Assembly (NCBI GenBank): GCA_006538405.1
Contig: BJKQ01000013.1
Coordinates: forward strand, 1,116,001 to 1,180,000
DNA length: 64,000 bases
Reading direction: 5' to 3'
Source of the DNA: Hansfordia pulvinata
Taxonomy: Eukaryota; Ascomycota; Sordariomycetes; Xylariales
The notes under the pieces were generated by a model that worked only from the letters and a program-made list of their open reading frames with translations, was not told the DNA's origin and ran no database searches. This document shows, in pieces, positions 1 to 64,000 of the stretch. Both the position numbers and the translations under genes were made by a program. Position 1 is the stretch's first letter. Each line of letters starts with the position of its first letter.

Positions 1-1000
1 CCACTGTGCTGGATTCTCGGCACCCCATACACGTACTTGGCTAGCATGCGTTCGTCTTTCCCACCTTGAAAGCGGGCTATCGTGTGTCTCTGAGACTCTT
101 CCTTCTCTCTATGTCTTAACCCCCCTTCCTCCTTGCTCCTGCCGCTCATAAGGCTTACCAGACACGCGACGTTTCTGTTTCATGGCCGACATGACTGCGC
201 CCGGTACCGACTCGACAGCAGGCTACCGCAACAGCACACGCGCCTACGAGTACACGTACGGGGCCCAGCACCGAGTTTCCCGGCGCGGCTCGAGAGGGCA
301 ATGCCCCCGTGCCCCTTTGGAGGGATCACCCCTGTTCGGCCATGTGTTCATCCCACTCCGGAAGCCTCGCGCCAGTACTAATAAGCGCCCGTTACGACGG
401 GGGCGGTACGAGGTAGCCCAGCGGACAGGCGTGTCGAGTTGTTAGGTGAAAGTGTGAGGCAAAACTGCCCCCCATGGCGGCCGCTTCGGGCACCTCTGTC
501 ACGCCATTAGAATCCCTTTGTCCCCCTGCTCATTACTCACAGATGTGCTGTAGAAACACCAAGGCTCTGGAGGGACCGACTGCGCAACATGTACGAGTAT
601 TGCGCGAGTACTCTGCACAAAGCAGGCAGGTCGTCTATCTCACCTTTGAGAGCCCCCTACCCCCTACTCGCCAAGTACGGAGAACAAGCTCGGCTCAGAG
701 CCGGTGTCCTGTCATCTGGCCCCTGGAGGAGAGATTAGGTGCAAGGTGATTCGGAAGTCGATTGCGAGATGTGTCATATGTCAAGGGGCACAAGGTTGCA
801 TTGCTGGAATGCCTCTCAGCTTGAGTTGAGCGGTGTTACTCGTAGCCCCTACGATCGTCTGTCTGCGTGAGGGTCTTGAGCCGGTCACATCTTGATGTTA
901 TCTGCGGCGCCGGGGAAACCATCAGCTCCAGCAAGCCTTCCGACGGCCATCTGAGACTGCAGCCCTCGGCGCAGAGGGGCCCGGCCCGGCAAACCTCGAC

Positions 1001-1037
1001 TGCCTGCCTGCCTTCCTGCCTGCCTGCCTGCCTGCCT
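1001..1037. repeat. TGCC tetranucleotide microsatellite
   Basis: About nine TGCC units with one interruption (TTCC). Non-coding. Confidence 0.9.
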
Positions 1038-3202
1038 ACGGAGTACGCCGTCCTTGTTTGTACGAGTGACCGACCGCTCCGTGCACAAACAGCCAGCAAC
1101 CGACCCCTGCGGGTGAGCACTGGGGCGGCTGTCGATCTCTCCCGGCCCCCTGGTCGGGCAGGTCAGAATCCAATCCCCTCTCGGCCTCCGCATCGTACGA
1201 GTTGGCGGCTTCCAGTCGTGTGCGAAGTACTCGTAGGCCGGCGGCTGTTGCTAGATACAAAAAAGGCAGGGGCTTGAAGGATCGGTCAACAGGGCGCAGA
1301 TCTTGGGTCTTGGGTCTGCTCCTCTTAAGCTACCCCCTTGCCCTTGCCCCTGCCCTCTTTCCAGTCCACCAGAGGCCATAAAAGTAAGCGGTGGAGACGA
1401 GGTTTGGGTGCTGTGTCCCCGGGCCGCCGCCTCTTTCATGTGGCATGTATCCATATCTTGTGCGTGTGCACCAGTTGCGGACATGATATGAAAAGCCCAA
1501 GCCAAGAGAGCGAGTATTCCCCCCCCCCTCCGAGGGTACTCGTAAGAGGGTTATCACTAAGGCTTTCGTCAGGGCCATCATCTCACATCGGAGCTCTGCC
1601 GGCCCTCTCAGCCTCCTGTAGCCGAGGTGCGAGCTGCAGACCGGAATAGATGTGTCGCCCGCGGCCGAGGAAGAGAGGGCGGCACGGCCAGACCAGGCAT
1701 GTAGACATGCTGTAGACATGCTGGCCTCCCCTGTCATGTCCTGACCTCTCCTGGCCCGTCCTGGCCTCCGCACCCCGACTGCCACGACCTCCGGGACATC
1801 TACAGTCACTTTTCATGCTCTGTCGATCTCCTGATTCGGGAGAGAGGGGGGGTGACAGGGAAGGCGACCCTTCTCTCGTCCTCTCTGCCTCCGGTACTCG
1901 CACAAACGTTTTGGCTTTCATTTGACGTTCTCCTCCCCGACCCGCACCCTCGGGCGGGCTGCCGGGATGCGGCCAGACCCATGGCTCCGTACGAGTAGTC
2001 CGTAGTCCGTAGTCCGGAAGGGGGGGTGGGTGGGAAGGGGTACAGTGTGAAGAACAGCTCTGCGCATACGGACGAGCGTGTCAACCCCTTCTCCACGAGC
2101 TCTTGCCTCTCTCTCTCTCTCTTTCTCTCTACGAGTATCTCTGCCACTACTCTACTCGCACGGGTACCTCTCTCTCCAGCAAAGGTCATATTGCTTTTGC
2201 GGGCGTGACGAGAAACGTGACGACGGGTGCAAGCTTCCGACGCCCCGCGGGCGATCTGATTGCTCGACCGGTAGGGCTGTTCGCGCGCTCTCATCAGTCA
2301 GTCCCCTGAAAGCCTCCTTTTTACTTTTTTTTTTCTTTACCCCCCCTTCTCTTTCAGCCGGCTACTTGGGATTTACTTTTCTTCTGGCGGCGCCTGCCCG
2401 GCGGCCGGGTCCCGCGAGGGTGCGAGTACTCCTTGTGACATCGAGATAAGCGAGCACAACAGGGTCCCAATTAATATAAGCGGCCATAGATGCTTTTCGA
2501 GGAGGATCAAACCCCGATGCGTGACGGCGTCCTCGGCCCAGCCTCCCAACAGCCCTCGCGGGTCCAACGAGACTTTAGGGGGTTCCCAAAGTGCTGTGCG
2601 AAGATGTGACACGCCGCTCTGTCTGGTACGGGTAAAGCAACAACAGTCACAAGAAGCAAAACCCCCCTCAGAGTCCCAAGCGAGGCACTCAGCGAGACAC
2701 GCTAATAACTGCGTTCCTTCAGCCTTCTGGCCACGAGTACCGAGTAGTCGTAGTACGAGTAGACAGAGGGGCCAGGGAGTGACAGGGAGGAAGGGGGGGG
2801 GGAGAACAAGCCACGCGTTCCGGCTGGGCCGTGCTAAAGGGCCAACGTCTTTTCTCCTCCCCTCCCCTCCCCTCCCCTCTCCCTTCGCGCCCCCCGTTTT
2901 CTCAACGGTACGCTAACTGTTCCGCGGCCGCGGCATCCGCCGGGAGAGGGGGACATTCTGGCGTCGGCATGCGGACAACGCCCTGGACCCGTCTGGCCCG
3001 GCTTCCGGGTCACCCGCTGCCCTATCAGCGCTTTTCTGCGGCTGTGAAGGGAGGGGCGATCATTCTCTGCTTGCCGCTTGCCTACGTATCTACTTGCATT
3101 CCACCCCCTTGGTTCTCTCCTCCACCTCTTGACTTCCTTCTCTCTGTCTGTCTGCCCTTTTGCCCGCCGGTCCGTGTCTGCCTGTCTACTCGTATCTGAC
3201 CA

Positions 3203-3230
3203 ATGTATGTATGTATGTATGTATGTGTGT
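3203..3230. repeat. ATGT tetranucleotide microsatellite
   Basis: Perfect ATGT units followed by a short GT run, in non-coding DNA just after a TACTCGTA copy at 3187. Confidence 0.9.
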
Positions 3231-4917
3231 GGGGGCGTTTTCGTTCAGAAAATATCCGTAGGCGAGTAAGTACGCTGCACATGACTCCCCAGCACTGAGC
3301 AAGCCCCTGCCCCCCTCCTCGTGCGCAACTCGGGATCGCTGCCCAGGAAGGAGAGGCCATGGCTTCGCTCCGAAAGACGTGAGCAGCACAAGTGGCATCG
3401 GGGCTTGAGCGCCGGCATGCCAAGCTGTCTGTCAGACCCCTTTTCGATGCCACCCTGCCCAGATGAACAAGCCTGCAGCGTCGCTCCAGAGGACCTCTGC
3501 CGTCATCCCATACGTACTCTCGTACACCAAGTAAGTACGCCTTACTTATTACCACTCCGCAGTGGTCAAGCTGCGAGTATGGGAGAAGCCGAGGCTGCCA
3601 GCAGGCTCCAGATACGTAAGTAGGAGGTGTACCTGATGGCCCTGAAGGGGACATCCCGAGGGGGAGGAGACAAGCCCGCAGACGAAACAGCAGCAGCCAG
3701 CCCACCGGCTTGGCTTGGCCCGGAGGATCGTCCGGCCTCTGGCGCGTTGCGGCCTTTGCCCCCGGCACCGAAATCGTGTGGCCCACGGGGCAGGACACTC
3801 ATCATAGTGGAGGTTGCCGGACGCCGATATCATCAGAGTCCTTCCAGTGCCAGCCTCTCGGTGTCGACCACAACCCCCCATCCCCGAAGGATCTCACCGT
3901 CTTGTCGGACGACGGACCCACGGCCTTGCTTGTTCTCGCTCGCAGATCCCATCAGCATCGGGGTCGCTGCTCGTCAGGGGGAGCCTCTTGACGGCGGAAA
4001 CAAGCGTGAAACGGGGATCAACGAGGACGACTCGTCGACGGCGGCGGCGACGACGACGACGAGCACTCGAGTGCCAGTACGGGCAGCAGGATCGCACGCA
4101 CTCGCCCACCTCGAGCTTTTGACGAGCGCAAAGCGAGTACCAATACCTCTCACCAGACTTGCCAGGGCCCCGGCATCCATCCCAGCCCTCTCTCTGCCCC
4201 CCTTCTTACGGAGTATGAGTATGAGTACAAAAGTGACCCCTACCCTGGCCTTCTCAACACCCCTGAAAAGGCCCCCCCTCTCTCGACGAGTACTCGTACT
4301 CGGGCCCCAGCCAAGTCAATTCCTCCCCCTTGGGGCGATCTCCGAAAGCGTAACGAGCGCGGCCGGGCGCAGGCGACTCGTCAGACCGGACGCGGCAGCC
4401 AGCGTCGCATTGGATCTTGGTGATCATTCCCAGGGTTTGAGGGCATTTTCAATAGTGTGTGATGCCCTTGACCCCTCTTTCTCTATCACCCCTGTGCCCT
4501 GTTCCGTCGGCCCTGCTCTCTCTAATCACCACCAACTGGCGCAATTCTTTTTTTTTTTTTTTTCCGGGTTCTTCTTGGCCCTTTAACTATCCGTCGTCGT
4601 GTCAGAGTTGGAACATTACTTAACATAAAATTGCCTACGAATGCTACGTAGAGAATTCTTTTTTTTTTAAAAAAAAAAAACGAGAGAAAAGAAGAAAAAG
4701 TGAGCCCCATGCCGCTCATCTATGCGCCAGGGCGGCTGGGGAGGGCTCGGATCCCCGCGTCGTGAGGACGACAAAGCACCGCGCCTCTGTGTTTCCCACA
4801 CATCACAAACTCAGCCTGCTCTGCTCGAGAGAGCCCAAGCAGTGGCTTGCTTTCTGGCGGCGGTGAGATCACAGACGCCCACTCTGGGGACACGGGTCTG
4901 AGGTACCCGCTACAAAG

Positions 4918-4934
4918 CCCCCCCCCCCCCCCCC
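4918..4934. repeat. Poly-C tract, 17 nt
   Basis: Uninterrupted C homopolymer in intergenic sequence. Its length is a likely site of assembly error. Confidence 0.9.
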
Positions 4935-7299
4935 TCCCCCCGGCGGAATATCCGCCAAACGAAACTGGGGAGAGGCGACGCCGGGATGTGAGTGAGAGAG
5001 TGATGGCGGTCACGCACACGATGTATACGTGCGTCGGTGTGCTCCGTCGCCCACCTCCAACCCCCCCACGCGCCTCCACACCTTTCGAGGCAGAAGCAGT
5101 TAAGAGGATGGAAGAGTAAAAAAGTTCAGGCTCCATCGTAAAAGAGAGGGGGCGGCGAGGGTTGATGGAGTGGGAACGGAGAGCCGGGCCAAGCCCGGCC
5201 ACGCCGCGGAGAGCGTCCCCCAAGCACGCTGCGTGATCACCAAAAGCTGCCCAGGTATTTGGGGGGTGTGGGAGAGGAGGACCGGCAAGCTCCCCGTGCT
5301 TGTGCGCATTTGCGCCGTCGACCAGAATCGTCAAACGACATTGTACCTACATCTCTATGCAGAGACCCGGTCAATCGAGGGGGTCTGAAGGTCCCTTTTT
5401 TTTTTTAATTCCCTAATCTTTCTTCCTTCCCCTCCGTCTCTGGTCCCTTCTCTTCTCCCTTATATCTTTGTTTTCTTTCCCCTCCCTGACTTTTCCTTTT
5501 CCAAGTGGCGAATCCCCGGCGCCAGCGCGAGTGGGCGTGCGAGGAGCGCCATTCGTGGATAGGTATGCAGAGATCTCACTCCCTGCGTCACCCGCGGATA
5601 CGGCGCCGACCCCCGCCCCAGTGAAGAGGACTGGTGGTTGGCGGAGGCCAGGGGAGGAGGGGGGGGTGAGCTGGAGATCCCAGACAGTGACATGTTGCGC
5701 GGCAGCCTGACGAGCCCGCTGCCCCTTTCCTCCTCCCGGGCAGGAGGAGCCCGAGGAAGCAGAGTTTCCAGATGGCTGCTGTCCCAAGTGACATGGCATC
5801 AGACGTCCGAGAGGAAGAGGATGAATCGCACGCTCGCTCCAGCGCAAACAATGGCGACGTGCGCCCCTCCTTGTCCTCCGCCCCTTCTTATTCTTGAAAT
5901 CTGTCCATGCTTCATCTCGCGTCGCCACAACGCCGGCAAGTGAATCAGGCCCCAGGTGCGTCGGCTACAAGGGACGCAAGGCCCGCCTCGAGGGCGTTGA
6001 CGGAGACGACTGGCCTGGATGGAGCACGGTGCCCCCGGGGGTGGTCTTTGAGTAGGGTTGTATGAGTATCGTATTCCAGGGTACATATTTCACTCACAAG
6101 CTCGTATGCCCGTTGGCAGCGTCGATCCAGTGGCCCGGGCGGACAGGCGTTGGGAACGGCGTTGTGACGAGTCTTCTCTCGCAAAGGGGGCCGTGGCTGG
6201 GCGCCGACTCCCCATGCGGCTCTGCGGCTATTTGAGCTGACCGATCACCCTCCGCTGGTCGGCGATGATCGATGACACCCCCCATCCCCCCCCCCCCCCG
6301 CCCCGCAGTCCTCGGTGCATGTGATGCGCTCTTGTAAGCTAGATGCCCAACAAGCGACACCGGTCGGGCGTCACGGCGTGTCTCCGATTCAAACGATGCA
6401 GCGTGCCACACTGGAGACGTAGAGGGCAGGGCAGGGCAAGGCAACGATAGGGCGCGGCCGTTCTGATGCTTGCTTCTCCCTGCTCAGCAAACGACCACTT
6501 ACCGGGCCACGATCCGTGAGGCCTGGCGCTGGTACTCGTACACGCACGAAAGAAAGAAGAAATGGCCGGGGCCAACAGGGTTTGGGGGGGGGGGGGCGGG
6601 GGTCTCGATTCGGGCCCAAAAAGCAACAGCAAACATCTCGTAAGCGAGAGGGCGCTCCCGCCAACGTGCAGAACGAGAGGCCACGGAGCAAGCAGCAAGG
6701 GCCTTTTATCGACTGGAGGACCCCAGACCCTCTGCACTGCAGGCTGGTGACTGCAGTGTGATGCGCGCAGGCCCCGTCCAGGCTGATCCGCGACGAGGGC
6801 CTGGGTAGGGGGGGAAGGGAGGAGAAGGGAGAGGGGGGCCGAATCGGTCAACTCACAGACTGACACGAAGCTGCTTCACACCCATCAGCCAACTCCCCCC
6901 CTCCCCCTCCCCTGCCGGTGATCCGCCTGAAGTGACACACGGGAACTGCCGGAAATGTGCAATGTGAGATCGCAAATGGCATATGACAGCGGCCTCGCAG
7001 CGATGCTGCTGCACTCTTCGATGTAAAGGGGAGGGGGGGCGAGGGTGAGAGTCAAGTGGCTGGCTGGCTGTTTCGATGGCCCGCCGCCCCCGTTTACGAC
7101 ACTCTCTCTGGATGTAGCCCGTCTATTGTTCGTCCTGGGGCGTGGTCTCTGTTGCCAAACAGGAGTAAAGGATATGACGGCATATGCATGTGGGCAAGCC
7201 TTGTGGATTGGTCACAATGACAGACCGGCGTGGTCTCATTGCAGCGACAGCAAACGCTGCTGTGCCGTCCAGGCTCTGTGTGCCGATTCGTGGCCCGCG

Positions 7300-7316
7300 C
7301 CCCCCCCCCCCCCCCC
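7300..7316. repeat. Poly-C tract, 17 nt
   Basis: Uninterrupted C homopolymer in intergenic sequence. Confidence 0.9.
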
Positions 7317-7826
7317 ATGCAGCTCAGCTTGCTCGTCCGTCGGATGTTTCGCCAAAACTCGGTTCACTGTGACCATCGACGTCTTGAGTTCAGGGCGGTG
7401 TCAAACAGGACGACTTGTTGAGACTTCCAAGCCACTGCTTCAAGTAAATGCCACAAGGTCTATTTGGCTTCATGGCTTGTCGTTTAGCAGGGAGTGAACC
7501 AGGAGAGAACTCGTGCTGGCTCTACACGACACGACCTCTGTGGCGAGAATGCGTGTTGGCGATTGCCAAGTGTTGTTTCTATAAGAAAAATCTTCAATAG
7601 ATGCCCGATGAACACAGGCCATGGCAGAGAATGGTCTATGAAGGTATTTGCCGGACTGTGAAGAGAGCGTCAGACGACTGATACTCGTTATCGATACACA
7701 CGAGCCTCCAGAGGAAACTGTCGATGTTTTGGGACTCAGATAGATAGACTCATCTCGCGGCATCTCGCGGCTGTCGAATCTCGCGAAGCGGGCAGAAATG
7801 GAGACGCGACATGCTACCCGCTTAGC

Positions 7827-9204
7827 TCAATCCAATACTTGAACCCAATGGTCTTCCAGCTGTCTCCGCTCGTATCTGATTCCGGCCTCCTGTCTCATAA
7901 CGTCCTCGGCGTCAAGCTTGTCCGCCGCTGCCGTGGCTGTCTCTTTGACGAGAACGCGGACCGATCCGATCAGCTGCTTATACCAACCGTTGTGCGGCTT
8001 GCATCTCTTCTTCTCACATACGCCGCGAGAGGTTCCGTCCTCATCTCCGGAAGAGCCCAGAGGGTCGCCCAGCTTTCCGGCCTTGAACGTTGCCTGGCCC
8101 TCGGCTGTCTCGAGCCAGGCTGCGAACTGAGGGCGCACGGAAACTGTGTCGAGCCGCGAGTCATATCCGCAGGTGTCCTTGCTGAGCTCCCCAGCCTCGA
8201 TCAAGGCCTGGCGACGCTGGTTCGCCCATTCCGTGAGCTGCATCATTTTCTTGTACTGAACAATCTCGTTGCCAAGGGCCAAGCGCTCCGCGGCCGAGTT
8301 CTGCAGAAATGCCTGCTCTTCGTCGCTGAGCACACCCGGCTTGGTGGGTAGCCCGTTTGCCCAGAGATCCTTGGGCTTGCCTGAATCAGACCATGGGGTT
8401 AGTTTTTCGATAGTCGTGGTTTTAGAGCCGAAGGAGCTCGGGCAACCGCTCGGCGCCGGCGCAGCGGCACAGGAATAGGGGAGCGCGGCAACTCACCAAA
8501 TGGCTGGCTTCCCAGCGCCCAGCCTCTGCCGTCGTGGCGCCGGCGAGGATGCCCATCAAGTCTTCCTGGGTGAGGACTTCGATGGCCTTCCTAGTGGCAG
8601 CCTTGCTGGGAAGCGAGGCGATGGCGGACGCCCACCACGAGTCACAGTGCTCGTTGCTGCAGAAGACGCTCCGTTCGTCCTCGCTCTTGGTGTAGAGACG
8701 GGCCGGCTTCTTGCACCCGTCCATGGAGCAGGCTTTCTTGTATTTGGTGTAGTCCTTGCCGCTCGTGCAGTTGGGGCACACGAAGCGCTCAATGAGGTTC
8801 TCGCCAATATCCTCCTCGAGGTCAACGCACGAGCCGTGAAACCAGTCCTCGCATACGTCACACCCGATCATCCACCGATGGTCATCAGGCCCGCGACATA
8901 TGCAGTACGGCCCGTTGTCGCTCTCATCGTCCGAGCCGCGGCCGGCAGCCGGTGGCTTGGGGGCCGCCTTTTCCGTCTTTGACCTGGGAGCCTTGGCCTT
9001 CTTGGTGCCTCTTTTGGCGGCGGCGGCGGCGGCGGCGGTGCCCTTCTTCTTGGGCGGCATTTTGGATCTGCCTGGGTTTGCCGGGGGTGAAGATGAGCTC
9101 GAATTGTCCGACTCGTCCTGATGGGGGGAGGGGTGTGAGCGATGGCGCTGGATGCCGACAGGGCCATCGCCCATGTCAGTATCGGATGATGGGTCGCTGT
9201 CCAT
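7827..9204 (-). CDS. spp1: PHD-finger protein, Spp1-like COMPASS (Set1 complex) subunit
   Basis: Likely the histone-reading subunit of the nuclear Set1/COMPASS H3K4 methyltransferase. Exon 1 (9204-8497) encodes an acidic and basic low-complexity N-terminus, then a PHD finger starting CICRGPDDHRWMIGCD and ending CPNC, then a second Cys cluster (ACSMDGCKKPARL ... FCSNEHC) that is typical of Spp1/CFP1. Exon 2 carries a helical, charged C-terminus ending HWVQVLD. The intron has a clear GTGAGT donor (8496-8495) and a CTAAC branch. The frame is kept only if the acceptor is AAG at 8378-8376, five nt beyond a better-looking CAG. That gives about 418 residues. The start at 9204 opens the conserved acidic segment MDSDPSSDTD; no upstream in-frame ATG looks better. 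The family call rests on the two zinc modules and their spacing. Another PHD protein is less likely. Confidence 0.82.
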
Positions 9205-9996
9205 ATTGGCGAAACAACGCCGCGCGCCTGTATACGCCCGGGTCTGATTGAATGATGCCCAGCAGAGTCGGGTCGGAAGCCCTCCACATTGAATCACCGA
9301 GGCAGACGCCCGCGGCTGGCGGCGCAACGTGGGGGTGGCCTACGGAAGCGCCGACAGGATCGGTTCGATGTGAGCAAGGCCGATTGTGTTGACCTAACCA
9401 GAATCTTCAGAATATGACGCGGGAGATAGGTACCAATCAGTATCGCAGGATAATTCTGACGGATGGAAATAGAAACGGCATGATTCAGAGAAGCACGCGA
9501 CTCAGATGTCACCAGCCTCTCCTCGAGGATGGATATCCTGCGCCACGCACAGGCAACCTAAGGAGGTAGGTACCTGGGTATCTCAGGTACTTAGGTCAGG
9601 GGTAGGTTACTGCTACGCGTTCTTATCGATAAGACTTTCCCAATCGGGGCTCGAGAGGAATCACGACGAGGAGGCTCGCTGGGGAAGTCGCCTCCCAGCC
9701 GCCAGGCAATGCCGCAGAGGGCAGGCACGATCAGTAAGTTAGTACTCACGACATGCACTCGCTAAGTTACGTAGGTCCCGGGTGGCAGTCCTGTGACATG
9801 ACATGTATTGTACATACTCAGGGTGAAGTCCTGTGTTCTGCTTTTCAAAATTCAGTGCTCCTTCAACCAGCATCCACGCCTGACCATCATCAGCTTGACA
9901 ACAGACGGCATCGCCGACGTGAGATCCGCCTAGGTTCCGCGCACGAGTCCGAATCTCCCGATCGTCGAGGAGCCGGCCCCATCGACTCGGGTCCGC
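9205..9996. promoter_or_regulatory. Intergenic: spp1 upstream region and DUF202 3' flank
   Basis: No gene seen. It contains repeated GGTAC/GTACC and AGGTA words near 9560-9600. Such words are common between genes in Sordariomycetes, and I assign no function to them. Confidence 0.5.
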
Positions 9997-10458
9997 TCAC
10001 TGGTCCATCTCCAGCCTCTCGGTCCGCCTGCGCCGCAGCGCTGCGCCGTAGACGCCACCCGCAAGAGCCGCCACGGCTGCCGACAGCACCGCGGCACCGT
10101 GATACGCCGGCTTGAATTCGCCCCTCTCCAGGCACTTGAGGTTCGAAAAGTACCGCGCCGTGCCGTACAGGATGGACCCGGACCCCATACCCATCAGAGC
10201 GCCCACCAGTGTCTGCGAGTGCTCCTTGTCCTGTTCCTTTTCCAGCATGCTCTGGCGCGTCCGCGGCCGCCGGTGCTCCTCAGGCAGCACCTCGGCCAGG
10301 TCCAGCTGCGAGAAGCGCTCGATCGCGATGCCCAGCGCCACGAAGCCCAGGCCTGTCCGCATCCATGCCAGGAACGTCCGCTCCGACGCCAGATGGTCTC
10401 GCGCCACCGAGCCCGTGTTTTTGTACACGGGCGTCGCGAACCGAGACCACGGTCCCAT
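9997..10458 (-). CDS. DUF202-domain small membrane protein
   Basis: A 153-residue single-exon protein. The N-terminal block (RDHLASERTFLAWMRTGLGF, residues about 20-39) is the hallmark of the DUF202 family: a conserved RxxLAxERTxLAWxRT segment leading into the first membrane helix. A second hydrophobic segment lies around residues 88-103 and a third around 118-137. Between them is a charged loop (PEEHRRPRTRQSMLEKEQDK). The C-terminus is very basic (LRRRRTERLEMDQ). The start codon at 10458 gives MGPWSRFATPVYKN, the usual short N-terminal extension. The family is integral to membranes in fungi and bacteria, and its biochemical role is not established. It lies between spp1 and the abfB promoter with no obvious functional link. 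Confidence 0.85.
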   Translation of the reverse strand: MGPWSRFATPVYKNTGSVARDHLASERTFLAWMRTGLGFVALGIAIERFSQLDLAEVLPEEHRRPRTRQSMLEKEQDKEHSQTLVGALMGMGSGSILYGTARYFSNLKCLERGEFKPAYHGAAVLSAAVAALAGGVYGAALRRRRTERLEMDQ

Positions 10459-10523
10459 TGTTGACGGGGCGGCAAGGGCGAGAAGGTGGCGAGGAAGAGA
10501 AACACAGCTGCGGGCACGCCCCC

Positions 10524-10553
10524 GTGTCGTGTCGTGTCGTGTCGTGTCGTGTT
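10524..10553. repeat. GTGTC pentanucleotide microsatellite
   Basis: Five to six tandem GTGTC units, 66 nt upstream of the DUF202 gene start, so probably within its 5' leader or promoter. Confidence 0.85.
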
Positions 10554-11982
10554 GGAGCAGCGAGGTGCGAGATGCGATTTGACTGGATCAGCCCCTGAAC
10601 GACGGGGCTAGGTCCCTGGCGCTGATGGTTGTTTCGCCAACTAGCTACTCGCCCCTCGTCTCTCCCTTCTCTCCAGGGAAAGAAGAAGCCCGAGGGGCGC
10701 GCGCCCCGAGTTATCGATAAACATGGCGCGAGCCCGGTCCAGGCACCAAAGCCACCAAGCCGGCTAGTTTACACCCCAGATCCACCCCCAAGATCGCGAC
10801 CTAGCGGGGATAGGGCCAAAGATCGCACCCAGTAGGCCCCATTGCGGAGAACGACTGCCGGGAGGGGGCACGTGGACGCATCTACCCCGTACTGGAGAGT
10901 CAGTAATCAATCAGGAGACTCGTGACAAGAGTCGGCATAGTCTGACTGACAGCCGCGCCGGTAGGGCCGAGGGAGCTGTGCAGGAACACCAATGGCCAAT
11001 GGTCGTCGGTTCGCGACTCGACAAGAAGAAGAGACACCAGGGAGCTCCCGACACAGACCCTGCGAGATTGCTTTGAGACAGCTGGCTCGGGCTGTTTACA
11101 TCTTCATCTCTGTCGATCTGGGCCGCGACAGCCGCCGTTGGCCTGGGGTCAGTGGCCGAAAGTGGCCTGTTTCTTCCCCGCGCACGGCTTGAGTTGAGAT
11201 TGACTGTCTCTGATGTAAGACCGGCACAAGCAAAACCACTGACGAACGCCATGTTCGCAAGCGAGGTCCGGGGCCCTTCTTTCCCCCCCCCCCTTCAGGC
11301 TGCTTGTCACCTGGCCTGTTCACGTTCACAATACAACGGTTTCCTCCGACTGGAGCCGGGCTCTTTCGGGCTTAATCTCGTAAGCAGACGGTTCCTTTTC
11401 CCGCCCCAGACCACTGTCCAATCAGTCACTGCCCCTTTCTCCGGCTCAGGGGATCGTCAGTCCAGCCTGACTCGCCGCAGTAGCTGCCCGTGGCCCGAAC
11501 CACAAGAGAGGTAGAGCGAACATCACATGGCTTCGTGCAGGCGAGCTCTCACGGCTTTCTACGCCGCATCCGTACAGCTTGCCGGGGAAATCGCGATCGG
11601 CAAACCCGGGGAGGGTCACCGCCCTCCAGCTCGCAGCCAATAAGCAGCACGCGGGTGTGAACAGCTGTGGTGTCGGCCAGCCACGGACGTGCCAGCAGAC
11701 TCGCACACTCCGGCTGCCCTACACGCCACATATCATGCACAGGCCTTTGATTCCGAGATATCCCAGTCAACGCGCACATTCGCACATTGCTGCCGCCAAG
11801 CACCTCGACATGAAATTACCGTGTGGCGTCTGCCGCCCAAGCCTCTCGCGATCCAACTGCCGCTGTGTCATGGTCAGAAGGCCAAGCCCGACGACCCCTC
11901 TCCGACCACGCTGGGGCCTTGAATCCGGGGTAACAAGTCATGGGTCAGTTCAGCTTGGATCCGTGGCGCGGCCCCTTCGGTA

Positions 11983-11988
11983 TTAGCC
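11983..11988 (-). promoter_or_regulatory. Possible XlnR/Xyr1-type site (GGCTAA on the minus strand)
   Basis: TTAGCC on the plus strand reads GGCTAA on the minus strand, the core bound by the XlnR/Xyr1 activator of hemicellulase genes. It lies 625 nt upstream of abfB, a plausible target. A six-base word occurs often by chance, so this is weak. SYGGRG-like CreA words (CTGGGG near 11912, GCGGGG near 12042) lie nearby. Confidence 0.25.
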
Positions 11989-12413
11989 TGATGACGTGCC
12001 TGCGTGTCCGAGGTCCACGGGGTCCCGCCGGGGGACTCGGGCGGGGGTCAGTAAGTGACGAGTGTGACGGCTCGAGGCTATGGCGCTGCTTTTCATTCCA
12101 CTTGTCAGGCTCGCGAGGCTCCGCACCGACGATCTCAACTGCCCGGCGTATAGTTGCATTTTCGGCCTGTCCACCTCGCCTTGGAGTCAATAATATGCAC
12201 ACCCCGCATGACAATAAGACGCCGTGTTAATCAAAACGGACCCTTGGGCGGATGCTAGCCGGATGATCATTGGAGGGAAGCACGCAAGGCGTGACCAAGA
12301 CATCTTACCGCCTGGTTATGCACGCCTCCCCCCCTGTGTGTTCGGGTGCAGTGTTTTTCTCGTGAACCGGATTATAGCTGCCGGAATCCTAGAGAACCAA
12401 GATGACGGGCGAG

Positions 12414-12419
12414 TATAAA
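12414..12419 (+). promoter_or_regulatory. TATA box of abfB
   Basis: TATAAA in the context GAGTATAAAGGGGG, 194 nt upstream of the abfB start codon and followed by a pyrimidine-rich leader. Strong TATA boxes are typical of inducible secreted-enzyme genes in fungi. Confidence 0.6.
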
Positions 12420-12612
12420 GGGGGCGATCGACGCCGGGAAATTTGGAAATCCTGAGAGCTGCCATTGACCAGGTTCGCTTCATCACATCTTCCAGTGCCG
12501 ACTCCTCGGTAACCCTTGCCGACAACTTACCTAACACTTCTTTTACCCACTCTCAGCTTCAGCCTGGACACGAGAGAGAGACGCAGACTATATCGACAGA
12601 GCCCCAGTCATC

Positions 12613-14133
12613 ATGTGGTCCCTACCGCACTCTCGGCGCGCCTGCGCGTTGTCGGCATGCCTCATTGCCGCCAGCTCCCTTGCTTCGGCAGGGCCTTGCG
12701 ATATCTACGCCGACGGCAACACGCCCTGCGTGGCGGCGCACAGCACTACCCGTGCTCTCTACAGCGGCTACAAGGGCTCTCTGTACCAGGTCAGGCGCGA
12801 CTCGGATGGGTCGACGCGTGATATTGCACCGCTGTCGGCTGGAGGTGTCGCCGACGCAGGCGCCCAGGACACATTCTGCGCGGGCACAACATGCCTCATC
12901 TCCACCATCTACGACCAGTCCGGCCGCAACAACCACCTGACGCAGGCGCCGGCCGGCGGCTTCAGCGGGCCCGACGTCAACGGCGCCGACAACCTGGCCA
13001 GCGCCATCGGCGCCCCTGTGACGCTCAACGGCAAGCGGGCGTACGGTGTCTTCTTCTCGCCCGGCACGGGCTACCGCAAGAACGGAGCCACCGGTACGGC
13101 GAAGGGCGACGAGCCCGAGGGCATGTATGCCGTCATGGATGGCACTCACTACAACGATAAGTGCTGCTTCGACTACGGCAACGCCGAGGAGAACAACCTC
13201 GACAACGGTAACGGCGCCATGGAGGCCGTGTACCTGGGTGCCAACAAGAACTACGGTTTCGGTGAGGGCGACGGGCCTTGGGTCATGGCTGACCTGGAGA
13301 ACAAGCTGGCCGCGGGCCTCAACGACGGCCTCAACTCGGACGTCAAGTCGGTTGCCCACCGCTTCACCACGGCGATCCTCAAGGGCCGCCCCAACCAGTG
13401 GGCGATTCGCGGCGGCAACGCCAACAACGGTGGCCTCCAGACCTACTACAACGGCGCTCGCCCGGCCATGGACGGCTACAACCCCATGAAGAAGGAGGGC
13501 TCCATTATCCTCGGCATCGGCGGCGACAACAGCTGGTGGGCGCAAGGCACCTTCTACGAGGGTGTCATGACCTCGGGCTTCCCGTCTGACGACGTCGAGG
13601 CTAAGGTCCAGGCCGACATTGTCGGCGCTGGCTACGCGCCCGGCCCGCTGACCAGCGGCGACAAGCTCGCGGTCGGCCGATCCATCTCTCTCAAGGTCAC
13701 CACACCGGGCTTCGACACGCGATACCTGGCTCACACCGGCTCCTCGGTTAACACCCAAGTCGTCTCGGCATCCAGCGACGCCGGTCTGAAGGGCCGCGCC
13801 AGCTGGACGGTGCGCGCTGGCCTGGGCAACTCGGAATGCGTTTCCTTTGAGTCAGTTAACCTCCCTGGCCAGTTCCTGCGGCACAAGGACTACGCGCTTG
13901 AGCTCGACGCTAGCGACGGCTCCAAGCTCTTCAACGAGGACGCCACCTTTTGCCCGACGGAGGGCCTCACGGGGAAGAACCGATCTCTGCGCGTCTGGAG
14001 CTACCCAACGCGCTACTTCCGCCACTACGACGCCACCCTGTACATTGCCTCGAACGGCGGTGTCCACCCCTTTGACAACAAGGAGTCGTTCCTGGCCGAC
14101 TCCACCTGGGAGATCCACGACGGCTTCGCGTAA
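12613..14133 (+). CDS. abfB: Secreted alpha-L-arabinofuranosidase B (GH54 with CBM42)
   Basis: Secreted exo-acting enzyme that removes alpha-L-arabinofuranosyl side groups from arabinoxylan and arabinan. It has 506 residues and no intron. A signal peptide (residues 1-26, ending ASA) precedes GPCDIYADGNTPCVAAHSTT, the standard mature N-terminus of GH54. The catalytic domain runs to about residue 340 and contains the adjacent Cys pair C184-C185 in KCCFDYGNAE. By a constant offset of 8 to the well-studied A. kawachii enzyme (from memory), E229 in MADLEN is the nucleophile and D305 in GGDNS the acid/base. A CBM42 beta-trefoil fills about 355-506, with repeated SxNxPGxFLRHxDY-like blocks and arabinose-binding HYD/HKD residues. 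Its length matches the family. It is probably regulated by carbon source. All expected catalytic features are present. Confidence 0.95.
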   Translation: MWSLPHSRRACALSACLIAASSLASAGPCDIYADGNTPCVAAHSTTRALYSGYKGSLYQVRRDSDGSTRDIAPLSAGGVADAGAQDTFCAGTTCLISTIYDQSGRNNHLTQAPAGGFSGPDVNGADNLASAIGAPVTLNGKRAYGVFFSPGTGYRKNGATGTAKGDEPEGMYAVMDGTHYNDKCCFDYGNAEENNLDNGNGAMEAVYLGANKNYGFGEGDGPWVMADLENKLAAGLNDGLNSDVKSVAHRFTTAILKGRPNQWAIRGGNANNGGLQTYYNGARPAMDGYNPMKKEGSIILGIGGDNSWWAQGTFYEGVMTSGFPSDDVEAKVQADIVGAGYAPGPLTSGDKLAVGRSISLKVTTPGFDTRYLAHTGSSVNTQVVSASSDAGLKGRASWTVRAGLGNSECVSFESVNLPGQFLRHKDYALELDASDGSKLFNEDATFCPTEGLTGKNRSLRVWSYPTRYFRHYDATLYIASNGGVHPFDNKESFLADSTWEIHDGFA

Positions 14134-15728
14134 GCAGGGCGCAAAGGGAGAACCGCCGGCGAGCGGTCTTAGACACGGAGTTTCGAGTCCTTTATTCGCG
14201 GTTCCATGAATTTTTATTTTCCAAGACATTTTTTGTTCTATATACCACGCCCCCTTGATCTGGGCACCACATACCCCCACCCACCCTGGCTACCTACCAC
14301 GCCTAACTGTGTTTTGTTTAATTCTCGACAAATGTCACCCAACTCTGGGCAGCAGCAGAAGGGGAGAAGCTGGCCCTGAATTTTGATTCCGCTTTGGCGC
14401 GCGGGACGGAGTATGAACGGCAATTGGGGGGCAAATTCACGAGATAACGCATGTCAACCTCGCTCGCTCGCCTGGGTAGCGCTTTACGGGTACCACAGCT
14501 CGCTTCTGTACGCACGCACGCTTGCACGCACACACTATGATGACGATGATTTCTATCTTCCGGAGCGGGGGAGTTGGAGAAAGAGAGCTGGAGAGAGACG
14601 AGAGGGGGGGGGCAGGGGAGGGCGGAGAAGGCGGGGGTCGAGATGCCACCACATACTACGTCAATACCCATCACAGTTCTTCTGCTCATGCTTCCAAGGT
14701 CACCACCCACCCACCTGCAGCGTTTCTGCACGGCACTCTTGCACTGCCCACATTGTTGTGCCCGTGAGAGGGTAATAAGAAGAAGCCCTGAGGTCAACTC
14801 AGCGCCAGCATCCGTGAATGGCCCCGCCGCGTAAGGTCGGAATCGCGTGCGAGGAGCGGTCTGTTTCCAGCGAGGCTATGCCTGCGGCTTCGGGACCGGG
14901 TGCCGGCGCGCGCTGCGTTGTCTTCGGATGGAACGGGTGAATGCGGTTCCAGGGAATAGGGTTGATTTGGTGTCCGCCCCCCCTGTCGGGATGTGGAAAT
15001 CTTGCATAGCAAGGCGTACCCGCCTCCGCCGCCCAGCGCTTTTCCGCGTAGAAAGACAAGATAGATACTCGTACGAGTGCGAACAACAATTCAAACGAGC
15101 AGGTGGCGCAGGCCCCGCCCTGGCGAAGATCATTGTCTGGAACGTGCGAGGCGGAGTCGGGGCTTTGTGCGCGTCGAACATCAGCTGAAAGGCGACCCTG
15201 CGCGGCATGGGGCGCTTCTCGGGCCGCGCATCTGCGGCGCGCGCGCGCGCCAGGGAGCTGACGCCGCTGTGGAAATCATGCATAGAAGAGACCGGAAAGC
15301 ACAGTGGTGACATTGCAATGGTTTGATTCGAAGTAGTGGAAAAGTTGTGTTTTGATTAAATAGGAAGCTGTTGGGGTCTTGGCACATGCCAGCCAACTCA
15401 TCTATGTATGCTCATAACAAAGAAAGACAGATCGCTGCGGCGTCTGATCATATGGCCATCGTGATGCCGATGGGAGAGGGGTCACCATCCTCGTTCGTGT
15501 AAGCCCTTGGTATCTTGTTCCGACAACGCCCCTGAAAGAGAAAATACCCCGCGGAAACCCCTTGCTTCCGCGGAGAGACTATGAAGTACAACGCCAGTCA
15601 TGGCAGGGCATGAGCGCTGCTGCCCTCCTGTGCAAAGAGAGGAGGGCGATGCTCGTTCATATGGATCATGCTGGGAGGCAATGCTGATGTCAACCCAGGG
15701 AAGCCAGGAAGACTCAGGGCACCTTGGA
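14134..15728. other. Convergent intergenic region, abfB and ferric reductase 3' flanks
   Basis: No gene seen. It holds a nearly pure purine tract at about 14562-14640 and a GC-alternating run near 15236-15250. Transcripts enter from both sides, so it should contain two poly(A) sites. Confidence 0.5.
14562..14640 (+). repeat. Polypurine tract
   Basis: About 80 nt that are almost entirely A and G on the plus strand, in the convergent gap. Such mirror-like purine tracts can form triplex DNA; no function is shown here. Confidence 0.6.
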
Positions 15729-18437
15729 TTAAAGGGCGTAGTTTTCCGTGTGCAGGAAGATTTCTTCAAGCCGGTCGTCACCCCAGATCTCCGCTTGCAG
15801 GCGGGCAACCGTGTTGGCAACACCCACGCGCATGCTCGGAGGGCCGCAGACAAAGACGGCAGTGCGTCTACCCAGAACCCCTCGTCCGTCGGATCCGCCC
15901 GTGGCCCACTCCTTCAGCATGTAGCCCAGATCCGGACGGCCATACTCGACACTCCAGCCGCCATCGATTTGGTGTGGCACGGGGAAGGCAAAGCGCATCA
16001 GGCTCTTCTGAAATTCCGTCGGCGTATTAGGGAAGCCAAAGTCGAAGCCCGACGGCGGGCCGAATGTCGACGTTGGCCGCTGGCCCATTGTACCAGCTCT
16101 TGGTATGTTGGTCGAGCACCGAAGGTGAGCAAACTCGGGCGCTTGAACACCCGTGTCGTCTTCTCCTTCGCCGCGCTCGGCCTCTTCTTCTGGGTGGTCA
16201 TTGTTTTGATGGGTCTGCCCATCGACATGTGGCGCGTCCTTGTGAGCAGCGGGCGGCGCATAATTGAAGTGTGGCTGTTGATCTGGCCGAAGGTGCATGG
16301 GTGGGAAGTGAAACTCCTTATTCGCCTTGTCGTCCGGGAACTCGCCGGACGGACGGTTCTCCGCCGCCTTGTCACTGCTGTCCATCGGGACCTTCTTGTC
16401 GTTTGGGAACTCCTCTCGCCCTTCAAGCCTGCGCAGAGAGTCGTCTTGAGCCGACAGTCTGTTGGCAGCTGAGGGGGCCTGCGGGGGCAGGTGATGGGGC
16501 TGTAGGTATTTTTGCTGCGGAAGTGCTGTGATTCTGTCCTCGTCCTCGGCGCGGAGTTGTTGCTCGTACTCGGGGTTCCCCTCCGCCTCGTGCTGAATAA
16601 GGGCCGAGTTTCGCTTTGAAGCAATTCCAGCGACGAAACCGTCGAGCTTGTCATGGAACATGTTGCTGATTGGTCTAGGGGCCCGGGCGTGCTGGAGCTG
16701 CTGTTGGGCGGCAATCTGAGATTGTCTAACAGAAGAAGTCACGAAGAACTTGCAAGTCACACTCTCGGGTGGTGCCGCATCACGACAGATTCGAAGTTCT
16801 TCACGGAACCAGTCCATGGCCTCGAGTCGCTTCAGGGCCCAGACAACAACAATCTTCTTGGTGATTGCCTTTCCATCTCTCATGCGCTTGATCAGGTTAA
16901 GAAGTTGCGACATCAACGATGTGACACCACTCCCGCCGGCAATGAGAATGCAGGTGTCGAAGGCTGCCAGTTCCCGGCGCATGCCGCCGTAGGGGCCGTC
17001 TAGATAGGCCCTGTAGGTGTGAAATGGCCCCTTTTCGATGGCCGTTTCGAGGACCTTGCGCGTGAACCCGCCATAAGGCTTGAACACCACGGTGCAGTCC
17101 CTATAGTCCTCGCCGTATTCGGAAGGGAAGTCCTCACTGCAGAGCGAAGAGATCGTGAAGGGGTGGTTGTCTGCGAAGGAAATGCCAGGCATGCGCAGGT
17201 AAACGTACTGCCCAGGCTTCCACCGCATCTGCGTCGGGATCGTGACTTTGATTGCGTCTTCGGCCATCAGCGTAATGGCAGCCTCGTCGCCCACCAAGAA
17301 AGCCATCCTCCACGGCTTGACCCAATTCAGCTTTGAGAGTCGCATCAGGTAACATATGACCCAAATGGCGATTGTGGCGTACAGATAGTCCCATGACGCA
17401 AGGAAGTTCTTGGTGTGCCAAAATAGCATTGCCAGGTATACAAACCCGACAGGGACGTGGAGGGTCACGAAGACCTCGTATGCGACTCTTCGGATGATGG
17501 GAAGAGACGCAACGCAGAGCCAGATCAAAGGAACCAGGCAAGCAATTCCTGTTCCGTAAATGACCCCGCTGCCCTCGGGAAACAAGGCTGCAAAAACGTC
17601 CATGCCACCGTCGTCCCAGACTGGCTGGATGTAGAAAGGAATCGTATGCACCAGCGACAGAAACAGGCACAGGTAGCCAGCCCACCGATGGAGTACATTC
17701 AGCCTCTCCGGCCCGATGCCCGTGATGAGGGAAAGGATGTTGGCCTTCATGCTGGTTGCAACAATCCAAGGGGTCATGGCTACCGCGATCATACCGGAAC
17801 GAATCGCGATCGGCGGTGAACCGAATTGGATGCTCTGCCAGTACAACGGTTGCTTCAAGAAGACGTACAGGGAGACGAAAGCCAGGGCGATGAAGCCTAT
17901 GGCCAGAACGGCGATGGAAGAGAAGGTGAAGCGGTGCTTCCGCCACACAATGTCGGGAATCGATCTGTAGAACACCCAGCGGAACAAGGCGAGTGCATCC
18001 AGAACGGGCCCAACAGCGGAGAAGTCGCTTTTCGGTTTGAAGTCCTTCTTCTCGCCAGAGTCCTCCGGGAAAAAGTGACGGCCGGTGCGGCTCGTCTGCA
18101 TGCCGGTGAGGGCATAGTCGGGGTCCAGGTTGTATAGGTCTCGGTAATGCTGCTCAACCTCTTGCTTGTAGATAGCCTGTCGGATCTTATCCTGCCACCA
18201 GTGCCAAATGCGTACTAACAAGACAGCCCCAGCCAAGGCAACGGCGAAGTAGGTCCATCCCAGTCCATACTGCCCTGACTGGATCCAAGGATCGACGGTG
18301 TTGGCCTCGACGAGGCCTGGAGGGCTGGTGGGTGTGAGCGGGATTAATATTCTTTTTGCCAGATCGGCTACGGTGCTGGTGCCAAGGTTGCTGAAGGCGA
18401 CGTGCCTGGTCTCGGCAGCCATAGTCGCGGGAGACAT
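15729..18437 (-). CDS. Ferric-chelate reductase / FRE-type flavocytochrome b
   Basis: Plasma-membrane metalloreductase that moves electrons from NADPH through FAD and two haems to extracellular ferric or cupric ions. It has 902 residues from the ATG at 18437 (another ATG at 18422 is possible) and no intron. Several membrane helices fill the first half. The haem histidines are visible as two pairs: HRWAGYLCLFLSLVHT and LHVPVGFVYLAMLFWHT. The FAD motif HPFTISS, the NADPH-binding block AGGSGVTSLMSQLL and the terminal VFVCGPPSM block follow in the usual order. The odd point is a disordered insertion of about 230 residues, rich in P, Q, H, D and E, that splits the NADPH-binding region between SSVRQ and WSVEYGRPDL. 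That makes the protein longer than typical FRE proteins of about 600-750 residues. The substrate metal cannot be told from sequence. Confidence 0.88.
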   Translation of the reverse strand: MSPATMAAETRHVAFSNLGTSTVADLAKRILIPLTPTSPPGLVEANTVDPWIQSGQYGLGWTYFAVALAGAVLLVRIWHWWQDKIRQAIYKQEVEQHYRDLYNLDPDYALTGMQTSRTGRHFFPEDSGEKKDFKPKSDFSAVGPVLDALALFRWVFYRSIPDIVWRKHRFTFSSIAVLAIGFIALAFVSLYVFLKQPLYWQSIQFGSPPIAIRSGMIAVAMTPWIVATSMKANILSLITGIGPERLNVLHRWAGYLCLFLSLVHTIPFYIQPVWDDGGMDVFAALFPEGSGVIYGTGIACLVPLIWLCVASLPIIRRVAYEVFVTLHVPVGFVYLAMLFWHTKNFLASWDYLYATIAIWVICYLMRLSKLNWVKPWRMAFLVGDEAAITLMAEDAIKVTIPTQMRWKPGQYVYLRMPGISFADNHPFTISSLCSEDFPSEYGEDYRDCTVVFKPYGGFTRKVLETAIEKGPFHTYRAYLDGPYGGMRRELAAFDTCILIAGGSGVTSLMSQLLNLIKRMRDGKAITKKIVVVWALKRLEAMDWFREELRICRDAAPPESVTCKFFVTSSVRQSQIAAQQQLQHARAPRPISNMFHDKLDGFVAGIASKRNSALIQHEAEGNPEYEQQLRAEDEDRITALPQQKYLQPHHLPPQAPSAANRLSAQDDSLRRLEGREEFPNDKKVPMDSSDKAAENRPSGEFPDDKANKEFHFPPMHLRPDQQPHFNYAPPAAHKDAPHVDGQTHQNNDHPEEEAERGEGEDDTGVQAPEFAHLRCSTNIPRAGTMGQRPTSTFGPPSGFDFGFPNTPTEFQKSLMRFAFPVPHQIDGGWSVEYGRPDLGYMLKEWATGGSDGRGVLGRRTAVFVCGPPSMRVGVANTVARLQAEIWGDDRLEEIFLHTENYAL

Positions 18438-19059
18438 CTGACAGTGGTCGGAGGAGGCGCAGCGCACCCCGCGAGGGACTCCGGGGCGGGTTGAATCAGG
18501 AGCTCGACATGAGTGAGTCCCGTGGCAATGCTACTGTCGTGCGGCCGGTGCGCAATGGTGAATGAGAGGAAGCTGGCGCTTGGGCGGCGCGGTCCTGGGG
18601 CGCGATTTCTTCAGATAGGTAATTGAGCGAGGGCGATCTGAGAAGGTCTGCGAGGAGGAAAGTCGGATGACTGGAAACACGTTGGAAGTCGTCGATGTTG
18701 AGAGCTGCGTGAGACGAGGCGGAAAGCTCAGGAGCATATGGCGTGACAAGGTCGAGCGCGTTCAGCGAGGCGCCAGAAAAGAAGAAAGGTATCTTTGGCA
18801 GCCGGGGACCGGGATAGGCTGGCGAGTTGTGCGTCAAGGAAGGCAGGGTCATGCGGCCTATGGCCGATTCGACGCAGATTGAGTCGAGTTCCACACGGAC
18901 TGTAAGTTTGAACACCGGAAAGGCTCTCGCACAGGCAGCCGCGCGTATAAGAATGCGGACGAGGCGAGGACCAGCCGTTTTGCCGGAAACAAGACCAGCT
19001 GACGTAGGCAGCTTGCTCACGAGCCAGGTCAATGAGGAAAAGGGAGAGGCGGTCGTGTG

Positions 19060-20534
19060 TACGAGTAGGCGGTGCTCTACGCACGAGGCCCGGCGGCTGA
19101 CGGGCACTTCATATTGGTCGAGAGGCACGGTGATCGCTCTCCGCAGGCTGCAGGGAAGCCAAGCAGAACGAGGCCCGATTGAGCAGCTTCTGGCGCTAGG
19201 GTGGGCAAGCCGTTGTCACCAGCACCCCATCTCGCAAAGCCAGTGGGCGGCTGGTCCAGCGGCGGGAGATCTGTACGTCGACTGGGGTGTGGTACTAGGG
19301 ACCGCGCCTGCAGCTACTCCGTGCATATCTGCAGCTATCCGGCCGACGAGCTGCGAGCCTTCGACCACACATTCGAGTCTCTCATCTGTACGAGTACCCG
19401 TAAGCGATCTGCATGTCTAGGCGAGCGAGGGTGCTTTGCTCTGTCCAGCCCGCGGGGCCTTTGCCCACCTTCTGTCGCCGGGTCTGATGCCCACGCCTAT
19501 GGGCATCGTGAGAAGGTTGATGACCAGCTCGCTTGCCGGGTGGCCATTAGGCCAGGGGCAGCCAGCCACCCCAGGCACATGGACGTGATGAGGTGACGGG
19601 CGTGAAGCGGGCGGCGGGGACCGTGGGGGATTGGCGGATAGCACCGCGGCGTGCGCTGGGCAGAGTTGGAGAGGCCTGTGCCGGACTGTGCGGAAGAGAT
19701 GCTGTGTGCACAGGGAGGGATTGGGGCCGTGACAAGCTGTCGAATCGCAGGCGTCAAGACGGGCCCTGTGTGATGGACAAGAGGGGGAGCATGGCGATTC
19801 CAGCAGAACGAGGCCTTGGATTCGCCGGAGCGGTTGGAGACGGGGCCAATGGCAGCGGCGATGGTGGTTCGGGCGGCAAAAGCGCCGACGTGGTTGGCTG
19901 AAGCTTGAACGGGCGACCCCGGAAGTGGGGAGAGAGCATTGAGCCCCACTACCCGCGAGTCTACGAGTAGGTGAAAATCGTACCTAAAAGGTGAGGTGGT
20001 GAGGTACTCGTACGTGTACATAAGACGAGTTGGGCGGGCACGCAGTATGGTCGGGTGTGAGTACCTCCCTACTTGACATCAATTTGCGGAAGGCGCGATG
20101 TGAGCAATCGTACATGTAGTAATAGGTAGAGGACGAGCACCAGCCCCTGGAATAACCTACATGTACTGCCTCCTACTACCAGGGCTAACGGAGCACAACG
20201 GTAAGTACCACGGTACGGCAATTCAGATGCAGATCTCGTAGACATCGTGGCGATACCTAACCTCGAGTGAACGTGCTCCGAACCTCTCCATTTCGCAGCT
20301 CCACCGCCATCGACGACTCAAATGGCCGCCGGCTTCCCCGCCCGCAACATGGACCATCGACCAACTGCATAAACCCCTGGCGCGTGTTGCCTCTGCCGGG
20401 TCCCGTCCCACGCTTGCATCGTACCTGTTGGTTCTATCCATGCATCGGCTCCTGTGCTCGGCGGCTGCGAGCGCCCGTCACATCTGTCTCTGTGATGCGC
20501 AAATCACACCTGCTTCTTTTCCACTCTACTCGTA
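19060..20534. repeat. Cluster of five TACTCGTA/TACGAGTA 8-mers
   Basis: Exact copies start at 19060, 19389, 19962, 20005 and 20527, all in the gap between the divergent reductase and RRP43 genes. Confidence 0.8.
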
Positions 20535-21428
20535 TCTCTATCGTTCCACAGCCTCGACCGGCAATGGCATGAGTGCAGACTCTCCGCCTGGGAATGGCAC
20601 GGCCAGTCGTTTCGGTTACTGGACCCGGGCGGCTGTCTCCGCCTCGGGGTGATCTGGTGACTGTGAATACCGGCCCGAGTTACCCGCAGGGCCGATACAA
20701 ACAGTGTCGGATACCGGCACGAGCACTTTCTTCGTTTCCGGGAGGACTATCCGTGTGGTGATCGTGTCCTGGCATCCACCGCGGCTCTCCCACCTTTTGG
20801 ACAAGCAACTGCGGTCCGCTTATCATTGGCTACAATCTGCCTTGGTCGAGGAAGCCACTGCAGGGTAGGGCGAATTCTCTTGCACGCTGTCGGCATGTGG
20901 GTTGAGAAAGAGGTATCCCCCTCTGTCACGTTCGCAGATGTATGATAACCTTGAAATCCATATCGTAGCGTAGGCAAGTACAGGTAAGCAACTTCAGTGT
21001 CTCGTAGTTCAAGACTCGCGCTGTACGGTTCCCGATAGATGAATGTGTCGAAGAGCGCAACACCACATTTCCTGATCAACAGACAGATTGTGTGAGCCCT
21101 TGCCCGTCTCTTGCTTCCCCACCACGGTCAAGCCAGCCACTTTGTTCATCCCGAATTCGTGTCACAGACACGGGGAAATGCCGCAGCATTGGGGGTTTTG
21201 TCATGGATCACTGCCACTTGACTGGCCACATGAAGCAAAGACAGGGAGGTTCTCTGGGGAGACGACTTACGGGTACTAACTCTCATAGACACCCCACGAG
21301 CATTACCTCTCCATGTCATCTGTGAGTCCCTCGGAGTTGGGTTGCGTGTGATAGACAGTACACGGCCCCACACTGTAGCCTGCAGCACGATCAAGTACCG
21401 ATGGAAGCCACAGACGGCCTGCTGCCAG

Positions 21429-21449
21429 CCCCCCCCCCCCCCCCCCCCC
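21429..21449. repeat. Poly-C tract, 21 nt
   Basis: C homopolymer about 200 nt upstream of the RRP43 start codon. Confidence 0.9.
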
Positions 21450-21644
21450 TCCAAGAGCAGCACCGGGGTCCCCCTCCACTGGAACGCACGCGCGCGTCGT
21501 CCTCCATGCTCCGATCGGCAGCGGGTAAAATTCTACATCGTCATCCACTTGCATCTTCTCGTCGCCGGCGCCCCGTCTCCCGTGCAAAGACGCCATCCAC
21601 GACCGACGACCAGCCTCTGGCCGCCCACCCCGCCTTCCGCCAAC

Positions 21645-22676
21645 ATGGCCGACTCCTCCAATCTCACCCTGTCCAGCGCGACCTTTGCCAAGCTGTCGCC
21701 ACACCCTTACTTGCTCGCCAACCTGCAACCCCCGACTCCGTCAACGCCATCGGCCCGCACCAACGGCCGCCAGCCGCGCCAGCCGCGCCCTTCGCGCATC
21801 AACTCGTCCTCTCTCGCCCACGCCCACGGCAGCGCCATTGTCCGCAACGGCGACACCACCGTCATCTGCGGCGTCCGCGCCGAGTCCCTCCTTGCCTCCC
21901 ACATCCCCAACTTCCGCGCGCCCTCGCCGTCTTCTTCCGCGCCGCACGACCACATCGACGAGCTCAGCGAGTATGATCTCCTCGTTCCCAACATCGACCT
22001 GGCCACGGGTTGCGCCCCCAACTTCCTGCCGGGCGTGCCTCCTACGTCCCTCGCCCAGACGCTCAGTACGCGCGTCTACTCTCTCCTGCACTCCTCGGGC
22101 CTTTTGAACGCCGAGGACCTGCGCATTTACCACGACGAGGAGCTGCTGCCAGAGTCCGAAGGCAACGACGAGCAGGGTCTTGGCGCGGATGGCACCCGGA
22201 AGACAATCAAGGCATACTGGGTGCTGTACATTGATGTCCTGTTCATCTCTTTCGACGGAAACCCATTCGATGCTGCTTGGACGGGCATCCTTGCCGCTCT
22301 GAAGGACACGCGGCTGCCGGTGGCACGATGGGACGCCGACCGCGACCTGGTTCTATCCTCTGCCCAGGAAACGCGGCCTCTTGAGCTGCGCGGTCTCCCC
22401 GTAGCATGCACGGCCGCTGTGTTTGCGGCCAAGGGGAAGCAGAGGAAGGGCAGCGGGCAGTTTTGGATCCTCGTGGACCCGGACCGCTTTGAGGAGGAGT
22501 TGTGCGACGAGACCGTCACCATGGTTGTGGACCGGACAGACGGCGCCTCCAAGATGCTAGGCATATCCAAGAGCGGCGGCACGGCGGTAGGGCCTGCGGT
22601 AGTTAAAAAATTCAGTGAAGTGGCAGAGGCCCGCTGGAAGGAGTTGAGAGATGCCCTGTCGGAGATTCGTCGATGA
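21645..22676 (+). CDS. RRP43: Exosome complex subunit Rrp43 (RNase PH fold)
   Basis: Subunit of the nine-protein core ring of the RNA exosome, used for 3'-to-5' processing and decay of RNA in nucleus and cytoplasm. It has 343 residues and no intron. The start at 21645 gives MADSSNLTLSSATFAKLSPH; the 'LSPHPYLLANL' opening is typical of fungal Rrp43. The RNase PH fold is evident in the strand pair AHAHGSAIVRNGDTTVICGV (about residues 58-77) and later in YWVLYIDVLFISFDGNPFDA. A further conserved segment is LRGLPVACTAAVFAAKGK, followed by a C-terminal helix (VVKKFSEVAEARWKELRDAL). Catalytic residues are not expected, because eukaryotic ring subunits are inactive. Other PH-type ring subunits (Rrp42, Rrp45) are the main alternatives; the N-terminus favours Rrp43. 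Confidence 0.78.
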   Translation: MADSSNLTLSSATFAKLSPHPYLLANLQPPTPSTPSARTNGRQPRQPRPSRINSSSLAHAHGSAIVRNGDTTVICGVRAESLLASHIPNFRAPSPSSSAPHDHIDELSEYDLLVPNIDLATGCAPNFLPGVPPTSLAQTLSTRVYSLLHSSGLLNAEDLRIYHDEELLPESEGNDEQGLGADGTRKTIKAYWVLYIDVLFISFDGNPFDAAWTGILAALKDTRLPVARWDADRDLVLSSAQETRPLELRGLPVACTAAVFAAKGKQRKGSGQFWILVDPDRFEEELCDETVTMVVDRTDGASKMLGISKSGGTAVGPAVVKKFSEVAEARWKELRDALSEIRR

Positions 22677-23432
22677 TACCCCAGATATGAAAGTTCAAAA
22701 GTTACATGCATGTCCGCCGCGACAGGACACTACGTCTCTTTTGATGCACAATCAGGCTTCAAGTCCGGTCGCTTAGATGGAATCGCTAAGATGGAAACAC
22801 GGCTGCCAACAAGATGCTTGCAAGTCAGTGAGCGACTTCGATACCCGATCTGAAGTGGATGTATCTCTTCGAACGAAGGCCACAGGATCATGCCGTAGTA
22901 AGGCGACCGTGATCCCATCCCCATCTAAATAAATACACCAGGTCTATTTTTTGACACCACGTGAAGTCTGGATGCGAGCATTGGAACTTGGATGTCTGTG
23001 CTGGACCTGACCCGTGGGTTCATGGCTCGTCTTGCTCTTTAGCTGAGGCCAGCGGCTCTGATCCGGTGAAGGCAGGAGCTTTCCTTGGCTGCACGTCGCT
23101 CCTTCCTCGGTGGCCCTCTCACGTGAAGCAGTACGTGGTTATCACTGAGTCCAATCTTTCATCACTTCTCATTCACCATCCGCTCAATGGCCCAAAGCCA
23201 ACCCGCCAGCCCTGTATTGTCACTTACCTGAGGACGCGCCTCGGCAACTGGGCATCTCTCTGAGAATCTTCAACATCCTCCCTCCAAGGGTGTCGATTGC
23301 TTCCGGTTCGAGGAAGAAACGTTCTCTTTTTGCATCACCATCCATCTCTCAACGCTCGTCACATTCTTATCATCATCATTAATTTCCTGAGTTCAGGCAG
23401 CCAGGCGCTCCGCCGCCCTGGCACTCTTAGCC
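22677..23432. promoter_or_regulatory. Intergenic: RRP43 3' flank and REC8 promoter
   Basis: No gene seen. The last 150 nt are CT/TCA-rich leader sequence before the REC8 start codon. Confidence 0.5.
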
Positions 23433-25679
23433 ATGTTCTACAGCCACGAGAGTAAGCACTCGTCACAACCTGACTACGGAGGCATCTTCGCTAACAGCCC
23501 ACTCCTTTCCTCTAGTCCTGAGTAGCCGCGAGTATGGCGTTGCAACCATTTGGTGAGTAAAGGGAGCTTTGGCGACCCAGACCAACCATGTTCCCCCAGC
23601 CGCTTCTTCAGTCTCACACCCGCGTTACAGGCTGGTGTCTACTTTGGGCATCGGCAAGGTCGGATCCAAGAAAGTCCCAAAGAAAGCCATTCAAGAAGTC
23701 AACGTCGCGAAGGCGTGCAACAAGATAGTCGACCCCGGCGCTCCCATTGCGTTGCGCCTACAAGGCCAACTTCTCCACGGCGTAGCTAGAGTTCACGAAC
23801 GCCAGTGTGATTTCGTGCTTTCCGACGCCCAGAAGGTTTACGCAACCATAAACTTATTCCTCAAGAGCGCTGGAAAGCATTTGGACCCCAAAGCTGCCCA
23901 TAGCCGGTACGTAGTAGAGAGTTGAGCTCCCTGCCACCAAGAGAGCCCCTTCTGACCGGCACTAGCCCCGAGAACTTGGTCATCCACGACGACCCGTCCT
24001 TCTTGCCAAACATGGATCTTCCCAACTTTGAACTCTTCGATGTCGATGCTTTCGTGGCCTCACAGGCTTCGAGAAAGACCTCCTCGCAAATGACACCACG
24101 TGGCAGCTCGGTGTTGGCAGATTCTCAGAGCTCTGCCGGCCGTGTCGACGGCCCGTTCCACCTCGACTTGCATCACTCAGACTCCTCTGTTGTTCAACCT
24201 CCGTCTCAAGGTCCGAAAGGACTGTCTTCAGCGCAGAAGCCGCACGTCGCTGCCGAGGAACACCATTTGACAAACCATGGCGAAGATGGTGAAGTCTTCG
24301 CAGATTGGGGCATCGATATTGATGATGATGGCAACCTCTTCGAAGTGGCTCCGACAGCTCCCGCACCAGGTGATCCCGAAATCCTTCCAGATTCTGATGC
24401 GAACTGGCAATCTGGTCCAGCTGTGACCGGAGGCGAGGGCGCTCAGGCCCAGCAGATTGATGATGGGCTGGTCAACCTTGGCGATGAGTTCCTTCCAGAG
24501 CCGGAGGCGTTTCGAACACGCCAAGCCCACCAGCCGTCCGACCCTTTCCAGAATGACCAACCCAGGGCCCAGAATGGGACTGCAAGACGTGGACGCAAGC
24601 CGCGACGTTTCAACCGAGATGAAGAGCTCCAAGTCTCACGTGGCGCCATCAGAAATTGGCAAGATACCTATTCTGAGAAGTGCTGTTTCAACAAATTCGA
24701 CTCCAAGCCAGTGGCGACGACTTCCAAGCAGGCAAGAGATAACGCCATGCAGCTGACCTTCGGTTTTGGTTTGGGAAGCATTGGCATACCCATGGGCCTC
24801 CCTGGCATCGTCAGCCCTCTGGCAACGACTTTTTCGGGCGATTCTCTTTTCACTGCCATCACAGGGCTCACAGTGCCCAGGGCAGTGACGAAGCGGCGAG
24901 GAAGGCCGCGCAAGGCCTCAGACGCTTTCCCCGATAATGAGGTCGGACGTCGAGTGAAGCCGAGACTTGAAACCGCGGTCGATGATCAGGGACTTGTGCT
25001 GGGCGAGGACGATGCAATCGCCGCCAGCCACGCTGATGACACTGCGCTGGAAGTCGGTCGAGAGATCCAAGAGCCACTCCCTGAGCACCCTTCTTCGGCG
25101 ATGAGATCCCAATGGAACAAAGGCTCGTCGGTGGCTCCAGGGTCATCTGTCGGTGGGCACGGCTCAGCGCAGCGCGCGCGCAGCGTGCAGTCAAGCCCCC
25201 TGGCAGGTCGAGCTGACGCTCAGTATATCGCTCGTCACAGCGACGATGGCCCCATGGATTTCGGCGATGACGGTTTTAGCGCAGGCTTCTCGCAAGACGA
25301 CGCGTTCCATGCGGTGGAGCTGTCTTTGCACGAGGGCCCGCAACGAACCGAAAACACCCAGCAGCAAAATCAAGCTCTGCGCGAGGCCCTGAATAGAGAA
25401 GGCAGGAATTTCATGTCCCTTTTACAAGAGCAGATATCTATCCATGGAGTCCACCGTGACGTCACTCACGCCTCGGACAAAAGTCGCTGGATCAACTTTG
25501 ACGAAGTCTTTCCAGTGGACACCACGGACCATGCAACAGCAGCTCAAGCGTTCTACCATGCGCTCAGCTTGGCTACCAGAGGCAAAATCACACTGGATCA
25601 GCCTTATGGAATTGTCAACGACATCGCGAACAAACAGATTTGGATGGGTACAGAACTCTCCGTATCCATCAACACTTGA
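23433..25679 (+). CDS. REC8: Meiotic cohesin kleisin Rec8
   Basis: Kleisin subunit that closes the Smc1-Smc3 ring and holds sister chromatids together in meiosis. Four exons were rebuilt by eye: 23433-23451, 23516-23552, 23631-23906 and 23966-25679. Every intron starts with GT and ends with AG (63, 78 and 59 nt), with a CTGACC branch in the last. The product is 681 residues. The N-terminus MFYSHEILSSREYGVATIWL continues into a Rad21/Rec8 domain of about 110 residues (NVAKACNKIVDP, IALRLQGQLLHGVARVH). The middle is long, acidic and disordered, with an AT-hook-like basic block (KRRGRPRKA). The end is a winged helix (AQAFYHALSLATRGKI, about residues 620-670). The YGVATIWLV opening favours Rec8 over mitotic Rad21/Scc1. 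Separase sites (ExxR) cannot be assigned safely. Confidence 0.88.
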
Positions 25680-27880
25680 CGCATCTTCCACCGATATTGG
25701 GCCAGTATGACGCCATTGGCAGCTTCGATCGCGCGAAGGCACAACCATATTCCATTCTCTACCAGAAAAACAAGGGAGAGTGTTCACATTTTTTGCTTTT
25801 GCTTCAAACTAACTCGAGCCCCCTAAAGAAGAAGGGGCTCGTTCTTGGCATGGGACGATGCGTTGGGAGACAAGTTTCGTACATCCAGAGGGGGCGGTCC
25901 AGCACCAACTGAATCTGATGACTGACATGGGGTCACTGATTGCTTCGAGCTTGCTGATCCCCCGGCGCACGGGTTCTAGGTCGAGCGCTGGCGGAGATGG
26001 TAGGCAACTGCAGGGGCGGAGGATAGGCGAGGGAGACGGCATGTCCCGGCGTGAGTAAAAATGGGATCAAACGAGAGAAGCAGCCGGCTGGGCAGCTGGA
26101 TTGTATCATAGCTTTGCGCATTAATTAAACCAACTCAGAGCTCCTCAGTCGCGGGGCCGGGCCAGCAACGGCCAGGCTTGTTTGGATGTGCGCACCCAGT
26201 CTCCTTGAGGCTGGAATCGTGGCTAACAACAGGCTCAGTTCCCAATCCAATCCCGTCGCCGCCTTGTCATTCTTCGCCTCCTTCGCCAGCCACCGAAATG
26301 ACAAGTCTTCAGACCTGACCTCTTCGACAGCACCCCGTAACAACGATCGATATTCATCGGGTCCATCACTGCCAACCTTGGCGGTCCTCGCTGGGCGCCG
26401 CGGGGCTTTCAGGCAGGCAGAGGCGGGCCTTTCCCCTTGGCACTGGAACTGAAGCTGGTGCCTGGCCTCGGCTGTGGAACAGGGCAAAGAGGCTCCCGGT
26501 CTGCCACAGATAATTGAATGAATGGCCTCAACGTCCTGGCTGACAGGGATTTGGGGGTAAGGGAAGCCGCCTTCCGCGCTCCGAGGGCCGGCCCAGAGCC
26601 GCCGCTGCCCCTGAGACCCACGTCAGAATCCAAAGTTGCCCGAGGGGCATTGTTATAAGCCGCATGGCAGAGAGAGGGGTGCGATTGAGAATAGGGCTCG
26701 CCATCAGAGCCGGGAAGAGCTTCTGGGCAGTGGATGGACGTGCCCGCAGAGACGGGGCAAGGTGGCGCGCTTCTCGCGTAGGCAGCAGTGCGCCGAGCAG
26801 CAGGGCGCCCACGGGACCCGGCAAAGAACAGCCACGCCAACGACGCACTGACCACTGTCCGTCCGTACGATACATGTATCATTCGTGCCGGTAGGCACAC
26901 CGACATGCCATGGAATCGACAGGTGGCGAGCCCGCCGTGTGGGAGCCTGTGTGTCGTCGGTACAGCATTGCCACCCGCGTGCTCAGATCGCGGCGGAACC
27001 TGTCGCAAGTGCCACACATACAAGCGGCATCATGCTATTTGTTCATGGCAGCTCCACAAACTCACTCGCACGCACCTCGACTCTATATTTATTTACAAAG
27101 CCTATTATTGAGGTAATCCACGCCTCTTGCTGTTGCCCCACAAGGTACGGTGGCATATGGCCGCGAGAAAAGCAAACTGAAGACCACGACAGTCTACAGC
27201 GATAGGTAGAAGCCACACACGTAGGGGGGGGACGAAACCACAAGCGTGATTCAGGAAAGCTCGTCAAGCGAAGGGCAGGTTTTTTCTCTCTTTGTTTCAC
27301 TGCAGAACTCTCTTCTGAAAGGGCCGCCGCAGTCTGTTCACTCAAGTCTATCGAGCCTTTTGTCTGTGGTAGGTAGGTAGCCACAGTGGCACCGGCCAAC
27401 GTGAATAGACACTGAGCCAGGCGGCTCCGCACAGAGACGTCCACAAAAGAAAAATGGAGGATTTAGGAGAGAACTATTCGTTGCGCGGCCGATTGTGAGT
27501 TAGTTGCCTCCCGGGACGTGTCACCCGTCGACTGTGTTGGCACGTGCTAGCCACATACGACCGAATGCTTTTACGACCGAAGGCCGCCTCCGGGGATATC
27601 AAGACAGTGCGATCTATAGTAGCAGAGCCTGAGGAGGCTCCAAGAAACAAACATCAAAGGGCGGCGCCAAGTAGAGGCTCGTTGTGATGGCGAATGCGTG
27701 CGTGCCTGGTGCTCCGCAGCCCGAGTATATAGGTCTTGAAGCGCCGTGCTGGGAGTGTCACATAGTAACACACAGGAAGCATCAGCGACCTCGGCCCTCT
27801 CGTTTCCAACACATTTCTGACCTCGGCCCTCAGCCCACACACTGCGTGACTCGCCCTCGACACTCGGAGACAGTGCAGCC
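25680..27880. promoter_or_regulatory. Intergenic: REC8 3' flank and small secreted protein promoter
   Basis: No convincing gene in 2.2 kb. A 204-codon minus frame at 26409-27023 lacks domain signal and has codon use unlike the neighbours. Confidence 0.5.
27726..27731 (+). promoter_or_regulatory. Possible TATA box of the small secreted protein gene
   Basis: TATATA in GAGTATATAGG, 150 nt upstream of the ATG at 27881. Confidence 0.4.
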
Positions 27881-28405
27881 ATGCAGATCAGCCAGGCACT
27901 TTTCGCCCTCATCGGCAGCGGGGCCGCTCTCGCTCTGGTCACTCCGGACAAGGGCCAGGGCGGGCTGAGCCCGGCCGGCAACGGCGCTCTGTTCGCGGCC
28001 CCCACGGGGATCTCCGGCTCCAAGGGAGTCCACAGGCGCTCCGGCTCCGGCGGCGACCCAAGCCGCATGATCCAGGCGCGGTACACGGGCAGCCAAGCCA
28101 AGGTCTATATGGTCATCTTCTGGCTTTCCACGGAGCGGAAGAAGTATTTCGAACAGTGGGAGGAAAGGTGGATCAAGAGGCGGAACGCCATGCTGCAAGC
28201 GGCCCGCCGCTACGGCGTGTTGGACGACGACGATATCGCGGAATTCTTCACCACCAACAAAGAAGAGCCCACCAAGGAACAGTATAGTATTGCCCAGAGG
28301 GCAGTCACCCAAAAAGAATACGAAGAGTGGCAATGGATGCTGAGCAGAGGAACCTGGCAGCTTCATAATCTTGACCCTGACGAACTATGGACCGGTGCGG
28401 ACTAA
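27881..28405 (+). CDS. Small secreted protein, function unknown
   Basis: A 174-residue single-exon protein. Residues 1-20 (MQISQALFALIGSGAALALV) look like a signal peptide with a hydrophobic core and small residues near the cleavage site. A Gly/Pro-rich stretch follows, with a dibasic HRR at about 50-52 that could be a Kex2 site, so residues before it may be a pro-segment. The rest (about 60-174) is charged and helical, rich in W, R, K and E, with no cysteine pairs (KYFEQWEERWIKRR; EYEEWQWMLSRGTW). I do not recognise a family. A TATA box and good ATG context support expression. Size, secretion signal and lack of a domain fit an effector-type secreted protein, but that is inference only. Confidence 0.7.
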   Translation: MQISQALFALIGSGAALALVTPDKGQGGLSPAGNGALFAAPTGISGSKGVHRRSGSGGDPSRMIQARYTGSQAKVYMVIFWLSTERKKYFEQWEERWIKRRNAMLQAARRYGVLDDDDIAEFFTTNKEEPTKEQYSIAQRAVTQKEYEEWQWMLSRGTWQLHNLDPDELWTGAD

Positions 28406-29216
28406 GTCTGGAAATGGGCTCCTCGGGGCTCCACCGGTTCGGGAATGGGGTCACAAGACAAGGCAGAAGGGGCAAAATAGAAGATCACACATCTTGGAGT
28501 GGATAGATAGACGGGGAAGCCAAGGGGGGGAGAAGAGAGGAGTATCGGGCGGCGTAGGTGGTGGTCACGGGGGTGTCTTGAGTCGGGCCCAGCCGACGAC
28601 ACTCCTGGTTGGATCTGGATCAAGGTGGTAGTATACCGCACCGGCACAGCTCACAGAATCGGGACACTGGCTGCAAGTTACATAATGTAACCCTTAGGTG
28701 GTCATACCTCGTCGGGGCCATACATGCATTCATTCACTCTGTAGACTATCCGCAAGCCATGTACATCACGGGTGAGCGCTCCCTCGCGCAGCATGTACTC
28801 CTGTGCCTCGGTCCGGACTCCGATCATGTTCCCAATGTTGTAGCCCTCACTAGGGCCGGAAACCACGAGATCATGCTTCTCGCCCCCCCAGAGAACTCAC
28901 CGATGAATTGCTCCACCCCAACGTGTGCAGCGGTCTGGGAATTCCCATTGACCCAGCGAAGCCGGGGTTTATCAAAGACCAGCGCAACAGTACGGTCACG
29001 GCTTCGGCGCCGTGCTTGGGGGCCGATTTGCTCAGGGCAAACAGGATCGCCTTTCTGGGTCGTAACGCTCTAGGCTATAGGTCTTCGGGCTTCAGTCTCA
29101 AAGCTCTCGACACATGGATGGCGAGACTTGCTCGATTCGGCTGACTGAAGACGGGTCGTTACCTAGGTAGGCCGCATTCTTTGTGTGGATTTCAGTGGCG
29201 TGGTTGTCTACCTTGT
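28406..29216. other. Convergent gap, small secreted protein and MRS6
   Basis: No intact gene. It contains the doubtful minus-strand coding relic described at 28702-29056. The remainder is purine-rich (about 28511-28560) or featureless. Confidence 0.4.
28702..29056 (-). pseudogene. Possible broken coding segment, family not recognised
   Basis: Minus-strand reading gives two protein-like stretches in different frames with GC-rich third positions. The upstream one reads KAILFALSKSAPKHGAEAVT. The downstream one reads HDLVVSGPSEGYNIGNMIGV, continues through TEAQEYMLREGALTRD and stops at 28704-28702. They are separated by a run of seven G (C at 28883-28889) and stop codons. No start codon or clear splice sites join them. 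It could be a degraded gene, a gene with an indel error, or chance. I do not recognise a family with certainty. Confidence 0.25.
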
Positions 29217-31216
29217 TTACTCAACAATGTCGTCGTCGTCTTCGCCCACGCCCTCGCGGTCCTGAAACACCATGTACTCCACCTCGTCACCCGCTTCTCT
29301 TGCCTCCCTCTCCTCCGGCTGTCCTGTCGCGACCTGCTCACCACGCCCGCCCGGTCCTGCAACGAGCTCCCATGCCTCGCGCACCGCGCCCAGTTGCGCG
29401 TCGTCGAAAGCGAGGGAGAGAGACGGGACTGGGAACGTGAAGAGCGCTGGGGTGGCATGGGCGGCGTCTCGCGACTGCGTTGGACCGTCTGCCTTGTCCG
29501 TTTCGACAGTACCTTCACCCTGTTCGTAACGCAGCTTGTATAAGCTGAGAGGGGGGTGCCCGTCGTCGGCCGACAGGACTGCAGCTTGCAAGAGGGCGTC
29601 TAGCGCACTGTCCAGGAGCTGCGAAGAGGTTGGCGTAGTCGTTGTTGAGGTGGTGAGATAAACGACGCCTGGAATTTGTTAGTCTTTTATGACTCTTTGC
29701 AGGGTTATGGAGAAAGAAGGAGTAGACGAGGGGACGGTAGTGTGCTCAATCACGATGCTCAGAGCTTGAACTTTTCGTCAAAGCGAAAGCTCAGACAATG
29801 TAGATAAGTAATTTTTTGTTGGCTCATCATGGCAATGACTCGGGCGGCAACCAAATGATGGCAGACGGCGGGACAGCTTCGTCACTTGGTAAAGAATGAG
29901 ACGCTTACATTGGCCTTGAGGGCATTCGCCTGTATCGGCCGAGTGGACAAAGGCGTAGATGGGATGTTCGGACGCAGCGCCCTCCGCGAGAACGGTTCCA
30001 GTCGGAAACGCAACCACTGCCACCGCGGGGGTTGGGGCGCCCTCGACTGATGTCTCGAACAAGCTGGGCAGGGTGGAATTGACGACTGCGACGAGCCTGC
30101 TGATCGAGCGCGAACCCTCAGCGCGCTCGCTCTGCGACGTGACGAGTGCCGCCGTCTCGACCTTCAACTCATTGGAGAGCGCCAAAGAAAGCCGCCCGTC
30201 ATTGGCATCGCCATCGGTCTTCATGCTTGTCCCCAGCATGTAAATGCCGCCCCCGACGGCGCCTGCCCGGCAAGCCACCTGGGCAACCTCAGACAGGCCA
30301 CCCCATTTAGGATATACGGCGCAGAACCCGGGGCCGAAGAGACCGGTAGAGGTCAGGTGGCGGTGAAGGGTGGCGAGGCCTTGGCCGACAGGGACATCGT
30401 CGTCGAGCGCCAGCGTCAGCGCAAGGATGTACCTTTTCAGCGTGTCGTCCAGGTTGAACTCGCTGCCGAGGAAGCCGGCGAGAGGCTTGTCAGCATGGCC
30501 TTGCCAGGCGGCCTTCTGCTCTTCCGAGTCGTAGTCGGCCACGAATTTGAGGAACTTCATCAGCGACCGCTTGGAGCGGATAGGGATCGCCTTGTTGGCG
30601 AAGATGTCCTCGCGGCTGCTGGGGACGCGCGCCAGCTTGTCCTGGGCGCCCGAGGCCGCTCCATCGTACACGAAAAACGCGCCCACGGCAAGGAACTCGA
30701 TCTGTCTGAAGGCCCGGGAAGACACGAGCTGCGACAACAGCAGCGATCGTGTGTGGATGATCTGGGGCGCCAAGGCCAGCGCGTACGCCCTGGGCGCGGC
30801 AAGGCCGTTGGCCTGCGCTTCGGGATGCTGCCAGGTGCTCGCGTCTCGGAATATAGCCGAAACTTCACGGTGCGCGTTTGACGAAGCCCAGGTGTCCGCC
30901 TCGCTCAAAGTGAAAGCTGCCTCGTGCTCGCCGTAGTAGTGGTTGGGGTCGAGATGAAGAATGCGCTTCTTGGACCGCGAAAGGGCTCTTCAGCGCGGCA
31001 GGAGCAGCGGCGGAAGCAGGCTGGCGTCAGTCAGAATAATCTTGGAGAGACAGCGCCAAGCCAGGCCACACTGCCGTCTCGCCGACTCGCCGTGGGTAGG
31101 GCGAGGAACAGACTCGAGGAGGAGCATGGATACGGTGCTTACAGGGCAAGAAGCGATTGCTGCAGGCCAGTGCCGCATATTGCCACGTCCCAGGGCTCAT
31201 CATCCAGAGACTCCAT
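29217..31216 (-). CDS. MRS6: Rab escort protein (Rab geranylgeranyltransferase component A)
   Basis: Presents newly made Rab GTPases to geranylgeranyltransferase II and delivers the lipidated product to membranes. Three exons were rebuilt by eye: 31216-31143, 30987-29909 and 29668-29217 (534 residues). Exon 1 encodes MESLDDEPWDVAICGTGLQQ plus SLLA, the GDI/REP dinucleotide-like signature, and ends at a GTAAGC donor. Exon 2 resumes with LALSRSKKRILHLDPNHYYG, the conserved second block, after an AAG acceptor. It continues through YALALAPQIIHTRSLLLSQL and the core Gly-rich segment (CRAGAVGGGIYMLG). The second intron has a GTAAGC donor (29908) and a GACTAAC branch. Exon 3 is a divergent, acidic C-terminus ending VGEDDDDIVE. 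The length fits fungal REP rather than the shorter GDI. Exon 1 was not obvious from the long open frame alone. Confidence 0.9.
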
Positions 31217-31854
31217 CTTGTGATCCGAGTCTCTCCGGCAGGCGACGGCGTTTGGGAGACCCAGTGAGGGCGAGGGGCAGCGAATGACGCTCGCGTTTGA
31301 TGATGGCTCATGTCAAGTCGAAACTCCAGTGACGGCCCTCGCCACCCCACCACGGCACATGTGAAGTGACTGGAGCTGGAGCTAAATACACCCGAGTAGT
31401 CCCTGTGATAAATCGACGGGGTGGGCATCGCTGCTGACGCACAGACCACTCGCAGCAGCGACGGGAGGACGTACATTATTTCTCCCACGCGGCTCCACCG
31501 TCGCGAATTTCTCTCCTTTTCCTCCTCAACCACCCGCTTGCCTACCATCCAGCTTTTCTGCTGCTGCCTTCGGGCTGTCAACAAACAGTTTTGCCGGCAT
31601 TCGAGCTGTCTTTCAGTAGACAGCTTCTCGGCGAGCGGCAGAACGAATCGTCGTCCCGTATCTACTGTCCTGGATTCTAAACCTGATAGGATAGTTCGAA
31701 GGGTTGATACATCATGAGCCGCATCACGCCCATCGGCAAGACAAGACTCGACGTGCCACGAACGACCGGTCTTTTGGCCAAAGCCAGTCTTTTCTGACGG
31801 CCTTGAATATCTCATTAGCTAGTCCGCTGACGCCTGCCTCCTTGGCTCGGATGT
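31217..31854. promoter_or_regulatory. Intergenic: MRS6 promoter and NADAR 3' flank
   Basis: No gene seen in 638 nt between two minus-strand genes. Confidence 0.5.
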
Positions 31855-32439
31855 CTACGGTCCGTCTGTAGCATTCTCCGCCTCGTCCTCTGGTAACTCG
31901 CGCAGCCGCGTGCGCACCCGTGATATGGCCTTGCCCAGGAGATTCTGGCCCCAATTGTCCCGGTGGTTGCCGGCAGCCGATGCACGGTAACCGATGCCCC
32001 AGATGCGGTCGAAAGGGCTGGCCTCGACGATCTCGCGATTGCCCGTCGCCAGCAACTGCCGCCTCACCTCGTCGCCGCTCGTGAACTTGCGCCAGCACCC
32101 CTCCTCGACCACTTGCTCCTTGTGCTGGTCCCAGAGCGCGGCGTCGAAGCCGACTACCTTGCGGCCCAGTGCTTTGCACTTTCTCGGGTTGCTGCCTTGC
32201 TTGAGCACCTGCCTGGCGGTCTGGTCATCGTTGAAGAGGACTGCTTTGGCGTACATCATGTACTGCTCAGTGCACGCGAATCTGTGACTATCGGTCTCGG
32301 GGCCGTTGCCCCGGAACCCTGCAAGTATGCTCTCGCGCGTGGGCAGCGGAGCTTCGAAGGGCAGGGGGTACCAATTGGAGCAAAAGTCGGCACTCGTGTA
32401 GAAGTAAAAGGGCTCGGGATCGCGCGAAACGCTTGCCAT
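31855..32439 (-). CDS. NADAR-family protein (YbiA/DUF1768, probable N-glycosidase)
   Basis: A 194-residue single-exon protein starting MASVSRDPEPFYFYTSADFC at 32439. It matches the NADAR/YbiA-like fold: an N-terminal FYF...FSNWYP-type block (here DFCSNWYPLPFE), the SHRFACTEQYMMYAKAVLFN segment, then GRKVVGFDAALWDQHK and a C-terminal IWGIGY ... NWGQNLLGKAI block. All are in the standard order and length. Family members in bacteria and plants hydrolyse N-glycosidic bonds of damaged riboflavin-pathway intermediates, and some remove ADP-ribose from guanine in DNA. The role of fungal copies is not known to me. Compared with the family consensus, the first block reads CSNWYP rather than FSNFYP. No neighbour suggests a pathway. 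Confidence 0.85.
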   Translation of the reverse strand: MASVSRDPEPFYFYTSADFCSNWYPLPFEAPLPTRESILAGFRGNGPETDSHRFACTEQYMMYAKAVLFNDDQTARQVLKQGSNPRKCKALGRKVVGFDAALWDQHKEQVVEEGCWRKFTSGDEVRRQLLATGNREIVEASPFDRIWGIGYRASAAGNHRDNWGQNLLGKAISRVRTRLRELPEDEAENATDGP

Positions 32440-34351
32440 GGCACCGGCGGTTGGCCTCTTGTTGTGTGGGTATGCGTGCTCGTATCGTGGGAACTGAATT
32501 GACAGGCTGAGGAACCCACTGGAAACCGTGGTCGCTCTGCAGAATCGTCTGGCTGGTTTGCTTGACCTGAAATTGTTGTAGCATACAATTCGTGCGTACC
32601 TACGGATAAATGTAGGGAGCCCAGGATAGGTTGGGTATTCATACACCTGATGACCCTAGCGTTCTTGTATTCGGAGGGCAAACAAGTCTTGACCGCCGAA
32701 GGGGAAAGTGGCATCCCGCGTGGCCGCGCTGAGTCACGCCGCAGCCGTCACGCCGCCACGCATCCGCATTTTAACGGCAGTTGCCCCTACGGTTGTTTTC
32801 TGAGCGTCTCTCTGTCTGTTGCTCGGCCGCTCGAGCAGTACACAGCGCGCTGCGATGCGGTTGGCAACAGTCGGGATGAAGGTGGCGAAGTATAGTAGGT
32901 ACCTTACAGCGTGGGCGAACGGGGATCGGATGCATGGGCTGATGCTGTACGAGCACCTCCAGTTGCTGGCAAGGCTGACGAGGCTGGTGAGGGATAGCCA
33001 CGTCTGCCCTTGATGGGCTTCAATGTGCAGCGAGACGGAGGTGGATGATTCACACCGGGGACGGATAGACTGTGCGTTAGGTACTCGTATATGAGGCAAG
33101 TACATGTATGTACCTGGTCCGAGTTGAAACCCAGCAAACACGCAGAGGTGAGGTGGTGGCGGGGGGCCGCCTGGGACGAGACTTGGAGGCTGGCACGGTC
33201 GGGTCTCCACCTCACATCCGTGGGCGCCAGGCGGGTTTCTCGTGTGCGCAAGCGACGGGAAGCTACCCCGCACCCGCACCAGCTGGTGGACGCTCCCATG
33301 ATGCTTTCTCCAACAACGATGCGCGGGCACGTGAGCTACCTCCCATGGATGTACAAGCGTCCGCCAGGTGGATTTCAAGTGTTTAGGTATTGCCTGAGGC
33401 CCGTTGTACGGCCTCCGAGTGTCCCGGCGCCCGGTGCCTGAGCTGATTGATGGGCAGGACGACCTCCCTTGACCTGCGAAACCTCCTCACCTTTCCACCG
33501 GGTGTACGAGCAGCCTTGTGACAAACGCACGATCCTACTATCGTGCTATGGTGAGATGTATTAGCTGCACATAGTGACGACGCTGACCTGACTGTCGAGA
33601 CGAAGCTGTCTGGACGAGGGGGCTCGACTGCAGTGGAGGCTGGCGAGCTTGGTCGAACCAATGGAATAGACTCGGCGCTGGTTGGCCGGCGCGGGCCAGG
33701 CTGGACTGGGCTCGCCCGCAAAGGCCAGAACGGACCAATGCGAGCCACGGATCGAATCCAATCCAACGGCGGGGATTCCCACCAGTCCAATCGATGGCAG
33801 TTGCACTCGGCTTTGCTCTGGCTGTTGACGCGACCGCTGACCGCCGACCGCCCCTGCCTGCCTGCCGTGCCTGCCTTGCCGTGCAGTACCTCACGAATAG
33901 GTACTCGTATTGGAAGGGCGTCAGTCCGGGCTGGGCGCTTGCCTTGTCCCTTCTCGTCAGGTCTTGTCTCGTCAGGTCTTGGCCCGTCTCCGGTCATTCC
34001 TGCCGCCGATTGTGTCATTCCCTCCCTTTGTCTCGCCACCTTCCCTCGACCTGACATGCTCCTGCGTCTTCTCGTCTTTTCTCCCTTTTCCAAGCTTCAG
34101 CTCCCAGCTCCCAGCTTTGCCTCTGCTCTCCACTGCCGCTCAGAGCTGCTCACGACATCGTTCCCGCCAGGCCCACCACACGTCACTTGCACGTGTCGAC
34201 GGCCCCCGCTCCCACCTCAGACCGCCAGCAGGCCCCCCACCAAGCTCTCTCGCCCGCCCTCTTTCGGCCTTCCCAGCGGAGCCCGTCGCTTTCGCCGCCC
34301 GCTGGCACGGCAGCATCTTCGTTCACAACCTCGCCCTCTTGAACAGCAACC
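32440..34351. promoter_or_regulatory. Divergent intergenic region, NADAR and ALO1 promoters
   Basis: No gene seen in 1.9 kb. TACTCGTA copies start at 33082 and 33902. The last 350 nt are pyrimidine-rich, as expected of a fungal leader. Confidence 0.5.
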
Positions 34352-35979
34352 ATGGACCCCATTGTCGCGACCGAGGTCGCCAAAGCCGCCGATGGCGTTC
34401 CCTTCCGGGCGAAGACCGGCTACTACCACAGCACCTGGGCCAAGACCTTCATCTCCAGACCCGAGCTCTACCTTCAGCCCGAGTCATTGCCCGAGATTGA
34501 GAAGATTGTCAACCTCGCCCGCAAGTGTGGCCGTCGCGTCACCGCCACCGGCAGCACGCACTCCCCAAGCACGCTGACCCTCACCTCATCTTGGCTGCTG
34601 AACCTCGACAAGTACAATCGCGTCCTCTTTGCCGACCAGAGCACCGGTATCGTGGTTCTGCAGTCCGGCATCCGCCTCTTCGACCTTGCCGAGGAGCTCG
34701 ACAAGCTGGGTCTGGCCATGCCCAACTTGGGAAGCATCAACGAACAGTCCATTGCTGGCGCCATATCCACTGGCACCCACGGCTCTAGCCTCCACTATGG
34801 TCTCCTGTCCGAGGACGTCCTCGCCCTCCGCATCACCCTCGCTGACGGCACCACCAAGTCCTGCTCCCCACAAGAGGAGCCCGAGCTCTTCCGCGCCTCT
34901 CTTCTTTCTCTCGGCGCACTGGGTATCATCACCGAGGTCACCTACCGAGCGGTCCCTGCTTTCTCGCTGCGCTGGAAGCAAACCATTGACTCCGATGCCA
35001 AGATGCTGAGTCGGTGGGACAAGGACCTGTGGACGCAGGCCGAGTACACCAGGGTCTGGTGGTACCCCCATACCCGCCGCGCCGTCACTTGGGCCGCCTC
35101 CAAGACGACCGACACCCACTTTGACAATGTCAGCTCATACTTTGACGGTGCCATTGGCTACCAGATCTACCACAACCTTCTATACCTGGGTGAATTCGTG
35201 CCCCGGCTTCTGCCCTGGGTCGAGTGGTTCATTACGGGCATGCAGTTTGGCTTCACCAATGGGTCCTCCACGGAAGCCGTGCAGCCGAGCCGCAAGGCCT
35301 TGCTCCTCAACTGCCTATACTCGCAGTATGTCAACGAGTGGGCCATCCCCTGCACAAAGGCCCCGAGTTCCTGGGCCGTTTCAGCAGCTGGCTCAACCAC
35401 CTGAAGCCTGCCGACCGTGGCTATGTGCCTCACAACATCCCATTCTCGGCTAGTGGGGTCTATGCGCACACCCCGGTGGAAGTGCGCGTCACCAACACAT
35501 CCAAGTCGAACCCCCGGGCTTCGGCACCCAACAGCAGACCCTACCTGGACCCGACGGTGGAGGACGAGCCGACGCTGTACATCAACGCGGTGCTGTACAG
35601 ACCTCATCACAAAGATCCCCACTGCCGCGCCCGGTACTACGAGGCCTTTGAGTGGCTGATGAGGGAGATGGGAGGTCGTCCGCACTGGGCTAAGAACTTT
35701 GAATCGGACGGCGGGTATCTGGAGAAGGCGTACGGCAGCAACCTGGAGGCGTGGCGCAAGGTGAGAGAAAGTGTCGACCCGAAGGGCATGTTTGTGGGCG
35801 CTTGGCACCGTCGACACGTGCTGGGCCGTGGCCCGAGTTTGGCGTTGGAGGAAGTTGAAGTGAAGCGGAGCAACCTTCGCTCCGGGGGTGTTGTGGTGGA
35901 CAGTGACTATGGACCGCTCCAGGAATCGCGCATGAGCACGGAGCATGCGGAGCACCTGGAGCTGCCTCGCGATGACTAG
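34352..35979 (+). pseudogene. ALO1: D-arabinono-1,4-lactone oxidase with an apparent one-base frameshift
   Basis: FAD enzyme of the outer mitochondrial membrane that makes D-erythroascorbate, the fungal ascorbate analogue. The first frame covers about 332 residues from MDPIVATEVAKAADGVPFRA, with the FAD domain (TATGSTHSPSTLTLTSSWLL, including the His usually linked to FAD) and GSINEQSIAGAISTGTHG. It ends out of frame after VNEWAIP. Homology resumes without loss in another frame at LHKGPEFLGRFSSWLNHLKP and runs to the C-terminus, including WAKNFE and the flavin-proximal MFVGAWHRRH block. The break falls in a run of four C at 35347-35350; one more C would give a full-length protein of about 542 residues. 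No intron fits. Either the sequence has an indel error or the allele is broken; both halves are otherwise well conserved, so I favour an error. Confidence 0.88.
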
Positions 35980-36670
35980 GCTGGTGAATATGGAGCGAGG
36001 ACTGGCGCTGTTTGATGAACGGGTCTCTCGACACCCAAGAGGGTTCCGCACACCTGTCGTCAAGCAAGCATCTGTACATAGGTGTTTTGATATTGCGCTG
36101 TGCATACACAAAGATATGATGAGAGAGCTTGCTATTGATTGATCGAGCAATGCGACGGGCGTCGGACCCAGCTGCTGACCAACGATTGAATCAGTGACGA
36201 GGCCTCATAGGACGGGAAAGCTCTTGACGGACGTGATCTTGGACTCTAAGTCTGCCCCTCCCCCGCAGCAGTGGGGCAAGCGGCAGAATCCCCGGTTGCC
36301 AGAGACTTACTTCAGGAAACATAATAGTCTGGTGAGCGTTCAGCTGCCGCAGGGACTTTGTTCCAGTCTTCAAGCCTGCGTCTTCGGTAATTCAATGCGC
36401 ATGAACAATGTCCTTCGTGACCGGCCCAAATTGGTGCAACATTGGCCGAGTGAGGCAAAAAGTGAAGGTGCCTCCGATCGGCTCCGATCCACATGGCAAA
36501 GTTTTCGGCGCCCAGCAAGCCACGGCCCTGCACTACTAAAAAGACGGCGGCCCCCCACCACGCCCGAAGCGGCGGCGACAGTTTCAAGTCCGGCTTGACT
36601 AACAAGACCACGAGCAACAATCACCCTCCGGTCCACCACCACCACCATCAAGACACACGCATATATACAT

Positions 36671-36684
36671 ACACACACACACAC
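36671..36684. repeat. CA dinucleotide microsatellite
   Basis: Seven CA units in the ADE1 leader or promoter. Confidence 0.75.
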
Positions 36685-36763
36685 GCACATACGCCCACAC
36701 ATACAACTTTCAGCCCTGCTTTCGCCCACTCCGCTTGCCGCAGAAGAGCTCGCTTCCGGCAGG

Positions 36764-36794
36764 GTCCGTCCGTCCGTCCGTCCGTCCGTCCGTC
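36764..36794. repeat. GTCC tetranucleotide microsatellite
   Basis: About seven to eight GTCC units, ending about 60 nt before the ADE1 start codon, so likely in the 5' leader. Confidence 0.9.
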
Positions 36795-36854
36795 AGCAAA
36801 GCAGAGAAGCAGCCGTACGCAGCCTCATCCTCAGCCTCAGCCTAATCCGCAGCC

Positions 36855-37828
36855 ATGGCCTCCCCTTCCGCCCCGAGGTCGTCACGGACATTGAGCTGGC
36901 ATCGCTGCCCAAGATCGCCCACGGCAAGGTGCGCAACCTGTACGAGGTGGACGCGGACCGCCTGCTCTTCGTGACGACGGACCGCATCTCGGCCTACGAC
37001 GTCGTCATGGCCAACGGCATCCCGCACAAGGGCTCCGTCCTGACCCAGATGTCGCGCCACTGGTTCGGCGTCCTTCCGGGCCTGGTCCCGGGCGGGCTCA
37101 AGACGCACTACCTGTCCGCCTCGCTGGGCGGTCCCGGGGGAAACGACGGCGACGCCGGCCGCCTCTCCGCGGACGAGGCCCGCCGCACCGCCGGCCGCAG
37201 CATGTGCGTGCGCCGCCTGCGCGTGCTTCCCGTCGAGGCCATCGTGCGCGGCTACCTAGCGGGCAGCGCGTGGAAGGAGTACAGCCGCAGCGGCACCGTG
37301 CACGGGATCCCCCTCCCCCCCGGCCTGCGCGAGTGCTCCGCCATCCCGGGGGGGCCCATCTACACCCCGAGCACCAAGGCGCCCGAGGGCGAGCACGACG
37401 AGAACATCTCGCCGGCGCGGGCGGCCGAGATCATCGGCGACGAGCGCCTGGCGGCCCGCGTGGCCGAGCTGGCCGTCTCCGTCTTCCGCGCGGGCCAGGC
37501 CTACGCCGCGGAGCGCGGGGTCATCATCGCCGACACCAAGTTCGAGTTCGGCGTCGACGCCGCCACGGGCGAGGTCGTCCTGGCCGACGAGGTCCTGACC
37601 CCGGACTCGAGCCGGTTCTGGGACGCCGCCGCGTACGAGGAAGGGCGGGACCAGGACAGCTTCGACAAGCAGTTCCTGCGCAACTGGCTGACGGCCCAGG
37701 GCGTCAAGGGCAAGCCCGGCGTCGAGGTCCCCGCGGACGTGGCCCAGGCCACCAGCCAGCGCTACCGGGACGTCTTCCAGCGGCTGGCGGGCAAGACCCT
37801 CGAGGAGGCCCTGGCCGAGGAGGCGTGA
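36855..37828 (+). CDS. ADE1: SAICAR synthetase with an apparent frameshift after the start codon
   Basis: Phosphoribosylaminoimidazole-succinocarboxamide synthase, purine biosynthesis: it joins aspartate to CAIR using ATP. The conserved frame reads VVTDIELASLPKIAHGKVRN, then the DRISAYDVVMANGIPHKGSV block, SMCVRRLRVLPVEAIVRGYL, YTPSTKAPEGEHDENIS and IIADTKFEFGVD, all in standard order. No ATG, GTG or TTG occurs in that frame before the GTG at 36929, which is too late because it would cut the first strand. The ATG at 36855 opens MASPSAP in a different frame. One extra base in the C runs at 36862-36865 or 36871-36874 would join it to the conserved frame (about 324 residues). This is most likely a homopolymer error; a real loss would be expected to make the strain purine-requiring. 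The body is intact. Confidence 0.9.
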
Positions 37829-38616
37829 ACGAGGTGCGGGCAACAGGTGCGGGCAACGAGGTGCGGGCAACGGGCATGGTCATGCTTTCGGGATACAACT
37901 TGAGGACTGGGTTGTTCGGAAGAGAGAGAGGGGGGCAGAATGAAATCGGTAATGGAGGCATAGCTGTGATCTTCTTACACGGAAATGGGGCACGGGAGCT
38001 CGGACGAGGCTACGATGGCGAAAGAGGCACAGGTCATGCATAGGGAACTTGCTGAAAACTGCTGAAATGAATTATTATGATTTTATCCTATCTGGGTGTT
38101 TTCTTCTACGATGCCGTCAGAATCGGGGAATTGGCTCCCATCTCCCAACTTTTTCCCCCCTCATAGTCATGGACATTTGTTCCAAGACAGGGCAATGCCG
38201 TGCAATCAAACTCGCGCGCGCGCAACACCGCCAGGATCAAGGTCGACAAAGGGAAGGCAATACGGAGAACCGGAAAAGCAGAAAAAGCCCAAGCTCAGAC
38301 AAAGTAAACCTCCTTACAACCTCAGAAAGGCCCCATCAAGGTCTCCAAGAGAAGCAACCTTGTGGAAACACCGAGCAGCCCATTACTAGCCCCAAAGGTG
38401 GCGAGAAGAAAACAAGGCAGACAGCTGGTATAAGATGGGCACAGGCCTTCGACAAGCCCTGCACCTCCCTGTGTTCAGCTCATTCCCCTGATATCCCGCT
38501 CGTACGTTCAGATCGTCAACATTAGCAAAGGCATGGCGACGAGGAACAAACCCGCGGCCATCTCCTGAACATCTCCTACCCACGCTCATCAAGGAGAGAC
38601 GGCAGGAAGCCAGTAT
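37829..38616. other. Convergent intergenic region, ADE1 and repeat-protein 3' flanks
   Basis: No gene seen. A short duplicated GAGGTGCGGGCAAC word follows the ADE1 stop codon (about 37828-37870). Confidence 0.5.
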
Positions 38617-41600
38617 CTACTCAGGGCCGACGGGGCCGCTGCCGCTGCGGTGCTCCGAGGCGCACTTCTGCTGGCACTGGAACTGGCCCTGGTCGACGCC
38701 GAGCCCGGCGCCCGAGTGCTGGAAGCGGCCCGAGCAGGCCTGCACGCACTCGTCGTACGAGGTCGACGCAAAGAAGTGGCGGCGCGCGATGCCCTTGAGC
38801 AGCGCCTTGACGGGCTCCGCCTTTCCGGGCTTCTTTTGCTCCTCCGCCTTCTTCTTGCCGTGCACCTTGCGGCACTGCTTCTCCCACGAGTCGGAAGACT
38901 GCTCCTCGCCCAGCGCCGCGTCGGCCTCTTGGTCCTCGGTCGCGTGCGATTTGACGCACTCAGCGTATGACTTGCCGTAGGGGTGGCGGGGGAAGACGTG
39001 GTGGACGCTCTCATGGCCAGCCGCGAAGCCCTTCTCCGAGGCGAACTGGCCCTGGTCGACACCCAGGCCGGCACCAGAGTGCTGGAACTGGCCGGCGTCG
39101 GCCTGAGAGCCGGCTTCAAAGTCGGACTCGGAGTGGCGCTTATGGAAGTGGTGCACACTCTCGTGGCCAGCCGCGAAGCCCTTCTCCGAGGCGAATTGGC
39201 CCTGGTCAACGCCAAGGCCGGCGCCGGAGTGCTGGAACTTGCCGGCCTCGGCCTCGGATCCAGCCTCGAAGCCGGATTCGAAGTGGCGCTTAGGGAAGTG
39301 GTGGATGCTCTCGTGGCCAGCGGCGAAACCCTTCTCGGAAGCAAATTGGCCCTGGTCAACACCGAGGCCCGCACCAGAGTGCTGGAATTTGCCGGCGTCA
39401 GCCTGGGTGCCGGCCTCGAAACCAGACTCGGAGTGACGCTTGTGGTGAACGCTCTCATGGCCGGCCGCGAAGCCCTTCTCCGAGGCGAACTGGCCCTGGT
39501 CAACACCCAGGCCAGCACCAGAGTGCTGGAACTTGCCGGCGTCAGCCTCGGATCCAGCCTCAAAGTCGGAGTGGGAGTGGGAGTGGCGCTTGGCAATCCC
39601 GCCCAGAAGGCCGCTGATAGGGTCGCTGGGGGCCTGGGCCTTGGGCTGAGAAGCCTCGGGCTTCGGCTCGGGGGCGGCGGCAGAGTGGTGAGGGATCTTG
39701 CCGAAGCCGCTCTCGTGGCCGGCAGCAAAGCCCTTCTCGCTGGCGAATTGGCCCTGGTCGACGCCGAGTCCGGCTCCGGAGTGCTGGAACTTGCCAGCGT
39801 CGGCCTGCTCGCCTTTGGCGAAACCCTCAGAGTGGAAACCGTGCTCGCCACGCTTAGCGATGCCACCTAGCAGACCACTGATGGGGTCGCTGGGCGCTTG
39901 GGCTTTGGGCTGCGAGGCCTCAGGCTTGGGCTCAGGGGCAGCGGCAGAGTGGTGAGGGATCTTGCCATAACCACTCTCGTGGCCGGCAGCGAATCCTTTC
40001 TCGCTGGCAAACTCGCCCGTGTCAACGCCCAGACCAGCTCCGGAGTGTTGGAACTTGCCAGCGTCGGCCTGCTCGCCCTTAGCGAAACCCTCGGAGTGGA
40101 AACCGTGCTTGCCACGCTTGGCAATACCGCCCAAGAGACCGCTGATGGGGTCGCTGGGGGCGGCCTTGGGCTGTTCCTGCTCTTGCGCCTGCTCTTGCTC
40201 CTGCTGGGGCTTGGGCTCGGGGGCAGCGCCGCCAAAGCCCTTGTGGGGGAGCGATCCGGAGGCGTGGCCGGCAGCGAAACCCTTCTCACTGGCGAACTCG
40301 CCCTGGTCAACACCGAGACCGGCGCCGGAGTGCTGGAACTGGCCCGCATCTTGCTCTTGGCCAGCGGCGAAACCCTCAGAACCAAAGCCGTGCTTGCCGC
40401 GCTTGGCGATGCCACCAAGAAGGCCGGAGATAGGGTCACTGGGGGCGGCCTTGGGCTGTTTCTGCTCTTGCTCCTGCTCTTGCTCCTGCTGGGGCTTGGG
40501 CTCGGGGGCACCGGCAGCGGGGAAGTGGTCGCCGCTGAACTCGGCGTGGGCGCATTGGCGGGCGCAGTGGTTCTTGCACTGGGTGACTCCTAGAGCAGCG
40601 TTGGCGTGCTGGCATTTGTACTCGCAGTCCTCGGCGCACTGGGCGCCGCCGGCCTTGACGTCGCGGCGGCCCTGTCCGTGCCAGCCGCCCTCGATCTCGT
40701 TCTCGGGACCGGCGTGGATGGAGCCCGAGGCGCACTGCTGCTGGCAGGCGAACTCGCCCTGGTCAACGCCGAGACCAGCCCCGGAGTGCTGGAACTTGCC
40801 GGCGCACTGGGACAGGCACTGGTCGTACCAGGCGTCGAAATGGTGACGGCGCTCGAGGCCGCCGGACAGCGCGGCGGGGCCTTGAGGCAAAGCCGAGCCG
40901 GTTCCGGGGCCGATGGCGCCGGTGCGACCGCTGCTCAGCTCATTGTCGCTGACGTGGCGGTGGTACTCGTCGTGGGCGCACTGGTCCTCGCAGACGTTGC
41001 GGCACTCGGTCTCGTCGCCCAACGCATCGGCACCCTCGCACTTGTGCTGGCAAGAGGCCATGCAGTCGGCCGAGATCTTGCCGCGGCGCTTGGCGAGCCC
41101 GCCGAGAAGACCACTGATGGGGTCAGCGGGGGCCTCGGGAGCAGCGGGTGCGGGGGTGGCAGTAGCGGAAGAGGCGGCGGCGGCGGAGGAAGAGGCGGCG
41201 GCAGCGGAAGAGGCGGCGGCCATGGCGGATACGGCCTTCTCTTCCTTCTGGTCCTTGGTAGACTTGACAGGCTCAGACTTGCCGTGCGACTTGGCGTGGA
41301 CGGCCGGCTTGCGCGAGCCCTTCATGTAATCCTTGATGTCCGAAGCAGAGGGGCCCTGGAGAACCTGGCCGTCACCTTCAGCGTCGCCGATTCTCTTCAT
41401 CAAACCGCCGAGCAGACCCGTGATGGGGTCGGCCGGGGCGGCCTCGGGGGTGGCGGAGGACTTGAGCGCAGCAGCAGACGAGGCGGCATCCTGCTTTTCC
41501 TTGCAGGCCTTGACGCACTTCTCCATGCAGAGGACGAAGTGGGCAGACGCCTCCTCCTCCTCCTTGGTGCACTTGTCATGGCACGAACAGTCGTCGTACT

Positions 41601-41897
41601 TGACGGCCTTGGTCGGCTCGGGGCTGGCCTCGGCAGCGGGAGCGGCCTCCTTGCGGACCAGTCTCATGAGCATGTCCATGGGGCCCGGGGCAGCCGACGG
41701 AGCGGCAGGGGTCGGGGCGTCTTCAAACTCGGAGCCGAGGTCGGATAGGTCCATGTCGTCGGCCGACATGTCCCGCGGCCTGATTTCTTGTTAGTGGTGC
41801 TCTCACAGCCTCCCCTTCACTTCCGCCGCGCTACTTACATGATGGGCTTGGCCACCATGGCGGGGATCAGTCCCGCCAGGACGATCTTCTTCAGCAT
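38617..41897 (-). CDS. Secreted repeat protein with periodic Kex2-type KR sites and Cys modules
   Basis: I do not recognise a family. Two exons: 41897-41839 and 41779-38617, joined over a 59-nt intron (GTAAGT donor, ACTAAC branch, CAG acceptor), give 1073 residues. Exon 1 adds the signal peptide MLKKIVLAGLIPAMVAKPI. Six segments ending DPISGLLGG(I/L)AKR (one with ITGLLGGLMKR) end at residues about 149, 251, 480, 575, 663 and 751. Further KR sites follow at about 801, 851 and 901, exactly 50 apart. Nine cores read FQHSGAGLGVD(Q/T)G(E/Q)F. Six-Cys modules (C-x3-C-x3-C-x11-C-x3-C-x3-C) lie at about 259-287 and 401-429. Four-Cys versions holding the FQHSGAGLGVD core lie at about 341-369 and 1031-1059. 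A further Cys group lies at 84-112. The central copies have no Cys. Pro/Gln/Glu-rich linkers separate units. Likely secreted and cut by Kex2 into many similar peptides; the role is unknown. Confidence 0.85.
38986..40398 (-). repeat. Coding tandem repeats: 285-, 264- and 150-bp units
   Basis: Inside the secreted repeat protein. From the 5' side of the gene there is one 285-bp unit (40398-40114), two 264-bp units (40113-39586) and four 150-bp units (39585-38986). Each begins after a KR codon pair (the last ends in PR). Units share the same reading frame, and the 150-bp unit is the 264-bp unit without the Pro-rich linker and the DPISGLLGG block. Confidence 0.85.
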
Positions 41898-43033
41898 CTT
41901 GAATGCGGTGTCGAGTAACCTCGACGGTGTGAAAAGAGTGACTAGTTAATGATATTGAGATATTAATGGAGTAAAAAAGGAAAGTACACCAGACCAAGCG
42001 GTTGGCAGAGGGCGGCGGGTGTCGACTTATACCCAACAGTGCTCTGCACTCACAACCCTTCTCTGATGCTGGTGTCTGGGGTTAGCTGTACAGGGAAAGG
42101 CCGTCTTCTCCCTCGTTTCGCTTTCTAGCAGAGCAGCGCAGCCGCTTTATAGGCGTTTGCTGTCTTGGGAGCCCCCTGGCTATCGACGCGGTGATCCTCA
42201 TGCCTCCCTGGCTGCCGCGTTCCCCTGGAGCGCGATGCTGCACACGGGCGCACGCTGGTCTGCTGCCGTTGCTGTTGCTGTTCCTGGCGCCCCTGGCCTC
42301 GCTGATCCGCTTCGCTTGCCTCGGCGGCAGGGAGGACACCTCTGGCACGGCGGGGACCCAAACAAGGCGAGATATTGCCATTCGAGACAGGATTATCACC
42401 CGGCTACTGGAATCTGGTAATCTTGGTCAGCCTTCACAATCTTCAATGTCTCACCTGGGCGCGCCGAGAGCCAGTCAAGACCCGCTCCTCGCCGCGTGAC
42501 AGGCCCTTGGTCGTCATTCCACGCATTCGAGGTTGCCCGTCTGTTGTTCCGAGCGACGCGGTCTGGTCCTGCCAGGGGCACGCGCTCCAACCAAGGGCGG
42601 CTGCCCGGACGCCCGCACAGGGCTTCAGGCGTCGCCGGGCCGCCCGCCCCCAAGCGTTTGGCGTCTACCAAACGGCGTCTCCATCGCTTGCTCCGCAGAA
42701 GATTGCTTGGCATGCAGGAACCGTCCTGGCACATGGGCAAGCCTGCGTGGCTATGGGGCTGGATCGTGGAGGCGAACGCTTTGGAGGGCTCGTATGTGGG
42801 TGGTTGACTATGCATGGGTTGACTGTCGAGTGCCGAGCCGAGACCTGACGCTCTTGACGCCCTTATTCCTTCATGCATGGCCGCGTATCACTAATAAGTC
42901 ATGGTTCTGGCTGGGTGAGCGGCTTCAAGTAGGTAGTGGGCTTGGTGCCAGATGGGAGGAAGTGAGGACCATATGGCCGCCTCACGAGCTGAGATTCCTT
43001 CTAACTGCTATCATTCCAGCATCGGCTCTGTCC
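41898..43033. promoter_or_regulatory. Intergenic: repeat-protein promoter and methyltransferase 3' flank
   Basis: No gene seen. The first 100 nt upstream of the repeat-protein start are AT-rich, unlike the flanks, as expected of a leader or promoter. Confidence 0.5.
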
Positions 43034-43858
43034 TCATTTCACTGCGACGAGATGCCAGACGCCCGACTCGAATCCGCCCAGCTCTGGGACAAAGCGCTTT
43101 TCCAATTCCTGATACAGCTGCTGCTTCTCGGCGTCGGACCAATTGGCCGCAGCCTTGAGTACGATGGCATCGAAGTGGTGCTTGTTAGCATTCTCGTCGG
43201 CGTCTTTGGAGATGATTATGGTCTCAGTGGTCTTATGCAGCTGAATCTTGTCCGCCGCGAAGCCAGCATCGGTAAAGAGTCCCTGGAACCAGTCAGCCGT
43301 CAGCCAGTGCGGCGGCGTGGGGCCCGTGTAGGTGGGCGCGTCGGGGCGGACGGCGCGAATGGCAGCATCTGCTATGGGTGCATAGCCGCAGGTTCTCCAG
43401 ACGGTGGCCAGAGCGACGCCGCCAGGCTGCAGAGTGCGGTATATCTCCTTGGCGATCTTTCCGGGGCCAGTGCAGGCCATGAGGACGAGACTGCAGAAGG
43501 AGTGGGTGAAGGTGGCGTCTGGGAAGGCGAGAGATTCCGAGTCCATCTCGGCAGGGGTCAGGCGGGCCGAGTCGAACTCGGGGCGCTTCCGGCACTCGCG
43601 AATCATGGCCGGGGAAATGTCAGTGGCGTGGATTGTCGGCATTTCGTGGGCGGGGAGCTGCCTGGCAATGGTGACGGATACGGCGCCGTTGCCACAGGCG
43701 TTATCGTGAACCAGCGCGGCGGGGCCGAGCGGGTGGGGGTTGAACTGGAGCATCTGCTTGGCCAGGTTGTACCATAGAGGACCGAAGCTGTCGTATATGG
43801 GGGCCATGTCGTCGAAATAGGCGCGGAGATGCCGCTTGAGCTGTGATGCGTCAGCCAT
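43034..43858 (-). CDS. Class I SAM-dependent methyltransferase, UbiE-like
   Basis: A 274-residue single-exon protein starting MADASQLKRHLRAYFDDMAP at 43858. An N-terminal helix (YFDDMAPIYDSF) precedes the Rossmann fold. Motif I is VHDNACGNGAVSVTIA (about residues 47-62), motif II the acidic ATDISPAMI (about 75-83), a further motif is PDATFTHSFCSLVLM, and motif III is RTLQPGGVALATVW. The C-terminal half (HWLTADWFQGLFTDAGF) matches Methyltransf_11/25-type small-molecule methyltransferases. The substrate cannot be told; there is no signal peptide, so it is probably cytosolic. It lies next to the secreted repeat protein on the same strand, 1.1 kb upstream of it, but nothing in the sequence proves a link. 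Confidence 0.85.
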   Translation of the reverse strand: MADASQLKRHLRAYFDDMAPIYDSFGPLWYNLAKQMLQFNPHPLGPAALVHDNACGNGAVSVTIARQLPAHEMPTIHATDISPAMIRECRKRPEFDSARLTPAEMDSESLAFPDATFTHSFCSLVLMACTGPGKIAKEIYRTLQPGGVALATVWRTCGYAPIADAAIRAVRPDAPTYTGPTPPHWLTADWFQGLFTDAGFAADKIQLHKTTETIIISKDADENANKHHFDAIVLKAAANWSDAEKQQLYQELEKRFVPELGGFESGVWHLVAVK

Positions 43859-46571
43859 GGCGGAGGCGGGGTGGGTGGGTTGGCGGGCTGCTCGAGTGTG
43901 GGAAGGCGAGCTGCTCAAGGGTGGGATGGCGACGTCGGCTGGTCAGACGAAGACAAGAGAGAAGAAGTCTACAGGATCACGGGCAGTGCAATGGCTTGGT
44001 CGCAACTTCGAGTATTTGTATTTATCCGCACGCACACGAGCTCCCGGGTACCATGATGGCAGCAGCGGTCGTGGCCACAGTTGCAGGGTGGTGGGCAAGG
44101 CGAGGGTGGTGATGGTCCAATTCGGGACGCCGATGGTCTGGCAACAGGTACCGGCGCCGGTGACTCAGTCGGCGCGCTGCGGCAGTGCAAGCTTCCAATG
44201 GCTGGTGGGACCAGATGTGCAGCGTTCAAATGTGCGGGTTGCTGACTGGACCAGCTCGGATGCGCGTAAGAAACATGAATAAATTATTTGATTAACATGC
44301 ATATATGCAGCTTACGAGTTATGTATCAAAACACGCTTATGTTCAAATTGCACAACGTCGTCGGGCACAACTCGGGAGACTTGCCGCGCTCGATTGATGA
44401 CTGGGATTAATGACCTGCATGCGAACGTACATAGGTAGGCACCGCGGTCCGGGTCGCGGTCTACCTTACATGTAATAAGCACCTAATTATGATGCGATGG
44501 GAAGTACAGCGCGAACGTTATCTCCCGGACCGTGTAGTAGGCCATCTTGGTAGGTATCTCTAGAGCACCATCATGAGCAGTATATCGACTTGATTCTACG
44601 GGCTTCACATGCCGCCACTCAAGATCTAGAGAGAGTTGACCGGATCAGGCAAGGCTCGAGGGAGGCCGATTCAAGGTCGGCTCGCCCAGTCTTTCTTCCG
44701 TGGAGACCTCTAGTCCCTTGTTCCCTGGCACTACGAGTACTTGGCCATCAGAAAGGGTATCCGGGACCTTCAGTCAGTCCTGCATACGATCGACACCAGG
44801 TCCTGCTGATATGCACAACAGACAGACCCCTATGGAGACGGCCTGCGCACGCCGAACCTGGCGCTGTGCAAGCAGCAACGAGGATCCATATGAGGTAGAC
44901 CAACGAGGACCACTGCGGCGGGCGCGTGCGTCTGCTGTATCTGCGCACGTGCAGGCGCTTGACAACCAACTGGATCACCGGACAATATCAAGCCAGCCTC
45001 TATCCCTCGTATGCTAGGGTTTCGGTCGGGAAGCATCGAAACGACCGGAGCACTCGGACAGAGCCTGCGATAGGGTGTCGAACACCGGCCAGACCAGTAG
45101 GTTTGGACGAGGCTGGACGGCTGCGGAGTTGTTTTTCGTTTTCGATGAGGATACAGGGGTACAGGGGCTTGCTTGTGTTCATGGAATGGAATGCTCCAGG
45201 CACCCGAGGGACAGAGACGAGAGGGAGGGAGGGGATGACGGCGACTGGGCAGGCACACACCGAGCAAGCGGAAGAAGGGGCTGAATAAGACGAGGCTTGG
45301 GAAGGATGGACAGCGCAGGGTTTTGCTTCTGTGTCTGTCTCCCAGCCTTGCGAGTGTCAGGCCTGACCGGTGCTCTATTCTTGTACAGAGCCTTCCAGGG
45401 TGTGCTCGTACGGCGCACGACCTGGTGCCTTTTTCCTTGTACGAGTATGGCCCGGCACGTCGGGACGGACTGGGCTGGCTGGGTCGAACGCTGCCTCCCT
45501 CATCAGTGGATGTTTGTTCTCGTTAACATGGATGACACTGGACCCAGAGATGCGGTAATGCCAAGGCTACCTAGACCTGGCCAGACTTGGCCTATCCGGG
45601 CTAGCCGACACCAGTATCGCGGCCTGTCCCCTCGGAGGCGTTCACAGGCGTGACAGGTAGCGCGACCAGCGGGCAGCAGTGGGAGGATCCTCCAGGGGCA
45701 CCCGTGGACACCAGGGGCTCGGGCCGCTCACTGGTCCCCGCGCCTGATTGCTGGTGGTGGAGCCCTGCGGAGGGCTACTGGATCTACCGACAGCCTGAGC
45801 TGCAGCTACACCTGCAGTGCTTTTAGGTAGGTACTCGTACCTGAGATACTCGTACACCTCGTACCTGCACGGTCGGCAGTGACATTAGACAGCCCGCAGA
45901 CGACTGCCACCACCATCACCGACCGATAGCCCATCTGCACACAGGTCCTTCCTGCTCTCAGGCCTCAAGATGCTCGAGGATGGAAGACAATCTGAACTCA
46001 TCACCGCCAGCCGAGGAGCGTTCTGCTGGCTATTCTACCGAAATGATTCGAATCCAACACGCCGTTTCACTTCCCCGAGTGCGGGCCGTCCCCCTGTCCG
46101 CCAGCAGGCCAAGCGCGGTGGCTGGGCTGGCTAGGGCCAAACCGCGCCGCCCAACCTCCCGCCAGCACCACCACGAGCAAGCACATGGAACACCGCCCAC
46201 AACACCAGCGTGGAGGCATCGGCTCCCGCTGCCCGTCGCCGCCCTTCCCGCGCGGACATACCCGCCTCCATCACCAGCCCCTCCATCAGCCCCCTCCACC
46301 CGATAGCTTCTGCCCGTATTTCTTCCATGCGGGCCCTCGTCATGCATTCCAATCACTTGCCTCTGGCTCTCTTGTTGTTCTTCCGGCTCTCCCATTGGCC
46401 CGCCTGTCTGCAATGCAACACCTCGCCCATGACTGACGATTCTTTGTCTCTGACTAACGACGACCGACCGGCAGCCACAGCGACGACAGCGACGACGACC
46501 ACGACGACCACGACTAGATCGACAGCCAACACCACCATAGGACTACTCCTCTCTGCAAGGGGCTTCAGACA
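43859..46571. promoter_or_regulatory. Divergent intergenic region, methyltransferase and DUF3433 gene
   Basis: No convincing gene in 2.7 kb. It has an AT-rich patch at about 44270-44340, repeated TAGGTA words near 44430-44560 and four TACTCGTA-type copies at 44732-45854. The last 150 nt have ACGACR-rich simple sequence. Confidence 0.5.
44732..45854. repeat. Cluster of four TACTCGTA/TACGAGTA 8-mers
   Basis: Exact copies start at 44732, 45440, 45832 and 45847; the last two are 15 nt apart in the same orientation. Confidence 0.8.
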
Positions 46572-49556
46572 ATGAACTTTCAGAACCTCGACTTTGAATA
46601 CGTCGAGCCCTACCGTAAGTACCTACCTACTCACTTACACACATCACCTCTCCTCAGGAATGCTCCCCCTTCTACAGGTCCGGTCCTAACGCAAACCCCC
46701 ACAGCCCTGCCGTCTCAAAACCACCGCCGTCACGTGTCGAGCATCACCCCTCCCTCGACGGCGTCACACCACACCCTCGGCCACCCGCGCAGAGGGGACA
46801 CGGCCAGTCCTTCTGACACGCTCCCCTCGCCTTCTCCCCAGCCCACTGTCATCCCCGCCGCTCCCACGCCGCCCTCGCCACCGTCCGAGTCCGGCTCCGG
46901 CGCCGACATCGACGGGCTCGAGAGGTTATTCGGCCATTTACGTAGAGCCGAGATTGAGAATGCGCATCGCGTAACCAGGCCAATGACTAGCCCCAGCTCG
47001 GCCCGGACCACACCCGGTCCCAGCCGTGTTGTCCGCTTCGAGGAGCCCGACATTCCTCGCGCCGCCATGCTCAACCCCGCCATGGCCCAGGACTTCAAGG
47101 ACGACCTGGCCCGCGCCGCCAGCATGGTGACGCCTGGCATCGACGACGGCCCCTATATCGTCTACGCCCTGGATGCCATGACGCGCGGTGGTGAGGCCAG
47201 CCAGCCCCACCAGCAACAGCAGCACCAGCACCAGCACCAGCGCCAGCAACAGAGACATGTCTCCATCGAAGGCGCCGGCCCCTTCCCCGGCATTCACCAC
47301 ATGGTCCCCAATTCCACCCCCGGATTGTTCCAGCAGCGGCCGCGGACATCGCCAGCCCCCACACTCTCCCCTCCACAGCCGGCCCATTTCGCGGCCTGGG
47401 GCCCCGGACGCCGCGTGTCTTCGTCACCGCTCCGCGAGGAGACGGTGGGAGAAGACGCCTTCGCCCCACTCCCCGAATTCCATCGTTCGTCTTCCATGAC
47501 TTCATTTGAAGCACGGGCTTGGAATCTCGCCGGTCTCACCGGCCCCTCGCTCAGCTCCTCTGTCATTGAGTCGTACCGACAACCCGGGTACATCCCGACG
47601 CCGGAGCCGGTACGCGAGCCCCCTCCGGAGCAACATGAAGCGCCCCCTCAGGCTACATTGCAGACGTTGCCCATGCGTTTCCCCAGAGACGTCAAGCATT
47701 GGCAAGCTCAGCCCAATGGCCCCCATTCTGATATCGAGGATGCGCGGAGGTCTGTTCCTCTGACTTACAAGCCGTGGATACTGCGTGAGCCCTCTCTCAT
47801 TCTCCTCATGGTCATGTGTCTGCTCATGATCGTGGCCCTCATCTTCTCTGCCGTCTATTCGTCCAGCCGCCATGGCCTCACGGCCTACACCTACACGATA
47901 TATGGCGGGGATTACTTTGTTTTCCGGGTCTTGCCTCAGCTCCTCGGAGCTGTCATTCTCATCTACGCCCAATGCGTCATGGCCGCCATCTTTCGCATTC
48001 TGCCTTTCTCCATGATGGCATCGGACTATGTGCGAGATCGCCGGAATGCTGTCTTCCTCCCCCTGTACCCAAAAACATTTCTTTGGCCGCAGCTGGTTGG
48101 CAGCTGGAATATCTGGGTCCCATCTCTGAATGTGTGGCTGCTCAACTTCACCATCCCGCTCCAGAGCAGCCTTTTCACCGTCATCATGTCTGATGGCCAC
48201 TGGAAATGGGCCACCAACCAAGGCATCGCCTGGACCCTGGTTGCTTTCTACGTGGCCATGCTGGCCTCTCTATTGCTGGTGTTTGCGTTCTGGTGGCGGA
48301 GAGCCACCGGCATGTTGCAATCCTGGGACCTCAGGTCGTTGGCAGACATAGTCTTCCTCGTGTCCCAGAGCAACTCCTCGCGGCAGTACCACGGCACTGA
48401 GACGGAAGACAAACGCCGATCCATCAGAGATTGGCTCGACGATAACGTGGAGAAGCTTGGATGTTGGTTTTCCTCTGACGCGCCAGAACTTGGCAGATGG
48501 TACGGAATTGGCGTACCCAACAGCGAAGAGCAGATGGCCACGGAGAAGATGGGTGGGCAGATGTGGTCCCGCCTTCGGACCAACTCAGCGACCCCGTCCG
48601 AGAGGAACTCTTTGTACGACTTGAGCAAGCCTCGGCGCTATCTTCCTTGGTGCTTCCGCAACAGCCAGATCATTCTGTTTGTTGTTGCTTCAACCATTTT
48701 GCTCATCGCCATGGTTGCTGTCTCATTCGCGGACCCGACTGACGTGCGATACGGGTTCTTGCCCAAGCTGAACGCTGCGCCCAATGCCGCCGGGTTCTCG
48801 CCGGCCGACTTCCTCTACGCCTTTTTACCATCGCTTCTCGGCATGATTCTCTTCCTCGGGTTCCAGTCTCTGGACCTGACCTTACGCATCTTGACCCCCT
48901 GGGGAGAGCTGTCCAATCCTGACGGCTCGAGGGCCGAGACCTCTCTCCTGGTTGACTACGCCGCCTGCCTCCCATTCGAGTCCACCTTGAAGGCCATCAA
49001 GAACAGGCACTGGCGCGTTGCAGCTGTGTCGTTTCTCGCCCCGCTCTTCGTCCTGCTGCCGGTGCTGGCGGGTGGCATCTTTATGGCGTTGACGCCTTTC
49101 ACTGGAGAGGTCCGGATGTACCCCAATATCCCAGCCTTTTCCATCGTCCTCGCGCTGTTGTTCCTATACGTCTTTGGGCTTGCCAGTCTGCTGCCGCGCA
49201 GGGAGAGGTTCCGCCTGCCCCATGCCGTCACGTGCTTGGCAGAAGTCATCAGCTTCTGCTGCAACAACGAGATCCGGGGAGACAGAGCTTTCAACTACCC
49301 TCGCAGCCCCGAAGAGCTGCGGGCGAGACTTGACGCAGGGCAGCCAAAAAGCCAGCAATCACTCTGGACCTTTTCCCGCGGAAGACACAACGATGAGCGC
49401 CTGGGCATCAAGCGCCACAGCAAATACACGACTAACCCTAGGAGCCCACTCAAATACGACAGAAGCCCGAAAGGCGACCGGTTTTCTCTCCCCCCTTCTT
49501 CGAGGGGGCCTTCGAGACAGTACCGACCAGCGGTTGAACCGCTGGACATGTGGTGA
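46572..49556 (+). CDS. DUF3433-type multi-pass membrane protein
   Basis: A large fungal integral membrane protein. A likely intron at 46615-46704 (GTAAGT donor, CCTAAC branch, CAG acceptor) is 90 nt, keeps the frame and has no stop, so both spliced (964 residues) and retained (994) forms are coding. The spliced form is preferred because the signals are canonical. Residues 1 to about 365 are disordered, with a Q/H-rich stretch near 185-205. The membrane half begins KPWILREPSLILLMVMCLLM (about 370). A second set starts at about 658 (WCFRNSQIILFVVASTILL) and the last helix is near 822. Two similar halves, each with a leading RxxxPW(I/C) block and several helices, are typical of DUF3433. The function of the family is not established. 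The C-terminus is basic and Ser/Pro-rich. Confidence 0.85.
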   Translation: MNFQNLDFEYVEPYRKYLPTHLHTSPLLRNAPPSTGPVLTQTPTALPSQNHRRHVSSITPPSTASHHTLGHPRRGDTASPSDTLPSPSPQPTVIPAAPTPPSPPSESGSGADIDGLERLFGHLRRAEIENAHRVTRPMTSPSSARTTPGPSRVVRFEEPDIPRAAMLNPAMAQDFKDDLARAASMVTPGIDDGPYIVYALDAMTRGGEASQPHQQQQHQHQHQRQQQRHVSIEGAGPFPGIHHMVPNSTPGLFQQRPRTSPAPTLSPPQPAHFAAWGPGRRVSSSPLREETVGEDAFAPLPEFHRSSSMTSFEARAWNLAGLTGPSLSSSVIESYRQPGYIPTPEPVREPPPEQHEAPPQATLQTLPMRFPRDVKHWQAQPNGPHSDIEDARRSVPLTYKPWILREPSLILLMVMCLLMIVALIFSAVYSSSRHGLTAYTYTIYGGDYFVFRVLPQLLGAVILIYAQCVMAAIFRILPFSMMASDYVRDRRNAVFLPLYPKTFLWPQLVGSWNIWVPSLNVWLLNFTIPLQSSLFTVIMSDGHWKWATNQGIAWTLVAFYVAMLASLLLVFAFWWRRATGMLQSWDLRSLADIVFLVSQSNSSRQYHGTETEDKRRSIRDWLDDNVEKLGCWFSSDAPELGRWYGIGVPNSEEQMATEKMGGQMWSRLRTNSATPSERNSLYDLSKPRRYLPWCFRNSQIILFVVASTILLIAMVAVSFADPTDVRYGFLPKLNAAPNAAGFSPADFLYAFLPSLLGMILFLGFQSLDLTLRILTPWGELSNPDGSRAETSLLVDYAACLPFESTLKAIKNRHWRVAAVSFLAPLFVLLPVLAGGIFMALTPFTGEVRMYPNIPAFSIVLALLFLYVFGLASLLPRRERFRLPHAVTCLAEVISFCCNNEIRGDRAFNYPRSPEELRARLDAGQPKSQQSLWTFSRGRHNDERLGIKRHSKYTTNPRSPLKYDRSPKGDRFSLPPSSRGPSRQYRPAVEPLDMW

Positions 49557-50700
49557 CGATTTCACGAAAACTTGACGTTTGATCCGATTCGACGAACCCC
49601 CTTGTACTACCTTTTTACGATTTTGACGATACATGATATCTCACACGATGGCGATCTTGATAGATTGTACTTTACGTTTGCTGTATGACGACTTACGGCA
49701 GGCATTTGATTTTGGGACATTAGACTGGTTATGAGCCACCTTGGGATAACGGATATGGGAATGGAACGGATAATGGGTCACGCGGAATGATTTCTGAGTT
49801 TATTTTCTCTATGGTTCTTATCGAGCAACACGAGGCGCATGGACGGAGCACTTTGGTATTTGGCGTTTCGGGGACTTTTTGCTTCTGGAAGAGCAGCCAG
49901 ACTATTTTGCGAGTGGCTATGGCGACGGCAGACATGCCATTACGGTAGCAAAAAGATATCAATTGCTGACCCGGGAACATATGCCACGCGCGATTACTCT
50001 TCATTTCACCCACCAGACATGTCAGAGGTATGATGCATCACAGCCTGCCAAAGGTTGTCTGTTTGGTATTGACGGCCCCGGCCGCCTTGTTCGCACGACG
50101 ACTGGCTGACCCAGACCCAGAAGTGACACCTCAGATATTCAGCTTGTTGCCGTTGTCTGACATCCCGCACACTCCACTCGGCAAACGGTGGCGGGCTCAA
50201 CTCTGCGGGTCCTATTGGCAACCGGCTCGTGGCTGCAGGGCAGACGTGAAGTGCAACGCTGCCGCCGTAGCGGCTTGCCGACCGTATGCGTACTGGAGGG
50301 AGTCAACCGCAGTATTCGTAATGCGGACGCCACCCACCCACCGTGACGTCTGTACCCGTATCCGCCCCGAAAGACGGGAGAAAGAAAACATGAAAAGCAA
50401 GTAACGTTCAACGACGACACAGAGGGCCTACGCGTACGAAGCACTCGTAAAGCAGGGCCAAGCCTCCAGCTCCCCGGTTTCCGGTTTCCGGTTCCCGGCC
50501 CTGGCCCAGTACCAGCAGGCCAGCCAGCTCTCGACGAGGCGGGGATGCCTTCCTCGAGCGCAAACTCGGCTTTCAATGTGTGACCTGTCAACACTGGACT
50601 GAAGACAGGGAAACGGCCGCTGACACTGGGGGCCCGATCCAAGCCCTCCGCCATTGATCCAATCCAGTCCAACCGCTACCAGTCCACAAGCGACAGCCAA

Positions 50701-52561
50701 TACGAGTATCCGCACGCGCTCAGGGCGCGCCCCGCTCGGCCTGCGCGGCGGCGAGGGGGCGCGCCACACGACGACCGGGCTTGTGATGATTCGCAAGTGG
50801 CTTGCTTTCTCCAGCCCACGAGTATCTACGAGTTACTCGTACCATTGCGCAGACAAACGAGCGGGCGAGTGGCGGCACCTGCTTTTTTTTTTTTTTTTCC
50901 TTTTTTTCTCTTTCCGTTTTGTCTTTGCCGTTGCCTGCCTCGCCAGTTCGCCCGCCTTTGCTTCTGCTTCGTCCAGCCAGCTCTGCTCTCTTTTTTTTTT
51001 TTTTTTCTTTTTTACACCTTTTCCCACCCGGCTTCTTTGCCCGCCTCTTGCGCCCGCGCTCTCTGACCCGTAGCTAGCCGCGGCTTCGCCCGCAATGTCG
51101 GCTTCGCAGCATGAGCGGCGGCCGGCTCACGCAGGCGGCCAGCGCGGGCTGCGCCACCACCCACACGGCTGTGGAAGTTGACCCCGAGGGCGCGCAGGGG
51201 AGGGGGGAGGAGGGGAGGGGAGGGAGGACGGGCGGGTACTCGTACACGCCTTGGTGGTGGCGGCAGTCGGCTGTGATCTAGGAGGAGAGGGAGGTAGAGA
51301 GCATAGGGAGGTTGGAGAAGGGACCAGACGTTTTCGGGGGCTTGCGAGTCTTTTCTGGGCCGAGCCGAGCGTTACCTGGTCTCCTCGGGGTACGAGTAGC
51401 CCGACCCAACGCGCAGAGAGTGGGAAGTAGCAGACAGAGAGCAGGCCTGCCTGGAGGAGCGGGCTTCGCGAGCAAGTATCGGTGCTCGCGACGTGAGGCC
51501 GGGTAGCAGAGCGCGCCGAGGGCATGAGAGAGCACGAGGGCGCGAGCTTGCGCTTCCTCGCCTTTACCTCCACGAGTCTGTTCTCCGTGGCTCCCGCCTG
51601 GTCGTCGCTGGTTGAGAAACCGGCTTTCTGGCTGGATCGACTGTGGGGGCGTTACCGCGCTCGCTCGCAATCGGCGGCGGCGGCGGCACTTCAATGCACA
51701 CGCACGCCTTCTCCCCCTCATCGCTCGCACTGGGGCTCGGTGATGTTGGTGACGTTGAAACCAGACAGAAGCCCAGCCCGCTGCACATGCAACCCGGTAC
51801 TCGTAAGCCCGGTTCGACCGACAGACGGGGCAGTCCCTCTTTTTTTTTTCTTCCCCGCCCTCTCTCTCTCTCTCTCTTTCCTTGTATCGTGGCTTTTCCC
51901 GGCTCCTGGATCAGAAGAGGGTCCGACTCCAAAAGTAAACTCTCGCCGGACGGGTGGGTGCATTTGAAAAAAAAAAAAAAAAAAAAAAAAAAAGACAGAG
52001 CGAGACAAGACAGAAAGCAGGACAGAGCTCATGAGAAGATCGACCGAGAGCGCCCCGGGAACCCGGTTTGCGTTGCCAAGGCAAGCAAAGCACGACGCGG
52101 CTCGGCTTGTGTCGTGGCTTTGTGGACTGGATGATGCCCGCCCCGGGCTGCGTCTGTGGCTGGCTGGCTGGCTGGTTGTTTACGAGTAGAGTGCACACGG
52201 TGTAGACAGGCAGCGGACAGACAGACAGACAGACACGACAAACCGCTGCGTGTTCCACCGACCGGCTGGGAGAAGGAGAAGGGGAGAAGTGGAAAAGGGG
52301 TGAGCCACAAGGGCGCTGTGTGCTGCGCATTGCTGCCACCACGACTACCACCTATCCTGCACAAGCCACATCTGCACGGAGAGAAGAGGACATAATAATG
52401 AGAGACGGAGAAGTGCAAGCAGAGCTTCGCATCAGGAACAAGACCCCCCCCCTCCCCCTCCACCCCCTCCGGGACCATCAACGTCGCTGTGTGTTCGATG
52501 TAGGCAGGAGGGAGACGCGTTCAGGCGGATATGCATAGCTGTTATGCCGCGAGTACTCGTA
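50701..52561. repeat. Cluster of seven TACTCGTA/TACGAGTA 8-mers
   Basis: Exact copies start at 50701, 50834, 51237, 51391, 51798, 52181 and 52554, the densest cluster of the window. At 52552-52568 a copy overlaps an inverted near-copy (GTACTCGTACGAGTG). Confidence 0.8.
51967..51993. repeat. Poly-A tract, 27 nt
   Basis: Uninterrupted A homopolymer. It could be a retroposon tail, but no element body is recognisable on either side. Confidence 0.85.
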
Positions 52562-53595
52562 CGAGTGAGTGCACACGGTTGCCTCAGCAGGCTCGCTGGT
52601 AGAGTTGCTTGCTTTTTTCTTCATCTTTCCCCCCTTCTTCTTGTTTTCCGTCTTTCCCTCCTCTTCCTGTTCCCGCAGCCACGGCGCCCCGCTTTCCCTA
52701 CATTCCAAGACATGAAGCAGCGAGATCCTAGGTACATGGCTCTATTCCCAATACATCGGCCAGTAGTGGGCTTCTCCAAGGCATCTTGTGCTCAGAAAAA
52801 TTTCCGATCACTGGGGGGAGGGTGTTCTCCATGGAATTTCCAATTTGGCCATCATGTGGAACAAAACACACAACAGGAACGAACGCCCTCCACGACCAGT
52901 AAACATTACTTGGCCCCCGGCATGACGGGGTCTCCAGAGGTCCCCGGTAGAAAGGCCCCCGAGAGACGCAAGTAGGCTGGCACACGAGCAGAGAGGAACG
53001 AAGGCAAAGACAGATGGTTCAATAGTCATGTTATTCGTGTAGTCATGTGTGAGGCGTAAGATGTGTCCCATCGTATCGTGCTTGTTGTCCTCCTCGCGCC
53101 GCCAAATACACGCGGTGTTCCCACCGCTTGGCATTCCAAGAAGAATGCCAGCTGTCTTGTCGCTAGTCGTACATCGAGTCCCACGCGTTCCTGCTGCTGG
53201 ACTCTTCATACCAATATCGTGCCGCCTTGAATTTTGTAAGGAAAGAGAATGTGGCTTTTCTCGTGACAAAGGAAACATTGGCAAGGAAGCTTACCGACTC
53301 AAACGCCCTCATACACCGAGCGTGAAAATCGTAGTCATGACAGTAATGTACTTTTGCAAGGAAACAGATGCGATGCGCAAAGAAGGCGAGGGCCGCGACA
53401 ATGCCGACCCGTAGAGTAAAGCAGAGAAAAACCACAAAGAGCCACCAGATGAACCGTTGTGCGTGAAGAGGTCGCCTAGCCCGGCAGACCATCGTAACCC
53501 ATACCGTGCTCCACGCTTGTGATACAGATGCAATGAAATTTGTTGAGTTGTGCCGAGACCCAGTCTCGGGGTGCGTATCGCGGGGCGCGAAATGT

Positions 53596-54819
53596 TCAAC
53601 GTCCCTTCAGGCCGAAGATGCGACCAATGCTCTTGCCCCTTTTGCGACCGACGCCGCGCTCCTTGGAGCCATCGGCCGGGACAGCCGGGACGGGGATATC
53701 GGCAGTCGCCGGTGAGTGCCACGAAGTAGCCGGGCGCTTGTCCGCCGCGGCGTGAGCGGGTGTCGAGTTCTTCTCGCTGCTGGCGCTCTTCTTGTGGAAC
53801 CCGCGGAAGCGCTTGGTCAGCCCGCTGCTTCCGGACTCGGCGTCGGATTCACCGTCGGAGTCCATCTCGAAGACGGACACAAAGCGGTGGTTGGCCAGGG
53901 GCTTGGGAGACATCTTGGCGATTGGCGACAGGGGCGCCGTTGGGTTGTGCCGGTCCTGACAAGCAGCGTTGCGGTCACGAAGGCTGATGGCCGACGCCGA
54001 AGGGCGCACCTGCTTGGTTCGCGACTGGGGCCGGGAGGGTAGAAGCGGCATAGGGGGCACTTGCTCTGCGGCTGTCGACGCCGCTACATTGGCAGAGGAC
54101 TTGGATGCCGCCGGAGTGCTGTAGATACTCTGCGAAGATTTCGTGCTCCTCAGGCCAGTAGTGAGGTTCGCAATGGACTTGCTTGTCTTGAGGAGTCTGG
54201 GCCGCGAGGGCGAGGTGGGCTCCGTGCTCAAGGACGAGGTTCGCGGTGGCAAGGGCATTCGAGGTGGCGGCAGGTACTGGGGCTTAGGGTAGATGGAGTA
54301 TTTGACGGGTGCCTTGGCCCCCTCAGTGTGGTTCCCATGGCTTTGGCTGCGAGGCTGAGGGGGTGGCGGCCTCTGAGGGTGCGGGACGTTGGTGATGGCC
54401 GCATCTTCTTGTTTGTGTGGTCTGTATTCGAGCGGGCTGACTGGGGGCGAATCATCCAGAACTCTCGTTGTTGCGAATGTCGCCGGATAATGCTCATCGC
54501 GCAGGAAAGGCTTCTCCGAGTCAAGCCAGAAGCTGTCCCACAACCCGCTCGCCGTGGTGTGGTAGTTCTGGTCCTCCTCCAGAGAGCCATCCGAGTCGGA
54601 GGCGTCTGTCAGACCTGGCAGAGAGCCGTTGGTCGTGACCGAGGACCGGCTGTGGCTGGCTTCATGCCTGGGGTGCGAGCTGCCTCCTCGGCGACGAGGT
54701 CTGCCGGCTGTGTGTGGTCGATGCTCCGAAGGAGCCATGGTGATGGGCTTGAGCTCTCTGACGTCAACGCGTAGACAAGCAAGGCGTGATGAGTCGATGG
54801 GGAGGTTGGGGGCTTCCAT
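53596..54819 (-). CDS. Disordered hypothetical protein with basic C-terminus
   Basis: A 407-residue single-exon protein from the ATG at 54819 (MEAPNLPIDSSRLACLRVDV); a second ATG at 54738 (MAPSEHRPHTAGRPRRRGGS) is equally possible. No globular domain is recognised. It is rich in S, P, R and K, with a W-containing island (ASGLWDSFWLDSEKPFLRDE) near residue 95, a PPPP stretch, and an acidic block (FEMDSDGESDAESGSSGLTK) followed by KRFRGFHKK. It ends in GRKRGKSIGRIFGLKGR, a basic, possibly membrane- or nucleic-acid-binding tail. Codon use matches neighbours and the frame is open throughout, which supports a real gene. Such Ser/Pro-rich proteins are common in filamentous fungi. No function can be given. 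Confidence 0.7.
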   Translation of the reverse strand: MEAPNLPIDSSRLACLRVDVRELKPITMAPSEHRPHTAGRPRRRGGSSHPRHEASHSRSSVTTNGSLPGLTDASDSDGSLEEDQNYHTTASGLWDSFWLDSEKPFLRDEHYPATFATTRVLDDSPPVSPLEYRPHKQEDAAITNVPHPQRPPPPQPRSQSHGNHTEGAKAPVKYSIYPKPQYLPPPRMPLPPRTSSLSTEPTSPSRPRLLKTSKSIANLTTGLRSTKSSQSIYSTPAASKSSANVAASTAAEQVPPMPLLPSRPQSRTKQVRPSASAISLRDRNAACQDRHNPTAPLSPIAKMSPKPLANHRFVSVFEMDSDGESDAESGSSGLTKRFRGFHKKSASSEKNSTPAHAAADKRPATSWHSPATADIPVPAVPADGSKERGVGRKRGKSIGRIFGLKGR

Positions 54820-55943
54820 AATCACGATTGATCTCAATGATCGAAGAGTAATCCCAATGATCGAAGAGTGATCGAAATAGGATCGAGTAGAGATCGAAGA
54901 AACCGGATGTGACGTGAGTCCCAATGACGGGATGCGAAAGGTTTATAGCCTAGTTCCAAGGGAAGATGCTGTTCTGCGCCTCGACAGGACAGAGTCAATA
55001 GCCAGAGAATCAGTTTGAAGACCAAGGTGTAGTCAGGGAGGGACCAAGACCATATATGGTAAAAGTCAGGCCACGCGGGGGAGGCGTTGAGGGACGGCTC
55101 TGAAACAGTCAACATGGCATGGGCGATCAGAGGGATGATAAATACACGACGGGCTCAAGTCGCGCTCGAGTTGCCATGTACTCGGATGGGACGGGCATAT
55201 GCTTGTGCAGCTTGCATAAACAAGCCGCAAGGGAGATTTGATGGCGTCCCCACACCCCAATTGTCGTACGCATGTCTCTCGATTCCCATCATTCTTTTTT
55301 TCTCTGCAGTTTGCATGAGGGGTCGCGCCACGGACGCGGCACTGCCCACACGGCCACCGCGGGCGTGGGCACGGGGCACGGAGCACTGGCGCAAACGAAA
55401 GCCGGCACTCGGCCCGCCCTATACGACATTACGTATCGGGTGGTGGTTGCATGCCGCGTTCGGGTTCGGGTGGCAAGAAGAAATGTAGACTTACCCATGC
55501 TCGTGCTTTTGTAAACAGAGCATCGAGTGTCTGTCGGCCTGAAAGGCCAAAGGCCAATGAGAAGCGATGGGTGCCAGCAGAACTTGCCGAGTGACTGTGA
55601 CGTAAGCACCGAACTGTTGCACAAGCTCGCGAGAGAGGTTCCCGGGATACGGGGAAGAATGTGTCAGAAGCCTTCTCTCTTTCTCTCTCTCTCTCTGTTT
55701 CTCTCTCTCGCGCGCCACCCATTCCAAAGGCGTAGGTGCAGAACAAGACGGGCGCTGTGCCGAGCGGGGTCTGTTGTGGAAAAGGGAGGCTGCTCTTAGG
55801 GAGAGAGGCTCCGTCCTGCCAGACAGAGCGTCGAAGGCACTCGTAGAGGTCAAAGCCGCCCTGGTCATCGCGATCTGTTTCGCTGGAAGACCGTTGCGTC
55901 TGGGCCCACACTGCTGTGTCTAGCAGAAGAGGTACGGCGAGCA

Positions 55944-57180
55944 TACTCGTACGGCAGCGATGATAGAGAGTTTGGGAGTTTGGCTAGTGCCGAGTGGTTG
56001 AGCGGGAGGCTCAGAGTTGGCCCGAAGCCACCGAGACAGCATCCACCTGGGCGCTCCTAGGCACGCCAAGGGGCACAGGTCTCTGGCTGGCATACTCGTA
56101 CTCGTGGGCACCTACCGGTTCCAGTCCCAGACTTTTTCTTTTTCGTTGCTGCGCCGCCAGAGTGTTGTTTGTTTGCCGATCGTCACGACTATTCCTGCTG
56201 GGTGACCACCCGTGGCTCCCATTGTATTTGTTCTGGCAGCAGTAAGTCGCCCAAAGCGGACGGCTGCGACCATTTATTAGTTGCAGCTGGCAGCCCGCAG
56301 GTCCCGCGCTCAGCCATTGGACTTGAGCCGCAAGTGGAGAACCCCTCAAGGCGCCTGCCATGGTGCTGCTTCAGTGCCGCTGAACTGGCCGAGCTGTGCA
56401 TGCTCCCTGACCAAGGCACGCACTGCTCCGCCAGCCACAGTCTGTGATGAATCAGGCGTACAGAGTGAGCTACCTGCAACTCGACTGTCAGACCCCAGTC
56501 GCCAGACCGCTCCGAGGTGATGGGGTACAGACTCAAACTGACAAGAGCTGAAGACATGTCGGCATCGGCGAAAGGACGGGCATCCAGGAAATCCCATCTT
56601 TCTGGTTGGGAAAGCAAGAGTGGGTGAGACGCCGTCAAACAGTCTGGTCTGCGGGCCTGGCTGTGGGGTTGGAGGTCGATGCGTGGCGATGGCCATTGGC
56701 CGAGACCAGAGAGCGGCACTGTCTCTTGTCCGAATCTGACGCAGCACCCAAAACGGTCTCTTTCTTGTTTTTTTTTTCTTTCGAGTGCGGGTGACGCTGG
56801 ACTGGACGACGAGAGAGGGGTCGCAGAGGGCAAGTAGGACAGGGAGAGACGAGGGCGCATATGGGATGAGGGCGCCTGCGTGCTTTCCGGAGCTTGTTGG
56901 TGGCCGGGCCATCGGCGCTCATCCTCCAGACGCAGCAGAAGAAACCATGGCTTGTCCCTCTCAGTACTCGCACAGGGCGAGCAAGCACTCGTATGCGTAA
57001 CCCGAGAGCTGGCCGTGGTGTGCTTCAGCTGGCCGTGCCTCGAACAAGGCACTGGCCTAAACCAGATGGGGCGTGCCAGGAGAGAGGGCATTCGTTGTGC
57101 GCGGGGCTTTAGACGAGCCAACAGGCTGGGAGAGATCTGCCGTCCAGCTCACAGGCTGGCAGCGGTAGCATGGGGAAGCA

Positions 57181-57219
<39 letters not shown>

Positions 57220-58358
57220 CAGCCAAAAGCTGGAGCTGGAGCTTGAGCCTGGTGGGGTGGTCAGACAAGATCTGCCTGTCTCAGGCTTGGAGAGGTTTCT
57301 GCAGCCGTCGGCTCCCCATGTGAGATCTCTCATCGAGATCGCGGCAAGTGGAGCGACTCAGAGAGGGCCTGGCACGCCTGGCAGACTCTGGCACTGGTGG
57401 CACTCTGGGTCCCCGGGTGGCTCCGGGGAACTGGGTTTGGCGGCCGCAGAGGGGCGCGCAGTTGCGGGTCCCGGGCCTGTTTGCTGGTCGTGCGGGTGAG
57501 TCGCGGGTGAGTCGCGGAGCGAGCGTGCAAGCACCGATGGGCGGTCGACGAACGCGTGGTCTTCTTTACTTTTTTGCCCTTCTGGCTGGCGAGGGCTCGT
57601 ACGAGTATGCCCGCCGACCACCGGTGTCTGGCTCGGGGCCTGAGTGCGAATGTATGCATCGTGAGAGGTCGGCGCGGAGACCCTGCAGGCGGGTCGCTTG
57701 CGCATGAGACCGTTGAAAGCGTGCGTCGGCGGCTTATGCGGGAAGCAGAGAGGGTCTTTCCACCCTCTCCCGGGCTCTGACAGATGGAGGGATGTCGGCG
57801 TTGGAAAGGTGGGGGAGACGGTGGCTGCGGGAGCCTGAGCGTGGGGTGCGGTCGATTCCAGAAGTGAAGAGCCAGCTGGCTCTAGGTTCATCACAACCAA
57901 AAGTGGTGGTGACTCTCGTCCAGTCGATTTGCAGGCCATGCCATACATGTACCTCACTGCCCCAGGATTGCTGGTTGCTTGTCCAGTAGGTACATATCGA
58001 GTGTGCCGTCCCGTGCTTTCACGCAGTGGTCCCCGGAGCTGGGCTGTCACTGGACCGCTGTCTTCTCAGGGCTGCCGCGGTGGCGACGGCGAGCCGCTTC
58101 AGGCAAAGCTCAGGGGTGGGGAGGCGCTGTGGCTGCTGTGATGGTGGATACAGCACAATGGATAGATAGGTATGTACCTTACCTGCATCCCTAGATGTAT
58201 CCGTCTACTTGTGTGCAAAATACAAGTGGCTACTTCGGGGGGTAGATGGCAGTGTCGGGAGTACTCAGACGGACACAATCTAGCCACCACGGCGCAAGTA
58301 TCCCGCTCGAAGACACCCACCGAGCGGCTTTGGAGGCGAGTCGATGGCAGTACTCGTA
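55944..58358. repeat. Cluster of four TACTCGTA/TACGAGTA 8-mers
   Basis: Exact copies start at 55944, 56093, 57600 and 58351. Confidence 0.8.
57184..57216. repeat. CAG trinucleotide microsatellite, 11 units
   Basis: Perfect CAG array in sequence I judge non-coding. The 109-codon frame that reads it as Ser has no other protein-like character. Confidence 0.85.
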
Positions 58359-59102
58359 TCTGCCAGGCCCGGCCCTGTCTCTTCGACCTGGGCCTAACGC
58401 GGGCCTGCCTTCATCCCTCTGCGCACTATTGCAGCCTCTCCAGCTCTCTTGCTTCCCCTTCTCCCTCTCAGCAGGCCCGGCATCGTCTCTTCTCTCCTGA
58501 CCCAGTTCTCCTTTCTGATCCCCTGCCCTCGCGCCTCCTCTCGTCAGGGGACAGAGCCTCATCAGGGGAAGCTAGCCGGCAGACGCACACACGAGCACGC
58601 CTTTCCTACTTGGTTCTCGTCCAAGCCCCACGCCAGATCGATCCAGCCCAGGTGACAGGCCTCGTCCGCCTCCCGAGCTGCCTGCCCCCTTCATTTCGAT
58701 AGTGCCACCTTGGTGAACCCACAGCCGTCACGTCACCATGGGGAGCAGTGCCGGCCCCGACTCGTTCTTTGCCGGCTCCCGGGCTCCGATCCTCTGCCCT
58801 GGGTTCACGACCCATTTCTTGCCGTGGACGGGAGCGTCCTTGTCCTTGTCGCTTCAACGTTGCAACGGCTTCTACTGCCGACGACCTGCCGTCTCCCACT
58901 TCCCTGTCCTGTGGCTCCATGTCCCTCTCCTCGATATCGTACGCACTCGGCCTGGAATCGATGCAGCTGCACGATCCATTCCATGCAGTCGGGCCCCCTG
59001 ACGCACCCGGCAAGGACCCAGGAGCTTAATATGCAGCGTGACTCGGGGCCATCCGCATGTCGGCGTTGTCCGCATGTAGGGGCTCGCCTCTCTCCCGAAG
59101 TA

Positions 59103-59222
59103 GGGTCTTTCAGGGTCGCGCAAGCTCAACGCAGGGTTTGCCTCGGGGTCGCGCAGGGTCGCGCAGGGTCGTGCAGGGTCTCTTGGGGATCGCCCGGCAG
59201 GTTCGCGCAGGGTCGCGCAGGA
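59103..59222. repeat. Minisatellite with GGGTCGCGCA-type unit
   Basis: About ten degenerate copies of a GGGTCGCGCAG word, some directly abutting at 10-nt period and others spaced by short fillers. Non-coding. Confidence 0.75.
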
Positions 59223-60871
59223 AACTGGACCGGAGCTGGGCTCCTCGGCCTCGCTCAGCATCGAAGCGCGGCGCGGCGCCGGTGCAGGCTCGCCAAGAGC
59301 CGACTAAGGTACTAAGCTTGGCCCTCGCAGCCTGTGAGCGACGGCATCCTGGAGCCCCCCTTGGCCCTGCTTTTGCTAGAGCTGCCAGGCCCGCCCTGCC
59401 TGCCCTGCCCTTGGGTCCAAAGAAGGGGGCCGTCTAATGCACCCGGGAGCGAATCTGGAAGCGACTAGCCGCCACTGGTGAGCACAGGCGTCCAGGCTGT
59501 GCATTGTGTGCCTGTCGGCCAGCAGAGCAAGGCGCCTTGGACGAACCGTCGATCGGGCCTGCATAGCTCGGCGGCTCTCTTCGTGCGGGAGATCAGCAGG
59601 CCCGGGCAGACGTATGTTCGGGACTTGTGGGCTTTGGCACGCCCGGCTGCCTCTGTCTGTCTGGGTGATGCTGATGAGAGCGCCTGCTAGTCCTGTGCTG
59701 ATGCTGTCCGTATCTGGGAAGCGCCCACACGCTACGTGATGTGGCTGCTGACCTGGGCTGCCTGGCCCCCCTTGCTCGTACCCCCTTCCACTGGCTACAG
59801 GTATCCGTATGCGCGTGAGCTGGGGGGGATCAGCACAGGGGGCCACCGTGGCTGCTGGCATCTACAGTACGAGACGAGTATCACTGGGGCGCAAAACGGC
59901 TGACAGGGGAGGGGGGAGGGGGGCTCCACTTTGTTTTGTGGTGGCTTGCTTGCATCGGATTTCCAAGAATCCCATCTGGGCCTCTCCCACCCGCCCCTGG
60001 GCCGCCGCGGGGTCTGGCATGGGTTCTGGCCCTCGAGAACGTGGGGTTTTCGAGCCGAGCGCGAACCCCCCACGACTATCGGTTGCCGGCAGCCCTCCCA
60101 AACCGGTGGCCGCCCACCACAAGAAACATGCCCTCATGTCACATCCGTGCCTGCTTGGATCTTGTGCTACACCATGCAAGATCTTGTCCAGCCGAAGATC
60201 TCGTCCAGCCGTCCCTCGGTCGGTTGATATGGAATCTCCCAGTTTCTGACCTAGTTTACCATAACCAGCCTTTCCCATGTATCTTCTGCGACCAGTGGGA
60301 AAGAACTGCCGCTTGGGTATGTAGGTAAGTACTGGTAGTTTTAGCTCCTCCAACAAGCGAGCCGTCTGGGTGACGATCCTCTCGCAGCCACTCGCCCACG
60401 GTGCTGTCATTAGATCCGCCTCGTCGACTGCTCTCTACAAAGCGGTAATGACGAAGTTCTGACCTGAGTGTGACACGGGCGGAACCCCGTGTCGAACATG
60501 TACTCTGATGGTGCTGATGGTATCGGATTCTGCAGATGCGACCGTGGCAAGTACGGCTTCTCTTTTTCTGCAGCGAATTGGGAATGCGCCCAGCCATCCG
60601 TCCCCAAAAGACCAAATCTCGATCCCAGGGCCTCACAATGCCACACGGCGCCACTTTGCGACATTCTCTGTCAGTCGTGAGGGCCGACTACTAGAAGGAT
60701 ATTGGAGAAGTCGTGCGCTTGCTACCATCCGGCGCAGGCAGGTGAAGTTGAGGCCACGCACAACATTGAACTGGGCGACCCAAGCTACCGTGTTCATGAT
60801 CGCAACCTGCCGCTGTTGAACGTCGTCCGTGGACGAAATCCCGTATCCACAAAGCGCCGCTGGCTCAAGCT

Positions 60872-61814
60872 CTAATCCTTTTTGACGCCCAGCTTCCCTA
60901 CGTGCCGCAGGCCGTAGAGGCTCACAAACACCGACGCGATGCCCATGCCGCAGTTGTATCACGAGCCGATCCTGTAGCCTTGCAACAAGGCCTCGTTTCC
61001 CGCCGTCTCGTCCGTCGCCGCCGTGACTCGCCGCGCCACTGCCGACTTTGTCGCGATGCCCACGCTCCTGCCCAGCTAGGCCAGCATGTTGAACACACCG
61101 CCCGCGAGGGCCTGGGTGCGCGGGGGAAACGCGTCGGCCACAATGAGGTTGGCGACGGTGTAAATCAGGTCCGCGCTCAGCGGGTTGAGAGCCTTGGCCT
61201 GGAAGACGGCGCCCCAGTACGAGAGGCCGTCGGTGCGGCAAAGGGCTGCCAGAAGCAGCGGGCCTTCGCTGCTGAGAAGACAGGCCGCGGGGACGAGGGT
61301 GAGAGACCTGACCCGTTGGAGCACGATCCAGGCAGCGGCCGCGTTGGCCAGTGTGCCGCACACGGGCGCGGGCAGAAAATAGAGCGCCCAAGTCAGAGGC
61401 GTTTCGTCCAGTACGTCCTGCAGGTACACCGCCGTCGGCTACTCGCTGGCGATCAGGCTGCCCCAGACCAAGAAGACGGTTACGCAGACGGCTGAGAAGG
61501 GCTTGTTCCGCCGAACGCGCCTGGACCCAGCGTCGGACGACAGGTGCGTGCCCGCCTGCGCATCCAAAACGCCCCCGCGGGCCAGCAGGTTGCCGGTGCC
61601 GGTGATGCAGACCATGCACGATATGAGAGCGACGGTCCGGCTGGTCGAAAGCGAAAAATAGGTAACGGGCGCAGATTCGTCCGAGGGCGAAGGCGGGAGC
61701 TCAATCTGAGCATCGTCCGGGCTTGTGTCGTCATTCTCAGGGCTGGGGCCGGGTCGGGGTCGGGGTCGGGGCCGAGGCCGAGGCCGGGTGGCGATTCGAC
61801 AGCTCCAGGGACAT
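60872..61814 (-). pseudogene. Decayed MFS drug-efflux transporter (DHA2-type)
   Basis: Relic of a 14-helix major facilitator. The minus strand opens with an ATG at 61814 (MSLELSNRHPAS), shifts frame at a CCCGAC repeat near 61742, then reads DDAQIELPPSPSDESAPVTY and SRTVALISCMVCITGTGNLL, the first membrane helix. It then jumps to RRVRRNKPFSAVCVTVFLVW, a late-helix segment, so several helices are deleted. After that it follows YLQDVLDETPLTWALYFLPA, AVFQAKALNPLSADLIYTVA and GGVFNMLA to the end LRHVGKLGVKKD. In-frame stops lie at 61441-61439 (TAG), 61078-61076 (TAG, from a likely CAG) and 60961-60959 (TGA, from a likely TGG). The last two fit C-to-T change at CpA on one strand, as repeat-induced point mutation makes. 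Clearly not functional. Confidence 0.85.
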
Positions 61815-62277
61815 GTTAGCTGCCTGGGCGATAGATTTAGTATCTCCCGTAAAGAAACCGTCTTTTCAAGGGGACCGGTATGGCCAAGGGCGGGCGCATG
61901 AAGGTTATTGGCTCATTTACCCAATAAGCTACTCGCAGCTGCTTCACCAGCCCGAGCCAAATCCGACAGCAGACTCACGAGTAGTGCCATGACGGTGAGG
62001 TGGGAAAGACACGCGTGCAGCTGCCCCGAAGCAGTGCAAGCTGCTGTTGTGCAGGCTTGATTGAACAGAGGCATGCGCGTTGATCGTGATGGTGTTGTCG
62101 AAGGGGAAGCGACAGGCATCCATGGGCGTCCAGCTCCTCTAGCGGCAATCAACTCGTGAAAGTTTGCTCGCGGTCCCGACCGCGCCTTCCGCAGCTTGAA
62201 TCAGAACCAGAAGCTCGCAGCTTCTCGAATGCCACAGGTCGTGCCTGCCCACACTCGGATCCATTCAGCAGGTTCTG

Positions 62278-62948
62278 TACTCGTACGCTCACTCCGTTCC
62301 AATTGGCGGCGCCTTCCACTTTCCCACTTCCCAAGCACCCGTGACCCATACTCATGTTCCCACTTCGGTCTAGACAATCAGAACCACCAGGGATTGCCCC
62401 GGGCTTGGAAGGCAGGCTGACATGCTTCTCGCCTCCCGCCTTGAATCTGGCCCTTTTTCAGCCCAAAGCACTACCTAAATACATTGATGTATTTCCAGAT
62501 CCATGTCACCTCGCCGCCAACCTCAGCTGTCAGGTCATATCTTCATATCCATGTCACCTCGCCCCCGAGTTCAGCCCTGAGGCCTCTCCCACATTGTTTT
62601 GCCTCGGGACAACGACAGGACGCCGTCTGTTTGATCGAGGCGATTTGCCAGTCGGCTGTCTCGCCCGACTCCGAAGCCCCCGCTATGAAAAGCTTATTAA
62701 TTCCCCCGTCGCCCCGTGTCTCCGCCATTACCTAAGGTAAGGTCCATGCAAGCATGTGGGAAGCCATAACAGACAACCCCAGGAAGTCAACGCACGGTTG
62801 TGATGCACGTGAAATGGCCATACAAACCCATACTAGTGACATTGGGCTCCCGTAGTCATGGCAAAACCAGGCAGCGCTTGACGTGGACGGTGATCCTTGC
62901 GATGACAGGTAGGTAGGTACCTAAGGTACTGTACCCAACCTACTCGTA
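62278..62948. repeat. Two TACTCGTA 8-mers
   Basis: Exact copies start at 62278 and 62941. Isolated copies elsewhere start at 6533, 15066, 33082 and 33902, completing a count of 36. Confidence 0.8.
62499..62594. repeat. Imperfect 48-bp tandem duplication
   Basis: ATCCATGTCACCTCGCC starts at 62499 and again at 62547, and the following bases (CCAACCTCAGCTGTCAGG versus CCGAGTTCAGCCCTGAGG) remain similar. Confidence 0.75.
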
Positions 62949-63004
62949 CACCTACCACTACCTAGACAGCTTCTCGCGTCTCCACGCCGCAGAAGGCCCT
63001 CCCT

Positions 63005-64000
63005 TCAGACAATGGCCTTCCCCCGCGCGTAGTCCATCACGGTCGGGGCGTACTGGTGGTACTTGAGATCCCGCTGGAACTTGAGGGCGAACCCGTGACG
63101 CCTCAGCCTGCCCCGCATGACGACGCCCACAGCGCCCTCCTCGTCCTGGGACCACTTGGCGCGCCCCCAGGCCTGGAGAGACCCGTACTCCTCGCGGAAG
63201 CGGCATTGGCCGAGGTCGATCATCCGGGGCCGGGCGGAGCCGGAGCCGCCCGCCGTCGAGAGAAGGCCGCCGCCGCCGCCGCGGGGGCCGACGATAAAGT
63301 TGCGCGGCGTCACGTCCTGGTTGAGCACGCCCGCCGCGTCGAGCAGGCGCGCCACCCCGACCGCTTGGTCCACGATGCCTTGCCACTTCTCCCGCGGCGC
63401 CCTGTCCGCCAGGTCCCCCAAGGGCCAGCCGTCGATGTACTCGAGCAGGTGGCCGCGCACCTGCCGGAGCAGCAGCGCCGGACTTCCCCCCCCGGCCGCC
63501 GCCGTCCCCTCCGGCCCGCCGAGCTTCAGCGACACGGACCGCAGGTGGAGCGGGAAGTCCTCGCCCTGCCACTGGCGCAGGCGCCGGTACGCCTCGCGCT
63601 CCGCGTTGAACAGATGCAGGGCCTTGGCGGCGGGGCGGCCCTCGTCCAACTCATCCTCCGATTCCGACTCCGACTCCGACTCACTATCGCTATTGCTGCT
63701 ACTATCATCACCATCACCATCACCATCATCATCGTCATCATCATCATCATCATCATCGCTAGCGTCGACATCGCCATCCCCGCCGACGCCGCCCTCGTAG
63801 CCGCGAATATCCGGCGCGTGCCGCCAGTCGTAGAGCTTGAGCAGCGCGACCCGGCCCTCGGCCAGCAGGCCCGCGCCGTCCGCCTCGACGCGCACCACCA
63901 TGCAGCACGACATGGAGAAGGGGCGGATGACCCGCTCGACCTTGAGCGCCAGCTTGTGCTGCTTCACCGCCGCCGCCGCCGACGATGACGAAGATGACGA
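63005..64000 (-). CDS. Protein kinase-like fold protein, N-terminus beyond the window
   Basis: Partial: the frame is open at the right edge and the visible 331 residues include the stop at 63005. The visible start reads Ser- and Ala-rich, then KQHKLALKVERVIRPFSMSC, GRVALLKLYDWRHAPDIRG (a VAxK-like strand with Lys), then a 12-Asp run plus Asp/Gly and Ser/Glu repeats. Next come FNAEREAYRRLRQWQ, the hinge-like LLEYIDGWPLGDL, the catalytic-loop-like GVLNQDVTPRNFIVGP (Asp and Asn as in HRDxxxxN) and RMIDLGQCRF (as DFG). This is the pattern of small fungal kinase-like proteins found in many Pezizomycotina, here with NQD in place of HRD. Activity is uncertain. The acidic tract is encoded by a microsatellite-like (CAT)n/(TCA)n stretch at about 63660-63770. 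Confidence 0.75.
   Translation of the reverse strand, partial: SSSSSSSAAAAVKQHKLALKVERVIRPFSMSCCMVVRVEADGAGLLAEGRVALLKLYDWRHAPDIRGYEGGVGGDGDVDASDDDDDDDDDDDGDGDGDDSSSNSDSESESESESEDELDEGRPAAKALHLFNAEREAYRRLRQWQGEDFPLHLRSVSLKLGGPEGTAAAGGGSPALLLRQVRGHLLEYIDGWPLGDLADRAPREKWQGIVDQAVGVARLLDAAGVLNQDVTPRNFIVGPRGGGGGLLSTAGGSGSARPRMIDLGQCRFREEYGSLQAWGRAKWSQDEEGAVGVVMRGRLRRHGFALKFQRDLKYHQYAPTVMDYARGKAIV

Follow-up and report, generated by a model that had tools for sequence, protein, structure and literature searches.

Does the long repeat-bearing gene in the 64,000-nucleotide stretch of DNA analysed here (the window) encode a precursor that is cut into secreted peptides, and if so, to which peptides would these be related? 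The gene lies on the minus strand, from 41897 to 38617, and the coordinates and strand given in a preliminary description of the locus are correct. Its product is 1073 aa long, with a single predicted 59-nt intron (Table 1). Enumeration of in-frame joins over introns of 45–130 nt yielded two candidates, and the 59-nt intron proposed earlier is predicted to be the better one. The rival splice (GTGGCC...TCCGAG, 128 nt) starts from a weaker donor, and its use would cost the protein 23 residues, including the last two of the hydrophobic stretch. Residues 5–16, which follow MLKK, form the most hydrophobic 12-residue segment of the protein (mean Kyte-Doolittle 2.5, against 1.36 for the best segment beyond residue 25), and this fits a predicted signal peptide. 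A signal cut after Ala16 would put Met at –3, an unusual residue at that position.

Table 1. Positions of the exons, the predicted intron, the spacer elements and the modules of the precursor gene
Feature	Positions	Strand	Residues	Description	Basis
Exon 1	41839..41897	-		Start codon and signal-peptide-like sequence (MLKKIVLAGLIPAMVA)	Frame/splice enumeration; most hydrophobic window
Predicted intron	41780..41838	-		59 nt, GTAAGT...AATCAG, branch-like CACTAAC 5' of acceptor	Sequence
Exon 2	38617..41779	-		Remainder of 1073-aa protein and stop	
M1	41503..41589	-	84-112	Divergent six-Cys, CXCX3C-X13-CX3CX3C, out of register with other modules; 4C core at 86	
Spacer element	41392..41430	-	137-149	DPITGLLGGLMKR, with Kex2-type site	
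Spacer element	41086..41124	-	239-251	DPISGLLGGLAKR	
M2	40978..41064	-	259-287	6C core CX3CX3C-X11-CX3CX3C	
M3	40732..40818	-	341-369	4C core, inner Cys pair replaced by F, G; loop HSGAGLGVDQG	
M4	40552..40638	-	401-429	6C core CX3CX3C-X11-CX3CX3C; helix-loop-helix in AlphaFold model	
U1	40114..40398	-	481-575	Cys-less, long tail, 95 aa	
U2	39850..40113	-	576-663	Cys-less with tail, 88 aa	
U3	39586..39849	-	664-751	Cys-less with tail, 88 aa	
U4	39436..39585	-	752-801	Cys-less, 50 aa	
U5	39286..39435	-	802-851	Cys-less, 50 aa	
U6	39136..39285	-	852-901	Cys-less, 50 aa	
U7	38986..39135	-	902-951	Cys-less, ends VFPR not KR	
M5	38872..38958	-	961-989	Degenerate, outermost Cys pair alone kept	
M6	38662..38748	-	1031-1059	4C core, C-terminal fragment	

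Dibasic sites, spacer elements and Cys-less repeats

KR steps are found at residues 148, 250, 479, 574, 662, 750, 800, 850 and 900, and RR steps at 251, 330, 391 and 1019. The preliminary description had placed the KR pairs of the repeat region about 95, 88, 88, 50, 50 and 50 residues apart; these spacings are exact, and its site list omitted KR148, KR250/RR251, RR330, RR391 and RR1019. Counting KRR at 250-252 as two steps, the protein has 13 KR/RR steps; when the sequence beyond residue 20 was shuffled 20,000 times, the mean count was 2.7 and the highest 10. Nine of the 28 arginines have no adjacent K or R, and His directly follows 6 of the 13 steps. None of the steps touches the cores of the 13 modules (M1–M6 and U1–U7), which cover 377 of 1053 residues. 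The cores hold 3 of the 28 arginines and 13 random arginines would all fall outside them with a chance of 0.14; taken alone, this avoidance is weak evidence and not significant, because the cores are poor in arginine anyway.

Six of the cuts are preceded by a conserved 13-residue element of the DPISGLLGGIAKR type, DPI(S/T)GLLGG(I/L)(A/M)KR, which had been overlooked. Its codons differ between copies, its residues are nearly constant and KR is kept in six copies. A seventh element, LLKGIARR, is similar, and the C-terminal fragment with M6 comes after it. The conserved element probably serves to present the cleavage site to the protease.

The repeats had been described as units bounded by KR. 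This holds at six repeat boundaries, and the last of the seven Cys-less repeats ends VFPR|H. Likewise, the several near-identical peptides of about 48 residues that had been expected are found in U4–U6, whose predicted 48-mers have computed monoisotopic masses of 4941.19, 4922.25 and 5009.26, whereas U7 needs a Pro-Arg cut and U1–U3 carry an extra 38–45 residues and would give fragments of 86–93 residues. Once trimmed, the Cys-less repeats would be acidic, with a net charge of –3 to –7 and 4–7 His each, and U4–U6 have no Tyr. A structure model of the Cys-less unit is of low confidence (mean pLDDT 53.4), so this unit may not fold.

Divergence between the repeats is dominated by silent sites. 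Pooled over 21 pairs and 41 codons, pS is 0.58 and pN 0.12, the pairs being non-independent and codon bias being left out of the estimate. Among U4–U7, dN is 0.02–0.05 and dS 0.4–1.1, with dS near saturation (infinite for U2/U7), and U2 and U3 are separated over 88 aa by 33 silent and 4 replacement codon differences. The simplest reading is that the peptide sequence of the repeat is conserved by selection, since recent duplication or gene conversion would have preserved silent sites too.

Cysteine modules and their kinship with the repeats

All 28 cysteines lie within six modules, M1–M6, with no CC pairs. The cysteines of M2 (259, 263, 267, 279, 283 and 287) are in register with those of the other modules, its loop ALG being shifted by one residue, and M3 and M6 share the arrangement CX3C-X19-CX3C, in which the third and fourth cysteines of M4 are replaced by F and G. 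The cores of U1–U7 align without gaps to M3 and M6, and five of the Cys modules are in register with the repeats. The loop QHSGAGLGVD(Q/T)G is common to U1–U7, which have G, D/E, F, G, S and F at the six Cys positions. This kinship of the repeats to alpha-hairpinin-like Cys modules had been missed when the repeats were first described.

The Cys pattern is palindromic in 5/5 of the in-register modules, the absent cysteines being mirror-image pairs. A partial module can be palindromic in 3 of 15 ways, and for three partial modules, of which M3 and M6 are related, the chance is about 0.01–0.04. Such mirror-image loss is suggestive of nested disulfides, because a pairing of C1-C6, C2-C5 and C3-C4 would explain the palindromes directly; M1 falls outside this register. 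An AlphaFold model of M4, for which the input alignment consisted of repeats from this protein alone, is a helix-loop-helix of moderate confidence, and a hairpin fold is predicted for the Cys modules. With this model, the best two PDB matches in Foldseek are nigellin-1.1 and VBP-8 (E 3.4 and 5.0, non-significant), which we take to be plant alpha-hairpinins.

Genomic setting and competing explanations

A set of 5.8 billion proteins yielded no homologue of the whole exon 2 (7994 candidates scored, E up to 0.001), of the repeat region (7992 scored, E up to 1) or of the Cys region (787 candidates, E up to 1). In the 46.8-Mb, 63-contig genome, by gene content probably that of a filamentous fungus, exon 2 matches itself alone and no paralogue of the gene was found. 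With neither a homologue found in the protein set nor a second copy in the genome, nothing points to conservation between species. The Cys region has 10 matches in the genome, nine inside the gene and one elsewhere (C5:607911, E 0.117), which was dropped as a paralogue: it lies in a frame of 417 codons that holds three Cys but lacks CX3C. For exon 2, Pfam gave nothing over its cut-off and DUF2810 as the sole match (E 0.011), and NCBIfam and PDB sequence searches gave no match (PDB E up to 10). Weak Pfam matches below cut-off were TIL (E 0.22–0.24), zf-Tim10_DDP in M3 (E 0.057) and Per1 (E 5.4).

The same genome encodes a kexin-like gene. UstYa has at least seven partial matches at three genomic places, and the nearest one found lies 568 kb from the gene on the same contig, in agreement with the earlier remark that no UstYa gene is visible nearby. 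The methyltransferase that had been reported 1.1 kb from the gene is real according to Pfam; nothing ties it to the peptides. Among 22 other stretches of the window scanned with Pfam, 11 have a family at E ≤0.001 (SAICAR synthetase, methyltransferase, arabinofuranosidase, ferric reductase, RNase PH, Rad21/Rec8, GDI, D-arabinono-lactone oxidase, DUF3433, PHD finger and NADAR) and 11 have none. No peptide-biosynthesis cluster was recognised in these 22 stretches, a scan that short or split genes could escape.

We consider it fairly probable that the product of the gene is a secreted precursor of the type known as Kex2-processed repeat proteins (KEPs), from which alpha-hairpinin-like peptides and related Cys-less, His/Gly-rich peptides would be released. 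That Kex2 cleavage gives several peptides, as the preliminary description proposed, is likely on the sequence evidence: the signal-peptide-like N-terminus, the KR/RR excess, the silent-site-dominated divergence of the repeats and the kexin-like gene all argue for it, short of proof. An N-terminal signal peptide would direct the chain into the ER, and the Cys modules would fold as small helical hairpins, each held by no more than three nested disulfides. The cell's kexin would act late in secretion, cutting after the KR/RR pairs between module cores, and Kex1-type trimming would then strip the basic residues. Trimming of basic residues by Kex1 and cutting at Pro-Arg by Kex2 are known activities of these proteases. 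The secreted product would be a mixed set of about a dozen related peptides, comprising five fragments with four or six Cys (M1, M2, M3, M4 and M6) and the seven units without, U4–U6 being released as plain 48-mers and U7 being freed only if Pro-Arg is cut. Most likely the peptides work outside the cell, as defence-type or interaction peptides directed at competitors or a host. Their structural resemblance makes the Cys modules point to defence-type or inhibitory peptides, while the acidic charge and the 4–7 His of the Cys-less copies agree better with metal binding or a role at surfaces than with an attack on membranes, so that these copies could be adapted to a second task, for example metal binding or surface coating. 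Disulfide pairing, cleavage and peptide function are in each case what we infer.

A serious competitor, to which we give a little less than an even chance, accepts a KEP precursor and takes its Cys modules for an independent fungal helical-hairpin domain that converged on the Cys spacing of alpha-hairpinins, with products that coat or structure the hyphal surface. Twin CX3C helical hairpins arose more than once, an example being the small Tim proteins, which are mitochondrial single-domain chaperones with nested disulfides, and M3 has a sub-threshold match to this family (zf-Tim10_DDP, E 0.057). A small-Tim reading of the gene itself was put aside, since the protein begins with a signal-peptide-like sequence and consists of many modules; unlike small Tims, it also has dibasic sites. 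The acidity of the Cys-less repeats, unlike many membrane-active peptides, would suit a surface function, and Rep1 of Ustilago maydis is described, in the part of PMC6339444 covered here, as a precursor from which Kex2 cuts peptides of 37 aa that govern properties of the hyphal wall. Against convergence stand the best structural matches, nigellin-1.1 and VBP-8, and the modular precursor layout, which is that of plant hairpinins in the literature covered.

It is doubtful that the product is an intact secreted or wall repeat protein, in which KR/RR would be incidental or an N-terminal pro-region alone would be removed. The length of three repeat fragments (86–93 residues), the PR rather than KR at the boundary of U7 and the non-significant avoidance of cores by dibasic sites, given where arginines lie, would all suit such a protein, but it leaves the excess of KR/RR over shuffles to be accounted for, as well as the retention of KR in six spacer copies while the surrounding silent sites changed. 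Dikaritin identity is unlikely, and we regard a dikaritin-type RiPP precursor with cores cyclised by UstYa-family enzymes as very improbable indeed. A signal peptide followed by repeats between Kex2 sites is also the layout of ustiloxin precursors, and known repeat units are of 8–14 residues, according to the sections of PMC7329392 covered, against 48 here; the distance to the nearest UstYa match found and the lack of Tyr in U4–U6 count against this reading as well.

Within the favoured reading of a KEP-type precursor, we make a further and more tentative proposal, which we regard as possible rather than probable. Fungi may produce alpha-hairpinin-like peptides of their own, from a modular precursor that is cut by Kex2 and parallels the hairpinin cassettes of plants. 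The modules may record a stepwise, pairwise loss of three nested disulfides (6C, then 4C, 2C and none), the end point being a Cys-less peptide under strong purifying selection with a function of its own. The added point is that the repeats would be disulfide-free relatives of alpha-hairpinin-like modules inside one fungal precursor. If true, a fungal precursor that unites Kex2 processing with alpha-hairpinin-like modules would take a plant peptide scaffold into another kingdom, whether through descent or convergence. It would also offer natural versions of a single scaffold that have three disulfides, two, one or none, through which the purpose of the disulfides becomes directly testable.

Comparison with fungal precursors and plant alpha-hairpinins

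The precursor resembles KEPs (Le Marquer 2019; Umemura 2020) in its signal-peptide-like start and in the similar segments between KR/RR sites, and products of 25–50 aa are a counted size class of KEPs in the literature covered. In the sections of Le Marquer 2019 available to us, a KEP gives at least 4 fragments from KR/RR cuts, of which at least 3 are alike, with repeats accounting for 15% or more of its length. By our own count, made by eye, the 13 KR/RR steps here delimit six complete repeat fragments and the U7 fragment, which makes the protein a KEP under the fragment rule; the seven 50-aa units amount to about 33% of the 1073 aa and the three plain 50-mers alone to 14%, so that the outcome of the 15% rule varies with the copies included. 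Umemura 2020, in the part covered, asks for three or more tandem repeats, each of 8 aa or longer, flanked by dibasic sites, with none over 100 aa. The three plain 50-mers and the repeats of 88, 88 and 95 aa fit this description, but three fragments of the protein exceed 100 aa: 902-1020 (119 aa unless cut at Pro-Arg 951), 21-149 and 150-251. Classification by this rule turns on the treatment of such long fragments. Two or three motif types occur in 79 of the 1193 KEPs and one type in 1114, as reported in the same sections of Le Marquer 2019; unlike most KEPs, the present precursor combines Cys-hairpin modules with Cys-less relatives, and, unlike KEPs, it places six cuts after a conserved 13-residue element. 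The likeness to Rep1, one Kex2-cut secreted precursor giving repeated peptides of about 37 aa, is drawn from the description in the text covered, without sequence comparison. Dikaritins, as far as the covered literature describes them, differ in the size of their repeat units and in having a UstYa/DUF3328 gene in the cluster, which was not found here.

The published alpha-hairpinin motifs are CX3CX4-20CX3C for 4C and CX3CX3CX4-20CX3CX3C for 6C (Table 1, PMC11591084, in the part covered). In our protein, the 6C motif occurs at residues 259 and 401 (M2 and M4) and the 4C motif at 341 and 1031 (M3 and M6), with a further 4C core at 86, and the 6C motif appeared in 0 of 20,000 shuffles; M5 and the seven Cys-less units have no such motif. 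The exclusion list of the same covered text allows no CC and at most 2 stray Cys outside motifs. Here 24 of the 28 cysteines belong to M2, M3, M4 and M6 (20) or to the 4C core of M1 (4), and the remaining four, the two extra cysteines of M1 and the outer pair of M5, can be counted as stray or as part of a motif. Among predicted plant 6C peptides in the portion of the literature covered, X10 is the commonest spacing between the middle cysteines and X11, as here, occurs in 64, and EcAMP1 has the nested disulfides Cys7-Cys29 and Cys11-Cys25. Membership of the alpha-hairpinin family, which would also entail a helix-loop-helix fold, nested disulfides and an antimicrobial, protease-inhibitor or ribosome-inactivating activity, is not claimed, and convergence on so simple a scaffold is quite possible.

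Alpha-hairpinins, disulfide-braced hairpins with which plants defend themselves, are plant peptides in the literature covered. No open-access paper was found that treats hairpinins and kex2 together, absence from print being tested within that literature, and no report of a fungal hairpinin was found among the best matches of the long lists returned by broader open-access searches. The modular plant precursors, as far as the covered text describes them, resemble the fungal precursor in layout (Sm-AMP-X, Tk-AMP-X and EcAMP, and the vicilin-type MiAMP2 and PV100). Compared with these plant precursors, ours has no vicilin-type Pfam match and no detected sequence homology; it is fungal, its modules are separated by Kex2-type dibasic sites, and 7 of its 13 modules are without Cys.

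Neighbours of the precursor gene

The SAM methyltransferase that the preliminary description placed 1.1 kb from the precursor is present, a Methyltransf_25/11-type gene lying upstream on the same strand, 1137 bases from the precursor start codon. The two long open frames antisense to the precursor gene are probably a by-product of composition. The window also encodes a NADAR-domain protein (E 8e-51) and has a single open frame that contains the alpha-L-arabinofuranosidase B catalytic domain and the AbfB domain, both complete.

Positions in the window or on contigs (C) of its genome, G000
Feature	Position	Strand
Methyltransferase	window 43034-43918	minus
Antisense frame, 380 aa	window 40606-41748	plus
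Antisense frame, 295 aa	window 38983-39870	
NADAR-domain protein	window 31858-32655	minus
Arabinofuranosidase	window 12535-14130	plus
Kexin-like gene (L016)	C4:2441500-2445000	
UstYa match	C1:2886849-2887741	
UstYa match	C2:3057000-3057766	
UstYa match	C13:586168-586690	

Kexin-like gene and UstYa matches

The genome carries a kexin-like gene of several exons, with a P-domain by PF01483, whose translation, judged by eye, shows subtilisin-type motifs, a membrane segment and an acidic tail. Profile matches to UstYa (PF11807) fall at three places outside the window; these places are candidates for dikaritin-type RiPP loci in the fungus.
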